Source: an uncultured Bacteroidales bacterium (lineage in GTDB: Bacteria; Bacteroidota; Bacteroidia; Bacteroidales; JAUNSR01). Taken from it: 64,000 nucleotides of DNA. This document shows positions 1-64,000 of this stretch, piece by piece (position 1 is the stretch's first letter; each line of letters begins with the position of its first letter). Below the pieces are notes generated by a model. The model was given only the letters and a program-made list of their open reading frames with translations, had not been told where the DNA came from and searched no databases. The stretch spans positions 62,001-126,000 of the forward strand of contig CAMTOJ010000001.1 in NCBI GenBank assembly GCA_947074145.1. The letters run 5' to 3'. The position numbers were made by a program, and so were the translations under genes.

Positions 1-1011
1 TATCATTATTATACATAATATGTAATAAGAAAACCTCCCCTCAAGAAATGGCATATGTTGAAAATTCATACCATATATACCTGCAATGAAAGTAAGTGGA
101 ATGAAAATAGCAGAAAAGATTGTCAAAACCTTCATCACATCATTTACACTATTAGATATATTAGCGTTATAGCTATTTTGCTGGTCTGAAATCATTGAGT
201 GATAAATCTCAATAACTTCAAGCGCCTGAGTAGTTAAACCCTCAAGATCTTTAAGATAATTGTATGTTCTTTCGTTTATCAATTCAGAATCAGAAACCAG
301 GAATCTGCTAATAAGCTCTTTCACAGGACGAACATTTTTTCTTATATAAGCGAGTTCTGTTTTAAAATGATATATTTTTTCAATAATCTCTTTTCCGTTT
401 TCTGTTATCTCCTGCTCCTGCTCCTCAATATAGCTTCCCAAAGTCTCAATATTGTAAATATAATGATCCACCAAAGTGTCCATCATTGCATAACATAAAT
501 AATCAGTCGATAAAGCTCGTATTCTTGTGCGTCCATCTTTTATTCTTTTTAATATATCGTTGAAATTATCTTTAGGACTTTCCTGAAACGATATAAGATA
601 ATTTTTTCCAACAATTATTGACACCTGATCAACATGAAACTTATTAACTTCATCATCTATATACATTGATTTCATTATCACATAAAGATGATTCTCATCA
701 TCCATAAACTTAGGCCGTTCATCAGTATTTAGGATATCTTCCATAAATAGAGAATTAAGATTAAATTTTTGTCCTAATTGTTCTATAAGTGTAATATCAT
801 GTAATCCATGAATAGAGATCCATGTAATATACTGATCAGAGAGATAATCCTCTATTTTATTAATACTGTTTACAGTTTCACTTTCAAAAATATCCTGATT
901 ATATTTGATAATGGTTATCGACGGGGTTTCGATTTTTTGTTTACCAATAAAAATCAACGATCCCGGTGCTGCACCTTTTGACTTCTGTTTATCCTTGAGA
1001 AATCGTGCCAT
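1..1011 (-). CDS. corA: CorA-family Mg2+/Co2+ transporter (C-terminus cut by window edge)
   Basis: Own translation of the minus strand from the ATG at 1011 (MARFLKDKQKSKGAAPGSLIFIGKQ...) to ...IFIPLTFIAGIYGMNFQHMPFLEG..., which contains the CorA YGMNF motif. Absent from the ORF track because it is open at the edge. Confidence 0.93.
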   Translation of the reverse strand, partial: MARFLKDKQKSKGAAPGSLIFIGKQKIETPSITIIKYNQDIFESETVNSINKIEDYLSDQYITWISIHGLHDITLIEQLGQKFNLNSLFMEDILNTDERPKFMDDENHLYVIMKSMYIDDEVNKFHVDQVSIIVGKNYLISFQESPKDNFNDILKRIKDGRTRIRALSTDYLCYAMMDTLVDHYIYNIETLGSYIEEQEQEITENGKEIIEKIYHFKTELAYIRKNVRPVKELISRFLVSDSELINERTYNYLKDLEGLTTQALEVIEIYHSMISDQQNSYNANISNSVNDVMKVLTIFSAIFIPLTFIAGIYGMNFQHMPFLEGRFSYYILCIIMI

Positions 1012-1304
1012 ATATTTGCCTTGTTAATTAATTATTTCACTTATTTGTAAAGAGTTATTAGGCTTTACTTAAGTAATAACAATAAAAAGAAAAAAAAGAT
1101 TTAATAATTCATTAATCTATAAACATCCTTCTCCTATATATAAATAATTATAGATGATTATAATTAAAGTTCAATATCTTTTTGAGTATGATTTGATTCA
1201 CTTTATTTAATCTCTATCAGACATTGATATATCATTAATTATACTAATTTTGGTTATATCACATTACATAAAAGCTTACATCACATTATATAATATAAGA
1301 TATC

Positions 1305-2402
1305 ATGATTAAATATATTTTACCTGTACTCTCGGCACTTACTATTTTAACCTCCTGTACTGAAAGAGATGCAAAAAAAGAGTTAAAAAGCAAGATTGGC
1401 CAAATGCTTATAGTAGGTTTTCAAGGTACATCTCTTGATGAAAAGATCTCTAAAGAGATTAAGAATAATAATATAGGTGGTATAATACTCTTTGAAAGAA
1501 GTCTAAGTAATCCACAAGCTCCACGGAATATTGTAAATAAAGAACAACTTCTAAATCTTACAGCTCAGCTTAAAGCTTTGAATGAGATACCAATGCTGAT
1601 AAGCATTGATCAGGAAGGTGGTACGGTAGCCAGGCTTGCTCCGGATCGAGGATTTTATAATCCGCCATCAGCAATGTATATAGGTAATCTATCATGCATT
1701 GATTCCTCGCGTTATTATGCAGGGCGAAATGCTATGCAATTAGAAGAGTTGGGAATTAATATGAATTTCACTCCTTGTGTAGATATGATAGTCAATCCTG
1801 ACAACCCTATTATTGCCCTTCGAGAAAGAGCCTTTTCAAACAATCCCGATATAATAGTAAAAGAAGCTGAAGTTGTTGTTCAGGAGCACCGTAAACATGG
1901 TATTATTACCTCTTTAAAGCACTTTCCCGGTCACGGAAGTTCCAAAACAGATTCCCATTTAGGCCTAACAGATGTTACGAATACATATATTGAAGAGGAA
2001 TTGATCCCTTACAAACGATTAATTAAAGATAATTACGCTGATATTGTAATGGTAAGTCATCTGTTTAATTCAAATATAGATCCTGATTTTCCCGCTTCTT
2101 TATCAGAAAAGACTATAAAAGATCTGCTTCGTAATCAACTAGGATTTGAAGGTGTTGTTGCAACAGATGATATGCATATGGGGGCAATTACAGATGAATA
2201 TTCTTACCCTGTAGCTCTCGAACTTGCTATAAATGCCGGTGTTGATATGATAATAATAGGAAATAATGCAAAGATATATGAAGAAGATCTTATATCTGAG
2301 ACTGTAAAAATAATCTATGATCTTGTAACTCTCAATCGTATATCTCATGAACGAATTGATGAAGCGTATGCAAGAATAATGAAACTTAAAGAGAAACTTT
2401 AA
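1305..2402 (+). CDS. Glycoside hydrolase family 3 protein (beta-N-acetylhexosaminidase/NagZ-like), lipoprotein
   Basis: Lipobox-like LTSC near the N-terminus; GH3 motifs SIDQEGGTVARL, KHFPGHGSSKTDSH, VATDDMHMGAI. Confidence 0.9.
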   Translation: MIKYILPVLSALTILTSCTERDAKKELKSKIGQMLIVGFQGTSLDEKISKEIKNNNIGGIILFERSLSNPQAPRNIVNKEQLLNLTAQLKALNEIPMLISIDQEGGTVARLAPDRGFYNPPSAMYIGNLSCIDSSRYYAGRNAMQLEELGINMNFTPCVDMIVNPDNPIIALRERAFSNNPDIIVKEAEVVVQEHRKHGIITSLKHFPGHGSSKTDSHLGLTDVTNTYIEEELIPYKRLIKDNYADIVMVSHLFNSNIDPDFPASLSEKTIKDLLRNQLGFEGVVATDDMHMGAITDEYSYPVALELAINAGVDMIIIGNNAKIYEEDLISETVKIIYDLVTLNRISHERIDEAYARIMKLKEKL

Positions 2403-2406
2403 TTTT

Positions 2407-2462
2407 AGAAGAAAAAAGAGAACACTACTGTAAAACTTACTTTTGTGTTCTCTTCTTTTTTA
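2407..2462. terminator. Bidirectional intrinsic terminator between the GH3 gene and trpA
   Basis: Inverted repeat aagagaacac...gtgttctctt flanked by A-rich and T-rich tracts, between convergent genes. Confidence 0.7.
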
Positions 2463-2480
2463 TTTTTAATCCTTTTTCCT

Positions 2481-3254
2481 TTATCTTCCCACTGCACTCA
2501 TAAGTTTATTTATAGCTTCTGTAGAATTGATTGATTCTCTTAAAAGACGAATGAAAAACGATCCTATTATTGCCCCTCCTGAATAATTGTTAGCCTCATC
2601 AAAAGTTTCTTTATTTGAAATTCCGAAACCTATCATTCTCGGGTTTTTCAAATTCATTGAATTAATACGATTAAAATACTCTTTTGTCTCTATCGGAAAA
2701 CTATTTTTAGCTCCTGTTGTCGATGCTGTTGAAACCATATATATAAATCCCGAACTATGCTCATCGATAAGTTTTATTCTTTCTTCAGATGTCTCAGGTG
2801 TGATAAGCATTGTAAATCTCAAATCATATTTATCTCCAAGAGACTTGAAATTCTCCATATATTCGTCAAATGGAAGATCCGGAATAATAACACCGTCTAT
2901 CCCGCATTTTTTACAACATTGACAAAATCTTTCTATCCCAAATTGAAGTATGGGATTAAGATAACCCATAAGAATTAATGGTATTTGAGTCTTTTCTCTG
3001 ATATTCTCAAGCTGAGAAAACAAAAGGTTTAAGTTCATACCGTTTTTTAAAGCATCACCAGATGATTCCTGTATTACAACTCCGTCAGCCAAAGGATCAG
3101 AGAATGGTATACCAATCTCAATCATATCTGCTCCTTGTTTGTCAAGTTCAAGAATAATATCCCGTGTTGAATCCAATTTTGGGAAACCTGCGGTAAAATA
3201 CACTGATATTCTATCTTTTTTTTCTTTAGTAAATTCTGTATCTATTCTATTCAT
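2481..3254 (-). CDS. trpA: Tryptophan synthase alpha chain
   Basis: YFTAGFPKLDSTRDIILELDKQGADMIEIGIPFSDPLADGVVIQ; start set at MNRIDTEF, internal to the longer track ORF (2481..3299). Confidence 0.95.
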   Translation of the reverse strand: MNRIDTEFTKEKKDRISVYFTAGFPKLDSTRDIILELDKQGADMIEIGIPFSDPLADGVVIQESSGDALKNGMNLNLLFSQLENIREKTQIPLILMGYLNPILQFGIERFCQCCKKCGIDGVIIPDLPFDEYMENFKSLGDKYDLRFTMLITPETSEERIKLIDEHSSGFIYMVSTASTTGAKNSFPIETKEYFNRINSMNLKNPRMIGFGISNKETFDEANNYSGGAIIGSFFIRLLRESINSTEAINKLMSAVGR

Positions 3255-3903
3255 TTTCTTTGTTTTTAATCTGTGAAACAAATTGAGTGAGCAACTCAAT
3301 ATCTTTTAATCCCGGAGAGATCTCAAAACGGCTATTTAAGTCAACTCCTGAACATGCACTGTTTGAAACCTCATAAATCGATTCCGAATCTTCTGACCCT
3401 ATGCCTCCACTCAATAAAAATGGTGTATCCAGTCTATAAGCTTCAAGTAGACTCCAGTTAAATTTTTTACCCGATCCGCCATACTCCATGCATGGAGTGT
3501 CGAATACGAAATAATCAACCAGACCTTTATAAGCATCGCATTTTGCAAAGTCATCTTCCGATTTAATATTTAAAGCTTTAATCAGCTTAAATCCTTTTTC
3601 ATTTAATTCTTTGCAAAATTCAGGTGTTTCACTACCGTGGAGCTGCAAGTAATCAAGATGAAATTTCTTAGCGATTTTTTCTATATTATCAATCGAATCA
3701 TTTACAAAAACTCCTGTTTTCTTTGCTCTCAGCCTATCTATATTATCGAAAAAATCTTTTTTGTCTGAAATCTTATCAATAATATATCTTGGAGATTTGG
3801 GATAAAATATCATACCTATTAAATCAACTCCAATATTATCAACCATTCTCATATTGTCGATATATGCCAATCCACAAACCTTTATTACCATTTTATGAGT
3901 CAT
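3247..3903 (-). CDS. trpF: Phosphoribosylanthranilate isomerase
   Basis: KVCGLAYIDNMRMV, YLQLHGSETPEFC, FLLSGGIGSEDS...GVDLNSRFEISPGLKD. Confidence 0.95.
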   Translation of the reverse strand: MTHKMVIKVCGLAYIDNMRMVDNIGVDLIGMIFYPKSPRYIIDKISDKKDFFDNIDRLRAKKTGVFVNDSIDNIEKIAKKFHLDYLQLHGSETPEFCKELNEKGFKLIKALNIKSEDDFAKCDAYKGLVDYFVFDTPCMEYGGSGKKFNWSLLEAYRLDTPFLLSGGIGSEDSESIYEVSNSACSGVDLNSRFEISPGLKDIELLTQFVSQIKNKENE

Positions 3904-3912
3904 AAGTTATAA

Positions 3913-4725
3913 TTAGATTATATCAAGTTTTCTCATCATCCCTTCTCCTACCAAAAAACCATTATAACCGGCTTCTCTTAATATCTTAATCTCTTGAGCA
4001 GACGAAACACCACTCTCGGAGATCTTTACTGCCATATCCGGTAGTTTATCATAAAGAGAAAGAGAAACCTCTATATCGGTAACGAAAGTTTTAAGATTTC
4101 TGTTATTCACCCCTATTATATCAATATTATCACAATAATGATCAAGTTCCTCTTCATTATGGACCTCAAGCAATGTTTCCATATTAAGAGCATGAGCCAA
4201 GGATGCAAATCTCTTTACCTCATCTTTAGTAAGACAAGCAGCTATCAGTAATATTGTGTTGGCTCCAAGATATGAAGACTCAAGAATCTGGAACTCATCT
4301 ATAATAAAATCTTTGCGAAGCATTGGCTTTGTGGTCATTGATCTCGCCTTTGAAAAATCGTCGTTATTTCCTCCGAAATATTTAGTATCAGTCAGAACAG
4401 ATATACCGGCTACATTTTTTTCATTATATAACGGTATCACCTCACCAACAACAGCTTCTTTGCATATATCTCCTTTAGAAGGAGAACGACGTTTAAATTC
4501 TGCTATTATTCCATTTCCCGATTTTAATATTGAATTTTTCATTGATATGAATCGGTTTTCATACATCAGGCTTGATTTGTCGAAATAACTATAATAACTT
4601 TCTATAAACTCTATTCTCCTTTCTATTGCTTTTGGTATATAATCATGAGAAAGATTAGATTTATAACGCTCCACAAGAACTCTCTTGTCTGCTACTATTT
4701 TGTCAAGTATATTTTCCATCGCCAT
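3913..4725 (-). CDS. trpC: Indole-3-glycerol phosphate synthase
   Basis: IIAEFKRRSPSKGDI, GGNNDDF, MLRKDFIIDEFQI, IGVNNRNLKTF, ESGVSS, GFLVGEGMM. Confidence 0.96.
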   Translation of the reverse strand: MAMENILDKIVADKRVLVERYKSNLSHDYIPKAIERRIEFIESYYSYFDKSSLMYENRFISMKNSILKSGNGIIAEFKRRSPSKGDICKEAVVGEVIPLYNEKNVAGISVLTDTKYFGGNNDDFSKARSMTTKPMLRKDFIIDEFQILESSYLGANTILLIAACLTKDEVKRFASLAHALNMETLLEVHNEEELDHYCDNIDIIGVNNRNLKTFVTDIEVSLSLYDKLPDMAVKISESGVSSAQEIKILREAGYNGFLVGEGMMRKLDII

Positions 4726-4730
4726 CTCTA

Positions 4731-5726
4731 TTATCTTGATAATTCAACAAATTTCTTAAACACACTTTTGGCCTTTCCACTATCTATAGATTCTTTTGCA
4801 ATTTCAATACATTCCTCTACTTCTTTATCCGGAAGAAAAGTTTGTATAGCATAGGCCGAATTGACAAGTACTGCATTTCTTTGAGCCTTTTCGGCTGTTC
4901 CTGAAAGTACTCTATCAAAAATTGAGGAAGCCTCTTCAATGGTATCTCCACCGAAAAGATCAATTTCATGACATTTCTCCAATCCTATCATCTCGGGCGT
5001 TAAGATAGTTTCTTTCTTATTATTTATAAGTTTAAACTCACCTGTAAGAGATATCTCATCATATCCGTCAAGACTGTGAACTATACAATATGGATTTGAG
5101 TCTTGTTGAAAAAGATAATTGTAAAGACGAGCCATTTTTAGATTGTAAACACCCAATAATTTTCTTGTCGGCATGCCCGGATTAACAAGAGGTCCAAGCA
5201 TATTGAAAAATGTTCTTACTCCTAATTCCTTTCTTATCGGAGCAACGCTTTTCATGATAGGATGAAAAAAAGGAGCATGTAGATAAGTGAAACCGCATTG
5301 ATCCATAATTCTTCTTAGATCATCATTATTGTTTTTAAATTTCACTCCGTGAAACTCAAGAACATTTGATGCTCCACTTACCGAGGTTGCTGCATAATTA
5401 CCATGTTTAATGACCGGAAAACCTGCTCCCGCAACTATAAATGATGAGCATGTTGAAATATTAAAAGTATTCTTATTGTCGCCTCCTGTTCCAACAATGT
5501 CTACCGCATTGTAATCGGAAAGATCCAGTTTTACACATGTTTCAAGTAGCGCGTCTCTAAAGCCTGCCAGTTCATCAAGAGTTATTCCTCTCATCTGAAA
5601 AACAGTCATAAAGGCTGTAATCTGTGCTGTGGAATATTCACCGTTGCCAATTTTTAAAAGTGTCTGACAAGCATCCTCTCTTGTCATTGTCTCACGGTTA
5701 AAAAGTGAGTATAATAGATTTTTCAT
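4731..5726 (-). CDS. trpD: Anthranilate phosphoribosyltransferase
   Basis: DIVGTGGDNKNTFNISTCSSFIVAGAGFPVIKHGN; 331 aa, no fused amidotransferase domain. Confidence 0.96.
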   Translation of the reverse strand: MKNLLYSLFNRETMTREDACQTLLKIGNGEYSTAQITAFMTVFQMRGITLDELAGFRDALLETCVKLDLSDYNAVDIVGTGGDNKNTFNISTCSSFIVAGAGFPVIKHGNYAATSVSGASNVLEFHGVKFKNNNDDLRRIMDQCGFTYLHAPFFHPIMKSVAPIRKELGVRTFFNMLGPLVNPGMPTRKLLGVYNLKMARLYNYLFQQDSNPYCIVHSLDGYDEISLTGEFKLINNKKETILTPEMIGLEKCHEIDLFGGDTIEEASSIFDRVLSGTAEKAQRNAVLVNSAYAIQTFLPDKEVEECIEIAKESIDSGKAKSVFKKFVELSR

Positions 5727-5741
5727 ATGATGTTATCCTCC

Positions 5742-7205
5742 CTACAATTTATAGTTATTTACATTGGCAACATGTTGTGCCATATCTATTGCACTACAGA
5801 GTGCACCTAACTTGTTGTTTACCTCTTCAAGTTCAGATTGAGGATTCGATTTGGCAACAACACCTGCTCCTGCCTGGAAGTATAAAGTATTATCTTTACT
5901 TAAAAAACTTCTGATAGTGATAGCCTGATTTATATCGCCATCAAGGCCAATATAACCGATACATCCACCATAGAAACCTCTTGATTGTGGTTCATACTCA
6001 CCAATCAACTGTAAAGCTTTCACTTTAGGAGCACCCGAAAGAGTTCCTGCAGGGAAAGTATCCATAAACGCTCTCATTGGGTTTTCCTTATTTTTAATGA
6101 GTCCTGTTACTCTTGATACGATATGAATTACATGAGAATAGTATTGAAGATCTTTATATCTGCTCACTTTTACTTCCGTTGCATTTCTTGAAAGGTCATT
6201 ACGAGCCAAATCAACAAGCATAACATGTTCGGCGTTCTCTTTTGGATCGTTAAGAAGTTTTTCAGATATCACCTGATCTGTTTCTTCATCTCCGCTTCTT
6301 CGGAATGTTCCCGCAATTGGATCTATATAAGCAGTGCTTCCTTTAATTCTGAAGTGTGTTTCGGGAGATGATCCGAATATGCGATATGATCCGAAATCAA
6401 AATAAAAAAGATATGGGGAAGGATTGACAGAGCGCAATGTTCGATAAACATTAAAATCATCACCAAGAAAATCTTGTTCAAATCGACGTGACAAAACTAT
6501 TTGAAATACATCACCTCTTTTACAATGATAAATACCTTTTTCTACAATATTTCTGAATTGATCATCGGTCAGATTAGTTCTCTTCTCTCCAACTAAAGAA
6601 AATCCGAATAGATCAAGATTATTATTCTCAAGGTCTTTTATCACCTTTTCAATATTAGATGTTTCTCCATTGCATAAATTTTCAACAAGATACATCTCGT
6701 TTCTGAACATATCCATCACTATTACATATCTATAATAGATATAATTCATCTGAGGAATATCTTTGCAGTTTTCTACCGCTGGATTAAACTTTACAGGTTC
6801 AACATAGCTTACGGCATCGTAACTTGTAAATCCAAAAAGTCCGTTAACTCCTGTTGGATTCGATTCCTGTATTTCCCCCAATCTACCCTGCTTAGTTGAG
6901 TTTGATTCGGTTTTGAAAGAATCTGTAAATCTCTTAAAGGCATCATAAACAGTGTTGGTTGATTCAATCTTTTCTCTTGTCGTTTTACCATCAGGATAAT
7001 CACATTCTATTTCTCCTTTATTAACACAAAACTTAGCAATTGGCGCAAATCCTATAAATGAAAAACTACTTTCAGGGGTGCGATATTCTGCTGATTCAAG
7101 AAGTGCTGATTCATGATAAAGATCTCTTATCTTTAGATACAACGATACCGGAGAATGCATATCGGAAAGTAATCGGCAACTATAATTTTTTATATTGTAT
7201 TCCAT
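5742..7205 (-). CDS. trpE: Anthranilate synthase component I
   Basis: Chorismate-binding motifs: IDPIAGTFRRSGDEETD, AEHVMLVDLARNDLSR, MRAFMDTFPAGTLSGAPKVKAL. Confidence 0.96.
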   Translation of the reverse strand: MEYNIKNYSCRLLSDMHSPVSLYLKIRDLYHESALLESAEYRTPESSFSFIGFAPIAKFCVNKGEIECDYPDGKTTREKIESTNTVYDAFKRFTDSFKTESNSTKQGRLGEIQESNPTGVNGLFGFTSYDAVSYVEPVKFNPAVENCKDIPQMNYIYYRYVIVMDMFRNEMYLVENLCNGETSNIEKVIKDLENNNLDLFGFSLVGEKRTNLTDDQFRNIVEKGIYHCKRGDVFQIVLSRRFEQDFLGDDFNVYRTLRSVNPSPYLFYFDFGSYRIFGSSPETHFRIKGSTAYIDPIAGTFRRSGDEETDQVISEKLLNDPKENAEHVMLVDLARNDLSRNATEVKVSRYKDLQYYSHVIHIVSRVTGLIKNKENPMRAFMDTFPAGTLSGAPKVKALQLIGEYEPQSRGFYGGCIGYIGLDGDINQAITIRSFLSKDNTLYFQAGAGVVAKSNPQSELEEVNNKLGALCSAIDMAQHVANVNNYKL

Positions 7206-7236
7206 TTTTTCTATTCCTTTTATTGTTCCTAAAATT

Positions 7237-8418
7237 CTATTTTGAGAAATGATTCAGATAAGTGTCCATATCTTTGTCGCCTCTTCCCGAAACTGTAAGT
7301 ACCACAACTTCATCTTTTTCGAATTTCATCTTTTCAAGTGCTGCAAGAGCATGAGCTGATTCAAGAGCAGGAATTATACCTTCAAGTCTTGTAAGATCAA
7401 GAGCAGCTTTTAATGCTTCATCATCTGTTACTGCATACACTTTCATTCTTCCCGTTTTAAATAAATGAGAATGTAGAGGACCTACACCCGGATAATCCAG
7501 TCCTGCCGAGATGCTATATGGTTCTATAATTTGACCATCATTATCTTGCATTAAAAGTGTTTTAGCTCCATGAATTATACCTGTTGTTCCGCAATGCATC
7601 GTAGCTGCCGTCTCTCCCGAATCAATTCCAAGCCCGCCTGCTTCTACGGCTACCAATTTTGTTCTTTTTTCATTTAGATAATTAAGAAAGGTTCCTGCTG
7701 CGTTACTTCCGCCACCCACACAAGCTATTAGTGTGTCGGGATAATCTCTTCCCTCTTTCTCTTTCAATTGTTTTTTTATCTCCTGGCTTATAACAGATTG
7801 AAATTTAGCAACCATTTCAGGATAAGGATGAGGTCCCATTGTTGAGCCTATTATATAGTAAGTATCGCGTGGATTACAACACCAGTCGCGTATAGCTTCA
7901 TTTGTTGCATCTTTTAGCGTTTTGTTTCCCGACTGAACAGGAACAACTGTTGCGCCAAGCATTTTCATTTTTTCAACATTAGGGCGTTGACGAGCTACAT
8001 CCAATGCTCCCATATATACCACACATGGCATATCCATCAATGCACAAACCGTAGCAGTTGCTACTCCATGCTGTCCGGCACCCGTTTCAGCAATTATTCT
8101 TGTTTTTCCCATTCTTTTCGCAAGAAGTATCTGACCAATTGTGTTGTTGATCTTATGTGCTCCGGTGTGATTAAGATCCTCTCTTTTCAGATATATCTTT
8201 GCTCCATACTTTTGAGAAAGACGATTAGCATAATATAATGGTGAAGGACGTCCTACATAATCTCGAAGAAGAGTTTCAAACTCTTTCTTGAAGTCATCAT
8301 CATCAATAGCCTCATAATAAGCTTTCTTTAAATTTTCCACATTAGATAGAAGAATTTCTGGAACGTAAGTTCCTCCGAATTCACCATAATACCCTTTTGA
8401 ATCTATTTTGATTTCCAT
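7237..8418 (-). CDS. trpB: Tryptophan synthase beta chain
   Basis: [52 protein letters not shown]. Confidence 0.97.
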
Positions 8419-8523
8419 AATATATATATACTCTTATTTTTATTTCTTGTTTCTATTCACTTATTATTTGTCATATCCTCTTTTAGATCCTCTGATTTTT
8501 TATCCTATTGATTTGATATGGAC

Positions 8524-8564
8524 AAAAAAAAAGGAAAGAGATTCGCAAGTTCGAATCTCTTTCC
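8524..8564 (-). terminator. trp attenuator terminator hairpin
   Basis: Minus-strand RNA GGAAAGAGAUUCG-AACUUG-CGAAUCUCUUUCC (13-bp perfect stem, 8564-8552 with 8545-8533) followed by U9 (8532-8524), located between the Trp leader ORF and trpB. Confidence 0.92.
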
Positions 8565-8617
8565 CTTTATTATCTTATATATAAATTAATCTATAAATTG
8601 GGATATGACGATATGAC

Positions 8618-8674
8618 TCACGACTTCAGAAGTTGTAAGCGCCACCACCATAGATTATTTATAGAATTATTCAT
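8618..8674 (-). CDS. trpL: trp operon leader peptide, 18 aa (MNNSINNLWWWRLQLLKS)
   Basis: Own minus-strand translation ATG AAT AAT TCT ATA AAT AAT CTA TGG TGG TGG CGC TTA CAA CTT CTG AAG TCG TGA: three consecutive Trp codons just upstream of the attenuator and trpB. Confidence 0.92.
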   Translation of the reverse strand: MNNSINNLWWWRLQLLKS

Positions 8675-8733
8675 AATTGTTCTTTGTTTTTTAATTTGAT
8701 ATATATGAAGATTATTTTCTTTCATATACGTGA

Positions 8734-8741
8734 CAAAAGTA
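8734..8741 (-). promoter_or_regulatory. Candidate Bacteroidetes -7 box for the trp transcript
   Basis: Minus-strand TACTTTTG matches TAnnTTTG, about 60 nt upstream of the leader ATG; no clear -33 TTG. Confidence 0.4.
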
Positions 8742-8861
8742 ATGATATTTTTATAAAACGAAACAGATTAATATTTTTTTTTGAAAAACTTCTCAGTTTT
8801 TTTACATCTTCTTTTCGTCATTGTATTTTAATTATTATTTCCCTTATAATAATTGTAGATA

Positions 8862-9731
8862 TTAATCATCAAAAAAAGATACAATATCGGCAAATACCTG
8901 TAATTTGCCATATTCATTCAAGATTTCATGCTTCATGCCACTATATCTTTTATTTGAGAAATTATAATAACCACTTTTTCTTAATAATGAAAAAGTTTTT
9001 TTTAATCCCCATTTACCTCCTACTACAATATCTTTTTTTCCTGTAATACTAAATATGGGTAAATCTTGATTTTGACAAAGGAAATGTTTTGTTTTTACTA
9101 ATTCTCTTATCGACTCCATGACTGTAAGACATGCATTATTGGTATATGGAAATCCGCATAGAGGATCTTTCATATATTCGAATAGATTTTTTTCATTGTA
9201 ACTAACCCATGTTATGTCGTTTCCATTTTTAATAAATTTTCGCAAAAGCATACTAAAATCTCTCTTTCCTTTGAAAAGAATTATGCAATGTGCAATGAAA
9301 ATACCTAATGGTGCTAATCTTTGATAAGGAACTGTTCCGCTTAAGATTAGTTTTTTTATAAGTGTATCATTTCTTTCAAGATATATACGTGCAAATACAG
9401 ATCCTAAAGAGTGACCTAACATATATAGATCTTTGCCAGGATTGAGTACTTTGAAATACTCTGAAACCATCACCAGATCTTCTATTACTGGTTTAAAGCC
9501 ATCCATATAGCCTAAAGTATATTTTCTGTCTATTGAGGCTCCATGCCCTCTATTATCACAGATAATTGCTGAATATCCTTTTTCATTCAAATATCGGCAT
9601 AATTCATAATATCGCTCTTTATGTTCTGCTTGTCCATGAATAAGCTGAACAAGAGCTTTTGGCTCCTCTATATCGAATAAGGCTACTGAAAGTCTGAGAC
9701 CATCTTTTGCAGTCAGAAAAAACTCCTTCAT
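8862..9731 (-). CDS. Alpha/beta hydrolase, monoacylglycerol lipase/lysophospholipase-like
   Basis: LIHGQAEHKERYYELCRYL, DNRGHGAS, MLGHSLGSVFARIY (nucleophile elbow GHSLG), MKHEILNE. Confidence 0.85.
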   Translation of the reverse strand: MKEFFLTAKDGLRLSVALFDIEEPKALVQLIHGQAEHKERYYELCRYLNEKGYSAIICDNRGHGASIDRKYTLGYMDGFKPVIEDLVMVSEYFKVLNPGKDLYMLGHSLGSVFARIYLERNDTLIKKLILSGTVPYQRLAPLGIFIAHCIILFKGKRDFSMLLRKFIKNGNDITWVSYNEKNLFEYMKDPLCGFPYTNNACLTVMESIRELVKTKHFLCQNQDLPIFSITGKKDIVVGGKWGLKKTFSLLRKSGYYNFSNKRYSGMKHEILNEYGKLQVFADIVSFFDD

Positions 9732-9845
9732 TTTAAGTTGGTTTAGTTCTATTTCTTATTTCTCTATTATATAAATGTGTTTAAAGGAAGTTTGGTTCTT
9801 TTTTTAACCTATATCATGTCTTAATTTGTCTTGATTGTTCTATAT

Positions 9846-9933
9846 CCTAAAAGCTTTTAGTATATAACCTAACCGCTTTTAGGTTATATACTAAACGTTA
9901 TTAGGATGTATCCTAATCGCCTTTAGGATGAAA
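9846..9933. repeat. Four tandem 22-bp units, each with dyad CTAA-N6-TTAG
   Basis: cctaaaagcttttagtatataa / cctaaccgcttttaggttatat / actaaacgttattaggatgtat / cctaatcgcctttaggatgaaa at 9846, 9868, 9890 and 9912; also contains a 15-bp perfect inverted repeat at 9858-9872 / 9879-9893. Confidence 0.9.
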
Positions 9934-10257
9934 AATGTTTTTGAAAAACACAAAATGTAAAACAGAAAAAAAGTATTGATTGAGAGTTTCTTTCTTAACT
10001 GATTAATACATATTGATATACGATTGTAATAATTAAAGAGGTTTTCTAAAAAAATAATCTTTAAAAATCATAAAATTATCTATCTGGATCAATTGTTAAT
10101 TTGAACAGTTATCTATTATATATATATTTATTGCATGATCATTATTCTTTATGTTGATGTCAGTAGATATTGTGTTTATGATATTAAGGTATGAATGATA
10201 TATATAATAAATCAAACAATTTCAGAGGTGTTTATTCAATTCTAATGCTATAAAATA

Positions 10258-11493
10258 ATGAAGAAAATCGTTTTGTTATCCTTTTTCCTAATTATCGGAC
10301 TTATTATGTCCCAGGTTTTACCCACTTCTCTTGATCCGGACATTTTCGGCCGGTTAAAATATGGGTTTGATACACTCATGTTCATTTGTCTTGCCTTTAT
10401 TATGATTAATGTAGGTCGGGAATTTGAGCTTGACAAGAGTCGTTGGCGTGGATATGTAGCCGATTATTTTATAGCAATGGCAACAGCCGCGCTTCCATGG
10501 ATCATGGTTTCTATATATTACATGTATCTTTTACCTGCTGAATATCTTACTTCATGGGATGCATGGAAAGAAAATTTATTGATAGGTCGTTTTGCTGCGC
10601 CTACATCAGCGGGGATACTCTTCACAATGCTTGCCGCAGCCGGATTAAGAAAAGCATGGATATATAAAAAGACCCAGGTTTTAGCAATATTTGATGATCT
10701 TGATACTATCCTACTAATGATCCCTCTTCAGATTATGATCATCGGTATGAGAGTTCAGCTATTTTTCATAATAGCAATAATTGCGTTCCTATTATGGTTT
10801 GGTTGGAAGAAACTTAGTGCCTACAATCCGAATCAAAGCTGGTGGATGATATTGACATGGTCAGTTGCAATAGTTGTTATTTCAAATACAGTTTATACAT
10901 TAACAAAGAAGTTTTTTGGAGCAGAAGGTGCCCTACATATTGAGATTCTTCTTCCTGCCTTTGTTCTTGGAATGGTGATGAATCACAATAGCGGACACAA
11001 AGTAACAAATACAGAATTAAAGATTTCCGACTCTATATCATATGTATTTATGATGCTCGTTGGTTTGAGCACTCCTCTATTCTTAGGAGGTGATTTTTCA
11101 AAAGTATCCGATTCAATCACTTCAATAACAGGTTCTCAACCAATGATGTCTTGGGGTGAGATTATCCTTAATGTATTAATTGTGACAATAATATCAAATA
11201 TCGGAAAACTGTTTCCAGTATTATGCTACCGCGACAGAAGTATATATGAACGTCTTGCATTATCAATAGGAATGTTTACTCGCGGAGAAGTTGGAGCCGG
11301 AATATTGATAATTGCTTTAGGTTATAATCTTGGCGGTCCTATTCTTATTATTTCAATATTGAGTTTAGTTTTAAATCTGATTGCAACAGGTGGTTTTGTC
11401 TTAATTGTGAAACGACTTGCAAGGAAGGCTTATGCTGATACAATTATTGAGAATCAGAAAGACCAAAATATTCTTAAAAAGAAAGTGGCTTAA
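10258..11493 (+). CDS. Cation:proton antiporter (sodium/hydrogen exchanger-like)
   Basis: Polytopic protein of 411 aa; RFAAPTSAGILFTMLAAAGL, AIFDDLDTILLMIPLQ and GMFTRGEVGAGILIIALGYNLG resemble CPA-type exchangers. Confidence 0.75.
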   Translation: MKKIVLLSFFLIIGLIMSQVLPTSLDPDIFGRLKYGFDTLMFICLAFIMINVGREFELDKSRWRGYVADYFIAMATAALPWIMVSIYYMYLLPAEYLTSWDAWKENLLIGRFAAPTSAGILFTMLAAAGLRKAWIYKKTQVLAIFDDLDTILLMIPLQIMIIGMRVQLFFIIAIIAFLLWFGWKKLSAYNPNQSWWMILTWSVAIVVISNTVYTLTKKFFGAEGALHIEILLPAFVLGMVMNHNSGHKVTNTELKISDSISYVFMMLVGLSTPLFLGGDFSKVSDSITSITGSQPMMSWGEIILNVLIVTIISNIGKLFPVLCYRDRSIYERLALSIGMFTRGEVGAGILIIALGYNLGGPILIISILSLVLNLIATGGFVLIVKRLARKAYADTIIENQKDQNILKKKVA

Positions 11494-11636
11494 TTATAAT
11501 AATTAACCCTCTTACAACCATTTTATTAAAAACCTATAAGTATAGGTAATGATAAAGAATAATTTCAGATAACTATATTTAAGCAGTTATATTTGTAATA
11601 ATTACAATAATCACAAGAATTAATATTTAATTATAA

Positions 11637-12029
11637 ATGTTGAGAAACTTAAGACATATCTCTTTTGTACAGTATGTATTGATTGCCATTATATGTGTTA
11701 TAATGACAATCAATACTAATTTCTCAGCTATAAGTAAAGTAAAAGCTCATATAGAGCTTTCAGACTGTTCGTTAGAAGATTTTCTATCTTCTTTAATTGA
11801 TTGTATGCAGAATGCAGATTATGGCAGTTCTAACAATCTTGCTGATTCTGCAGCCAAGAAAATTCCTTTAGAAGAGGAAAGCGGAAGCTCCGAAGATGAA
11901 TTAATTTCACATGCCCTTGAAGACCATTTGGCAGAAATTATACATGTATTACTTAACACCAATGTTGCTCATGACACAAGTCACAGAGCGCCTCACATTG
12001 AATTTGTTACCCCCCCTCCCGAAATCTGA
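11637..12029 (+). CDS. Hypothetical small exported/membrane-anchored protein with C-terminal TPPPEI
   Basis: 130 aa ORF with N-terminal hydrophobic segment, acidic/Ser-rich middle and C-terminus SHRAPHIEFVTPPPEI; co-directional with both neighbours. Confidence 0.6.
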   Translation: MLRNLRHISFVQYVLIAIICVIMTINTNFSAISKVKAHIELSDCSLEDFLSSLIDCMQNADYGSSNNLADSAAKKIPLEEESGSSEDELISHALEDHLAEIIHVLLNTNVAHDTSHRAPHIEFVTPPPEI

Positions 12030-12187
12030 TTTGTATATTTTAAATTCCCTCGCATATATATAATATAATATCTGTGTGTGGCTTTAGTATTGTTGTCATA
12101 AATTATTATGACAATGACTCATCGTATGTACCTAAATTTTATTAGCAGAGAGATCTGCAAAATATCATTTAATCAGAAAATAATAAT

Positions 12188-13507
12188 ATGCAAAATAAGA
12201 ATATAACTTCACTATTTAAAACTAATATATCCTCAGGTTTAGTTGTTTATTTGGTGGCTTTGCCACTTTGTTTAGGTATTGCCGTAGCTTCGGGTGCACC
12301 ACCCTTGTCAGGAATCATTTCAGGTATAATAGGCGGAATTGTCGTTGGTTGGTTAAGTAACTCTCATATAAGTGTTTCTGGTCCTGCTGCTGGTCTTACC
12401 GCTATATTGATATCCGGGATATCTGATCTTGGTTCTTTTGAGTTGATACTTCTTGCCGGTATGATAGCCGGAATAATCCAGATAATATTAGGTTTCCTTA
12501 AAGCCGGAGCAATTTCGCGATTCTTTCCCTCAAATGTAATTGAAGGTATGCTTGGTGGTATAGGAGTTATCATTGTAATGAAACAGCTTGAAGCTGCTAC
12601 AGGATGGACCGGAAATTTTCAAAATGAAGAGATTGGTTTATTAAATCAAATCACAATGGTTTTCTCTTCTCTATCTGACTTTATCCATCCGGGAGCAATC
12701 CTTATAACAATTGTATCACTTCTTATTTTGATTGGATGGAATAATATAGGATTCCTAAAGAGATTCAATATGATACCTGCTGCACTTGTGGCAGTAATTG
12801 CCGGAATAGCAATAAATGCTGTTTTTATTAATTTAAATAGCTCTTTGGCACAAGAAGGAAATATGTTAGTGAGTATTCCTATAGCACAGAGCGTGAGCGA
12901 ATTCGGCTCAATGTTTACTTTTCCCGATTTTTCCGGATTTACAAATTCAAAAGTTTGGATTATCGGTATAACTATTGCAGTTGTAGCTTCAATTGAGACA
13001 TTGCTTTGTATAGAGGCCGCTGATAAGATGGATGAGGAAGGACGTATAACTAATACCAATAGAGAACTGAAAGCTCAGGGTATTGGTAATCTGATAAGTT
13101 CTTTGATTGGCGGATTGCCTATGACATCAGTTGTCGTAAGAAGTTCGGCGAATGCAAAAGCCGGTGCAACATCAAAACTCTCGGCTATTATTCATGGCAT
13201 GTTTTTATTGATTAGTATAATATTACTTCCTGTTGTAATTAATATGATTCCTATGGCAACACTTGCCGCAGTGCTTATTCTTGTTGGTTATAAATTGGCA
13301 AGACCCTCATTGTTTATCCATTTTTGGAAAAAAGGATTATTTAATTTCATCCCTTTTTTCGTCACATTGATAGCAGTGGTAATGATTGATCTTTTATCCG
13401 GAGTTGCTCTTGGTCTACTAACATTTGTTATAATAAAAGCTATTACTGATAGGAATAATACTTTAGATAAGATAAGAATGATATTTTTCAAATTAAAAGG
13501 GATATAA
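12188..13507 (+). CDS. SulP-family inorganic anion transporter
   Basis: SGLVVYLVALPLCLGIAVASGAPPLSGIISGIIGG, SVSGPAAGLTAILI; SulP topology without an obvious STAS domain. Confidence 0.92.
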   Translation: MQNKNITSLFKTNISSGLVVYLVALPLCLGIAVASGAPPLSGIISGIIGGIVVGWLSNSHISVSGPAAGLTAILISGISDLGSFELILLAGMIAGIIQIILGFLKAGAISRFFPSNVIEGMLGGIGVIIVMKQLEAATGWTGNFQNEEIGLLNQITMVFSSLSDFIHPGAILITIVSLLILIGWNNIGFLKRFNMIPAALVAVIAGIAINAVFINLNSSLAQEGNMLVSIPIAQSVSEFGSMFTFPDFSGFTNSKVWIIGITIAVVASIETLLCIEAADKMDEEGRITNTNRELKAQGIGNLISSLIGGLPMTSVVVRSSANAKAGATSKLSAIIHGMFLLISIILLPVVINMIPMATLAAVLILVGYKLARPSLFIHFWKKGLFNFIPFFVTLIAVVMIDLLSGVALGLLTFVIIKAITDRNNTLDKIRMIFFKLKGI

Positions 13508-13542
13508 TAACATAGTTAAGGAACAAATAAAAAATAAATATA

Positions 13543-14217
13543 ATGAAACTACATACATCAGAAACTCTTGCAACAATGACTCCACAAAAGGCACTTCAAT
13601 TCCTTAAAGACGGGAATATGCGTTTTGTGAACAATTTAAAACTAAATCGCAATCTTCTTGATCAGGTTCAGTATTATAAACACGGACAACATCCATTTGC
13701 TATAATTCTAAGCTGTATGGATAGCCGAACTTCAGCGGAACTGATATTTGATCAGGGTCTTGGTGATATTTTTAGTTTACGAATAGCGGGAAATATCCTA
13801 AACGACGACATAATCGGTAGTATGGAGTATGCTTGTCAGGTTGTAGGATCGAAATTGATTATGATTCTCGGACATAGTAAATGTGGTGCATCAGGTGGTG
13901 CATGTGCCGGTAAAGAAGTTGGGAAACTTACTCAGTTGTTAAAAAAACTCGATGTTTCTATCGATGAGGTAAAAAAAGAGATGCCGGGATGTTCGTGTAC
14001 ATCACAAGAATTTGTTGATGCGGTAACACAGCATAATATACATCATTCTATGGATGAAATTCTAACAAGAAGTTCGGTATTGAAAAACCTTTATGATGAA
14101 GGGAAAATAGGTATTGTAGCAGCATATCATGATATTGATACCGGTAATGTAGAGTTTTTATTTGAGGATATGCCAAAAGAGTGTGGTTGTAAAGAACATT
14201 CTTGTTCTCATGCATAA
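13543..14217 (+). CDS. Beta-class carbonic anhydrase
   Basis: AIILSCMDSRTSAELIFDQGLGDIFSLRIAGN and ILGHSKCGASGGACAG: Zn-ligand motifs CxDSR and HxxC. Confidence 0.94.
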   Translation: MKLHTSETLATMTPQKALQFLKDGNMRFVNNLKLNRNLLDQVQYYKHGQHPFAIILSCMDSRTSAELIFDQGLGDIFSLRIAGNILNDDIIGSMEYACQVVGSKLIMILGHSKCGASGGACAGKEVGKLTQLLKKLDVSIDEVKKEMPGCSCTSQEFVDAVTQHNIHHSMDEILTRSSVLKNLYDEGKIGIVAAYHDIDTGNVEFLFEDMPKECGCKEHSCSHA

Positions 14218-14241
14218 CAGAAATTTACAGAGATGAAAATA

Positions 14242-14290
14242 AAAAAAACCATTGAGATAGTTTTTGAAAACAAACTCAATGGTTTTTTTA
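14242..14290. terminator. Intrinsic terminator after carbonic anhydrase
   Basis: aaaaaaaccattgag...ctcaatggttttttt. Confidence 0.8.
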
Positions 14291-14325
14291 TTTTTTTTGA
14301 TTGATCAATTCTCTTTCATCTATAA

Positions 14326-14658
14326 TTATTTGTGAGTGCCAATCTCTCGTATTATATGTCTTATGGCAATAATCGGATGATAAAAGATCATACGAGGACC
14401 CGCATAACGCATAACACCTTTTATTAAGTCTTTCTCCTTTTTTGCATAACAATGGATATGGCAACGTTTACACGTGGGCTTATTTTCTATTAAAGGACAT
14501 CTTTGAATTCGGGTTAGAGCATATTCTAATAGTTGCTTACACTCAGGGCAAATATATTCACAATTATCTTTATGATGATTTTTACAATATATATGAATCA
14601 TCTTGGAAAGAGTCATCTTTTCCTGTGATATTCTTTTATTAATATCTTTATTTGTCAT
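14326..14658 (-). CDS. YgbA-like (nitrous oxide-stimulated promoter family) Cys-rich protein
   Basis: MTLSKMIHIYCKNHHKD...CPECKQLLEYALTRIQRCP...CKRCHIHCY...VMRYAGPRMIFYHP resembles the YgbA_NO family. Confidence 0.78.
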   Translation of the reverse strand: MTNKDINKRISQEKMTLSKMIHIYCKNHHKDNCEYICPECKQLLEYALTRIQRCPLIENKPTCKRCHIHCYAKKEKDLIKGVMRYAGPRMIFYHPIIAIRHIIREIGTHK

Positions 14659-14885
14659 GATACAAATTTAATAGAGATAACATCACCAAAACATCAAAAT
14701 AGGATTAATAATGTGTGTAAAATAGAGATTTGATACAACAGATTGCTATGAAAAACGGATTATTTAAAAAAAATGATAAATTATTTTCATTTTTAATATA
14801 ATTTCTGCGAAAGAATATCGACAAAAATAAATTTGTTATCTCTAAAAAATTATCTTTGCGAACGAATTACTAATAATATAGAATT

Positions 14886-15116
14886 ATGGCTAAAATCAAA
14901 GGCGCCGTTGTTGTAAATACTGAACGATGTAAGGGATGTGATCTATGCATTGTGGCATGTCCTGTCGATGTACTTGCACTTGAACCAAAGGAAGTTAATG
15001 ATAAAGGCTATCATTATGCTTACAGCGCAAAACCTGATGATTGCATAGGTTGTGCAAATTGTGGTTATGTATGTCCGGACGGATGCATAACAGTGTATAA
15101 AGTCAAAGTAGATTAA
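14886..15116 (+). CDS. 4Fe-4S ferredoxin subunit of 2-oxoacid:ferredoxin oxidoreductase
   Basis: Two CxxCxxCxxxC clusters: CKGCDLCIVACP and CIGCANCGYVCP; first gene of the operon. Confidence 0.9.
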   Translation: MAKIKGAVVVNTERCKGCDLCIVACPVDVLALEPKEVNDKGYHYAYSAKPDDCIGCANCGYVCPDGCITVYKVKVD

Positions 15117-15141
15117 TTTTTTTCAGAAGTAAACACAGCTT

Positions 15142-16323
15142 ATGTCAGAAGAGATTAAATTAATGAAGGGGAATGAGGCAATTGCACATGCGGCAGTTCG
15201 CTATGGATGTGACGGATATTTCGGATATCCAATCACCCCACAATCGGAAATAATGGAGACATTGATGGTGTTAGCTCCATGGAAAACAACCGGAATGGTA
15301 GTATTGCAGGCTGAAAGTGAAGTAGCGGCAATAAATATGGTTTACGGAGGTGCAGGATGTGGAAAGACAGTTATGACATCATCATCGAGTCCCGGTGTTA
15401 GTCTTAAGCAAGAGGGAATTTCATATATTGCGGGTGCCGAACTTCCGGCTCTTATCGTTAATATAATGAGAGGTGGACCGGGCTTAGGAACTATACAACC
15501 AAGTCAGGCTGATTATTTCCAAACTGTAAAAGGTGGAGGTCATGGAGATTATAGAGTAATAACGCTTGCTCCGGCATCTGTTCAGGAGATGGCAGATTTT
15601 GTTGCTCTTGGATTCGACCTTGCTTTTAAATATAATAATCCTGCTATGATTCTTGCAGACGGAATCGTTGGTCAGATGATGGAAAAAGTTATACTACCTC
15701 CATTTCAACCAAGAAAAACAGATGCGGAAATTAAGGAGCGCTCACCATGGGCTTCTGTAGGAAAACCTGCGGATAGAAAAAGAAATGTAATAACATCTCT
15801 TGAACTTGATCCGGCAGAAATGGAAAAAAATAATATTCGTTTTCAGAAGAAATATAAAGAGATTGAAGAAAACGAAGTAAGATATGAAGCAATCAATTGT
15901 GAGGATGCAGATTATTTGATTATTGCTTTTGGATCTTCAGCGCGTATTTGTCAGAAAACATTAGAAACAGCGGCAAAAGAGGGTGTGAAGGTTGGACTTT
16001 TACGTCCTATCACATTGTGGCCTTTCCCGAGCAAAGCTATAAAGGAATATGCTAAGAAGGTAAAAGGAATACTTGTAATGGAACTTAATGCAGGCCAGAT
16101 GATTGAGGACGTCAAACTTGCAGTAGAGTGTTCTCTTCCTGTGAAGCATTATGGTCGTTTAGGTGGTATTGTTCCTGATCCTGATGAGGTTTGGGTGGCA
16201 ATGAAAGATGAACTTGGAATTGCTACAGATCCATCATCTTCTATTAAGGCTAATGCCGGTGAATCTATCTCAAAAGAGATGATTTCAGAAGTTATTACAA
16301 ATCTTAATCAAATGGTTCCTTAA
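15142..16323 (+). CDS. 2-oxoacid:ferredoxin oxidoreductase alpha subunit (VorB/KorA-like)
   Basis: MKGNEAIAHAAVRYGCDGYFGYPITPQSEIMETL, TSSSSPGVSLKQEGISY. Confidence 0.92.
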   Translation: MSEEIKLMKGNEAIAHAAVRYGCDGYFGYPITPQSEIMETLMVLAPWKTTGMVVLQAESEVAAINMVYGGAGCGKTVMTSSSSPGVSLKQEGISYIAGAELPALIVNIMRGGPGLGTIQPSQADYFQTVKGGGHGDYRVITLAPASVQEMADFVALGFDLAFKYNNPAMILADGIVGQMMEKVILPPFQPRKTDAEIKERSPWASVGKPADRKRNVITSLELDPAEMEKNNIRFQKKYKEIEENEVRYEAINCEDADYLIIAFGSSARICQKTLETAAKEGVKVGLLRPITLWPFPSKAIKEYAKKVKGILVMELNAGQMIEDVKLAVECSLPVKHYGRLGGIVPDPDEVWVAMKDELGIATDPSSSIKANAGESISKEMISEVITNLNQMVP

Positions 16324-16328
16324 GAGTT

Positions 16329-16511
16329 ATGAATGGTGATTTAAAACAGATCAATAAAGTTCTGACAATTGTTTTTTATCTGCTTGCAGCAGCTACGATT
16401 ATATTGTGGTTTGTGACAGAGGATAAATCGACCGACAGATTGTGGATGTATTGTGGATTTGGTGCGATCGGTACAAGAATCATCACTTATATCCTTAAAT
16501 ATCTCTTATAG
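16329..16511 (+). CDS. Small membrane protein inside the oxidoreductase operon
   Basis: 60 aa, two predicted hydrophobic segments, starts 6 nt after the alpha-subunit stop. Confidence 0.65.
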   Translation: MNGDLKQINKVLTIVFYLLAAATIILWFVTEDKSTDRLWMYCGFGAIGTRIITYILKYLL

Positions 16512-16549
16512 GACTCCCCTACAATTATTTAACTTTTATCAGAAGTAAT

Positions 16550-17311
16550 ATGAATACTATAGATATTATAAAACCGGAGAATCTCGTCTATACGAAGCCT
16601 AAATTGATGAACGATAATCCTATGCACTATTGCCCTGGCTGTAGTCATGGAGTGATTCATAAGTTAGCTGCCGAAGTTATAGAGGAGATGGGTATGGAAG
16701 ATAAGACAATTGGTGTGGCTCCTGTTGGCTGCGCGGTTTTTGCTTATAATTATATCGATATCGATTGGCAGGAAGCGGCTCACGGTAGAGCTCCTGCAAT
16801 AGCAACAGCAATCAAACGTCTTATGCCTGATAAGATGGTTTTCACATATCAGGGTGATGGTGATCTTGCAGCTATCGGAACTGCCGAAACAATTCATGCA
16901 TGTAACAGAGGTGAAAATATAGTTATTATTTTTGTTAACAATGCAATATATGGAATGACAGGCGGACAGATGGCTCCTACTACTCTTCAGGGAATGAAGA
17001 CAGCAACATGTCCTTACGGTCGTACTCCGGAATTGAACGGTTATCCTTTAAAAATTTCAGATCTCCTTGTAAAGTTAGAGGGTACATGTTATGTAACTCG
17101 TCAATCTGTACAAACTGCAGCAGCAGTGAAGAAGGCAAAAAAGGCATTACGCAAGGCTTTTGAAAATTCAATGGCAGGAAAAGGTACTTCTATTGTAGAA
17201 GTTGTTTCTACCTGTGCAAGCGGATGGAAAATGACGCCTGATCAGGCTAATAAATGGATGGTAGAAAATATGTTCGTACAATATCCTCTTGGAGATTTAA
17301 AAGATATCTAA
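16550..17311 (+). CDS. 2-oxoacid:ferredoxin oxidoreductase beta subunit (TPP-binding)
   Basis: YCPGCSHGVIHKL, TYQGDGDLAAIGTAETIHACNRGENIVIIFVNNAIYGMTGGQ (TPP-binding GDGD...NN). Confidence 0.94.
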   Translation: MNTIDIIKPENLVYTKPKLMNDNPMHYCPGCSHGVIHKLAAEVIEEMGMEDKTIGVAPVGCAVFAYNYIDIDWQEAAHGRAPAIATAIKRLMPDKMVFTYQGDGDLAAIGTAETIHACNRGENIVIIFVNNAIYGMTGGQMAPTTLQGMKTATCPYGRTPELNGYPLKISDLLVKLEGTCYVTRQSVQTAAAVKKAKKALRKAFENSMAGKGTSIVEVVSTCASGWKMTPDQANKWMVENMFVQYPLGDLKDI

Positions 17312-17314
17312 TTT

Positions 17315-17857
17315 ATGAAACATGAAATTATTATAGCCGGCTTTGGTGGTCAGGGCGTTCTTTCTATGGGAAAGATATTGGCATATTCCGGTTTAATGGA
17401 AGGCAAGGAAGTGAGTTGGATGCCATCTTATGGACCTGAACAGCGTGGTGGTACCGCAAATGTAACAGTCATCCTTAATGATGAGAGAATAAGTTCGCCT
17501 GTACTTAATGAGTATGATATTGTGGTTGTTTTAAATCAGCCATCTATGGACAAATTTGAAAGTAAAGTAAAAAAAGGTGGTGTTCTTATTTATGATTCTT
17601 ATGGGATTCATCAGCCAACCAAACGAACAGATATTAAAGTATTTAAGGTTGATGCAATGGACGCAGCAACAGAAATGCAGAATAGTAAGGCTTTTAATAT
17701 GATTGTCTTAGGTGGTCTGCTAAAAGTTGTTCCATTGGTAAAACTGGAAAATGTGATTGAAGGTTTGAAAAAATCTCTACCGGAAAGACATCATAAACTT
17801 ATTCCTATGAATGAAACTGCTATCAAGAAGGGAATGGATATAGTTGTTGAAAAGTAA
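17315..17857 (+). CDS. 2-oxoacid:ferredoxin oxidoreductase gamma subunit
   Basis: EIIIAGFGGQGVLSMGKILAYSG...SYGPEQRGGTANVTV. Confidence 0.94.
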   Translation: MKHEIIIAGFGGQGVLSMGKILAYSGLMEGKEVSWMPSYGPEQRGGTANVTVILNDERISSPVLNEYDIVVVLNQPSMDKFESKVKKGGVLIYDSYGIHQPTKRTDIKVFKVDAMDAATEMQNSKAFNMIVLGGLLKVVPLVKLENVIEGLKKSLPERHHKLIPMNETAIKKGMDIVVEK

Positions 17858-17923
17858 AATATTAATATACAGCATTGATCTGATCAATGCACTGTAATAT
17901 GATTTTATTAAATATATTGGAAA

Positions 17924-17953
17924 GGGACATCTTATAAAGATGTCTCTTTTTTT
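17924..17953 (+). terminator. Intrinsic terminator after the oxidoreductase operon
   Basis: gggacatctt-ata-aagatgtctc followed by a T-run. Confidence 0.8.
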
Positions 17954-17997
17954 GTAATTTAATTTATATTTGTAAGATTATTGTATACAAATGTAAA

Positions 17998-19194
17998 CTA
18001 CTCGGTTTCATAAGGTAACCATGCCCAGAATGATGACCCTTTATCCGGAACAGATTCAAAACCAACTCTCCCATCCATTGCTTCGGCAATACCTTTACAG
18101 ATTGCAAGTCCCAAACCGTTGCCCTGAGCAAAAGAATCGAACTTTTCAAATCTTTTAAATACCAGATCATGTTTGTGTTTCTCTATTCCTATTCCTGTAT
18201 CTTTGATTGTAATTTTTAGTCCCTCTTCTATATCTTCAAGAATCATAGTAATTTGACCTTTTGGTGTATATTTTATGGCATTTGTAAGATAGATAGTGCA
18301 TATCTGAGAAAATCTATTTTTATCAGATATGAATTTATCCTCTTTTGTCAGGATCATTTTATTTATGGTTAAATCAGGATTGTTATTATGCTTGAGGAAA
18401 GTTGTATATATTTCATCAAATATATATATTGGATTAAATTCTTCTTTTTTTATTTCTATTGTACCGGATTCTATTTTAGACATATCAAGGATATCTCCGA
18501 TAAGTCTTAATAATATTTCATTATTACTATTTATTATATTTCTATATTCCTTTTTTTCATCTTTGTCATCAGTATTTTGAAGAAGCTCTGAGAATCCGAT
18601 AATTGCATTTAAAGGGGTTCTTATTTCATGACTCATATTGGCCAGAAATGTCGATTTTAATTTATCTGATTCTTCGGCTTTCTTTTTTGCAAATTCAAGC
18701 TCTCTTGTCAATGTGTAAATATCAGTAATATCGACTGCTATTGAGAGTATCATTTTCTTATTGTTTCTTGTTGAAAATATTGATCTGAATATTCTCCAAT
18801 ATGATGATCCCTCGGAAAGAAATCCTTCCTCTAACGAAACATGGGTATTTAGGGTATTTAGGCTCTTAAGAATATTATTATCGAGTTTTCTATATTCATC
18901 GGCTTCAATCTTTTCATAAAGATCATAATCATCTGCACCGATGATTTCTTCTTTACTTTTTGAGATTATATGGCAAAATGCTTTATTAACATATCTGTAT
19001 TTGAAATCTTCACTTTTTATTGCGATAATATGTGTCATATTATCTAATGTATCTTCTAACAGATTTAGTTCAGATAATATGGTATCGGGAATAGGGATAC
19101 TGTTTTTTATTGAAATGTAGCGCCTATATATATAAGTAAGTATAATGGTTTGAATTAAAATTACTATCAAAAGTGAAACAAGAATAAAATACAT
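17998..19194 (-). CDS. PAS-domain sensor histidine kinase (orphan)
   Basis: N-terminal TM; H-box ANMSHEIRTPLNAIIGFSELLQ; N-box; G-boxes IKDTGIGI and GNGLGLAICKGI. Confidence 0.93.
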   Translation of the reverse strand: MYFILVSLLIVILIQTIILTYIYRRYISIKNSIPIPDTILSELNLLEDTLDNMTHIIAIKSEDFKYRYVNKAFCHIISKSKEEIIGADDYDLYEKIEADEYRKLDNNILKSLNTLNTHVSLEEGFLSEGSSYWRIFRSIFSTRNNKKMILSIAVDITDIYTLTRELEFAKKKAEESDKLKSTFLANMSHEIRTPLNAIIGFSELLQNTDDKDEKKEYRNIINSNNEILLRLIGDILDMSKIESGTIEIKKEEFNPIYIFDEIYTTFLKHNNNPDLTINKMILTKEDKFISDKNRFSQICTIYLTNAIKYTPKGQITMILEDIEEGLKITIKDTGIGIEKHKHDLVFKRFEKFDSFAQGNGLGLAICKGIAEAMDGRVGFESVPDKGSSFWAWLPYETE

Positions 19195-19310
19195 ATTTTA
19201 AATTTTGAATATTTAGAATCTTATCTATAAAACAATCTTACAGCATGCCTGGATTTGGTTAAAATTATTTTTTAATGTTAAATAATATTTTTTTATTTAG
19301 AATAAATGTA

Positions 19311-19356
19311 TAAAAAAAGTCATATATATTAGTGAATATATATGACTTTAATATTT
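19311..19356 (-). terminator. Terminator of the spt gene
   Basis: Minus strand aaagtcatatatatt...aatatatatgacttttttt. Confidence 0.7.
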
Positions 19357-19370
19357 TGATTAGTATTTCT

Positions 19371-20558
19371 TTACTTGATAACTTCAAGAGCTTTGAAGCA
19401 TTTTTCAATTTTGTTTAGAGCAAAATCTACTTGTTCTTTAGTATGTGTTGCCATTAAGGAGAACCTTATTAGTGTACTGTCTGATGCAACAGCGGGGGAA
19501 ACTACAGGATTCACAAAAACTCCCTCATCAAGTAACATTCTTGTTAACAGGAAAGTTTTGTCGTTGTCTCTAACATATAAAGGAATAATAGGTGTAGAAG
19601 TGTGACCTATTTCACATCCCATATTTCTAAACCCATCAAGAGCATAATTAGTCATTTCCCAAAGGTGTTCCTGTCGTTCAGGTTCACTTAACATTATTTC
19701 AAGAGCTGCACTTGCTGCACCAATTGCAGCAGGAGTTGCAGAAGCTGAGAAAATATAAGATCTTGAATGATGGCGAAGGAAATTTGCGATAGAAGAGTCC
19801 GTTGCAATGAATCCACCTAATGAAGCAAATGATTTAGAGAATGTTCCCATTATAAGATCAACATCATTTGTTGCACCGAAATGATCACATACCCCTCTCC
19901 CGTTTCGTCCAATCACACCAATTCCGTGCGCTTCATCAACCATAACGGAAGCATTATATTTCTTTGAAAGTTTAGTAATTTCATCAAGTTTGGCAATATC
20001 ACCTTCCATGCTGAAAATTCCGTCAACAACAATTAGTTTCACTTTATCGGGATCGCATTTTTTCAATACTTTTTCCAATGAATCCATATCATTGTGCTTA
20101 AACTTAAGAGAATTAGAAAATGATAATCTTCTTCCTTCAATAATAGAAGCATGATCAAGTTCATCCCATATAATATAGTCTTCTCTTCCCGTTAGACATG
20201 AAACAACACCAAGGTTTACCTGAAAACCTGTTGAATAAACAATAGCTTCTTCTTTTCCTACGAATTTTGCTAATTTGTTTTCTAATTCAACATGAATATC
20301 AAGAGTTCCGTTTAAGAATCTTGAACCAGCACACCCTGTACCATATTTTTTAGTAGCCTCAATTGCGGCTTCTTTAACTTTTGGATGATTGGTTAATCCT
20401 AAATAAGAATTAGACCCAAACATTAATACTTTATTCCCATCAATATAAACCTCCGTATCCTGATCGCTTTCTATCATTCTGAAATAAGGATACACTCCGG
20501 CAGCTTTCGCTTTCTGAGGGGCATCATACTTTGATAGTTTTTCTTGAAGTAATTTCAT
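19371..20558 (-). CDS. spt: Alpha-oxoamine synthase, probable serine palmitoyltransferase
   Basis: MFGSNSYLGLTNHPKVKEAAIEATKKYGTGCAGSRFLNGTLDIHVELE; VDEAHGIGVIGRNGRG; TFSKSFASLGGF. SPT versus KBL/BioF decided by resemblance to Bacteroides SPT. Confidence 0.85.
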   Translation of the reverse strand: MKLLQEKLSKYDAPQKAKAAGVYPYFRMIESDQDTEVYIDGNKVLMFGSNSYLGLTNHPKVKEAAIEATKKYGTGCAGSRFLNGTLDIHVELENKLAKFVGKEEAIVYSTGFQVNLGVVSCLTGREDYIIWDELDHASIIEGRRLSFSNSLKFKHNDMDSLEKVLKKCDPDKVKLIVVDGIFSMEGDIAKLDEITKLSKKYNASVMVDEAHGIGVIGRNGRGVCDHFGATNDVDLIMGTFSKSFASLGGFIATDSSIANFLRHHSRSYIFSASATPAAIGAASAALEIMLSEPERQEHLWEMTNYALDGFRNMGCEIGHTSTPIIPLYVRDNDKTFLLTRMLLDEGVFVNPVVSPAVASDSTLIRFSLMATHTKEQVDFALNKIEKCFKALEVIK

Positions 20559-20885
20559 TTATTGATTATTTTTTTCAAGGTATGAAACGGAATGATACTC
20601 CGTTCATAGTTAATTGTTTTAATATACTGACTGAAATCTAACAAATTGTAAAGAATTAAGTTTAATTATAATATAAAATTGAGGTTTTAATTCAATAATC
20701 AAGACTGTTTAGAACAGAATTTAACTAATAAATATTATTTACAATTACTTAGATTTTTAAAACGCCACAAACTTAATTATTTTTTACTTTCACATTAATA
20801 AAAAACAACTTTTTTATTGCTCCTTATGTCTGATAAATTAACTTATTAAAGAAAAACATTACATTTGTGATAATTTGGCGATAGT

Positions 20886-21881
20886 GTGATAATGAAAAAA
20901 AATAAAGAAAAGGTAGTAATAATAATAAACCCTATATCGGGGGTAAGACCGAAATATAATATACCCTCACTGATATATGAGAATATCGATCTTTCGAAAT
21001 TTTCAATACAAATAGAGTATACCGAATATTCAGGTCATGCTACGGAGATTGCTTCGGAAGCAGTGAGTAATGGAATAAAATATGTTATTGTTATTGGAGG
21101 TGATGGTACAATCAATGAAACGGCAAAAGCCTTAGTACAGACAGATACCGCATTAGGTATCGTACCTTTAGGTTCCGGAAATGGTCTTGCCAGACATTTG
21201 CAGATATCTCTTGATACGAGTAAAGCATTGAGAGCTATCAATGATGAACATATAGTATATATAGATTATTGTATGGCAAATGATCATATATTCTTTTGTA
21301 CCGCAGGAATCGGCTTTGATGCCTGGGTAAGTCAGAAATTCTCAGAAGATAAACATCGCGGAGGGTTTACTTATCTTAAGAATGCACTTACGGAATATGT
21401 AAAATATAAACCCAGATATTATAAACTTGTTTCATCTCAGGGTTATAATATAGAAAAGGCATTTCTCGTTGCAATAGGTAATGCATCGCAGTATGGGAAT
21501 AATGCTTATATTGCTCCCGAAGCAAGTATGCAAGATGGATTAATGGATATAACTATTCTTGAACCATTTAATGTGTTAGAAGTGCCACAACTTGCAATTC
21601 AGCTTTTTACAAAGCAAATAAATAAAAATAAACATATTAATATGTTTAGAGATAAATCGGTTAAGATAATTACAGAAAAGGAGGAGGTTATGCATATTGA
21701 TGGAGAACCCTTCAGACTTGGAAATGAAATTACTATTAAAACCATTCCAAAGGGACTAAAAGTGATTACTCCCAAAAATCCTTCTCGATCAATTATTGAA
21801 CCTATTCAATATGCTATTGAAGAGATACATTATAATCTTCTTAATGACATAAAAGGAGTATTTAATCTCAATGCGAGATAA
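20886..21881 (+). CDS. Diacylglycerol/long-chain-base kinase family lipid kinase (YegS/LCB5-like)
   Basis: VIIINPISG, VIGGDGTINETAKAL, LGIVPLGSGNGLARHL, MHIDGEPF. Confidence 0.92.
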   Translation: MIMKKNKEKVVIIINPISGVRPKYNIPSLIYENIDLSKFSIQIEYTEYSGHATEIASEAVSNGIKYVIVIGGDGTINETAKALVQTDTALGIVPLGSGNGLARHLQISLDTSKALRAINDEHIVYIDYCMANDHIFFCTAGIGFDAWVSQKFSEDKHRGGFTYLKNALTEYVKYKPRYYKLVSSQGYNIEKAFLVAIGNASQYGNNAYIAPEASMQDGLMDITILEPFNVLEVPQLAIQLFTKQINKNKHINMFRDKSVKIITEKEEVMHIDGEPFRLGNEITIKTIPKGLKVITPKNPSRSIIEPIQYAIEEIHYNLLNDIKGVFNLNAR

Positions 21882-21963
21882 ATAGAAAATAACACCTTTG
21901 AGATTATTGTAATTAAGTAATATTTACCTAAAAGAAAAAAACTTATTATTCATATTTATTGTT

Positions 21964-22521
21964 ATGGCAAACACTATAGATCAATTTGAAGAAGTGATAA
22001 ATATATGCAAAGATGTTTTTGCAAAGAAAATGAAAGATTATGGCGCTTCATGGAGAATTATGAGGCCCGAGTCTATCACCGACCAAATATATATTAAAGC
22101 CAATAGGATAAGAAGTCTTGAGATTAAGAAAGAATCAAAAGTTGGAGAAGGTATATTTCCCGAATTTATAGCTATTGTAAATTATGGAATAATAGGTCTT
22201 ATTCAATTAAAGCTGGGATATTCAGATAAAGATGATTTGAGTTATGATGAAGCCATATCATTATACGATGAATTTATGACCATAACAAAAAATCTTATGT
22301 ATGCTAAAAATCATGATTATGATGAGGCTTGGCGTCTGATGCGCGTCAGTTCATATACTGATCTGATTTTGATGAAGATATATAGAACTAAACAGATTGA
22401 AAATAATAAAGGAAAGACATTGATATCAGAAGGAATAGATGCCAATTATATGGATATGATAAATTATGCTCTTTTCGGTTTAATAAAACTACATTTTAAA
22501 GATGAAAAAGAATGTTGTTAA
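21964..22521 (+). CDS. DUF1599 domain protein
   Basis: Two internal repeats (CKDVFAKKMKDYGASWRIMR / TKNLMYAKNHDYDEAWRLMR) typical of the DUF1599 family. Confidence 0.85.
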   Translation: MANTIDQFEEVINICKDVFAKKMKDYGASWRIMRPESITDQIYIKANRIRSLEIKKESKVGEGIFPEFIAIVNYGIIGLIQLKLGYSDKDDLSYDEAISLYDEFMTITKNLMYAKNHDYDEAWRLMRVSSYTDLILMKIYRTKQIENNKGKTLISEGIDANYMDMINYALFGLIKLHFKDEKECC

Positions 22522-23776
22522 TATAATAGTATTATGCTGTAGATTGATTATAGCTGTTGTATTTCTATTTTCCGGATTTGTTAAAGCTGTTGATCCTATA
22601 GGATCGGCAATAAAATTCGGTGATTATTTTACAGCTTTAAATATATCTTTTTTTCAGGATCATACTCTTACATTATCAATTTTCTTATCCGCCGTTGAGT
22701 TTTCAATAGGTGCATCATTACTTTGGGGATCTTATAGAAAATTATCATCAATATGTGCTTTAATGTTCATGTTGCTATTTACCCCTCTTACTCTATGGCT
22801 TGCACTTACAAATGCCGTAAATGATTGTGGATGTTTTGGTGATGCAATCTCTCTTAATAATTGGGAGACATTCTATAAAAATCTTTTTTTATTGGCCTGC
22901 TCTATCGTTTTATTAGTTTATAATAGATATATAAAGTCGCCTTTCTATCTAAAAATCAGATGGGTTGTGGTGGCATATTCCTTTATATTCTCTATAATAA
23001 TATCCTTTTTGGGTATAAGACATCTGCCTATACTTGATTTTAGACCATATAAAGTTGGAACTGAAATAAAACAATCAATGGGGTTAAATGAGACAAACGA
23101 GAAAGAATATATTCTGGTATATGAGAAGAACGGAGAAAAGAAAAAGTTTGGTTTAAATGAAATTCCTTCGGATGATCAGGGTTGGAACTTTGTTGAGACA
23201 ATTGTAATAGATCATAAAAATGAAGATGTATCTATAAAAGATTTCTTTATTACAGATATAGATGGTAATGATATCACAAATGAATTTTTATCTAATGATA
23301 CGGTCGCTTTCGTCCTTTTATCTTATGATTTATTAAACGCAGATGAAGAGAATATAGACAAAATAGTAGAACTTCACGAAATAGTATCAGAGATGAAGTT
23401 GCCATTTTATATATTAACTTCAAATAAACAGGATGCAATTTCATATTGGACCGAATTAACCGGTTCTGATTTTGAATACATTTACGGTGATATAACTGTG
23501 ATTGAAACTATTGTTAGGTCTAATCCTGGTCTTGTTGTATTATATAAAGATAAAATCATAGATAAAATAAATGTATCAGATCTTCCTGAACCTGTTCATA
23601 TGGAGGAATATGTTGATAAAAAAATTAATCTAAGCATCAAAAAAGTTAATAGTAAAATAATAATTTTATTATCATTCATTATTTATTTTGTTCCAATTCT
23701 TGTACTTTTGCTTTCCAATCGAACGTTAATGTTACTGATTGATAAAAAAAGAAAAAGCGAAATCAATAAAGATTAA
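22502..23776 (+). CDS. DoxX-like membrane protein with C-terminal thioredoxin-like region
   Basis: LIIAVVFLFSGFVKAVDPIGSAIKFGDYF...NAVNDCGCFGDAISLNNWETFYKN; start overlaps the DUF1599 stop. Confidence 0.85.
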   Translation: MKKNVVNIIVLCCRLIIAVVFLFSGFVKAVDPIGSAIKFGDYFTALNISFFQDHTLTLSIFLSAVEFSIGASLLWGSYRKLSSICALMFMLLFTPLTLWLALTNAVNDCGCFGDAISLNNWETFYKNLFLLACSIVLLVYNRYIKSPFYLKIRWVVVAYSFIFSIIISFLGIRHLPILDFRPYKVGTEIKQSMGLNETNEKEYILVYEKNGEKKKFGLNEIPSDDQGWNFVETIVIDHKNEDVSIKDFFITDIDGNDITNEFLSNDTVAFVLLSYDLLNADEENIDKIVELHEIVSEMKLPFYILTSNKQDAISYWTELTGSDFEYIYGDITVIETIVRSNPGLVVLYKDKIIDKINVSDLPEPVHMEEYVDKKINLSIKKVNSKIIILLSFIIYFVPILVLLLSNRTLMLLIDKKRKSEINKD

Positions 23777-23814
23777 TCAAATAGAAATATTTTAATCACT
23801 TTAATTAAAAAAAA

Positions 23815-24570
23815 ATGAGAAAAAACATTGTTGCCGGTAACTGGAAAATGAATAAGACTCTACAAGAGGGTCTTGAGTTGGCTAAATCTTTAGATCAGGC
23901 TCTTGCCGGTAAAAAACTTAATTGTGACGTTGTTATCTGTACTCCATTTATTCACCTTGCTTCTGTTTGCCAGTCTGTAAACACTGAAGTTGTTGGTGTA
24001 GGTGCTGAAAATTGTGCTGATCATACATCTGGTGCATATACAGGAGAAATTTCTGCTCCAATGGTAGCATCAACAGGTGCTAAATATGTAATTCTTGGTC
24101 ACTCAGAACGTCGTGCATATTACGGAGAAACAAATGAAATGTTGAAAACTAAAACTACTTTAGCTCTTGCAAGCAACCTTACTCCTATTTTCTGTATTGG
24201 TGAAGTTCTTGAAGAGAGAGAAAACGGAACATTTTTTGAAGTTGTTAAAACTCAACTTTCAGAAGCTCTTTTCGGATTTTCTGCAGAAGAGTTTGCTAAA
24301 ATCGTAATTGCATACGAACCGGTTTGGGCAATCGGAACAGGTAAAACTGCTTCAGCTGATCAAGCTCAGGAAATCCATGCATTTATCCGTAAAACTATCG
24401 AAGAAAACTATGGCAAAGAGATAGCTGATAATACTTCTATTCTTTACGGTGGTAGCTGTAATGGTTCAAATGCAAAAGAACTTTTTGCTAATCCTGATGT
24501 TGACGGAGGTCTTATCGGTGGTGCATCTCTTGAAGTTGACAAGTTTATGCCAATTATCGAAGCTTTTTAA
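23815..24570 (+). CDS. tpiA: Triosephosphate isomerase
   Basis: [50 protein letters not shown]. Confidence 0.98.
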
Positions 24571-24596
24571 TTAAAAAAAGTTTCTCAAGATAACCA

Positions 24597-24638
24597 AAAG
24601 CGTTATTTTCAAATTTAGTTTGGAAATAACGCTTTTTA
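24597..24638 (+). terminator. Intrinsic terminator after tpiA
   Basis: aaaagcgttattt...aaataacgctttttaatttt. Confidence 0.78.
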
Positions 24639-24769
24639 ATTTTATAATTATTAATTCGAGTCGATTATATCGAATTATATTAATTATTTAATAACATTCA
24701 GTATTCTATATTTTTTATTGATTATATTCTTTCGTTCTTTATATTTATATTTGCACAAAACTTAAATTA

Positions 24770-25291
24770 ATGATGACAAAATATTTTGCTCCTTTATTTA
24801 TATCGGTGTGTTTTTCCTCTGTGGTTTGTTCTCAGACTATACAAGAAGATGAATATCATCATAACCAGAAACAAATTATAGAACATCTTTCAACACCAGG
24901 GCTTAATAAAGGTCGAATAAGAATATTTCAGGATCCCAGACTTGATTCTTTAATGTCAAAGCATAGATTAGAGGCACAAAGTAATCTTGAGATCTCTGAA
25001 AATGTTGCATATGTTGTAGGTCGTGGTTATAGAATTCAAATTTTTTCAGGAAACAATCAGCGTGAATCAAAAAATCAGGCTTATTCAATGGAAACTGAAA
25101 TAAAAGAAAAAATGCCTAACGTTGATACTTATGTTACATTTAATCAGCCATTTTGGAAACTCAGAGTAGGAAATTTCAGAACATACGAAGAGGCTCAGGC
25201 AATGTTGAGAAATATAAAAAAAGAGTTTCCCGGATGGAAAGAGATGTTTATTTCAAATGATGTTGTAAAATACCCAATAAGAAGATATTAG
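24770..25291 (+). CDS. SPOR domain-containing exported protein
   Basis: Signal peptide; GRGYRIQIFSGNNQRESKNQAYSME...PFWKLRVGNFRTYEEAQAML. Confidence 0.88.
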   Translation: MMTKYFAPLFISVCFSSVVCSQTIQEDEYHHNQKQIIEHLSTPGLNKGRIRIFQDPRLDSLMSKHRLEAQSNLEISENVAYVVGRGYRIQIFSGNNQRESKNQAYSMETEIKEKMPNVDTYVTFNQPFWKLRVGNFRTYEEAQAMLRNIKKEFPGWKEMFISNDVVKYPIRRY

Positions 25292-25379
25292 AAATCTTTT
25301 ATTTCTCATGAATTAATCAGGATTAAACAAGTTGCACTATACCGGATAACTAAGAAGATTAAATTTTTATTTTTAAAGA

Positions 25380-25988
25380 ATGAACTCGAATAATAATATT
25401 AATAACATAGACAATATTGATAACGAACAGAAGTTGGAAAAACTTATGTTCCATTATAAAGAGATTTTATCTCTTCTGGGAGAAGATACCGAACGAGAAG
25501 GGTTGATAAAAACCCCTTTAAGGGTTGCTAAAGCTATGAAGTTTCTTACCAAGGGTTACACCGAAGACCCGAAGGAGATTATCAAGGGTGCTATGTTTCG
25601 TGAAGATTACAGACAGATGGTGATTGTAAAAGACATAGATTTCTATTCTATGTGTGAGCATCATATGCTTCCTTTTTTCGGCAAGGCTCATGTCGCTTAT
25701 ATTCCTAATAAATATATCACTGGTCTTAGCAAAATACCAAGAGTAGTAGATGTCTTTGCCCGAAGATTACAGGTACAGGAGCGATTGACAATGCAAATAA
25801 AAGAGTGTATTCAGGAAACATTGAATCCTCTTGGCGTGATGGTTGTAATTGAGGCTCAACATATGTGTATGCAAATGAGAGGAATAGAGAAGCAAAATTC
25901 GATCACTACAACATCGGATTTCTCTGGTGCATTTGCCGAACTTAAAACAAGAGAAGAATTTATTAATTTGATAAGAAAAAGCCGTTAA
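25380..25988 (+). CDS. folE: GTP cyclohydrolase I
   Basis: [54 protein letters not shown]. Confidence 0.97.
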
Positions 25989-26014
25989 TAGGTTTTTTGA
26001 TAATAAAATGAGAT

Positions 26015-26060
26015 GTTGCTTAGATACCATTGTTAATTCTGGTGTATAAGCAACTTTTTT
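26015..26060 (+). terminator. Intrinsic terminator after folE
   Basis: gttgctta...tataagcaacttttttaa. Confidence 0.7.
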
Positions 26061-26072
26061 AATGTACATAGC

Positions 26073-26579
26073 TTGATGGCAAAATCAAATAATATTTATG
26101 ACCCTGCTATTATAAGGGAAAAAGCAAAGAAGAATTATAGTATATATAAGACTTTTTTTCGCTCGATTAAAAAGAATCAATTGAAGAATCTTGATGATAC
26201 TATTCATTATATCCATGAAGAGGTTTTTGAAGATATTGATTGTCTTTCTTGTGCAAATTGCTGCAGATCCCTGGGCCCTCGAATTTCTGATAGAGATATA
26301 GAAAAGATAGCTTCAGCCTTACGAATTAAACCTCGTGATGTGGTTGATAAATATCTTAAAATAGATGAAGATGGTGATTATGTTTTTAAATCAATGCCCT
26401 GCCCTTTTATTTGTGACGATAATTATTGTTCAATATATAATGATAGGCCAAAAGCTTGTAGAGAATATCCTCATACAGATAGAAAAAAGTTTTTTCAAAT
26501 TTATAATTTGACAATTAAAAACAGTGAAACTTGTCCTGCTATTCAAAAGATATTGGATAGATTGATGAAGGAATTGTAA
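26073..26579 (+). CDS. YkgJ-family cysteine-cluster protein
   Basis: CLSCANCCRSLGPRISDRDIEKIA, CPFICDDNYCSIYNDRPKACREYPH. Confidence 0.9.
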   Translation: MMAKSNNIYDPAIIREKAKKNYSIYKTFFRSIKKNQLKNLDDTIHYIHEEVFEDIDCLSCANCCRSLGPRISDRDIEKIASALRIKPRDVVDKYLKIDEDGDYVFKSMPCPFICDDNYCSIYNDRPKACREYPHTDRKKFFQIYNLTIKNSETCPAIQKILDRLMKEL

Positions 26580-26580
26580 T

Positions 26581-27963
26581 TTAATGATTAATACGCTGTG
26601 TAAATTCTTTATATCTCGAGGTGATATTATTAACATGCTCAAGTGTCGTGATACCGTTAAAGAATCCACATTTTACAATTGTTGAATCTTTATATATTTC
26701 TGATTCTCCCTTTAGAATAAGACATGATGATACATTATTGTCCCAAATATCAGGATTGTAACCATATTTACGGGCAATTGCTCTTGCATCCAGAATATGG
26801 CCCACACCTGCGTGAAAAGAGGCTAAAACGAACTTAGCCTTTTGATCTGGATCGTCGACGGATTTGAAAATTTGCTGAAGAGAATTTAAATATCTTGTAC
26901 CAGCTTTTATGTTCTCATCAGGATCGGTAAAAGTATTTTCAGTAAGGCCAAAACGATAACCTGTTTTCGGCATCATCTGTAGCAACCCTCGTGCTCCAAC
27001 ACAAGAAATAGCATAAGGATCAAATCTTGATTCCTCAAAAGATAATGCTGCTAATAATCTCCAATCCCAACCCAATTTGGCTGCATTATCTTTATATATT
27101 TGATCATATACCGATAAAGATTTGTTCCCTTGAAGCAGATATTTTATTGTTACGGTTGAATCTATACTTTTTTCATAATATCTTTTTACTATTGGTGCAT
27201 AAGTTGGCGTATGTTTGTCCTTGTTAAACCATTCATCAATTTGAATTTTTAATTCAGGTTTTGTTTTGGAAATTAACCATGAGGATATCTGTTCACAGCT
27301 TATCGGAAGTTTGGAGTCAATATTATTAAAGAAAGTAGCATTAAGATTTGCAAAATTATTGTCTGCAATTGTATAATCTATCTCTCCTTTTGCCACTTTG
27401 CGTATCAGCTCATCTGAAGAGATTTGATTTTGATGATTCGATTTTATTATAATCCCGCCTCCTATCTCATGGTTGAGATTGATAAGTCTTTTATGAAAAC
27501 GGGAATTATTTTCTACATATATCTCTTTTCCCCTTAATTGTGTTACATCCGTAACCTGATTTTTTTGGTTTTGTTTATTTTGTATCAATACCTGAAATGT
27601 TATCCTTTTTGTTCCACAAGGAGTATATTGCGATTTTGATAAAATAGTATCATTTATTAAAGGATAGGCTATTACATCAGCGCTGTTATTTTTTATGATT
27701 TCATTTAATTCGTCAATTGAATATGCAGGGATTATTCTGATTTCATTGTTTGTATATTTGGCGAATTGAGAGATAAGTTCATATTCATATCCCATTTCCT
27801 TTTCATTATATACAAAATAAGAGCAAGAACCATATAATATGGCTACTTTTATTTTGTCACATTCCTCCGATTCTATATCAGGGATTTTTCCTTTATCATT
27901 CTCTTTATATAAACAAGATGTGAAAAGAAAAGAAAATAAAACATAAAAAATAAATTTATGCAT
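26581..27963 (-). CDS. MltF-like lytic transglycosylase (SBP-like plus SLT domains), lipoprotein
   Basis: FTSCLYKE lipobox; ALSFEESRFDPYAISCVGARGLLQMMPKTGYRFG SLT motif; upstream periplasmic binding-like region. Confidence 0.9.
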   Translation of the reverse strand: MHKFIFYVLFSFLFTSCLYKENDKGKIPDIESEECDKIKVAILYGSCSYFVYNEKEMGYEYELISQFAKYTNNEIRIIPAYSIDELNEIIKNNSADVIAYPLINDTILSKSQYTPCGTKRITFQVLIQNKQNQKNQVTDVTQLRGKEIYVENNSRFHKRLINLNHEIGGGIIIKSNHQNQISSDELIRKVAKGEIDYTIADNNFANLNATFFNNIDSKLPISCEQISSWLISKTKPELKIQIDEWFNKDKHTPTYAPIVKRYYEKSIDSTVTIKYLLQGNKSLSVYDQIYKDNAAKLGWDWRLLAALSFEESRFDPYAISCVGARGLLQMMPKTGYRFGLTENTFTDPDENIKAGTRYLNSLQQIFKSVDDPDQKAKFVLASFHAGVGHILDARAIARKYGYNPDIWDNNVSSCLILKGESEIYKDSTIVKCGFFNGITTLEHVNNITSRYKEFTQRINH

Positions 27964-28002
27964 TGTATTATTTATAGTGATGAATATTAATCAATGATCA
28001 GA

Positions 28003-28623
28003 TTATTTATTCGTTCTGATCAGTTTTCCAGCAATAAAATTAGTCAATACATCAATAGCAACTGTATTGGTGCCGCCTTGTGGTACAATAAGATCTGCAT
28101 ATTTTTTTGTCGGCTCTATATGTAGATTGTGCATTGGTTTTAAGACCTTTTCATATCTATCTATAACCATTTGAACAGTACGTCCTCTTTCTACGCAATC
28201 TCTGCTTATAACTCTTATCAGTCTGTCATCTGCATCGGCATCTACAAAGACTTTAATATCCATCATATTTCTTAGACGTTTGTCAGTCAAAACAAGTATC
28301 CCCTCTACTATAACAACTTTCTTAGGATCTACTTTAATTGTTTCTTCCGATCTTGAACATGTAAGATATGAATATATAGGTTGTTCAATTGATTTTCCTT
28401 CTTTGAGTTCTTTAAGATGCTTCTCTATAAGTTCCCATTCAAAAGCTTTAGGTTCGTCAAAATTTTGCTGTAATCTATCTTCAAGCAGCATATGACTACT
28501 GTCTTTATAATATGAATCCTGAGGAATCACTGCGACCTCATTTGGGGGTAAACTTTCTATTATTTTCTTTACAACTGTAGTTTTTCCGGATCCTGTACCA
28601 CCGGCTATTCCAATTATTAACAT
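28003..28623 (-). CDS. udk: Uridine kinase
   Basis: IGIAGGTGSGKTTVVKKI, IPQDSYYKD, FDEPKAFEWELI. Confidence 0.95.
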   Translation of the reverse strand: MLIIGIAGGTGSGKTTVVKKIIESLPPNEVAVIPQDSYYKDSSHMLLEDRLQQNFDEPKAFEWELIEKHLKELKEGKSIEQPIYSYLTCSRSEETIKVDPKKVVIVEGILVLTDKRLRNMMDIKVFVDADADDRLIRVISRDCVERGRTVQMVIDRYEKVLKPMHNLHIEPTKKYADLIVPQGGTNTVAIDVLTNFIAGKLIRTNK

Positions 28624-28770
28624 AGTTTCTTTAATCAGATTTGATTAATTATTTCATAAAATAGATATTTACTTTATTGATTTAAAGTTTAACTTTGCTT
28701 TGAATCTTTAATTCAACAATTAAACAAATAATAAAGTTGCATCACGCAAAGATACATTAAGATTTTAGAT

Positions 28771-29070
28771 ATGGTAAAACACGTTTTGTTATTTAAGCTT
28801 AAGCCGATGGAATCGGTAGAAACTAAGAAGGAGATTATGGAGCTAATCAAATCAAAGCTATTGGCTTTAAAGTTAATGGTACCTGCAATAGAAACTATTG
28901 AGGTTGGTATTAATGAAAATCCTTCTGAATCATTCGATATCGCATTGATTTCTACTCATAAAGATTGGGATGCCTTAAAAGAGTACAGAGATGATCCCAA
29001 CCATGTGGAAGTAGCCAAATTTATAGGACAATATAGAGAAGAAAGAGCTTGTGCTGATTTCACGTTCTAA
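28771..29070 (+). CDS. Dabb (stress-responsive alpha/beta barrel) protein
   Basis: MVKHVLLFKLKP...IEVGINENPSESFDIALISTHKDWDALKEYRDDPNHVEVAKFI. Confidence 0.9.
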   Translation: MVKHVLLFKLKPMESVETKKEIMELIKSKLLALKLMVPAIETIEVGINENPSESFDIALISTHKDWDALKEYRDDPNHVEVAKFIGQYREERACADFTF

Positions 29071-29084
29071 ATTCCTTTACAATA

Positions 29085-29122
29085 AAAAAGCAGCGAATTA
29101 GTTTATATTCGCTGCTTTTTTT
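29085..29122 (+). terminator. Intrinsic terminator after the Dabb gene
   Basis: aaaaagcagcgaat...attcgctgctttttttatg. Confidence 0.85.
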
Positions 29123-29267
29123 ATGCATTTTGTCTAAAAATATAGAGTATAATTCATCATCAAGATATTGTGACTATCAAATTGTTTGAACTAAATAGAC
29201 ACAATGAAATTGAGATGTATAGAACAGTTTATACCATTAAGTTAATAATCAAAGGCTCCCCAAAAAC

Positions 29268-29564
29268 TTAATTACTATAACTTGCTAATGTTAGTATAAG
29301 TTTTGAATCTTCTTTTGCTTCTATATTATGAATTACAGAAGTGTTGAATTCAAATATATCATCTTTATCAAGTTCGATCTGTTCACCTGTATCAAATCTG
29401 AGAATGATACTACCCTCTATTATCTGCATTACTCCTAACCCGTTATGGGAATGATTTGGTAATTTGTCACCTTTATCGAAACGAAAATAGAAAACCTTCA
29501 TCATGTCTTCAGCAAAAAGCTGTACATTTTTTCCCTCTATCTGTCTTATATTAACCTTTTTCAT
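29268..29564 (-). CDS. Cupin-domain protein
   Basis: RFDKGDKLPNHSHNGLGVMQIIEGSIILRFDTGEQIELDKDDIFEFNTSVIHNIEAKEDS. Confidence 0.88.
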   Translation of the reverse strand: MKKVNIRQIEGKNVQLFAEDMMKVFYFRFDKGDKLPNHSHNGLGVMQIIEGSIILRFDTGEQIELDKDDIFEFNTSVIHNIEAKEDSKLILTLASYSN

Positions 29565-29590
29565 AAGTTTAATTTTTGAGTAATCATTGT

Positions 29591-30316
29591 TTATCTTGTT
29601 GTAGGAAACAACAGATCTCGTTCTGTATATCCTACTTTTATTAGTTCATTATACAATCCTTCGGAGTTAAGATCTACTTCCTTTTTTAAAGATCCTTCAA
29701 ATTTGCAATCTAAATAAGTCCATCTTTTAAGTATTAATTCAATAGGAGAATATTGATTAGTCCGATTTTCGGTAGAATCTTTATCTGTAGATTCCAAACT
29801 TTCAATACATCTGAGAATAATTTCTCCATTTATTATATCAACACTTATAGAATCTGGAAGAGTAAAAGAGATATTGTTTCCTGTTTCAAAATACCAGGTA
29901 ATATTTACAATTGATTCTACTATTGATTTAATATCAGGTTCTTTATATATCGTTTTATCTAATTTTTCTGTATCCTTTATAGATAAATTAAACCATGATG
30001 AGAAGTTACTAATGAATTTTTTTAATCTACAAATTATAGCAACATAATCTGCATCATATTCACTTTCATATTCATCCCAATCCATTTCTATTTTATCAAA
30101 GATTCCCCATTTATAGAATATAATCATCCAAGCTTCGAAGATATTATCGCGATCAAATGGTTCTTGAAATAGTTCCTTGTTGTATGTTATATTTAAAATA
30201 TTATTCTTAATCCTCACCTTGATATCCTGAGGTAAATCGCAAGTAATATAAAAATCAGTTTCCCTATGATACTCTTTTCTTAGAATATCCAAAAGTAGAT
30301 CATCTTCATTTTTCAT
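29591..30316 (-). CDS. Hypothetical protein, 241 aa
   Basis: Long ORF adjacent and co-directional with the cupin gene; no recognised domain. Confidence 0.6.
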   Translation of the reverse strand: MKNEDDLLLDILRKEYHRETDFYITCDLPQDIKVRIKNNILNITYNKELFQEPFDRDNIFEAWMIIFYKWGIFDKIEMDWDEYESEYDADYVAIICRLKKFISNFSSWFNLSIKDTEKLDKTIYKEPDIKSIVESIVNITWYFETGNNISFTLPDSISVDIINGEIILRCIESLESTDKDSTENRTNQYSPIELILKRWTYLDCKFEGSLKKEVDLNSEGLYNELIKVGYTERDLLFPTTR

Positions 30317-30438
30317 TTTATTCCTGATTGTTTAAAAAGAAAACAATTCCTATGAAAAAAATGTTTGATTTTATATTAATATATGATTTAAGATTGTTTG
30401 GAAATATTCGTTGAGTCATTTGATTAAGAAGTTTAATT

Positions 30439-31212
30439 ATGAAATATCATAAAAAAATTAATATTAAAATTATATTAGTTCCTATTTGTATACTGCTTTC
30501 TCTTTTTCTGCGTATTTCAATAATTTCACAAGATATTAGTTCTTCTGTAGAACAATCTGTTCTTGAAAATCTTATTGCCCTTCAACTATACAATGATTCA
30601 ATGCTTATTTCTACAAATAATAATGATTCTATTATAATACCATATCGATCGATGGGCGTCATTGAAAAATACCCTGCTCAATCATTATATAAGAAATGGA
30701 CATCTGAGTTTCTTACTCCGCTTTCTTTTAATAGATCCCAAATACCGGATAAATATGAAATTAATCTTGAAGGTTTTTATTTTCCGTCAGATGGTATTGT
30801 TACATCCAAATTTGGAATGAGAAATAAGCGTCCTCATTATGGGATAGATTTAAAAATTAAAATGCACGATACAATAAGAGCTGCTTTTGATGGAAAAGTA
30901 AGATTGGAAAAGTATGAACCTCGAGGTTATGGATATTACATGGTTATAAGACACAATAATGGATTGGAAACAATTTATGCTCATCTTTCTAAGTATCTTG
31001 TTAAAGTAAATCAGCATGTTATCGCAGGTGAGCCAATTGCATTAGGTAATAATACAGGAAGAAGTTCCGGAACTCATTTGCATTTTGAAACTAGATTTAT
31101 GGGGAATCCTATTGATCCTTCCTCGTTGGTTGACTTTAATTCTAAATCATTATTGTCTCAAAGTTATGTATATAATACTCCTAATCGTCAAATTAAACGT
31201 TCCCGGAAGTAA
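30439..31212 (+). CDS. M23-family peptidase (LytM), exported
   Basis: FPSDGIVTSKFGMRNKRPHYGIDLKIKMHDTIRAAFDGKV...GTHLHFETRFMGNPIDP: HxxxD and HxH motifs. Confidence 0.93.
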   Translation: MKYHKKINIKIILVPICILLSLFLRISIISQDISSSVEQSVLENLIALQLYNDSMLISTNNNDSIIIPYRSMGVIEKYPAQSLYKKWTSEFLTPLSFNRSQIPDKYEINLEGFYFPSDGIVTSKFGMRNKRPHYGIDLKIKMHDTIRAAFDGKVRLEKYEPRGYGYYMVIRHNNGLETIYAHLSKYLVKVNQHVIAGEPIALGNNTGRSSGTHLHFETRFMGNPIDPSSLVDFNSKSLLSQSYVYNTPNRQIKRSRK

Positions 31213-31266
31213 ACAATAATTTATTATAAACGTTTTATTAATGAAAATAAATAAATCAGATTAATT

Positions 31267-31638
31267 ATGTCACATTTAAATAAACCACAGATAGATCAAT
31301 CATTTTCTGAAATTAAGAAAATATTAAAGGGATGTGTACCACCTTGTGTGGCAGAGATAGATACTCCTACTCATTATGAATGTATTGCTGATAAAAGCGG
31401 AGAAAAAATCCTCTTTGCTTATGTAGTAGCCCACAGTCATGTTGTTACAATGGGTTTTAATAACTCGATACCGCTTGATGATAAGAAGCAGATTTTTTCA
31501 GAACGTTTATTAAAATCAATACAAGAATTTCATGGACGTATTGAGATCAAAAATGTATTCGATCATGACCTTTCAGATGATATACGAGAATCTATTACAA
31601 AATTGATGTATTATTACACAGACAAAGGTTGGGCTTAA
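31267..31638 (+). CDS. Hypothetical protein, 123 aa
   Basis: Intact ORF between the M23 peptidase and YqgE genes, followed by a terminator; no recognised domain. Confidence 0.6.
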   Translation: MSHLNKPQIDQSFSEIKKILKGCVPPCVAEIDTPTHYECIADKSGEKILFAYVVAHSHVVTMGFNNSIPLDDKKQIFSERLLKSIQEFHGRIEIKNVFDHDLSDDIRESITKLMYYYTDKGWA

Positions 31639-31668
31639 TTTAAGAATTTATTAAAGCAACAATATAAA

Positions 31669-31707
31669 ACACCGGTAATTATACATGAATAATTATCGGT
31701 GCTTTTC
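31669..31707 (+). terminator. Intrinsic terminator
   Basis: acaccggtaattat-acatga-ataattatcggtgctttt. Confidence 0.65.
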
Positions 31708-31781
31708 GTTATAAATCAAAGTAGATATTTGATTATTAATTTTATTTTTTTATATTAGTTATAAATCTAACACCGATACAC

Positions 31782-32381
31782 ATGATTATTAATTCCGATA
31801 TATTTAAAGTTAAATGCAACAACCTCATTCCCTACAAAGGATGTTTGCTTATTTCTGATCCTTTTTTGCATGAAAAGCATTTCAACCGTTCTGTAATTCT
31901 TATGATTGAATATGAAGAACAAGGAGGAATGGGACTTATCCTTAACAAAGAAAGTAATCTTACTTTAGATATGGTAATTCAGGATTTGGGAGCAAAAGAA
32001 GAGATTCCTCTATTCTGTGGCGGACCTGTAAGTAAAGATCGTCTTTTCTATATACATTCTCTTGGAAATCTAATTCCGGGATCAATAAGAATTGGAGAAA
32101 ATCTTTATATAGATGGTGATTTCGAGATAATGTTAAGTTATATCAGATCCGGAAATAAAATAAATGGAGTTATTAAATTCTTTGTCGGATATTCAGGTTG
32201 GGATTTTGATCAATTGAATAAAGAGATTGAAGATAAGTCTTGGGTAGTTGCTAAGAAATCTCAAAAACTAAATATACTGAACAATGAGAATAGCGATAAT
32301 CTATGGAAAGAGTCTTTGCTAAATCTTAATACGAGTTATCATAAATGGATAAATTTTCCTATAAATCCTTCGCTTAATTGA
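31782..32381 (+). CDS. YqgE/AlgH family protein
   Basis: YKGCLLISDPFLHEKHFNRSVILMIEYEEQGGMGLILNKESNLTLDMV...FCGGPVSKDRLFYIH. Confidence 0.92.
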   Translation: MIINSDIFKVKCNNLIPYKGCLLISDPFLHEKHFNRSVILMIEYEEQGGMGLILNKESNLTLDMVIQDLGAKEEIPLFCGGPVSKDRLFYIHSLGNLIPGSIRIGENLYIDGDFEIMLSYIRSGNKINGVIKFFVGYSGWDFDQLNKEIEDKSWVVAKKSQKLNILNNENSDNLWKESLLNLNTSYHKWINFPINPSLN

Positions 32382-32384
32382 TAA

Positions 32385-32906
32385 CTATTCTTCCGATAGA
32401 ATTTGCATTAGATATACATTATAATATCTTTTATTAAACCTAAACCATTCTTTTAACTCTGCAGAACAAGAGAATCCTACATTTCTGAAAAGTTTTAAAC
32501 TTGGGATATTATCCTCGGGAATATATGCATATAGCATATTTAAGGATAAATATTTAAAACAATATTCCAATGTCAATTTCAGAGTGGAATAAGCATATCC
32601 TTGGTTTTGATTTTCTTTATCTATTACAATTCCAATTGCACATTTGGAGTTAAAGTTGTCAAAATCATAAAGATCTACCATTCCCACTGGCTTTTCTGTT
32701 TCTTTTAACACGACCATAAACCTCAATTGCTTGGTCTGATATATATCTCCATTCCCATTTCTTATGAATTGGATCAATGAATGTTTAGAATATGGAGATA
32801 TCGTTTGAGAATATTTCCATAAAGAAGAATCATTTTCTATCCTGAAAATAAAATCAATATCGTGGGGTTCTGGAGCTCTTAAATATATTCTATTATCTTG
32901 AAGCAT
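32385..32906 (-). CDS. GNAT-family N-acetyltransferase (RimJ/RimL-like)
   Basis: IYLRAPEPHDIDFIFRIENDSSLW...GIVIDKENQNQGYAYSTLKLTLEYCF. Confidence 0.88.
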   Translation of the reverse strand: MLQDNRIYLRAPEPHDIDFIFRIENDSSLWKYSQTISPYSKHSLIQFIRNGNGDIYQTKQLRFMVVLKETEKPVGMVDLYDFDNFNSKCAIGIVIDKENQNQGYAYSTLKLTLEYCFKYLSLNMLYAYIPEDNIPSLKLFRNVGFSCSAELKEWFRFNKRYYNVYLMQILSEE

Positions 32907-34110
32907 GAATATTGTTATTAAATTTCATTCCCGGAGAAATGACAGTCTGTGATTTTTTGAGATGTATTGAAAAGGTTAATTTTAACTCACCAAGGTTCTC
33001 TATTATATTGATTATTTCATCATTCTTATAAATAGAATCAGATAATATAATATCTGTAATATTTTTATCTTTTATCAGATCATTAAATTTTGATATATCT
33101 AATTTGAAATTCTCAAGAGAAACAGAATTGATATATATATCAGATTTTTTTATAATCTCCTTAATTATTGTAGATTCTTCATTGTCAGAAACGATTAGAA
33201 TATTACAATCCTCCGGTTTAGATGGAGATATTTTTTCCGAAATTCGATAAAATACACGATATATACCAGAAAGGAATCCACGAAATAGGATAGCAAAGCG
33301 AATAAAGAATGTATATATATATGAAGTATCAGAATTATGTTTCTTAAAGAAAATATCCATGGCTTCATAAAATATTTTCACATATTTAATTGAATGTTTA
33401 GGTGTACTTTCCCCTTTATAATGAATGATTGGAGATGGTAAGTAATAGTTTTCATATCCTCCTTGTATCACTCTGTATGATATATCGATATCTTCTCCAT
33501 ACATAAAGAATGATTCGTCAAGCATACCTATCTTTTCGATAACATCTTTTCTAAAAAGCATAAACGCACCTGCTAGAATATCTATCTTGTGAATTTTATT
33601 TTTATTTAAATATCCTAAACTATAACGGCTAAAAATTTTAGAATGTGGAAAAAAGGCTGAAAGACCAAATACTTTGCAAAATGAAACCCAGGGAGTTGGG
33701 ATACTTCTTTTAGATTCAGGAAGAAATCGTCCTGTAGCGTCAATCATTTTTACACCAAGTGCACCAGCTTTTTTATTAGAATTCATGAAATTGATAGTCT
33801 CATGAAGTGTTGATTCCCCTATTAATGTGTCAGGATTCAATAAAAGAATAAATTCCCCTTTTGCTAATTTTATTGCTTGATTGTTTGCTTTTGCAAAACC
33901 TACATTATCTGAATTTTCTATGAAAAATACATCAGGAAAACGTTCTTTCAAATATAATATTGAATCATCTTCCGAATTATTGTCAACTACAAAAATCTCT
34001 CTTTCAATATCAGAAGTTGCATTATACACCGAAAGAAGAGATTGTTCAAGAAAAAATTTTACTTTATAATTTACTATTATTATGCTAATTTTCATTTTCG
34101 TTTTTCTCAT
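32893..34110 (-). CDS. Family 2 glycosyltransferase
   Basis: ISIIIVNYKVKFFLEQSLLSVYNAT...FVVDNNSEDDSI...GEFILLLNPDTL...FFMYGEDIDISYRV. Confidence 0.92.
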   Translation of the reverse strand: MRKTKMKISIIIVNYKVKFFLEQSLLSVYNATSDIEREIFVVDNNSEDDSILYLKERFPDVFFIENSDNVGFAKANNQAIKLAKGEFILLLNPDTLIGESTLHETINFMNSNKKAGALGVKMIDATGRFLPESKRSIPTPWVSFCKVFGLSAFFPHSKIFSRYSLGYLNKNKIHKIDILAGAFMLFRKDVIEKIGMLDESFFMYGEDIDISYRVIQGGYENYYLPSPIIHYKGESTPKHSIKYVKIFYEAMDIFFKKHNSDTSYIYTFFIRFAILFRGFLSGIYRVFYRISEKISPSKPEDCNILIVSDNEESTIIKEIIKKSDIYINSVSLENFKLDISKFNDLIKDKNITDIILSDSIYKNDEIINIIENLGELKLTFSIHLKKSQTVISPGMKFNNNIHASR

Positions 34111-34124
34111 GTAACAGAAATAAA

Positions 34125-34574
34125 TTATTCAGTAATTCCTGATAGATCTGAGCTTATGCGCTTCGTGGTAGGAAAAAAGAATATTGTAGTAAGATAAATA
34201 AGGCAACTACAAATAAGACAAGACCCTTTCCCAAGAAACATAAATATAACCAAATTCAATATTATTACACTTCCCAATAATAATAATCTTTGTACTGAAA
34301 AGCATTTGTATAACTTTTGCTTCTCTTCCATATCTGTATTATCATTAAGAAGATTAATTTTTTTGGAAAAATATTTCAAAGAGAACGGGATTGTAGCAAG
34401 ATTCATTACTATCATTATTGATTCTAAAGATATCTTGACCTCTTCGTTTGTAGTATTAATTTGAAATATATTCGCAATAAATGCAAATGTAACAGTTATT
34501 ATTATGAAAAAAAGATAAAACAAACGTATTTGTTTCACTAATGACATAATATTAGATTTATTAAATGAATTCAT
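34125..34574 (-). CDS. Hypothetical membrane protein
   Basis: 149 aa with about four hydrophobic segments; lies between recR and the GT2 gene. Confidence 0.65.
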   Translation of the reverse strand: MNSFNKSNIMSLVKQIRLFYLFFIIITVTFAFIANIFQINTTNEEVKISLESIMIVMNLATIPFSLKYFSKKINLLNDNTDMEEKQKLYKCFSVQRLLLLGSVIILNLVIFMFLGKGSCLICSCLIYLTTIFFFPTTKRISSDLSGITE

Positions 34575-34595
34575 AATAATGATTTTGGTAATAAA

Positions 34596-35288
34596 TTAAA
34601 CTTTAAAGGCATCTGTAAACAAGGTTCTGTTTAGTATTGATCTTCCTAAAGTTATTTCATCAGCATATTCGATTTCGTCACCAATAGAGATTCCTCGTGC
34701 TATTATTGAAATCTTAATATCAAAAGGCGCAAGTTTACGAAATATATAAAAATTCGTAGTATCTCCCTCCATTGTTGTACTTAATGCTAAAATAACCTCT
34801 TTAATGGTTCCTGATTTGACTCTTTCCACCAATGAGTCAATGTTAAGATCAGAAGGTCCAACCCCATCCATTGGTGATATTATTCCCCCTAATACATGAT
34901 ACATTCCTCTAAATTGTCTTGTATTATCAATTACCATTACTTCCTTTACGTTTTCTACAACACATAGAATTGAGGGATCTCTCTCTTTATCGGAACAAAG
35001 TGAGCAAATATCTGTATCAGATATATTATGACATATTTTACAGTATTTAACCTCGGTACATAACTTTGAAATAGATTCTCCAAAGTTCACAGCACTAGCA
35101 GTTTCCTGTCTTAATAAGTGTAAAACAAGTCTTAATGCAGTTTTTCTACCGATACCGGGTAATTTTGAAAATTCATTTACGGCGTCCTCTAATAATAGCG
35201 ATGGAAATTTTTGATACATGCTAACAATAATGCTATAGTTCTCTATATATTTAGGCCTGTGATTTATTAATGCCCATTTGATATACAA
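34596..35288 (-). CDS. recR: Recombination mediator RecR
   Basis: [43 protein letters not shown] zinc finger, [27 protein letters not shown]. The true start is probably internal (MYQKFPS). Confidence 0.95.
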
Positions 35289-35586
35289 ATGTAGATATAT
35301 CTTTTATAATCTGACGACAATTTTAAGATAATTGAGGCTTTATTATCGCTCCACAACTATATGCCGATGATATGATATAAAAGTTTATAATTAATACTCT
35401 CATTTTATTTTTGAAAACTTTTTGAATTTTTACCTTGTTGAATTGTTATAGAATTAATTTACAAATGATAACAATTTGTTAATTAATATACATTAAATCA
35501 TATAAAACCTTTAAATTATGAATATTTTATTATGATCTTTTACGATATTAATAAAGAGGTCATTCTAAAAGGTATCAAAATATATA

Positions 35587-35594
35587 TATCTTTG
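35587..35594 (+). promoter_or_regulatory. Bacteroidetes -7 box for rnpB
   Basis: TATCTTTG (TAnnTTTG) ending 5 nt before the predicted 5' end of the RNase P RNA. Confidence 0.6.
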
Positions 35595-35598
35595 CACT

Positions 35599-35944
35599 AA
35601 CAGTAGGATGATCTGTCGCTCAACTTGGTTGGGAGGAAAGTCCGGGCAACGCAGAGCACCATACTTCTTAACGGGAAGTAGTCAGTGATGGTTAAGTAAT
35701 GTAACAGAAAATAACCGCCTGATTTCAGGTAAGGGTGAAAAGGTGAGGTAAGAGCTCACCGGGTAGTATGGCAACATATTACGCCGTACATCTTATGGGT
35801 TGTAAGGTCATGTATACCGACGTATAAGGATTGCTCGTCCGATGTCGGGGGGTAGACCGCTAGAACTATATGGTGACATATAGTCAAGACAAATGACAGA
35901 TACCTTTTCTTAAGGGACAGAACCCGGCTCATATTCCTACTGTT
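35599..35944 (+). ncRNA. rnpB: RNase P RNA, bacterial type A-like
   Basis: aacagtaggatgatctgtcgctc...gaggaaagtccgggcaacgcagagcacc...agggtgaaaaggtgaggtaagagctcaccg...gggtagaccgctagaac...acagaacccggctcatattcctactgtt: conserved RNase P core with 5'/3' P1 pairing (cagtagg/cctactg). Confidence 0.95.
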
Positions 35945-35962
35945 TTTTAATATTATTCTATT

Positions 35963-37321
35963 ATGAAAAACAATAAATCTGAATCCAGAATAAAAATTTT
36001 CATTGACAAAATCCGAAAAGTTTGGCATTTCTTCACCTACGGAATCTGGAGAATAACAGAACATGAAGTTTCCGGGATAAAAGAACATCTCGTAAACATA
36101 GCCAAAACAATTATACTTACCATCCGTTTTTTTATAAGTGACGGTTTATCTCAAAAAGCTTCTGCTCTTACGTACAACACTCTTTTAGCTATTGTTCCTG
36201 TTCTTGCTTTAATTCTTGCTATTTCTAAAGGATTTGGATTCCAAGATTTATTGGAACAACAATTAACTCAATTTTTTCCACGTCAGGAAGATATTATAAC
36301 AAAGGTATTTGAATTCGTTACAAATTATATAAACCAGACAAAAAATGGTTTATTTGTAGGAATAGGATTAGTTTTCCTTATCTGGACCATAATTGGCCTT
36401 ATCGGAAATATAGAACTAGCCTTTAACCATATCTGGCAAATAAAAAGATCAAGAACTTATTTTAGAAAGTTTACTGATTATCTCTCCACTCTTCTAATCT
36501 TACCTATATTGATGGTAGTCTCAAGTGGATTATCAATTTTTATAACTACAAGCATAAAACTCCCTTATTTCCAGTTTATATTTGACCCAATAAGTGTAAT
36601 GATTTTTAGATTAGCTCCTTATGTCATTACAAGTATCTTATTTACTATACTGTTTATTATTATACCTAATACCCGAGTTCGTTTTCTTAATGCCTTTTGG
36701 GCCGGAATAGTTTCAGGTATTGCATTTCAGATATTCCAGGGGTTTTATATAAGAGGTCAAATATGGGTCTCAAAGTATAACGCAATATATGGTAGTTTTG
36801 CCGCTCTCCCATTATTATTATTATGGGTTCAATTATCATGGCTTATTTGCCTTTTTGGCGCTGAACTAGCATATGCATCTCAGAATATCAAGAATTTCAG
36901 TTTTGAACAAGATGCAAATAATATAAGCAGAAGATATCATGATTTTGTTTTGATACTTATAGCGACGTTAATTGTTAAAAGGTTCCAAAATGATCTGCCA
37001 CCTCTTAACAGCGAAGAGATTAGTTCTCTATACAAGATCCCATCCAAATTAACATCACAAATACTTCAAAAACTTGTCGATATAGGCATTGTTCGGGAAG
37101 TTGTTAATGACAACGAAAGAATACATGCCTGGCAACCGGCTATGGATATCCATCAAATCTCAGTAGGATTAGTCCTTGATCGACTGGAGAAATTCGGATC
37201 TGAGAATTTTGAAATAGATCGGACTAATGAATTTAGTAAAGAGTGGGAAGCCCTTATAGAAGCAAGTAAAGCGCAACGTGAAACTACCGAGAATATTCTT
37301 CTTATGGATTTACACGATTAA
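35963..37321 (+). CDS. YihY/BrkB-like inner membrane protein
   Basis: DGLSQKASALTYNTLLAIVPVLALILAISKGFG...LLLLWVQLSWLICLFGAELAYA, plus a C-terminal winged-helix-like segment. Confidence 0.9.
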   Translation: MKNNKSESRIKIFIDKIRKVWHFFTYGIWRITEHEVSGIKEHLVNIAKTIILTIRFFISDGLSQKASALTYNTLLAIVPVLALILAISKGFGFQDLLEQQLTQFFPRQEDIITKVFEFVTNYINQTKNGLFVGIGLVFLIWTIIGLIGNIELAFNHIWQIKRSRTYFRKFTDYLSTLLILPILMVVSSGLSIFITTSIKLPYFQFIFDPISVMIFRLAPYVITSILFTILFIIIPNTRVRFLNAFWAGIVSGIAFQIFQGFYIRGQIWVSKYNAIYGSFAALPLLLLWVQLSWLICLFGAELAYASQNIKNFSFEQDANNISRRYHDFVLILIATLIVKRFQNDLPPLNSEEISSLYKIPSKLTSQILQKLVDIGIVREVVNDNERIHAWQPAMDIHQISVGLVLDRLEKFGSENFEIDRTNEFSKEWEALIEASKAQRETTENILLMDLHD

Positions 37322-37323
37322 TC

Positions 37324-39648
37324 TTATCTACAGAATTTAGGAGTATTCAATAAGAATCCAATATTCAAGCCGAAATTAAAATTGCCCTTTGGTGCGCTAT
37401 AATAATTTACGAAAGCTGAGATAGTGGAAAAAGGTAACGAACATACTGCCGAAATTTCAGCTATATACTTAGGTTTAAGCGTGAAGTCTGTATATTCTGC
37501 AATATTATTAGCTCCCTGTTTAATCTGTATCAATGGCTGGAAAGCATATCCCTCAGCTCTTAAATGAAAAATATCGTTCAATTTGAATATTGGTTTCAAT
37601 CCAAGTGCGATATAATTATTAGCCCTATAATATTCATTAAAAACTGTTTGACTATGTAATGTAGGATTAAAAGCAGCAGCTTGAATTATTGTTGCTGTAT
37701 AATTTGAAAACACAGGTTTGGAAGATAAATTTACATCAGCATCCAATCCTAACCTGAATTGTTTATTCAACTTAATATATTTTTCAAATTGATAATTAGT
37801 CTGTAACCAAAATTTATTTGATTCCTTATGTATATTTTGTGGAGATGTAAAATCTCTATTCTGAGAAGGTGTATACTTATCTTCTCCTCCAAATACACCT
37901 ACTCTTAGTAAATGTCTGTATCCACTTGTTGGAAAATCTCTCACAAGAATCCTATTTATATCCAATTCGATTCCTGCATTCCATAATTTGTATTCACTTC
38001 TGTCAGAACTATAATTTGCAAAATTAACCTGATTATTCTGATAATATTCGTCTCTAATATATGCCACACCTCCTGTATATATCAATTTTCCTGAATTTCC
38101 TATGCCTGTACCCAGATTTAGACGTAAATATGTTTCATCCTCTTTTATAAAACATGGAGATTCATTTAGAGAGAATAACCTTTCACTTTCATAAAATTTC
38201 TGATTCCAATAGGCTACTTTAACTTCAAGAGACTTAGGATTTTTACGTGCAATCATAACTTTGGCATTAAGATCCACGGTATTGTATGTTCTACCTATTT
38301 GAGTTCCCAATCCAAAATCAAAAGCATAAAGATTCAACATACGATAATCCAGACCTAAATATATTCTATTGGCATTTGTCGAGGTAATCAATCCCCCAAG
38401 TGCAACTTCAATATTATTATTAAGTTTCAAATCCATATTTAGCGTATGTCCGGCAGAATCATTATCGCTAACCCATGCACGTATATCTTCTACTTTTGAA
38501 TCTGAGAATAAACCGAAATACGCTTTTTCAGCCTCCTCCATTGTTATTTCCTTGTTTTTATTATTTTGGAATCGTTTCTCAACATATGCCTCTTGGGATT
38601 TATTCAAACCCTGAAGTTTAATATCGGCAAAAGTGGTTACAGGATCCTGGCTCTTATAAATTTCTCTATTCAAGTTAACCTGTTCCTTGCTGACTTCTCG
38701 ATCTACCCTATTCTTAATGTAATCAATATACTCAAGAGCACCTTCATATCCTATATCAAAAATCTCTTTAGCCCTATTCATCTCAAGCAGAGAAACATCA
38801 TCAAGCTCATATTTTATAGCCAATCCGTCTATTGAATCTATATCATAATCAGTTTTTTGCATCACCATATTGTCTATCTGCCCCATAAGATCACCCTCTT
38901 GTGGTTTGTCTGGATTTTTAGATACAACACTACCTACTATGAAATCCGGTGCAAATTCATCTTTCATCACTTTTACCGGAAAATTATCATATATTCCACC
39001 GTCATATACTAATACTCCATTGAGTTCAATAGGTTTAAAAACAAAAGGAAAAGACATAGACGCTCTTACAGCATCACCCAAATCCCCTTTTCCACTTATT
39101 ATCGCTTTTTTATTATAAACATCAGACGATACTGTTCTTATTGGAACAAATAATTTATTGAAATCACCGTTTGTTCTTGATGTGGCATGAGAGAAAAGTT
39201 TTATGAATGCAAAATTCATAGGTTGCGGTTTAATAAGACTCTCAGGTAAAAATTTGGGTTTTGGTTTAAGATTAAGAGAATCTTTCAATGGAATCTTCAC
39301 ACTAAAAAATCCGGGTGTTGGTTCCGATTGCAAGAATGAATTGATCATTTTATCATCAAATTTACCCGTTTGCCAAAGTCTAAATTCATCAGAAAGTATC
39401 AATTCTATCATTTGTTCCGGAGTGTAACCCATCGCATATAAAGATGCGACAATTGCACCCATAGATGTTCCCGTTATATAATCAATAGGAATATTATTAT
39501 CTTCAAGAGCCTGAATTAACCCGATATGAGCAATACCTCTTGCTCCTCCGCCACTCAAAACCAGTCCGACTCGTTGAGCTGAGATATTCAAAAAAGATAA
39601 GAATACAAGAAGAGATACTAATACACGTTTATTTAATTCTTTAAGCAT
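37324..39648 (-). CDS. Patatin-like phospholipase with C-terminal outer-membrane barrel
   Basis: RVGLVLSGGGARGIAHIGLIQALEDNNIPIDYITGTSMGAIVASLYAMGY (GXSXG), VYDGGIYDNFPV (DG), C-terminal beta-rich region. Confidence 0.93.
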   Translation of the reverse strand: MLKELNKRVLVSLLVFLSFLNISAQRVGLVLSGGGARGIAHIGLIQALEDNNIPIDYITGTSMGAIVASLYAMGYTPEQMIELILSDEFRLWQTGKFDDKMINSFLQSEPTPGFFSVKIPLKDSLNLKPKPKFLPESLIKPQPMNFAFIKLFSHATSRTNGDFNKLFVPIRTVSSDVYNKKAIISGKGDLGDAVRASMSFPFVFKPIELNGVLVYDGGIYDNFPVKVMKDEFAPDFIVGSVVSKNPDKPQEGDLMGQIDNMVMQKTDYDIDSIDGLAIKYELDDVSLLEMNRAKEIFDIGYEGALEYIDYIKNRVDREVSKEQVNLNREIYKSQDPVTTFADIKLQGLNKSQEAYVEKRFQNNKNKEITMEEAEKAYFGLFSDSKVEDIRAWVSDNDSAGHTLNMDLKLNNNIEVALGGLITSTNANRIYLGLDYRMLNLYAFDFGLGTQIGRTYNTVDLNAKVMIARKNPKSLEVKVAYWNQKFYESERLFSLNESPCFIKEDETYLRLNLGTGIGNSGKLIYTGGVAYIRDEYYQNNQVNFANYSSDRSEYKLWNAGIELDINRILVRDFPTSGYRHLLRVGVFGGEDKYTPSQNRDFTSPQNIHKESNKFWLQTNYQFEKYIKLNKQFRLGLDADVNLSSKPVFSNYTATIIQAAAFNPTLHSQTVFNEYYRANNYIALGLKPIFKLNDIFHLRAEGYAFQPLIQIKQGANNIAEYTDFTLKPKYIAEISAVCSLPFSTISAFVNYYSAPKGNFNFGLNIGFLLNTPKFCR

Positions 39649-39791
39649 AAGTCAGTGTAAAAAAATAATCTATAGAATTGTTATACAAAACTATAGATTA
39701 TAATATTGAAAATTATTTAAATATCTCTATTAATTTGGTCATATTTACGTTAATATCAACAAAAAAATACCCAAAATATAAATAATCTATC

Positions 39792-41261
39792 TTATTTGGA
39801 AATATATGTATCAGCAATAGCTGCGTTATATTTTTTTCTTTTCAATGAAGATATAGATCTTGTTGCTTTTTTATTTATATAAACAGATTGTTTTTCAGTC
39901 TGATTATTTATACTTTTTGTTGTGGCTCCATTTATTTTTTCATCAATAATAAATTCGATAATTTTATCCTCCTTTGTTCCGAATTCACCCCAATACCATC
40001 CATAATTTTCTCCGTCAAATTCATCAATTTTGTAATCAGGAGCAAATCCGGATCCATAATTACCATCGTCGTTCATATTACAAACTTTTCCGGTAATTGG
40101 TTGGATCTCCCATTTTAATCCCTCATTAACAAAGTTATTTGAAGCCAGGTTTTTTCCTTCTGATCTTGTACCCACTGTATATACATTTAGATTAGAAAAT
40201 GGCTTTAGCCCATTAATCAGAGCCTCACTTGCTGAAGCTGTATATTCGGAAATGATGAAATAGATATCATTTAAATCAAGATAACCGAGATTATTTTCAT
40301 TTATTTTAAATACGTTATTACTATAAGGAGATTGTGAATTTCTTATTACTTTACAAAATATATTTTCTTTATGTTCTTCGCGAGACATAAGTGATGCCAA
40401 ATGTTGAGCACATGACAAATATCCACCCCCATTATATCTCAAATCTATAATAAGTTTTGTAACATTTTCATTTTTAAAATTTGAGAATATTTTTGTCAAT
40501 TGATTATTATATTCTACATTTTCATAACTGTCAGGACCTGTAGTAAAATGAGTATAAGCTAAATATCCTACATTACAACTTTCTTCATTAAATATTGTAT
40601 TCTTAACTATAGGGTTGTCATAGGTAATTTCTGATTTAGCCAATTGAATGTCATAAATTTTCGGAGAATAATTGCCTGTTGATTCGTCAATTGTTAACTC
40701 CCCGTAATCAATTACTGTGACCAACTTGGCATCTCCACTTAAAAATTGTTCTATATCATCTATGGTTGTTATCTTTTCACCATTATTGAGAGCTATCCAA
40801 TGCCCCCTTTTAATCCCTGATTTTTCGGCTGCTGATCCAGGAAGAGTATACATTACTCTAAGCTCATATCTGTTCTCATTAGTGATTTTATATGCCACGA
40901 ATTCAATACCATAGGTGTCTTTATTTGTATGAGATGTTTTTGTTGTATTATTATCTATTATATATGAATAATAATATTCATTTCCATTGGTATCCTTTCT
41001 TTTCTCATTATCTGATATCAATAAACTAAAAAAAGTCATTGGCTCAGCATTAGATCTATAATCCCCAAAGTCTTTTATCTCATCAAGCCAAAGATATTGT
41101 TGCTTCATTGTATTATGAACCCAACGGTTTACTTTGCTATTTGCTGTTTCCCCAAGAGCATCTTCGTCACCAAGAGTATCTGATTTTTCGCATGCTCCAA
41201 AGAACAATGTAGAAAATAACATGATATACCCTAATCTTCCATATTTTGATAATATATTCAT
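39792..41261 (-). CDS. S41-family peptidase (PDZ plus tail-specific protease), lipoprotein
   Basis: FFGACEKSD lipobox; PGSAAEKSGIKRGHWIALNNGEKI PDZ; LIIDLRYNGGGYLSCAQHLASLM; FIISEYTASASEALINGL catalytic Ser. Confidence 0.92.
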   Translation of the reverse strand: MNILSKYGRLGYIMLFSTLFFGACEKSDTLGDEDALGETANSKVNRWVHNTMKQQYLWLDEIKDFGDYRSNAEPMTFFSLLISDNEKRKDTNGNEYYYSYIIDNNTTKTSHTNKDTYGIEFVAYKITNENRYELRVMYTLPGSAAEKSGIKRGHWIALNNGEKITTIDDIEQFLSGDAKLVTVIDYGELTIDESTGNYSPKIYDIQLAKSEITYDNPIVKNTIFNEESCNVGYLAYTHFTTGPDSYENVEYNNQLTKIFSNFKNENVTKLIIDLRYNGGGYLSCAQHLASLMSREEHKENIFCKVIRNSQSPYSNNVFKINENNLGYLDLNDIYFIISEYTASASEALINGLKPFSNLNVYTVGTRSEGKNLASNNFVNEGLKWEIQPITGKVCNMNDDGNYGSGFAPDYKIDEFDGENYGWYWGEFGTKEDKIIEFIIDEKINGATTKSINNQTEKQSVYINKKATRSISSLKRKKYNAAIADTYISK

Positions 41262-41400
41262 TATTAAAAAATATTATTGTTTTAGTTATGTCAAAGATAA
41301 ATCTTTCACAACATTTACAGCTTTTTTTATTGCAAAGAAGTGCTGCTTAAAAATATAAAAAGTTGTAAATTATATATAAAACTCAATTGTGATATATGAA

Positions 41401-41437
41401 TTAATCCCAAAAGTTTATGTTCAACTTTTGGGATTAA
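41401..41437. terminator. Perfect 15-bp hairpin downstream of phoH, possible terminator
   Basis: ttaatcccaaaagtt-tatgttc-aacttttgggattaa; no strong U-run. Confidence 0.5.
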
Positions 41438-41465
41438 TTTAATTGTATATGAATCTTATGTAAAT

Positions 41466-42776
41466 TTAAAGTAATTTACTCGCTATTTCTGACAACAGAC
41501 TCCTTTCTCCTTTTACAAGATTAACATGAGCAAAAATTGGCTGATTTCTCATTTTAGCAATCATATAGGCCAAACCGTTAGATTCTGAATCAAGATATGG
41601 TGAATCAATCTGTTGTATATCATCAGTAAACACCATCTTTGTCCCTTCTCCTGCACGAGTAATAATAGTCTTTATCTCATGAGGTGTAAGATTTTGAGCT
41701 TCATCTATAATACAAAATGACTCAGAAAAGCTACGTCCCCTTATATAAGCAAGAGCACTAATAGTCAGTCTTCCCTCATTTTGCAATGTTTCAATTTTAT
41801 TGTTCATATCAGCAGGAGAATTATATTTTATAACAGAAAGGTTATCAAATAAAGGCTGCATATATGGCTCAATCTTCTCCTTCTCTGTACCGGGAAGAAA
41901 CCCTATCTCCTTATTCGACAATGATACAATAGGTCTCATTAATAATATCTGCTTATACTTATTAACCTGATTTAAAGCAGATGCTAAAGCCAACAACGTT
42001 TTCCCTGTCCCTGCTCTTCCGGTAAGAGCCACAAGTTTCACCTCAGGATCACAGAGAACCTCAAAAGCATACGACTGTTCTGCATTTCTGGGCTTTATAC
42101 CTGTTCCTTCATATTTTATGATTCTGGTAATTTTAGATATAAAAGGGTTATACCTTACCAATACCGAGCTATTAGCATCTTTTAATGTGAAACATTCATT
42201 TGCTATTGGTGATTTATCAAAAACCAATTCTTCTGGTGTATATGTTGCTTTTGCACTATACATACTATCAATCACCCTTGGATCAGCAGTGAAACGGTCT
42301 TTCTGAAATTCTGAATACATATCTGTGTTCTCAACCTTATCAGAATAATAATCTTCAGCTTCTATACCTATTGACCGGGCTTTCATTCTAAGATTTATAT
42401 CCTTAGATACTAATACTATCTTTTGTTTAGGATGCGATTCTATTAATTGCATTGTTGCAGAGAGTATTTTATTGTCTGCGATCTTTTCTGTAAAATTAGT
42501 TACTACTCTCTCATTTTGTTCTTGATTCATCAAAATGAACAGTTTCCCCCTTCCGCTACCCAGTGAAACTCCTTTTGTAAATATATTTTTACTTGAAAGC
42601 TTATCAAGTTCTCGTATAAATTCACGCGCATTGAAATTAATCTGTTCATTACCCTTCTTGAATTTATCGAGTTCCTCAAGTACTACGATTGGAATATAAA
42701 TATTATTATCCTGGAAATTATCAATACAATCAGCATCATGTAGAATGACATTGGTATCTATTACGAAATTTTTCAT
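41466..42776 (-). CDS. PhoH-family ATPase with N-terminal PIN domain
   Basis: FVIDTNVILHDADCI (PIN); LVALTGRAGTGKTLLALASALNQ; RPIVSLSNKEIGFLPGT; FCIIDEAQNLTPHEIKTIITRAGEGTKMVFTDD. Confidence 0.95.
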   Translation of the reverse strand: MKNFVIDTNVILHDADCIDNFQDNNIYIPIVVLEELDKFKKGNEQINFNAREFIRELDKLSSKNIFTKGVSLGSGRGKLFILMNQEQNERVVTNFTEKIADNKILSATMQLIESHPKQKIVLVSKDINLRMKARSIGIEAEDYYSDKVENTDMYSEFQKDRFTADPRVIDSMYSAKATYTPEELVFDKSPIANECFTLKDANSSVLVRYNPFISKITRIIKYEGTGIKPRNAEQSYAFEVLCDPEVKLVALTGRAGTGKTLLALASALNQVNKYKQILLMRPIVSLSNKEIGFLPGTEKEKIEPYMQPLFDNLSVIKYNSPADMNNKIETLQNEGRLTISALAYIRGRSFSESFCIIDEAQNLTPHEIKTIITRAGEGTKMVFTDDIQQIDSPYLDSESNGLAYMIAKMRNQPIFAHVNLVKGERSLLSEIASKLL

Positions 42777-42962
42777 ATTAATTAATTTATTGGTTAATAA
42801 TGATCTTGCAAGAATTAATTAAACTAATAATTGAAATATAAGAGTATACATATCTTAAATCAATTAATATAATCCAAATTAATATCTAACATAATTTGCA
42901 CCCTTTTACATAAATATAATATTTTATTTACAGATATTTGCGTTCAAATTATTTAAATTACT

Positions 42963-44249
42963 ATGACATTTGAGGAAACTACAGAATTTCTGTATAAACA
43001 ATTACCGGTTTTTCAGCATAAGGGAGCATCTGCCTATAAGCCCGGACTGCAAAATACAATAGAATTAGATCAATATTTTAATCACCCACATAAATCATAT
43101 AAAACTATCCATATAGGTGGTACTAACGGAAAGGGCTCCACGTCTCATTCACTTGCTGCTATACTACAAAAAGCAGGTTATAAAGTGGGACTTTATACAT
43201 CACCACATCTTGTTGACTTCCGTGAGAGAATAAGAGTAAACGGTGAAATGATATCTAAAAAGTATGTGATTGATTTTGTAGAGAACAATTTTAATAATAT
43301 AGAATATATACATCCTTCATTTTTCGAGTTATCTATGATGATGGCTTTTTGTTATTTTAGAGAAATGAATGTAGATATAGCAATTATTGAAGTTGGACTT
43401 GGTGGAAGATTAGATAGTACAAATATTATATCTCCATTACTCTCTATAATTACCAATATTAGTATCGATCATACACAATTTCTTGGTGATACCAAAGAAC
43501 AGATTGCTAAGGAAAAAGCTGGCATTATTAAATCCGATATCCCTGTTCTAATAGGTGAATCAGGATCTTTAACGGTAAAACAAATATTCACCGATAAGGC
43601 TAAACTTGAAAAAACGAAGATTTACTTTGCCGAACAATTATATTCTGATCTTAAACAGGTGGATTCGCTTAATGATTCATATTATAGCTGTTCTCGATAT
43701 GATCAAATTGAGTCAGACCTTGACGGCTCATATCATATTCATAATTTAAAAACAATACTATCCGCTACTGATATTCTTCGTAATCAGGGATTGATTATAT
43801 CTGATCTAAATGTAATTGATGCACTTAAAGAGGTCAAGACATCAACCGGACTTAGAGGACGATGGGAAAAACTATCTGATTCCCCTCTTACATATTGTGA
43901 TACAGGTCATAATGTTGGAGGTATAACCTACATTTCTCAAAAATTAAATCAAATTGAATGTAATTCTTTACGCATTATAATAGGTATGGTTAATGATAAA
44001 GATATATCTAATATATTATCGTTATTGCCTACTAAAGCTATATATTATTTTACTCAAGCTCAAATTCCAAGAGCTCTTCCCGCAGAGGAACTTAAAGAAA
44101 AAGCTACATCATATAATCTTAAAGGAAATGTTTATAAAAATGTCGTAGATGCCTATAATGCAGCAGTTAATGATTCTTCTCAAGATGATTTTATATTTAT
44201 AGGAGGAAGTAATTTTACTGTAGGTGATCTTCTTAAATATTTAGAATAA
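42963..44249 (+). CDS. folC: Bifunctional folylpolyglutamate/dihydrofolate synthase
   Basis: IHIGGTNGKGSTSHSLAAILQKAGYKVGLYTSPHLVDFRERIRVNGEMI; DIAIIEVGLGGRLDSTNII; YCDTGHNVGG. Confidence 0.95.
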   Translation: MTFEETTEFLYKQLPVFQHKGASAYKPGLQNTIELDQYFNHPHKSYKTIHIGGTNGKGSTSHSLAAILQKAGYKVGLYTSPHLVDFRERIRVNGEMISKKYVIDFVENNFNNIEYIHPSFFELSMMMAFCYFREMNVDIAIIEVGLGGRLDSTNIISPLLSIITNISIDHTQFLGDTKEQIAKEKAGIIKSDIPVLIGESGSLTVKQIFTDKAKLEKTKIYFAEQLYSDLKQVDSLNDSYYSCSRYDQIESDLDGSYHIHNLKTILSATDILRNQGLIISDLNVIDALKEVKTSTGLRGRWEKLSDSPLTYCDTGHNVGGITYISQKLNQIECNSLRIIIGMVNDKDISNILSLLPTKAIYYFTQAQIPRALPAEELKEKATSYNLKGNVYKNVVDAYNAAVNDSSQDDFIFIGGSNFTVGDLLKYLE

Positions 44250-44273
44250 TATATTAGTTTAATAATTATCAAA

Positions 44274-44314
44274 AAAAGAGCTATTCCGTTATAAAGGGAT
44301 AGCTCTTTTTTCGA
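44274..44314. terminator. Intrinsic terminator between convergent folC and the TonB receptor
   Basis: aaaaagagctatt...gatagctctttttt. Confidence 0.8.
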
Positions 44315-44319
44315 TATAA

Positions 44320-46665
44320 TCAATTAAATATCTTAACTCCTACAAAATAGGTTCTTGGTTGTGCAGGTCCATAAAAATATTTTGAATCTCTATCCGGACC
44401 CTTATCATAATCCTTTTGACGTGAATCAAGTATGTTTTGTACTCCTCCATTTAATTGTAGATTTAATCGTTTAGTTAATTTGAAATCATATCCTATCTTA
44501 AAATTGATATCATAGAAACTTTCAGATTTTTTTATCTCATCTTTATTAATATCTCCTCCCGCAAAATGAGGAACAAGCATTGTGCCTGTAAATACACCAT
44601 TTGCTACTAATTGCAAACGTTTCGTCGGATTATATGTAAATGTACAATAACCATATGTATTAGGACTTCTAAGCATCGTTTCAATAAGTTCTACATCTTC
44701 ATCAAGTGACCATCTCTCGGGCTCTTGATATTTACTTCTTTGTATGGTAATACCTGCTTGCAACTGCATGATATTAGCATATGCGATCTTTCCATCAAAA
44801 TTCAAACCGTAAACGGTTGCTCCTTTACCGTTTCTCCTTTCAAGAACCTGAACACCCTGAATATCATTTTCTATCTCTTCTAAAACAAACACATCATTGA
44901 GTTGGGTATAAAAAACCTCCGATAATAAATTGAATTGCCATTTATCAACATCTTTATATAGATCGATTGATCCGCTGTAACTATATGATCTTTCCTCTTT
45001 CAAATTATCGGCAAGTACAATTCTTTGTTTTTCACCCCCTACTGCAGCAACATGTAAATCTTCATCATATGCTTGTGGAGCACGAAATCCGGAAGAAAAT
45101 GTAACACGAGTTTGAATATATTCACTTGGTTTATATAATAGGTTCATTCTCGGGCTGAAGATAAGATTGTCAATCAAATTATGTTTATCCATTCTAACTC
45201 CTGCAAGGAAGCTTAGATAATCTCCTGTCCATTCACTTTGTAAAAATCCCCCTCCAATATATACATTCTGCTTTAAGTCATGCAGTTCTTCATCTTCTTC
45301 AGAATAAATCTGACGATCATGTAGTGAATTAGTTTGATATTCAACACCATAAGTCAAAGTAGCAGGAGAAACAAGGAATCTCGTTAGTGAGTTAACACCC
45401 ATTGCTCCGGATACAAAAGTTAAATCTGATGTTTTTCCATAAGCGTTAGGATCCATTGATGTTCCATAGTAACTATCTCTGTCTATATGTTGTCCTGAAG
45501 CATATAATGAAAATTTATGTTTGTCACCTCCATAATATTGATCATATGTCACGCCTCCACCATTTATGCTATGTTCGGTTTGTTCACAAATTTCAACCTG
45601 ATGTGGAGGTAGATCAAGATTATCACCACCTCTTCGAAACTCTTGTGTTGTATGATATTCAAGTGTTATTTTACCTCTTTGAGAAGGTCTGAAAAAACTT
45701 CTAAACCCGAAATTTCTTGCATTAAGTTTTCCTATCTCTGAAAATCCATCTTTATCTATATCCAAAGCTTGTCTGTCTCTGAATGCTTGATATGCTGCTA
45801 TACCATATTTATTATTTTCATCTACTAAGGATACATTAGCAGAGATATTTGTTTGCCAACTTCTACCAAGGCTATTGCTTACATTACTGTTAACCTGAAA
45901 AGTATTGTCACTAGGATCTTTTGTAATTACATTAATTGTTCCTCCAATTGCATTTGAGCCGAATAGTGCGCTTCCGCCACCCCTTACAACCTCAATTCTT
46001 TCTATCATATTAGTTGGAATCTGTTCTAATCCATAGACTCCGCTCAGGGCACTTAGCACAGGACGTGAATTGATCAGAATCTGTGAATAAGGTCCTTCAA
46101 GACCATTAATTCTTACCTGAGGGAATCCGCAGTTTTGACAATTGTTCTCCACTCTAAGTCCTGACTGATAATTAAGTCCTTGTGCCAAATCTACACTATT
46201 GACAGTTTCCAGCTTTTTTCCACTTAATACATTGACTACTACCGGAGCAAGACGTCTGTTTGTTTCATTTCTGTTAGCAGAGACTACAACTTCATCTTTT
46301 GAAAAAACCTGTTCTTCAAGTTCAAAATTTATATGTTTATTTTCTGAATTAATATCAACTATATTCTGCGAAGGTATATAGCCTATACCCTGAACTTTCA
46401 ATTCATATTTTCCTTTACAGATTGAAGTGAACGAATATTCTCCTTGTTCATCTGTCTGAGTACCCGTATTATGAGAATGTTCACCATCTATATCTTTCAA
46501 CAATACAGTCATGAAAGGTAACGGCTCTCCGTTTGTTTTATCAATAACTTTACCTTTAATCATTAATACTTTATTAGCTTCAGGTAAATTAGAGGCAGAG
46601 ATTGAATCCGTGGTAATTATAAAGAGTAATAGTATTCCCAATACTATATATATTTTATTAATCAT
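44320..46665 (-). CDS. TonB-dependent receptor, CarboxypepD_reg-like N-terminus (metal-type)
   Basis: KVIDKTNGEPLPFMTVLLKD; plug LRVENNCQNCGFPQVRINGLEGPYSQILINSRPVLSALSGVYGLEQIPTNMIERIEVVRGGGSALFGSNAIGGTINVITK. Confidence 0.94.
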   Translation of the reverse strand: MINKIYIVLGILLLFIITTDSISASNLPEANKVLMIKGKVIDKTNGEPLPFMTVLLKDIDGEHSHNTGTQTDEQGEYSFTSICKGKYELKVQGIGYIPSQNIVDINSENKHINFELEEQVFSKDEVVVSANRNETNRRLAPVVVNVLSGKKLETVNSVDLAQGLNYQSGLRVENNCQNCGFPQVRINGLEGPYSQILINSRPVLSALSGVYGLEQIPTNMIERIEVVRGGGSALFGSNAIGGTINVITKDPSDNTFQVNSNVSNSLGRSWQTNISANVSLVDENNKYGIAAYQAFRDRQALDIDKDGFSEIGKLNARNFGFRSFFRPSQRGKITLEYHTTQEFRRGGDNLDLPPHQVEICEQTEHSINGGGVTYDQYYGGDKHKFSLYASGQHIDRDSYYGTSMDPNAYGKTSDLTFVSGAMGVNSLTRFLVSPATLTYGVEYQTNSLHDRQIYSEEDEELHDLKQNVYIGGGFLQSEWTGDYLSFLAGVRMDKHNLIDNLIFSPRMNLLYKPSEYIQTRVTFSSGFRAPQAYDEDLHVAAVGGEKQRIVLADNLKEERSYSYSGSIDLYKDVDKWQFNLLSEVFYTQLNDVFVLEEIENDIQGVQVLERRNGKGATVYGLNFDGKIAYANIMQLQAGITIQRSKYQEPERWSLDEDVELIETMLRSPNTYGYCTFTYNPTKRLQLVANGVFTGTMLVPHFAGGDINKDEIKKSESFYDINFKIGYDFKLTKRLNLQLNGGVQNILDSRQKDYDKGPDRDSKYFYGPAQPRTYFVGVKIFN

Positions 46666-46745
46666 TTATTGTAAATTATTATTGCATTCTAATTAATAGA
46701 CATGAAATACTATGTCTTATCAACTGAATGTCAGACGTAAATAGC

Positions 46746-46772
46746 TATAGATAAGAATCTGTCTTATCTATA
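46746..46772. repeat. 11-bp perfect inverted repeat between the His-rich gene and the TonB receptor gene
   Basis: tatagataaga-atctg-tcttatctata. Confidence 0.7.
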
Positions 46773-46882
46773 TAGAAAAGCTGATAATATATCTCTTTGA
46801 TATACGATCTTTTGAATTGATTTTAAATTTATCTGCATTAATATTATAATTTCAAAAGGCATATGCAGATAAAAGAGATAAC

Positions 46883-47251
46883 CTAATCAATTTTAGATTT
46901 TATTATTTCGGGAATACAAGGTGGGCCTCTTGGATTTAGATTTTTAGATATTGGCCCGGTTAAGGATATATTTGATTGTATGATTAACTGATATAATATA
47001 CAATCATAACATATAAAGTCATAGGTTATGTTTGTAAAATCGTATATATCAGAATTTAAAATTGAATTAATTAACGATATCTCTGAACTTCCATGATTAT
47101 GAGATTCTGCATCCTTTGTAAAGGGATGAGAATGAACTACAGTAACACCATTAATTATATGAGTGTGGGTAAAAGAAAAGGCGGAAATCTCATATCCTAC
47201 AAAAAGTAGGATAAGTAAAATTGAGATTATATTTCTTTTCTTTTTAATCAT
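46883..47251 (-). CDS. Small exported His-rich protein with C-terminal NPRGPP motif
   Basis: 122 aa, N-terminal hydrophobic segment, HTHIINGVTVVHSHPFTKDAESHNHG, FICYDC, C-terminal NPRGPPCIPEI; directly upstream of and co-directional with the TonB receptor. Confidence 0.75.
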   Translation of the reverse strand: MIKKKRNIISILLILLFVGYEISAFSFTHTHIINGVTVVHSHPFTKDAESHNHGSSEISLINSILNSDIYDFTNITYDFICYDCILYQLIIQSNISLTGPISKNLNPRGPPCIPEIIKSKID

Positions 47252-47348
47252 TAATATCTATTTAAGAGCATTTTATAATTTATGCAAATATATAACATTA
47301 ATTCTATTTAGAATCATTACTAATATGATTAAATGCAAATAGAGATAA

Positions 47349-47382
47349 AAAAAGCGCAAATCCTAAGATTTACGCTTTCAAA
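47349..47382 (-). terminator. Terminator after lysA
   Basis: Minus strand agcgtaaatc-ttag-gatttgcgcttttttt. Confidence 0.75.
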
Positions 47383-47398
47383 TTTTATATATTTTATT

Positions 47399-48562
47399 TT
47401 ATAATTCTGAAGAATATACAGCTGCAGGAAGTTTTCTGCAATTATATTGACATGCCATAATCTGACCATATGCACCGGCACTTCTGAAAGCAAGCAAATC
47501 ACCTCTTTTTGTTATAGATAATTTTTCATCTTTTCCAAAACAATCTGATGATTCACAAATTGGTCCAACTACATCATATGTCTCGATTTCATCTCCATGG
47601 TTTGATATATTTTCTACATTATGATGAGCTTCGTATAAAGCAGGTCTTATTAGGTCTGTCATTCCTGCATCTACTATCACAAATTTCTTAACAGTTCCTT
47701 CTTTAACATACAGTACCTTTGAAATTAAAGATCCGCATTGGCATACCACTGCACGTCCAAGTTCAAAATGTAATTCCTGTCCTTCTCTAAGATTTAGATA
47801 TTTATTAAATGTTGCGAAGTAGTTTTCAAAATCAGGAATTGGATTTCTTTCAGGATGAACATAATCAATACCTAAACCACCCCCTACATTAATAACCTTA
47901 AGTGCAACACCTTTTGACTCAAGCATGTCCTGTATCTCATTGATCTTTTCAGACAAGCTTTGGAACGGATGGAGCTCTGTGATTTGAGATCCGATATGAA
48001 AATGCAGACCGATTAATTTTACATTTTCAAGTTTTAATGCACGTTCAATAACATCTTCAAGATGATCCAGGTTAATACCGAATTTATTTTCATTAAGTCC
48101 GGTGGTTATATAATGATGAGTATGAGCATCCACATTTGGATTTACTCTAAATGCGATCTGAGCAACTTTTCCTTTTGCCTGAGCCAATTCATTTATAACT
48201 TCAAGTTCAGGAACCGACTCCACATTAAAACAAAATATATTTGCATCAAGGCCAAGATTGATTTCCCAATCTGCTTTTCCTACACCTGCAAAAACTATTT
48301 TATCAGCTTCAAATCCGACATTGATACAAGCCTCTACTTCCCCGCCACTAACGCAATCACATCCAAGACCGCTTTTTCGGATTTGCTCAAGAATCTTATC
48401 ATTAGCATTTGCTTTTACTGCATAGTGAACGTGATACCCTTCATATTTTCCGGCCTCTTTGTTTATCGTATCTAAAGTTTGTTGCAAAAGAGTCTGATCG
48501 TAATAATAAAATGGAGTTTGAATGTTTTTTAGTTTATCAACAGGAAAGTTCATTTCTATCAA
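47399..48562 (-). CDS. lysA: Diaminopimelate decarboxylase
   Basis: TPFYYYDQTLLQQTLDTI...YHVHYAVKANANDKIL; LHFHIGSQI; INVGGGLGIDY; GPICESSDCFGKD. Confidence 0.94.
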   Translation of the reverse strand: MIEMNFPVDKLKNIQTPFYYYDQTLLQQTLDTINKEAGKYEGYHVHYAVKANANDKILEQIRKSGLGCDCVSGGEVEACINVGFEADKIVFAGVGKADWEINLGLDANIFCFNVESVPELEVINELAQAKGKVAQIAFRVNPNVDAHTHHYITTGLNENKFGINLDHLEDVIERALKLENVKLIGLHFHIGSQITELHPFQSLSEKINEIQDMLESKGVALKVINVGGGLGIDYVHPERNPIPDFENYFATFNKYLNLREGQELHFELGRAVVCQCGSLISKVLYVKEGTVKKFVIVDAGMTDLIRPALYEAHHNVENISNHGDEIETYDVVGPICESSDCFGKDEKLSITKRGDLLAFRSAGAYGQIMACQYNCRKLPAAVYSSEL

Positions 48563-48587
48563 TTTAATGGGTTGATTATCTTATTAA

Positions 48588-48625
48588 AAAAAACGCAAAG
48601 ACTTATATTTAGGTCTTCGCGTTTT
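48588..48625 (-). terminator. Terminator/attenuator-like hairpin between lysC and lysA
   Basis: Minus strand aaaacgcgaagacc...gtctttgcgttttttt. Confidence 0.7.
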
Positions 48626-48635
48626 CTATTATATC

Positions 48636-49952
48636 TTAATTGTTAAATACATTGTCGCTAAGAGCCTGAAGAGCCATTTTCTTATCTTTAGCCTTAACAA
48701 GCAGGGAGATGTTGTAATTACTTCCTCCATAAGAGATCATTCTTACCGGTATGTTTTTAAGAGCATCTATAACACTTGCCTCAAATCCTAGGTTCTGCCA
48801 GTCAAGATCTCCGACAACACAGATTATTACCATATCTTCGTCTACTGTAACTGTTCCGAATTTTTTAAGTTCATCAAGAATTTCAGGTAAATGACGCTTA
48901 TTGTCGATTGTTAAGGAAACACCTACTTCAGAAGTTGTAACCATATCTACAGGAGTTTGATAGCTTTCAAAAATTTCAAACACTTTACGCATGAAACCAT
49001 AAGCCATCAACATTCTGCCCGATTTGATCTTTATCGATGTTATTCCGTCTTTAGCCGCAACAGCTTTGATCTTCTTCATTTCTGTTTCATTAGAAATAAG
49101 AGTTCCCGGTGCTGATGGTTCCATTGTATTCAAAAGACGAACCGGTATGTTCGATAGTTTAGCAGGAGTAATACATGTGGGGTGAAGAATCTTAGCTCCA
49201 AAATATGCAAGTTCTGCAGCTTCTTCGAAATGTAACTGTCTTACAGGTGTAGTTCCCTCTACAAATCTTGGATCATTATTGTGCATTCCGTCAATATCAG
49301 TCCAAATCTGAATTTCGGCTGCATCAATAGCTGCTCCAATCAAAGATGCTGAATAGTCACTTCCTCCACGTTGAAGATTATCTATTTCACCATAAGCATT
49401 ACGACAAATATATCCTTGCGTAATATATATATCCTGATCAGGATCTTGCTCAAGAAGTGCTGTTATTTTTTCTCTAATGTAAACAGGATCAGGTTCTCCG
49501 TTTTTATCTGTTCTTGCATATTCTAATGCAGGAATCAAAGCTGATTTTACACCTTTTTCCAAAAGAAAAAGATTAAACATTGCAGTTGACATAAGTTCTC
49601 CCTGAGCCAATACAACTTTTTCTTCGAATAATGTAAATAGATCTTTTGTAAATGAGCGGATATAATCAAAATTAGCTTTTATAATCTTCTTTGCTTCATC
49701 TTTATAAGCCTGTGTAGAATAAAGTTCTTCAATTGTGTTGAAATACTTTCTTTCAAGATTATTAATAACTTCATTTGCTCCTACAGAGTTCTTTTTATAA
49801 AGATAATCAGATATTTCAACAAGCGTATTTGTTGTTCCTGACATCGCCGATAAAACTACAATTTTCTTTTCTCCGTCAAGAATAATATCAGCTACTTCAT
49901 TCATTCTCTGTGCTGAACCTACAGATGTTCCACCAAACTTTAAAACTTTCAT
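48636..49952 (-). CDS. lysC: Aspartate kinase (monofunctional)
   Basis: MKVLKFGGTSVGSAQRMNEV; LQRGGSDYSASLIGAAIDA; WTDIDGMHNNDPRFV; C-terminal ACT region; no fused homoserine dehydrogenase. Confidence 0.94.
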   Translation of the reverse strand: MKVLKFGGTSVGSAQRMNEVADIILDGEKKIVVLSAMSGTTNTLVEISDYLYKKNSVGANEVINNLERKYFNTIEELYSTQAYKDEAKKIIKANFDYIRSFTKDLFTLFEEKVVLAQGELMSTAMFNLFLLEKGVKSALIPALEYARTDKNGEPDPVYIREKITALLEQDPDQDIYITQGYICRNAYGEIDNLQRGGSDYSASLIGAAIDAAEIQIWTDIDGMHNNDPRFVEGTTPVRQLHFEEAAELAYFGAKILHPTCITPAKLSNIPVRLLNTMEPSAPGTLISNETEMKKIKAVAAKDGITSIKIKSGRMLMAYGFMRKVFEIFESYQTPVDMVTTSEVGVSLTIDNKRHLPEILDELKKFGTVTVDEDMVIICVVGDLDWQNLGFEASVIDALKNIPVRMISYGGSNYNISLLVKAKDKKMALQALSDNVFNN

Positions 49953-49991
49953 TTTCCGTTCTTTCTTAAATGGTTAAATTTTACAATAATT

Positions 49992-50078
49992 TTAAGTTTG
50001 GACGTCATTAGGGAGACCTTCCTCATCCACCATAATTTCGATTATAATACTTAATCGATTATACAAAATCATTTTCAT
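49992..50078 (-). CDS. Possible short ORF upstream of lysC (MKMILYNRLSIIIEIMVDEEGLPNDVQT)
   Basis: Own minus-strand translation, 28 codons plus TAA, in the lysC 5' region; contains an Ile run (SIIIEI). No RBS or terminator evidence. Confidence 0.25.
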   Translation of the reverse strand: MKMILYNRLSIIIEIMVDEEGLPNDVQT

Positions 50079-50250
50079 TATTTGCACTGCAAAATTAATA
50101 TTTTATGCCGTTTTTGCTTCATTTTATCAATGAAAAAACTCATTTTTTTACATTTTACTATCAATTTCTCCTATCTACTTTCATATTTGATTTATAATTA
50201 TTGCATATTATTGCATTATGCGTTTTTCTTTCATCATTTTTAATAATAAA

Positions 50251-50283
50251 AAAAGCACATAAACCATTTTGGAGTATGTGCTT
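50251..50283 (-). terminator. Terminator after the FtsE-like gene
   Basis: Minus strand aagcacata...tatgtgctttttttatt. Confidence 0.75.
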
Positions 50284-50307
50284 GTTAATATTGAAATTGA
50301 AAAAATG

Positions 50308-51750
50308 TTATTTATTATGATTTATATCCTCTATAATCTGTTCTGTGTCCATCTCGGAATACCCGAATTCTTCATCAATTATCACATATCCAGAATCATT
50401 AATCTCCTGATGAATATCTTTCAAAACAGGTATTTCAGCATCTAAGGATGTAAATAATTCAAGGTTTTCTTCTATTTCAGTGATAACTTCTGTCCTATTC
50501 TGATTTAAAGACTCGTCTATCTCAGCACTATCCTCTTTTATTAAAGATTCTCCTATATTGAGAATCTCCTCTTTTTCTTCTATTACGATATTTTCAATGG
50601 TATCCGAATTATCATTATCTGATTCAATTCTCTTATTATCAAAATTGTCATTTAGATTAAAAGTATCCTCATTTGATAATGATCCTGAATTAAGATTATC
50701 TTCAGAAACTATTTCATTAGCAACATTATTTACAATAACATTATTACTCTTTGTTGCGTACATATCATTAAGAGTAAAGCCTTTATTGTCATAATTGTTA
50801 GTTATCTCCAACACTGTTTCCCGGCTTTCGATAGTTTCCTCTTCTGATTCATGACAATCCACATCATCCTTACTCTCCCCAAGAGGCACCTCTGAGAATG
50901 ACTGCTGAATATCTTCAACAATTTCCTTCTCTGCTATTAGTTCAGAATTAATATCCGTATCCTCATTACTCTCTACAGAACTTTCTTCATTCTGATTCTG
51001 ATAATATGAATGGGTGCTATTTTGTATAAGATTTTCACCCTTATTGTATTGAGAAATATCATTTATGGATGTTTCATCCATATTTAGCTCGATAATATTG
51101 TTCCCCTCAATACATAATACTCTTCCAGGAAACTCCTTTGTCAATGCATGATTATGTGTTGCCATGATAACTGTAGTTCCTGATGCACAAATATCTTTCA
51201 ATATGTTTACAATACGAATACCTGTTTCGGGGTCAAGATTTCCTGTCGGTTCATCCGCAAGAATTATTTCCGGGTTATTAAGTAAGGCGCGAGCAATTAC
51301 TACACGTTGTTGCTCTCCACCCGAAAGTTGATGTGGCATTTTATACCCCTTTGTATGCATGTCGACTCTCTTCAATACTGTATCGATACGCTCTTCAATA
51401 TCTTCTTTTCGGTTCCAACCTGTTGCTTTTAATACAAATTCAAGATTGGCATATACGGTTCTATCTGTAAGTAGTTGAAAATCCTGAAATACTATTCCTA
51501 TTTTTCTTCTTAAAAAAGGAATATGTTTTCTTTTGATCTTTTTTAAATTATAATTGAAGATTTCAGCATCACCTCCGGAAACCGGTATATCAGCATACAT
51601 ACACTTCATCAGACTACTCTTTCCTGAACCTACGCGACCTATCAAATAGATAAATTCACCTTTATCTATCTTTAGGTTTATATCTTTAAGAATAATAAGT
51701 TCCTGTCGTAATATATTTACGTCTCTGAAGTCTATTAATTGTTCTGCCAT
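50308..51750 (-). CDS. FtsE-like ABC transporter ATP-binding protein with a long acidic C-terminal extension
   Basis: Walker [11 protein letters not shown], signature [16 protein letters not shown], Walker [13 protein letters not shown]; followed by about 250 aa of E/D/N/S-rich low-complexity sequence. Confidence 0.9.
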
Positions 51751-51838
51751 CTGAAAAAATTTATTTATACTGTAAAATTAAACTGTATATCCAATTATAT
51801 ATACGAATTAATCAAAATTTTATTATTACAACCAATAA

Positions 51839-51878
51839 AAAAGGATGAAAGTTGGTTAATAACTTTCATCCTTCGTAG
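51839..51878 (-). terminator. Terminator after hisIE
   Basis: Minus strand aaggatgaaagtt...aactttcatcctttttt. Confidence 0.8.
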
Positions 51879-51900
51879 AAATATTGTGGAATAAATTTTA

Positions 51901-52497
51901 TTACTCTTTATGTCTTTTCTGCAACTCCACTGCAAGATCTTCAATTGTATGATCTTTTGAAGTCAATAAAACGATAAGATGATATATCAAATCTGAGGCT
52001 TCATATATAAATCCTTCATCTGTACCATTGGTTGCTTCAATAACAGTTTCTACTGCCTCTTCACCCACTTTCTGAGCCATTCGGTTCACTCCTTTTTTAA
52101 ATAAAGAAGTAGTATATGAACCCTCAGGCATCTCTTTATAACGTTTTGTTATAAAATCCTGAAGATATTTCAAGAAATAGATATCACTTACATTTTTCTC
52201 GTTGAAACATGTATCTTCTCCCGTATGACATACAGGACCTACTGGATTTACTTTAATAAGCAAAGTGTCGTTATCACAATCTTTAGATATAGAAACTACA
52301 TTTAGAAAATTGCCACTCTCTTCACCCTTTGTCCAAAGTCTGTTTTTGGTTCTTGAAAAAAAAGTTACTTTTCCTATCTCCTGTGTCTTTTCAAAAGCAG
52401 CCTGATTCATAAAACCAAGCATAAGAACTTTTTGTGTGATATTATCTTGTATTATAGCAGGAACTAATCCGTCCATTTTGTCAAAATCTAAATTCAT
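51901..52497 (-). CDS. hisIE: Bifunctional phosphoribosyl-AMP cyclohydrolase/phosphoribosyl-ATP pyrophosphatase
   Basis: VLMLGFMNQAAFEKT...FFSRTKNRLWTKGEESGNFL...GPVCHTGEDTCF; VGEEAVETVIEA. Confidence 0.96.
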   Translation of the reverse strand: MNLDFDKMDGLVPAIIQDNITQKVLMLGFMNQAAFEKTQEIGKVTFFSRTKNRLWTKGEESGNFLNVVSISKDCDNDTLLIKVNPVGPVCHTGEDTCFNEKNVSDIYFLKYLQDFITKRYKEMPEGSYTTSLFKKGVNRMAQKVGEEAVETVIEATNGTDEGFIYEASDLIYHLIVLLTSKDHTIEDLAVELQKRHKE

Positions 52498-52552
52498 AAG
52501 TAATTATATATTTTATCAGATTATTATTTAATCAAATTCAATTATTGAAATT

Positions 52553-53308
52553 TTATATACGAATAGGAATCCCTTGTTTTGCAAGATACTCCTTTAATTC
52601 ATTAATAGGAATCTCTCCGAAATGAAACACACTTGCAGCCAAAGCCGCATCGGCATGTCCAAGTTCAAAAGCATCCTTGAAATGCTCTTTTGTACCTGCT
52701 CCACCGGAAGCGATAACCGGAATAGTTAACATTTTGTTCAATTCAAAAAGTGCTTCATTTGCATATCCTGTCTTTACTCCGTCATGTGTCATACTTGTAA
52801 AAAGTATTTCACCTGCACCTCTTTCCTGAGCTTCCTTGGCCCATTCATAAAGTTTTCTTTCTGTTTTTATTCTTCCCCCATTTAGATAACAAAGCCAATC
52901 ATTATCCTCAAAATTCGCATCAATTGCAACTACACATACTTGTGCGCCAAAGTTTGAAGCTATTTGATTTATAAGATTAGGATCTCTTAAAGCTGAAGAA
53001 TTGATTGATACCTTATCGGCTCCTGCATTCAAAAGACGATCTACATCCTCAAGAGCATTTATTCCTCCTCCAACTGTAAATGGTATATTTACCTGAGCTG
53101 CCACTTTCTTTACAAGTTCTGTAAAAGTTTTTCTTCCCTCGTGCGACGCTGTAATATCCAGGTAAACCAACTCATCAGCTCCCTGCATACTATATTGTCT
53201 ACCTAATTCAACAGGGTCTCCTGCATCACGAAAGTTTACAAAATTTACCCCTTTTACGGTTTTCCCATCTTTTATATCAAGACATGGAATTATTCTTTTT
53301 GCAAGCAT
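52553..53308 (-). CDS. hisF: Imidazole glycerol phosphate synthase cyclase subunit
   Basis: [57 protein letters not shown]. Confidence 0.97.
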
Positions 53309-53323
53309 GGTTAATCGTTCTTA

Positions 53324-54043
53324 TTATAAGAATTTTTGCAAATCCTTAAGTTTTATGTATCCTTCATATATAGCTTTTCCGAAAATTACTGCCGGAATGC
53401 CATTCTCCTCCAGAATCTCGATATCTCTTATATTACTGATTCCTCCCGAAGCTATCAGATATATATCTGGAAACATTTGAAGCATCTCTTTATATAGAAT
53501 CAAAGATGGACCCTGAAGCATACCATCTTTGCTGATATCTGTACTAATCACTTTTCTTATACCTCTGTCAAAATAATTTTTGATAAACTTATCCCAATGA
53601 AGATCGGATCTCTCAAGCCATCCGCTAACTGATATATTTTTCCCTTTAACATCGGCTCCAAGAATAATTTTATTGTGTCCGTATTTCATAATCCAACTTG
53701 TAAATATCTCTGAATTTTTCACTGCAATACTTCCACCGGTTATCATATCGGCTCCACTACCAAAAGCGATATCAAGATCCTTATCACTTTTCAGACCACC
53801 ACCAAAATCAATGGTTAATGATGTATTGTTGGCAATCTTCTCAAGCACTTTCCAATTCACTATATGGCTTGCTTTTGCCCCATCAAGATCAACTAAGTGC
53901 AATCGTTTAATTCCATTGAATTCAAACTCCTTTGCTACTTCAAGCGGATCTTCATTATATATCTTCTTTGTTGAATAATCTCCCTGGGAAAGTCTTACAC
54001 ATTTTCCCTCTATTATATCAATTGCCGGAATTATCTCTATCAT
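53324..54043 (-). CDS. hisA: Phosphoribosylformimino-5-aminoimidazole carboxamide ribotide isomerase
   Basis: [24 protein letters not shown]...[11 protein letters not shown]...[12 protein letters not shown]...[14 protein letters not shown]. Confidence 0.96.
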
Positions 54044-54049
54044 TAAAAT

Positions 54050-54640
54050 CTACTTTAAATTGATGAAGTTTTTCAAAATACTTTCCCCTACATCTCCACT
54101 CTTTTCTGCGTGAAACTGAGTAGCATAGAAGTTTCTTTTATTTAATGCAGCACTAAATGGTTCAATATAATCAGTACTGGCTATTGTAAACTCATTGACC
54201 GGGACATAGAAACTGTGTACATAGTAAACAAATTTTCCCTCATGTTCCCTTGTTATTATACTCTCTTTCTCTATTCTCAGATTATTCCACCCCATATGTG
54301 GAATCTTATTTATACCGTCAGGTTTAAAACCTTTAACAGGTGCATCAAAAATACCAAGGCAATCAACATCTCCCTCCTCTGAATTGGCACACATAAGTTG
54401 CATTCCTATGCAAATACCTAATACAGGTTGCTTTAGATCTTTAATCAATAGATCCAGTTTATGATGCTTCAGGTATTCCATTGTGGATTTTGCTTCTCCT
54501 ACTCCGGGGAAAATCACCTTGTCAGCCTTTGCTATCATCTCCTTATCATCAGTAACAATAGCATCGACCCCTATTCTTTTCATTGCACAGTCAACTGAAT
54601 AAATATTTCCTGCATTATACTTTATTATTGCAACTTTCAT
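54050..54640 (-). CDS. hisH: Imidazole glycerol phosphate synthase amidotransferase subunit
   Basis: AIIKYNAGNIYSVDCAMKRIG; PVLGICIGMQLMC; ATQFHAEKSG. Confidence 0.96.
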   Translation of the reverse strand: MKVAIIKYNAGNIYSVDCAMKRIGVDAIVTDDKEMIAKADKVIFPGVGEAKSTMEYLKHHKLDLLIKDLKQPVLGICIGMQLMCANSEEGDVDCLGIFDAPVKGFKPDGINKIPHMGWNNLRIEKESIITREHEGKFVYYVHSFYVPVNEFTIASTDYIEPFSAALNKRNFYATQFHAEKSGDVGESILKNFINLK

Positions 54641-54750
54641 ATTGTTTGATTACTTACTTTTTCAGTCTTTCTTAACACCTTTATTTGCTGTATAAAACAG
54701 TTTATTTATTATGTGTTTATTAAAATTTACAAAGAATAATTTAACTGCCG

Positions 54751-54758
54751 CAAATATA
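54751..54758 (-). promoter_or_regulatory. Candidate -7 box for the hisH-A-F-IE transcript
   Basis: Minus strand TATATTTG (TAnnTTTG) about 110 nt upstream of the hisH start. Confidence 0.45.
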
Positions 54759-54870
54759 ACTAATTACTAATAAAATCCCCCTTTTTAGTTACATAAATGC
54801 CTTTATACAGCATTTAAATTGTCATTTTATAATATAGGAAACTTTTGCTATTCGGTTTCTTATAAAATAA

Positions 54871-54905
54871 ATAGGGTGTTGCAAGTTCTAATTCTGCAAC
54901 ACCCC
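54871..54905. terminator. Hairpin downstream of the carbohydrate-binding protein gene
   Basis: agggtgttgca...tgcaacacccc. Confidence 0.65.
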
Positions 54906-54939
54906 GTATTCTTTAAATATTATTTCTTAAAATAATTAT

Positions 54940-56496
54940 TTACATCTCTATAAGCATTTTATTAATGGTTGTTGTTGTAAATAATTTCCCATTTGAATAA
55001 ATACCATTCTCATTTAAGCCATAAAAATATTCACCATTTAATATATTACCACCTGTATATATATTTATCTGTTTATTCAGCAAAAGCTGTGGCGAAGAAA
55101 TCAATGTATTATTTGAATATCCTATTTCATCAGGGATAATGAAAGTTATAATATCATAATTCGATTCATCTCTGATGCTAAATATATCTCCTTTGTTAAA
55201 TTGTTGAGTCAAAAGCAATGATGGTTGTGTTGAAACATTTTGGTTTGGTTTCGTTGTAGATGTTCCAATTCCCACAAAAATTCCACCTGTAACCTTAAAT
55301 GTATTTGTGCCACAATCAAAACCGCATTCTGATTCTCCAGCTCCAATTGCAATAATCTTACCACCGTTTATTGTGATTTTTCCATTACTGTCGATCCCAT
55401 CATTTCCGGTACTTAAGGAATAGATTTTGCCCCCATAAAAAGTCATATCAGTTCCTGAATTTAGTCCATTATCGAATACTTCAACAACAATCTCACCATC
55501 ATATATATTCATCGCTTTTTTACTCTCAATCCCCTCATTTTCCTCCTTATCGGCCAGAATTTTTACTTTACCGGCAGTCATTGTATAATCACCAATACTT
55601 CTTATCCCTTTTCCGTTAATCAGATTAACTTTTATATCAATATCTCCTCCATTAACAATAATATCCGGTTTGATTTTAGAGGATGTACCTCGATAAGATG
55701 TTGCCAGTCCTTTATCGTCACATTCAATCTTGATAGTACCACCATTGATTATAATTCTTCCGGCCTCACATTCTACACCGTCGCTTTTTGCTTTTATTTC
55801 AAGGTTTCCGTCCTCTATAGCAACCTCGTCATTAGCATGAATACCATCTGTAAAGGCATCGAGAAATATATTCCCATCAATAATACTAACATAAGCATCA
55901 CTACATATTGAATGACTACTATTACTTTTTATGGTCAGCGTAGCAAGTGAATCCCCTCCAATAATAATTTTTCCTTCAGCAAACATGCATCCCTTTTGAT
56001 CTTCAATAGGATCTTCGGGTGCCTGATAAGAATATGCATCTTCAAAAATATTTTTACTTCTACCAAACATATACATATATGCCCTTTTCTTTGACTGTAT
56101 GTTAATTGCCGGCCCCCTCTGATTTTTAATCTCAATCTGATTGAATACAAGATTAAAATCGTGTGCACTATATACTTTAAACATACCGTCATCAGTTTTT
56201 CCTGAAATTACATACTCTATGGTATCGTTAATTATCGAATTAATGATGACATCATTTCCTTTAATGGATACAGATACACTATCATCCGTAATATATTTTT
56301 TTACCGATATTGTATCCGCCCAATCTATATAAATCACTTTTGTAGAATCTAATAAGGGAACATATGAGCTTTTATCATGTTCCAAAGGATCTTTATTGGA
56401 TTCCTCTTTTTCATCATCAGCAAATGGGTCACTAAGACACGAAGTTATCGTCAGAGCCATCACAATGAATGGCAATATGTTTTTGAATTTCATCAT
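54940..56496 (-). CDS. Carbohydrate-binding-domain (Cthe_2159-like, beta-helix) lipoprotein
   Basis: TSCLSDP lipobox; repeated INGGTIKI / VNGGDIDI / YDGEIVVEV / YGGKIYSLSTGNDGIDSNGKITINGGKIIAIGAGESECGFDC. Confidence 0.82.
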   Translation of the reverse strand: MMKFKNILPFIVMALTITSCLSDPFADDEKEESNKDPLEHDKSSYVPLLDSTKVIYIDWADTISVKKYITDDSVSVSIKGNDVIINSIINDTIEYVISGKTDDGMFKVYSAHDFNLVFNQIEIKNQRGPAINIQSKKRAYMYMFGRSKNIFEDAYSYQAPEDPIEDQKGCMFAEGKIIIGGDSLATLTIKSNSSHSICSDAYVSIIDGNIFLDAFTDGIHANDEVAIEDGNLEIKAKSDGVECEAGRIIINGGTIKIECDDKGLATSYRGTSSKIKPDIIVNGGDIDIKVNLINGKGIRSIGDYTMTAGKVKILADKEENEGIESKKAMNIYDGEIVVEVFDNGLNSGTDMTFYGGKIYSLSTGNDGIDSNGKITINGGKIIAIGAGESECGFDCGTNTFKVTGGIFVGIGTSTTKPNQNVSTQPSLLLTQQFNKGDIFSIRDESNYDIITFIIPDEIGYSNNTLISSPQLLLNKQINIYTGGNILNGEYFYGLNENGIYSNGKLFTTTTINKMLIEM

Positions 56497-56519
56497 ATGA
56501 TAAGTGATTTATAAATTTA

Positions 56520-57200
56520 TTATAATTTGAAATTATATCCAATACATATACAATGCTCTATATCACCTTCTTCGGGTATTGCATAGTCGGTATACCGGTA
56601 AGAAACTGACAAAGAGTTCTTTTTATTTAATTTGTATAACGTTCCTGCTTCGTAACGTAATCTGTCAATGTAATCTTTTCTTGGATCATTGAGTGTATTA
56701 TACATCTCTGCAGCAATAAAGGGTTCAAATGGAGATTTTCGGATATTATAATCAATCTCAAATTTACTCCTTAGTATAAACTTCGGATTAGCTCTTTTAG
56801 CTGTTTCCTTCACTCCAACACGATAAGTACTCTGGAAACGTTCACGTAAAGAGAATTTTAATCTGTTGTATTTATAACTACCCGTAAGATATCCCATGTA
56901 TCTGTGACGCTCTTCCCAACCTTTTTTATCATGATTGAAACGGATATAATTGTATGATGCTCCAACCTTAATATATTGATTAAAACGATAGCTCAAATCA
57001 CCACCGAATGCAAATCGGTCAACCTCTTTCAAGTCTTCTCTTTGTCGCCATTCAGCCGAAAGGGAGGCATCAAGTTTTTTGAAAAACCTTTTGGAAATCT
57101 CTGCCTCTAATACAGATCCAATATTCGATGATTGTGAAAAAGCAGTAGTCGATATGCAGCAAATTAATGCGGCAAGATAATTCTTTATATTAATTCTCAT
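56520..57200 (-). CDS. DUF2490-like outer-membrane beta-barrel protein
   Basis: Signal peptide; EAEISKRFFKKLDASLSAEWRQREDLKEVDRFAFGGDLSYRFNQYIKVGASYNYIRF...; C-terminal ...CIGYNFKL. Confidence 0.8.
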   Translation of the reverse strand: MRINIKNYLAALICCISTTAFSQSSNIGSVLEAEISKRFFKKLDASLSAEWRQREDLKEVDRFAFGGDLSYRFNQYIKVGASYNYIRFNHDKKGWEERHRYMGYLTGSYKYNRLKFSLRERFQSTYRVGVKETAKRANPKFILRSKFEIDYNIRKSPFEPFIAAEMYNTLNDPRKDYIDRLRYEAGTLYKLNKKNSLSVSYRYTDYAIPEEGDIEHCICIGYNFKL

Positions 57201-57290
57201 GTCTTTTCCTTTTTATTGCATCTTATGTGACAAAAGTTTATGTAAAGAATATACCTCCTTACATAAACTTTAATCTCATTCTTTAATATT

Positions 57291-57983
57291 TTATTCTCCC
57301 TCTCTTGGAAACTTGGTAGTTAGATCTACACTATTAATCTCCATCGCATCGGAATTATAATAAACTTTTATAAACGCTGCATCTCTTATAAAATCGACAT
57401 GTCCTATCTCAATTTTCTGAATATCAACTCCAATTCTTTTTCTTAGATCTTCTAATAACTCTTCTCTCCTGTCTGGTGTTATAAGATGAATTTTATCATA
57501 TAAAACAAGCTTACTTGATGTATGCTTAAGATATCTTTCGCTCTCAAGAGCCCAAGTTGCTAAGATAAATATCGCATTTACCACAAAAAGTTCCACATAA
57601 CTGACCTGAATAGAGAGAGCGTTGATTACTGAAATTGCAGTAATAACAAATAAATAGGTCATCTCTCTGATTGGAACAGATTCTGTTCTGTACCTTATAA
57701 TACCAAAGATTGCAAATACTCCAAGAGCAAATCCAATTTTAAGTTTGACACTCCCCAATAAAAATATAAGGAAATATATACTTAAACTTATAAGAGTAAA
57801 CGTAAAATAATAATCACGTCTTTTACACTTAGGATAATAAAAGCAACTTATAATTATTCCCGCTACTATTGTGTTTACTGCAAAGCGAAAAAGCATCTGC
57901 CATAAACTTTCACCATCTAATACAGGTGTTCCGAAGAGCATTGGTCCCTGTTCTTCTAAAATTTCAGTCAATTGATCCATCAT
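57291..57983 (-). CDS. DUF4956 membrane protein
   Basis: Several TM segments then GVFAIFGIIRYRTESVPIREMTYLFVITAISVINAL, characteristic of DUF4956. Confidence 0.88.
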   Translation of the reverse strand: MMDQLTEILEEQGPMLFGTPVLDGESLWQMLFRFAVNTIVAGIIISCFYYPKCKRRDYYFTFTLISLSIYFLIFLLGSVKLKIGFALGVFAIFGIIRYRTESVPIREMTYLFVITAISVINALSIQVSYVELFVVNAIFILATWALESERYLKHTSSKLVLYDKIHLITPDRREELLEDLRKRIGVDIQKIEIGHVDFIRDAAFIKVYYNSDAMEINSVDLTTKFPREGE

Positions 57984-58040
57984 TTCTTTTTGATCTTTAT
58001 AAATAAGTATAATGTGTTTTATAGATTCAGAATCTATATA

Positions 58041-58829
58041 TTAGATTTTTTGTAAAAATTTGTTCTGGTACTTTGATAACTTTTCAAGGAATATAAAATT
58101 CTTCTTGAATCGATTTTTCTTTATATCCGGATTAGTTAATGCCGCTCCTATACAATATTTACTGAAACTTTGTTTTTGGATGCTATAATCCGGTAAAATA
58201 CTTTTTAGAGGTGAGGGTTGATTGCCATCTTGTTTCAATTCTATCACGACTAAATTGTTAATCTTTACTTTAGATCCTGATATAAAGTTATTGAAACTGA
58301 GATTCATATCAATTGTCAATCTCTCTGTCTTATCTTTATTTACCATCGTGATTCGGTCAAAATTATTCTCTAAATGAGGAACTAAGTCATCACTTGAATA
58401 TAGAGCTGTATTTTCAAGAAATTCCACGGCATTGCCGGCATAAAGATAATTTTCGGCTTCTGCTTCTACTCGAATTCGTTTTTTTGCAGTTCGGCCTTTA
58501 TTGTTTTTCAATTTGACTTCAAGAAAACACTCTCTGCTTTCAGTGTATTCTCTCATCCTAACTTTTTTCCTTGTTTTTCTCCCATTATGATGATTTAGAT
58601 ACATATCATATGCACCTGTGTCATAATATATTGTGTGATAAAAGCCGTAGCGTCGGCCTTCAATATCTTGAAGAAAATAATTTTGTTTTAAGAATGGAAT
58701 AAGACGAAGAAAATTGTCATAGGATGTTACAAATTTTGTATCTATCCTATTCATCAACCTCACACTATCCATCTCCTGCAATGAAATTGGAAAGAAATCC
58801 TCTAATAGTCGATCTAATGTGTTTTCCAT
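58041..58829 (-). CDS. VTC/polyphosphate polymerase-domain protein
   Basis: MNRIDTKFVTSYDNF...YHTIYYDTGAYDMYLNHHNGRKTRKKVRMREYTESRECFLEVKLKNNKGRTAKKRI: TTM/VTC tunnel-fold basic and acidic strand motifs. Confidence 0.87.
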   Translation of the reverse strand: MENTLDRLLEDFFPISLQEMDSVRLMNRIDTKFVTSYDNFLRLIPFLKQNYFLQDIEGRRYGFYHTIYYDTGAYDMYLNHHNGRKTRKKVRMREYTESRECFLEVKLKNNKGRTAKKRIRVEAEAENYLYAGNAVEFLENTALYSSDDLVPHLENNFDRITMVNKDKTERLTIDMNLSFNNFISGSKVKINNLVVIELKQDGNQPSPLKSILPDYSIQKQSFSKYCIGAALTNPDIKKNRFKKNFIFLEKLSKYQNKFLQKI

Positions 58830-58962
58830 AATCTATAATTGTTTTGTAAATAAAACATAAATAATCCATATGCTCAAAACATAAATGTTTAAAAGTGTAT
58901 AATTAATACTTTTAATACGTGTTTTAGTAAAAAAATGTGTCAATAATTGGGGAATACTATAA

Positions 58963-60144
58963 TTAATCTACCTGTTTAATATTCGCATAGTTTATCAGGG
59001 TATTTGCAATTGAAGGATATTTCCATGTCAATCTCTCTCTTTGAAATATACAGAAATTCTCACCACCTTTTTCTTCTCCCATATTATCCCACCATGCACA
59101 AACGATACCGTTCCTTGATGCTTCTTTCACATAGTGTGTTGCCTGAGCTACTCGCTGTTCTGTATTTTCAAGATTAGAAGTACCCCACTCGCCTAAAATT
59201 ACACCTACACCTTTTTTTGTAAATTTATTTGCCAAACACTCCATTGTGTTGGTTATTTCATATTTATCCTCTTCAGTAAACTCACTCTGCTCTCCGGTAA
59301 GGCTCATTCCATTTGGAGCATAATAATGCACCGATAATAATATTCTGTTGTCATATTCAGAATTATCATTTGGAAGTTTAAAATCATCAGCGAGAGCATA
59401 CTGTATATTTGCAGCTATGGAAGGAACTAATAAAAATCGCTTACTATTATTTCCTCCTGTCTCCCTTACGGCATCCACAAATACCTGATTAGCATCATTT
59501 AGATTAATTATAATATTCCGACATGCCGGATTCCATTCTTCATAATAAAAAGGATTGGCTGTATTACCGTTGATAGTTTCCCCTTTTTCGGGACGAGGTT
59601 CATTAAGTCCCTCAAATATCACATGATGATCATAATCCTTAAAACACTCTGCTACTTGTTTCCAGATTGTTGACAGATAAACTCTTGATTGAGCTCTATA
59701 TTTAGTACCCATATCATAAAACTTATTATTATCATCGTTTGGATTATTATCGTGATGGCTATTTATTATTACATACATACCCTCACTTATACAGTAATCA
59801 ACAACCTCTTTATATCTTGAAAGCAATTCATTAGATATTTGCAATTGATCATCACAAGTCCCGGAATAAGATATTGGTAATCTCACAAGATTGAACCCTT
59901 TCTCTTTTAACTTCTTTATCATCTGATGTGTTGTTTTTGGTGCCCCCCAATTTGTTTCAGATTGTCCATCTAAAGCCGCATCAAACGTATTACCCAAGTT
60001 CCAGCCCGCTTTCATATCTGTCATCAGATCAAATACAGATATATCCCATGTATCCTCAGACACAGAATCTTCATTTTTATTTTTTCCATTTGTACACGAT
60101 AGAAGTATCACAGATAATGATAAACTTAAAAACACATTTTTCAT
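58963..60144 (-). CDS. Glycoside hydrolase family 5 (endoglucanase-like) lipoprotein
   Basis: VILLSCTNG lipobox; AGWNLGNTFDA, NLVRLPISYSG, YVIINSHHDN, VIFEGLNEPRP, GVILGEWGTSN. Start reset to MKNVFLSL. Confidence 0.92.
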   Translation of the reverse strand: MKNVFLSLSLSVILLSCTNGKNKNEDSVSEDTWDISVFDLMTDMKAGWNLGNTFDAALDGQSETNWGAPKTTHQMIKKLKEKGFNLVRLPISYSGTCDDQLQISNELLSRYKEVVDYCISEGMYVIINSHHDNNPNDDNNKFYDMGTKYRAQSRVYLSTIWKQVAECFKDYDHHVIFEGLNEPRPEKGETINGNTANPFYYEEWNPACRNIIINLNDANQVFVDAVRETGGNNSKRFLLVPSIAANIQYALADDFKLPNDNSEYDNRILLSVHYYAPNGMSLTGEQSEFTEEDKYEITNTMECLANKFTKKGVGVILGEWGTSNLENTEQRVAQATHYVKEASRNGIVCAWWDNMGEEKGGENFCIFQRERLTWKYPSIANTLINYANIKQVD

Positions 60145-60495
60145 ATTCCAGTTATATATTAAATTTTTAGATAAGGCATAGTAACGAAACCTGTTCAATT
60201 TTTTTTGTTTACAATTAAACACTTATAAATTGATTAATATCATATAGTAAAAATATGATAAATTTATAATCGTTGACATGATAATCTTATAAAAATAGTT
60301 GGACTCACCTGAATATCAGACAAATCTACATTTTTGTACTTTTTAATTAAAATTACATCTTAAATGTAGTTTTTTCACACCTAAATTCCTAACCCCCTAA
60401 TATATAAACACTTATATTTTTGACACAAATATTGAAACTATTATTGCGATAATTGCTTTTTGATGTTTTTTTTGAAAACGGATTATATAGTATAA

Positions 60496-61494
60496 CACCT
60501 CCTTCTTCAAGGCAAAAAACACAAAGGTGGCGAAGCAGAAGGCTGGAGTTGCGTAAATGGTGACCCTTACGAAGTGGTTTACGACCCTAACGAAATGGTT
60601 GTGATGGCTAATAAATATATTCCACCATTCCTGGCTCAACAAACAAATGTTATTATCCCTACCGAAGATGGTAAATACACTGCAAGCAATATCGTAATTA
60701 GTCGCAATGCTGATTATTATATGCCTGTAGATGTAACAGCCACATCGGCAGAGTTCTCTTACAAACCTTCTGTTTATGCGAACTCGCTTGGTGGATGGGA
60801 AGCAATGATGTTGCCTTTTGCATCAGATAACGTTTCGTCAACATCAAAAAAATTAATTAAACCATATACTACAACCGCAGATGGGGATTTTGTAGTGAAA
60901 TATGCATCTGACAATGGTGCCAAAATTGAGTTCGCTCTACCTGAAACAGATATTATTAACGCTCATGAACCATTTATAATCGCTATTCCTGAAACTATGA
61001 GTGGCGATGAAATAAAATTTGGAGCATCAGATGTTTTAATTGGTTCAACAACTCAAAAAACTGTTTCGGGTACATTAAACGGAACATTTGAAAAGATTCC
61101 TTATTCAGAAAACGACGTACTATATGTTTTAAACAGTACAGGTACTGAATTTGAACTGTTAACCAAAGGTTCAATCGCTCCGTTTGGCGCATTCTTCACT
61201 AAATTGTTGCCTGCAAAAGCTCAAACTTCAGTGTTAGCAATAGCTGAGCCGATAGTAGGAAAAGAGACACCGGGCGATCTGACAAGCATTGGTGAAACAG
61301 ATGCTAAAACAATAAGCATTTATGCTTACGATGGAGATATCTTCATTACAACCGGTGAAGATGAAATCATCACAATTTTCTCATCAATGGGTGCAACAGT
61401 AAAAACTGTTGAATGTAAAGCGGGAGAAACATATAAAATCTCAAATCTCCCACAAGGAATTTATATTGTTAAAGGCAAAAAAATTGTGATCTAA
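60496..61494 (+). pseudogene. 5'-truncated C-terminal remnant of a secreted protein with a T9SS type A-like C-terminal domain
   Basis: Frame stays open upstream of the GTG at 60574 back to a TAA at 60493 without a start codon or signal peptide (HLLLQGKKHKGGEAEGWSCVNGDPYEVVYDPNEMVV...); C-terminus TISIYAYDGDIFITTGEDEIITIFSSMGATVKTVECKAGETYKISNLPQGIYIVKGKKIVI. Confidence 0.7.
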
Positions 61495-61532
61495 TCAACA
61501 ATTAATCTCATATCACTTAATATAAATTGTTT

Positions 61533-61573
61533 AAGAAAGGCGGTACGCGTGAGCGTATCGCCTTTCTTTTTTT
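61533..61573 (+). terminator. Intrinsic terminator after the remnant
   Basis: aagaaaggcggtacgc-gtgag-cgtatcgcctttcttttttt. Confidence 0.8.
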
Positions 61574-61705
61574 ACGATTATTAATCTGCAAGTTTATCTC
61601 AATTTAGGTAGTTGAAGAGACTCCTCTACTAAGTTATGTGGATTGGTATAGTAAAGCCATTAGATTTAAAAGTTTTTTAAGCCTCATAATATTTTCTTAA
61701 TAACA

Positions 61706-61741
61706 GAAAAAGGGTGTCCAAATAAATGAACACCCTTTTTT
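61706..61741 (-). terminator. Terminator after rpsP
   Basis: Minus strand aaaaaagggtgttc...ggacacccttttt. Confidence 0.8.
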
Positions 61742-61762
61742 AATGCTATATAATAAAAATAA

Positions 61763-62296
61763 TTATTCAGCACTTTCAGCAGCAGGAGCCTCTTCAGCAG
61801 GAGCTTCAGCTTCTTTTTCCGCTTCAGCAGCAGCTTTTTCTGCTTTTTTAGCAGCAACAGCTTCAGCTTTAGCAGCGTTTACAGCTTTCTCAGCTTCAAG
61901 ACGAGCTTTAAGATCTGCTAATTTAGCATCACCTAATTTCGCTTTTGTAGCTTCTACTGTAGCTGTTTTGTTCTTCATCCATGCGTCAAACTTAACTTGA
62001 CATTCTTCCATAGAGAAAGCACCCTTTTTCACACCACCAAGAAGATGTTTCATCATGTAAACTCCTTCGTCAGAAAGAATGTTACGTGTTGTGTCTGTTG
62101 GTTGAGCTCCTGTCTGAACCCAATAAAGAGCTCTTTCGAAGTTCAGGTTGATTGTTGCAGGGTTTGTGTTAGGATTGTAAGAACCGATTCTTTCAATAAA
62201 CTTACCATCACGTGGTGCTCTGCTATCTGCAATTACGATTTGATAGAATGCGTAACCTTTACGACCATGACGTTGTAATCTGATCTTTGTAGCCAT
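61763..62296 (-). CDS. rpsP: 30S ribosomal protein S16 with Ala/Lys/Glu-rich C-terminal extension
   Basis: [46 protein letters not shown]; tail [36 protein letters not shown]. Confidence 0.97.
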
Positions 62297-62513
62297 TTTG
62301 AAAATGTATTAAATGTTTATAATAAAAATTTGCGTTGCAAAGATAGTAATATATTTATTATAATCTGTATTATCATTGCCAATATCTTTAATCAATATCA
62401 GTTTATAATCAAATATTTCATATCTAGATCAAAAAAAGTTGACTTAATGAACAACGTCAGACTCATAACGTTTAATTATTCAGAAATTATTAATTATCGA
62501 TAAAGAAAAAATT

Positions 62514-64000
62514 ATGACTGACAATATTGATAATAATCAGGAAAACAAAATCTCAGAGTTAAGCCCTTTCGAGATTAAAAATGAACTTATTTCATTAGCA
62601 AAAGAAAAATTTAAAAAATCAACTCTAACATATCTCAATGCCGGAAGAGGAAATCCCAATTGGATAGCAACAGAAGCAAGAGAGGCTTTTTTTACTTTAG
62701 GTCAGTTCGGGTTAAACGAATGTAGGCTCTCCTACAATTCTCAAGCCGGTATTGCAGGTATACCACATAAGAACGGTATAGCTTTGAGATTTGAAAAGTT
62801 CATAAAAGATAATCCTTCTCTTCCGGGAATAGATCTACTCAACAGAACTTATCAATATATGATCTCTAAACCCGATTGTGATGCGGACGAATTGGTTCAT
62901 GAATGGGCTGACGGAATTATGGGAGACCAATATCCAATCCCTGACCGAATTTTAAAGTATACAGAAATATTATCAAGAGAATATATTTCTAAAGAAATGT
63001 GTGGCGTTGATTATGATCCCTCTTTATTTGATCTGTTTGCAACAGAAGGAAGTACGGCAGGGATGTGCTATGTCTTTGATTCTCTTGCTAAAAACTTTAT
63101 ATTGAATCAAAATGATAGTGTAGCTCTCTTAGTTCCTGTTTTTGCGCCTTATTTGGAAATCCCTAAACTTGAATATTATAATTATAACATATTCTATATA
63201 TATGCTGATACTAAGGACAGCGATGGTTTGAGAACATGGCAATATGATCCGGCTGATATTGAAAAACTCAGAGATAATAAATATAAGGCTGTATATGTGA
63301 TCAATCCAAGCAATCCTCCAAGTTATGAAATGAACAGAGCTTGTGTAGATGCACTTGTTGATGTTGTTAAAAATTATAATAAGAATCTCATTATTATAAC
63401 AGACGATGTTTATGGTACTTATGTTCCGGGGTTCAGAAGTCTTATCTCTGATCTTCCATACAATACTATCTGTCTTTACTCATTCTCAAAGTATTTCGGG
63501 GCTACAGGCTGGCGAATAGCTTCTATTATGATGAGTAAGAAAAATATAATCGATGAAATGATCTTTAATCTTCCTACTGACAAAAAACAACGACTTCAAA
63601 AAAGGTATGAATCTATAACTATTGACTGTAATACATTAAAATTTATAGATCGTCTTGTTGCCGATAGTCGATTGGTTGCATTAAATCATACCGCAGGACT
63701 TTCTTTGCCACAGCAAATACAAATGAGCCTATTCTCTGCCTCATCTTTGCTTGACAAAAAAGATATTTATAGATCACAAATGATCCAAATAATCAAGGGT
63801 CGATTATTGAAATTATGGAATAATACTGGTTTTACTTTAAAACCTGATCCTTTACGAGCCGGATATTATTCTGAAATAGATCTTATTATCTGGGGACAAA
63901 AATTATATGGTCAAGATTTTGTTGACTATTTTACCAAAAATTATAATCCTCTTGATATAACCTTCCGATTGGCTCGTGAAACCGGACTTGTTGTACTTAA
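62514..64000 (+). CDS. asdA: Bifunctional aspartate transaminase/aspartate 4-decarboxylase (3' end outside the window)
   Basis: Own translation MTDNIDNNQENKISELSPFEIKNELISLAKEKFKKSTLTYLNAGRGNPNWIATEAREAFFTLGQFG...ATEGSTAGMCYVFDSL...YVINPSNPPS...TDDVYGTYVPGF...YSFSKYFGATGWRIA. Absent from the ORF track because it is open at the edge. Confidence 0.93.
   Translation, partial: MTDNIDNNQENKISELSPFEIKNELISLAKEKFKKSTLTYLNAGRGNPNWIATEAREAFFTLGQFGLNECRLSYNSQAGIAGIPHKNGIALRFEKFIKDNPSLPGIDLLNRTYQYMISKPDCDADELVHEWADGIMGDQYPIPDRILKYTEILSREYISKEMCGVDYDPSLFDLFATEGSTAGMCYVFDSLAKNFILNQNDSVALLVPVFAPYLEIPKLEYYNYNIFYIYADTKDSDGLRTWQYDPADIEKLRDNKYKAVYVINPSNPPSYEMNRACVDALVDVVKNYNKNLIIITDDVYGTYVPGFRSLISDLPYNTICLYSFSKYFGATGWRIASIMMSKKNIIDEMIFNLPTDKKQRLQKRYESITIDCNTLKFIDRLVADSRLVALNHTAGLSLPQQIQMSLFSASSLLDKKDIYRSQMIQIIKGRLLKLWNNTGFTLKPDPLRAGYYSEIDLIIWGQKLYGQDFVDYFTKNYNPLDITFRLARETGLVVL

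What the first reader, a model, noticed from the sequence alone, without database searches (positions are those of the whole stretch)
8524..8674. Complete trp transcription attenuator with a WWW leader peptide
The minus-strand leader encodes MNNSINNLWWWRLQLLKS* (8674-8618). Mutually exclusive pairings can be drawn by hand. Region 1 CUUACAACUU (8639-8630) pairs with region 2 AAGUCGUGAG (8626-8617). Region 2 extended, AAGUCGUGAGUC (8626-8615), pairs with region 3 GAUUCGAACUU (8557-8547), with small bulges. Region 3 lies in the 5' arm and loop of a perfect 13-bp terminator (8564-8533) followed by U9. A ribosome stalled on UGG-UGG-UGG (8650-8642) would mask region 1 and free region 2 to form the 2:3 antiterminator. 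This is the classical Trp attenuation logic in a Bacteroidetes operon. I recall a published 'Bacteroid-trp' RNA motif upstream of trp genes, so the class may be known; the pairing model here comes from this sequence.
Basis: partly seen in the sequence, partly recalled or inferred. Interest (0 to 1): 0.75.

Follow-up and report, generated by a model that had tools for sequence, protein, structure and literature searches.

The report
Tryptophan operon attenuator, rewired antiterminator
This is a short RNA switch that probably turns tryptophan-making genes on when tryptophan runs out; switches of this general kind are known, but in this bacterial group the anti-stop pairing seems to grab the loop and far side of the stop hairpin, not the near side as in textbook cases.

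Summary
On the minus strand a short ORF, MNNSINNLWWWRLQLLKS* (8674-8618), precedes a 13-17 bp hairpin with nine U's and a trpB-E-D-C-F-A operon. About 170 relatives across the Bacteroidota carry a WW/WWW leader plus a terminator, nearly all before a trp gene. The 1:2 hairpin covaries.

Among 67 Bacteroidales leaders, region 2 (GUCGURAG, over the leader stop codon) covaries with the terminator LOOP plus upper 3' ARM (CUYRCGAC): z = -8.2 against permuted partners, versus -1.3 for 5' arm + loop. In the window this is UCGUGAGU (8623-8616) with ACUUGCGA (8550-8543). The Flavobacteriales-like order does the same; Sphingobacteriaceae and several other families use the textbook 5' arm + loop.

Best reading: ribosome-stalling Trp attenuation with a loop/3'-arm antiterminator that must win during transcription. 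Rfam Bacteroid-trp (RF01692) matches at only 23.8 bits (cut-off 49) and models neither terminator nor antiterminator. Attenuation as such is known; the two architectures are the new part. I found no description of them, but most subscription papers and supplements were out of reach. Nothing was tested at the bench.

The parts
8734..8741 (-). Bacteroidota-type -7 promoter element TACTTTTG (TAnnTTTG)
   Evidence: conserved in L006; TAnnTTTG lies in the 120 nt before the leader ATG in 47 of 66 Bacteroidales leaders against 4.8 expected
8618..8674 (-). leader peptide ORF MNNSINNLWWWRLQLLKS*
   Evidence: conserved WW(W) leaders in relatives
8642..8650 (-). three tandem Trp codons (UGG UGG UGG), inferred ribosome stall site
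8630..8639 (-). region 1 CUUACAACUU, pairs with region 2 when no ribosome covers it
   Evidence: (1:2 covariation)
8616..8626 (-). region 2 AAGUCGUGAGU, overlaps the leader stop codon (UGA 8620-8618); core of the antiterminator UCGUGAGU = 8623-8616
8543..8550 (-). ACUUGCGA: terminator loop plus top of the 3' arm, proposed antiterminator partner of region 2 (8 pairs, 2 of them G-U)
   Evidence: by homology to covarying pairs in 67 Bacteroidales leaders
8529..8568 (-). intrinsic terminator hairpin (13 perfect bp 8564-8533, 17 bp in all, 6-nt loop)
   Evidence: compensatory changes against L006
8524..8532 (-). U9 tract of the terminator
7237..8418 (-). trpB, first structural gene of the operon
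   Evidence: NCBIfam TIGR00263, 605 bits
5742..7205 (-). trpE-like anthranilate synthase component I
   Evidence: best model TIGR00564, 413 bits, below its cut-off of 518; operon context
4731..5726 (-). trpD
   Evidence: TIGR01245, 302 bits
3913..4725 (-). trpC
   Evidence: best model NF001377, 252 bits, just below its cut-off of 260
3247..3903 (-). trpF
   Evidence: best model NF002298, 160 bits, below its cut-off of 215; operon context
2481..3254 (-). trpA, last gene of the run
   Evidence: TIGR00262, 225 bits

Best explanation
A tryptophan-codon leader-peptide transcription attenuator of the trpBEDCFA operon. With enough Trp-tRNA the leader ribosome runs to the stop codon, which lies inside region 2, and covers it; the terminator hairpin then forms and transcription stops before trpB. 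Without translation, region 1 pairs with region 2 and the terminator also forms. When Trp-tRNA is short the ribosome stalls on UGG-UGG-UGG and covers much of region 1 but not region 2; region 2 (UCGUGAGU, 8623-8616) captures the terminator's loop and upper 3' arm (ACUUGCGA, 8550-8543) as they leave the polymerase, blocks the hairpin, and the operon is read. Shown by sequence: the elements, their conservation, the trp context, and 1:2 and 2:(loop+3' arm) covariation in the order. Inferred: that translation and stalling occur, that the pairing antiterminates, and, for the window's own copy, that it uses the same partner as its relatives.
For: Elements confirmed. Tandem-Trp leader plus terminator found upstream of trpB, trpE or trpD in nearly all of about 174 leaders (3 loci unresolved). 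Region 2 lies about 18 nt after the last Trp codon, and the stop codon falls on or within 12 nt of region 2 in 61 of 67 Bacteroidales leaders, the geometry the logic needs. Bacteroidales: cognate leader x (loop+3' arm) energy beats permuted partners, z = -8.2, 0 of 5000, while 5' arm + loop gives z = -1.3; in the scan of all 8-mer registers the top seven all lie on this one diagonal, z about 9 at best, repeated with another extraction at 7-mers; phylogenetically independent relative pairs 18 of 26, Wilcoxon P = 0.0016, against 11 of 24 for the 5' arm. Clear compensated cases: L136 GUUGCCGCUA x UAGCGGCGAC, L141 CUUCCUGU x ACAGGAAG, L119 UGUGAGU x ACUCACA, L128 UCGUGAAA x UUUCACGA. Window: best duplex with loop+3' arm -9.0, P = 0.023 against shuffled leaders; 5' arm + loop -7.8, P = 0.375. 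Nascent-chain energies: the antiterminator is favoured by a median 7.9 kcal/mol when its partner has just emerged.
Against: In the window the pairing has only 8 pairs, two of them G-U, and the one close relative with the same terminator (L006) is identical there, so there is no covariation within this sublineage. At equilibrium the full terminator wins (window -25.6 against -14.3; terminator favoured in 91% of Bacteroidales leaders) and overtakes after a median of 6 further nt, so antitermination must be kinetic. In 10 of 67 Bacteroidales leaders the 5' arm + loop duplex is better by more than 1 kcal/mol. The aligned nearest-neighbour count is only moderately better than slid registers. No expression data.
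Confidence: 0.72

Rival explanations
1. Textbook attenuator: region 2 pairs with the terminator's 5' arm and loop (GAUUCGAACUU, 8557-8547).
For: It can be drawn and has the usual timing advantage. Sphingobacteriaceae and several other families do use 5' arm + loop (GAACAGC x GCUGUUC; GGCARCC x GGUUGCC), so this layout exists in the phylum.
Against: No covariation in the order to which the window belongs; chance-level complementarity in the window (P = 0.375); 4 kcal/mol weaker than the alternative when forced into the nascent fold (-10.3 against -14.3).
Confidence: 0.15
2. Both partners are used: region 2 first touches the loop (ACUU) and can extend either way, so that the window is an intermediate between the two architectures.
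For: In the window both duplexes are possible and share the loop bases; both architectures occur in one phylum.
Against: Same-genus relatives L113 and L114 are clearly loop+3' arm (-14.3 against -5.3; -13.2 against -8.3).
Confidence: 0.1
3. The hairpin is an ordinary terminator of the upstream gene (8862-9731, same strand), and the leader only helps trpB translation by reinitiation.
For: The upstream gene is on the same strand; leader reinitiation is proposed for Bacteroidetes at 11-14 bp spacing (PMC4833913).
Against: A Bacteroidota -7 element lies between that gene and the leader; the leader stop is about 200 nt from trpB; tandem Trp codons, 1:2 and 2:terminator pairings are conserved and occur almost only before trp genes.
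Confidence: 0.03

Closest known systems
Bacteroid-trp RNA motif, Rfam RF01692 (Weinberg et al. 2010, PMC2864571)
   Same: Upstream of trp genes in Bacteroidota; the window aligns over the whole model, with the AUG, the Trp codons and CAACUUC-AAGUCGU in register; a same-genus relative (L108) scores 44.0 bits.
   Different: Window 23.8 bits against a gathering score of 49. The Rfam structure has one hairpin and ends in the terminator's 5' arm; it models neither the terminator nor either antiterminator. The paper's main text only lists the motif as cis-regulatory.
E. coli-type trp leader attenuation (trpL regions 1-4; own knowledge)
   Same: Tandem Trp codons, protector 1:2, ribosome-position logic, intrinsic terminator.
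   Different: In E. coli region 2 pairs with region 3, the 5' arm of the terminator; here, and across Bacteroidales, region 2 pairs with the loop and the upper 3' arm. Leader sequence unrelated.
Actinobacterial trp attenuators (Seliverstov et al. 2005, PMC1262725)
   Same: Leader peptides with double or triple UGG, terminator and antiterminator before trp operons.
   Different: Described as classical, with gGCC-rGCy-GGCC triples; a different phylum.
Leader-peptide attenuators noted in Flavobacterium psychrophilum (PMC9723704; PMC6414381)
   Same: Same phylum; strong clues for leader-peptide attenuation before amino-acid operons; Bacteroid-trp noted before its trp operon.
   Different: No antiterminator pairing is given in the main texts; supplements were not available here.

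Membership tests
Leader-peptide (ribosome-mediated) trp transcription attenuator | short ORF with tandem regulatory codons of the pathway's amino acid | tested here: met
   WWW at 8650-8642, conserved
Leader-peptide (ribosome-mediated) trp transcription attenuator | intrinsic terminator between the leader ORF and the first trp gene | tested here: met
Leader-peptide (ribosome-mediated) trp transcription attenuator | protector hairpin 1:2 that sequesters the antiterminator strand | tested here: met
   MFE fold; covariation z up to 7.9 in Bacteroidales
Leader-peptide (ribosome-mediated) trp transcription attenuator | antiterminator exclusive with the terminator | tested here: met
   2:(loop+3' arm) supported by covariation in the order; in the window itself P = 0.023
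Leader-peptide (ribosome-mediated) trp transcription attenuator | readthrough depends on Trp-tRNA charging and on leader translation | not testable with these tools
   needs in vivo or in vitro transcription
E. coli-type layout (antiterminator = 2:3 with the terminator's 5' arm) | region 2 complementary to the 5' arm, with covariation | tested here: not met
   z = -1.3, chance-level in the window
Rfam RF01692 Bacteroid-trp | covariance-model score at or above the gathering score of 49 bits | tested here: not met
   23.8 bits, E = 3.9
Rfam RF01692 Bacteroid-trp | position before trp genes in Bacteroidota, Trp-codon hairpin in model register | tested here: met
   alignment

The most novel reading that the evidence does not exclude
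The Bacteroidota use two antiterminator architectures for the same Trp attenuator: Bacteroidales and a Flavobacteriales-like order capture the terminator's loop and descending 3' arm with a leader strand that mimics the ascending arm, while Sphingobacteriaceae and several other families use the textbook ascending arm plus loop. The switch has changed strand at least once while leader peptide, stall site and stop-codon geometry stayed the same, and the 3'-arm kind decides in the last few nucleotides of transcription.
Probability: 0.65. Interest if true: 0.55.

Novelty: new variant of a known kind. Interest (0 to 1): 0.42.

Why it matters
Trp attenuation is textbook, and the Bacteroidota motif has been in Rfam since 2010 without a switching model that I could find. 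The covariation gives a concrete, testable model for a dominant gut phylum and corrects the strand that a hand drawing suggests. An antiterminator that targets the loop and 3' arm leaves very little time (a median of about 6 nt of transcription in the energy estimate), so it is a good test case for kinetic RNA folding, RNA polymerase pausing and transcription-translation coupling in Bacteroidota. The same leader with two wirings allows a direct comparison of how such a switch is rewired in evolution.

Tried and rejected
Rfam scan: only a sub-threshold Bacteroid-trp match; the other weak families (Phe_leader on the opposite strand, sau-5971, frnS, miRNAs) are judged chance. Other RF01692 hits in the own genome (L001-L003, L005; E above 0.5) have no WW leader and were dropped. 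The leader x leader scan and the scans were spoiled by undefined values and were repeated. Nearest-neighbour pair counting on the alignment was only moderately informative, so an alignment-free cognate/swapped test was made. Sigma-70-type promoter scan: at chance level. Literature: no paper found that gives an antiterminator for Bacteroid-trp; subscription papers and supplements were out of reach.

Full report
What is there. On the minus strand, 8741-8524, lie a Bacteroidota -7 promoter element (TACTTTTG, 8741-8734), a leader ORF MNNSINNLWWWRLQLLKS* (8674-8618), a 1:2 hairpin, and a 13 bp (17 bp with the A-U base) terminator with U9, followed about 110 nt later by trpB and then trpE, trpD, trpC, trpF and trpA. 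The leader folds far better than shuffles (z = -7.2).

Relatives. RF01692 searches and TrpB searches brought leaders from the same genus, the same order and other orders of the class (with fetched stretches). After one uniform extraction and removal of one spurious ORF there were 67 Bacteroidales leaders, 42 from the order that holds G533, 47 from the order that holds G592, and 18 others. G592's TrpB is 89% identical to Mucilaginibacter, so that family (f160) is Sphingobacteriaceae by inference; G1063 of f169 is 85% identical to Lutibacter, so that order is Flavobacteriales-like. All but three of these leaders are followed by a trp gene: trpB (42) or trpE (23) in Bacteroidales plus one hit to trpD, trpE in nearly all of the Flavobacteriales-like order, trpD in the G592 order, trpE in the others. 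The three unresolved are L122, L176 and L194.

The pairing. For every leader the zone after the Trp codons was hybridised in silico to (a) the upper 5' arm plus loop and (b) the loop plus upper 3' arm of its own terminator, and to those of the other leaders. Bacteroidales: (a) -7.2 against -6.9 permuted, z = -1.3; (b) -10.6 against -8.6, z = -8.2, 0 of 5000 permutations. Flavobacteriales-like order: (a) z = -3.0, (b) z = -5.6. Against shuffled zones the split is clean: mean z for (a)/(b) is -0.3/-2.3 in Bacteroidales, -0.9/-2.8 in the Flavobacteriales-like order, -2.3/-0.3 in the G592 order and -2.3/-0.6 in the others. A scan of all registers of the leader against the terminator, with the two parts aligned separately, put GUCGUGAG x CUCACGAC and its neighbours on one diagonal at the top in Bacteroidales, UCGUGAA x AUCACGA in the Flavobacteriales-like order, and GAACAGC x GCUGUUC (5' arm + loop) in the mixed group; in the G592 order GGCAAAC x GGUUGCC is the most complementary register, with little variation to test. 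To limit the effect of shared ancestry, each leader was used once in a pair with its nearest relative: own partner better than swapped in 18 of 26 informative Bacteroidales pairs for (b) (Wilcoxon P = 0.0016), 11 of 24 for (a); 6 of 6 for (a) in the mixed group, where (b) also gave 5 of 5, so that small group is not decisive on its own.

The window's own copy. The nearest genome (L006, TrpB 93% identical) is unchanged at these positions but has compensated changes in the terminator stem. So the assignment of the window to the loop/3'-arm kind rests on homology to its order and on its genus mates L113 and L114, whose pairs are strong.

How it would work. Region 2 begins about 18 nt after the last Trp codon, and the stop codon falls on or near it in 61 of 67 Bacteroidales leaders. 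A ribosome at the stop codon covers region 2; a ribosome held at the Trp codons covers part or most of region 1 (assumed 3' reach about 13 nt from the A-site codon) and leaves region 2 free. Energy estimates along the growing RNA favour the antiterminator by a median of 7.9 kcal/mol when its partner has just emerged and the terminator by 5.8 when the hairpin is complete; the change comes after about 6 further nt. Pairing of region 2 with the loop and upper 3' arm crosses the lower terminator stem with no spare linker, so the two should exclude each other (inference). The antiterminator must therefore win kinetically, with the unpaired loop as a likely first contact (inference).

What is known. 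RF01692 was listed as a probable cis-regulatory motif in 2010 without discussion in the main text, was noted before the trp operon of F. psychrophilum, and leader-peptide attenuation was inferred for amino-acid operons there. B. thetaiotaomicron long 5' UTRs with short ORFs reminiscent of leader peptides have been reported in general terms. I found no description of an antiterminator for this motif. That antiterminators usually use the terminator's 5' arm is my own knowledge of the field, not a database result.

Verdict. Ordinary in kind, correct as an observation, wrong in one structural detail, and useful because the relatives give a specific, testable wiring and an unexpected split of that wiring within one phylum.

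Noticed in passing
window 5726-5742; G000:C4:96386-96937 (L299): trpG is absent from the trp operon; the genome has one trpG/pabA-type gene over the cut-off elsewhere, standing alone beside an electron-transfer-flavoprotein-like ORF. It may serve both anthranilate and aminodeoxychorismate synthase.
   Followed up: partly
L247 1-400 (G918:C26): Two complete Trp leader + terminator units in tandem before trpE (MQKINTIWWWQSKL and MLNNKINNWWWPVLTQYAGQSCYNII), a double attenuator.
   Followed up: no
L162, L192 and other f160 loci: In the Sphingobacteriaceae-like order the attenuator precedes trpD-trpF rather than trpE or trpB.
   Followed up: partly
L047, L052: Contigs labelled Opitutales (Verrucomicrobiota) carry TrpB 73-74% identical to the window's and a WW leader with a different GGACGG/CCGUCC repeat design; mis-binning or transfer.
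   Followed up: no
window 8730-8700 (minus): A hairpin near the presumed 5' end of the transcript (GUAUAUGAAAGA...UCUUCAUAUAU); L006 has a different sequence there that also looks able to form a hairpin.
   Followed up: no
window 8725-8618 (minus): An in-frame upstream ATG (8725) would give a 35-aa leader starting 16 nt after the start of the -7 element; it is not obviously conserved in L006, so the 8674 start is preferred.
   Followed up: partly
window 53796-53804 (minus): A second TGGTGGTGG, not within a short ATG ORF.
   Followed up: no
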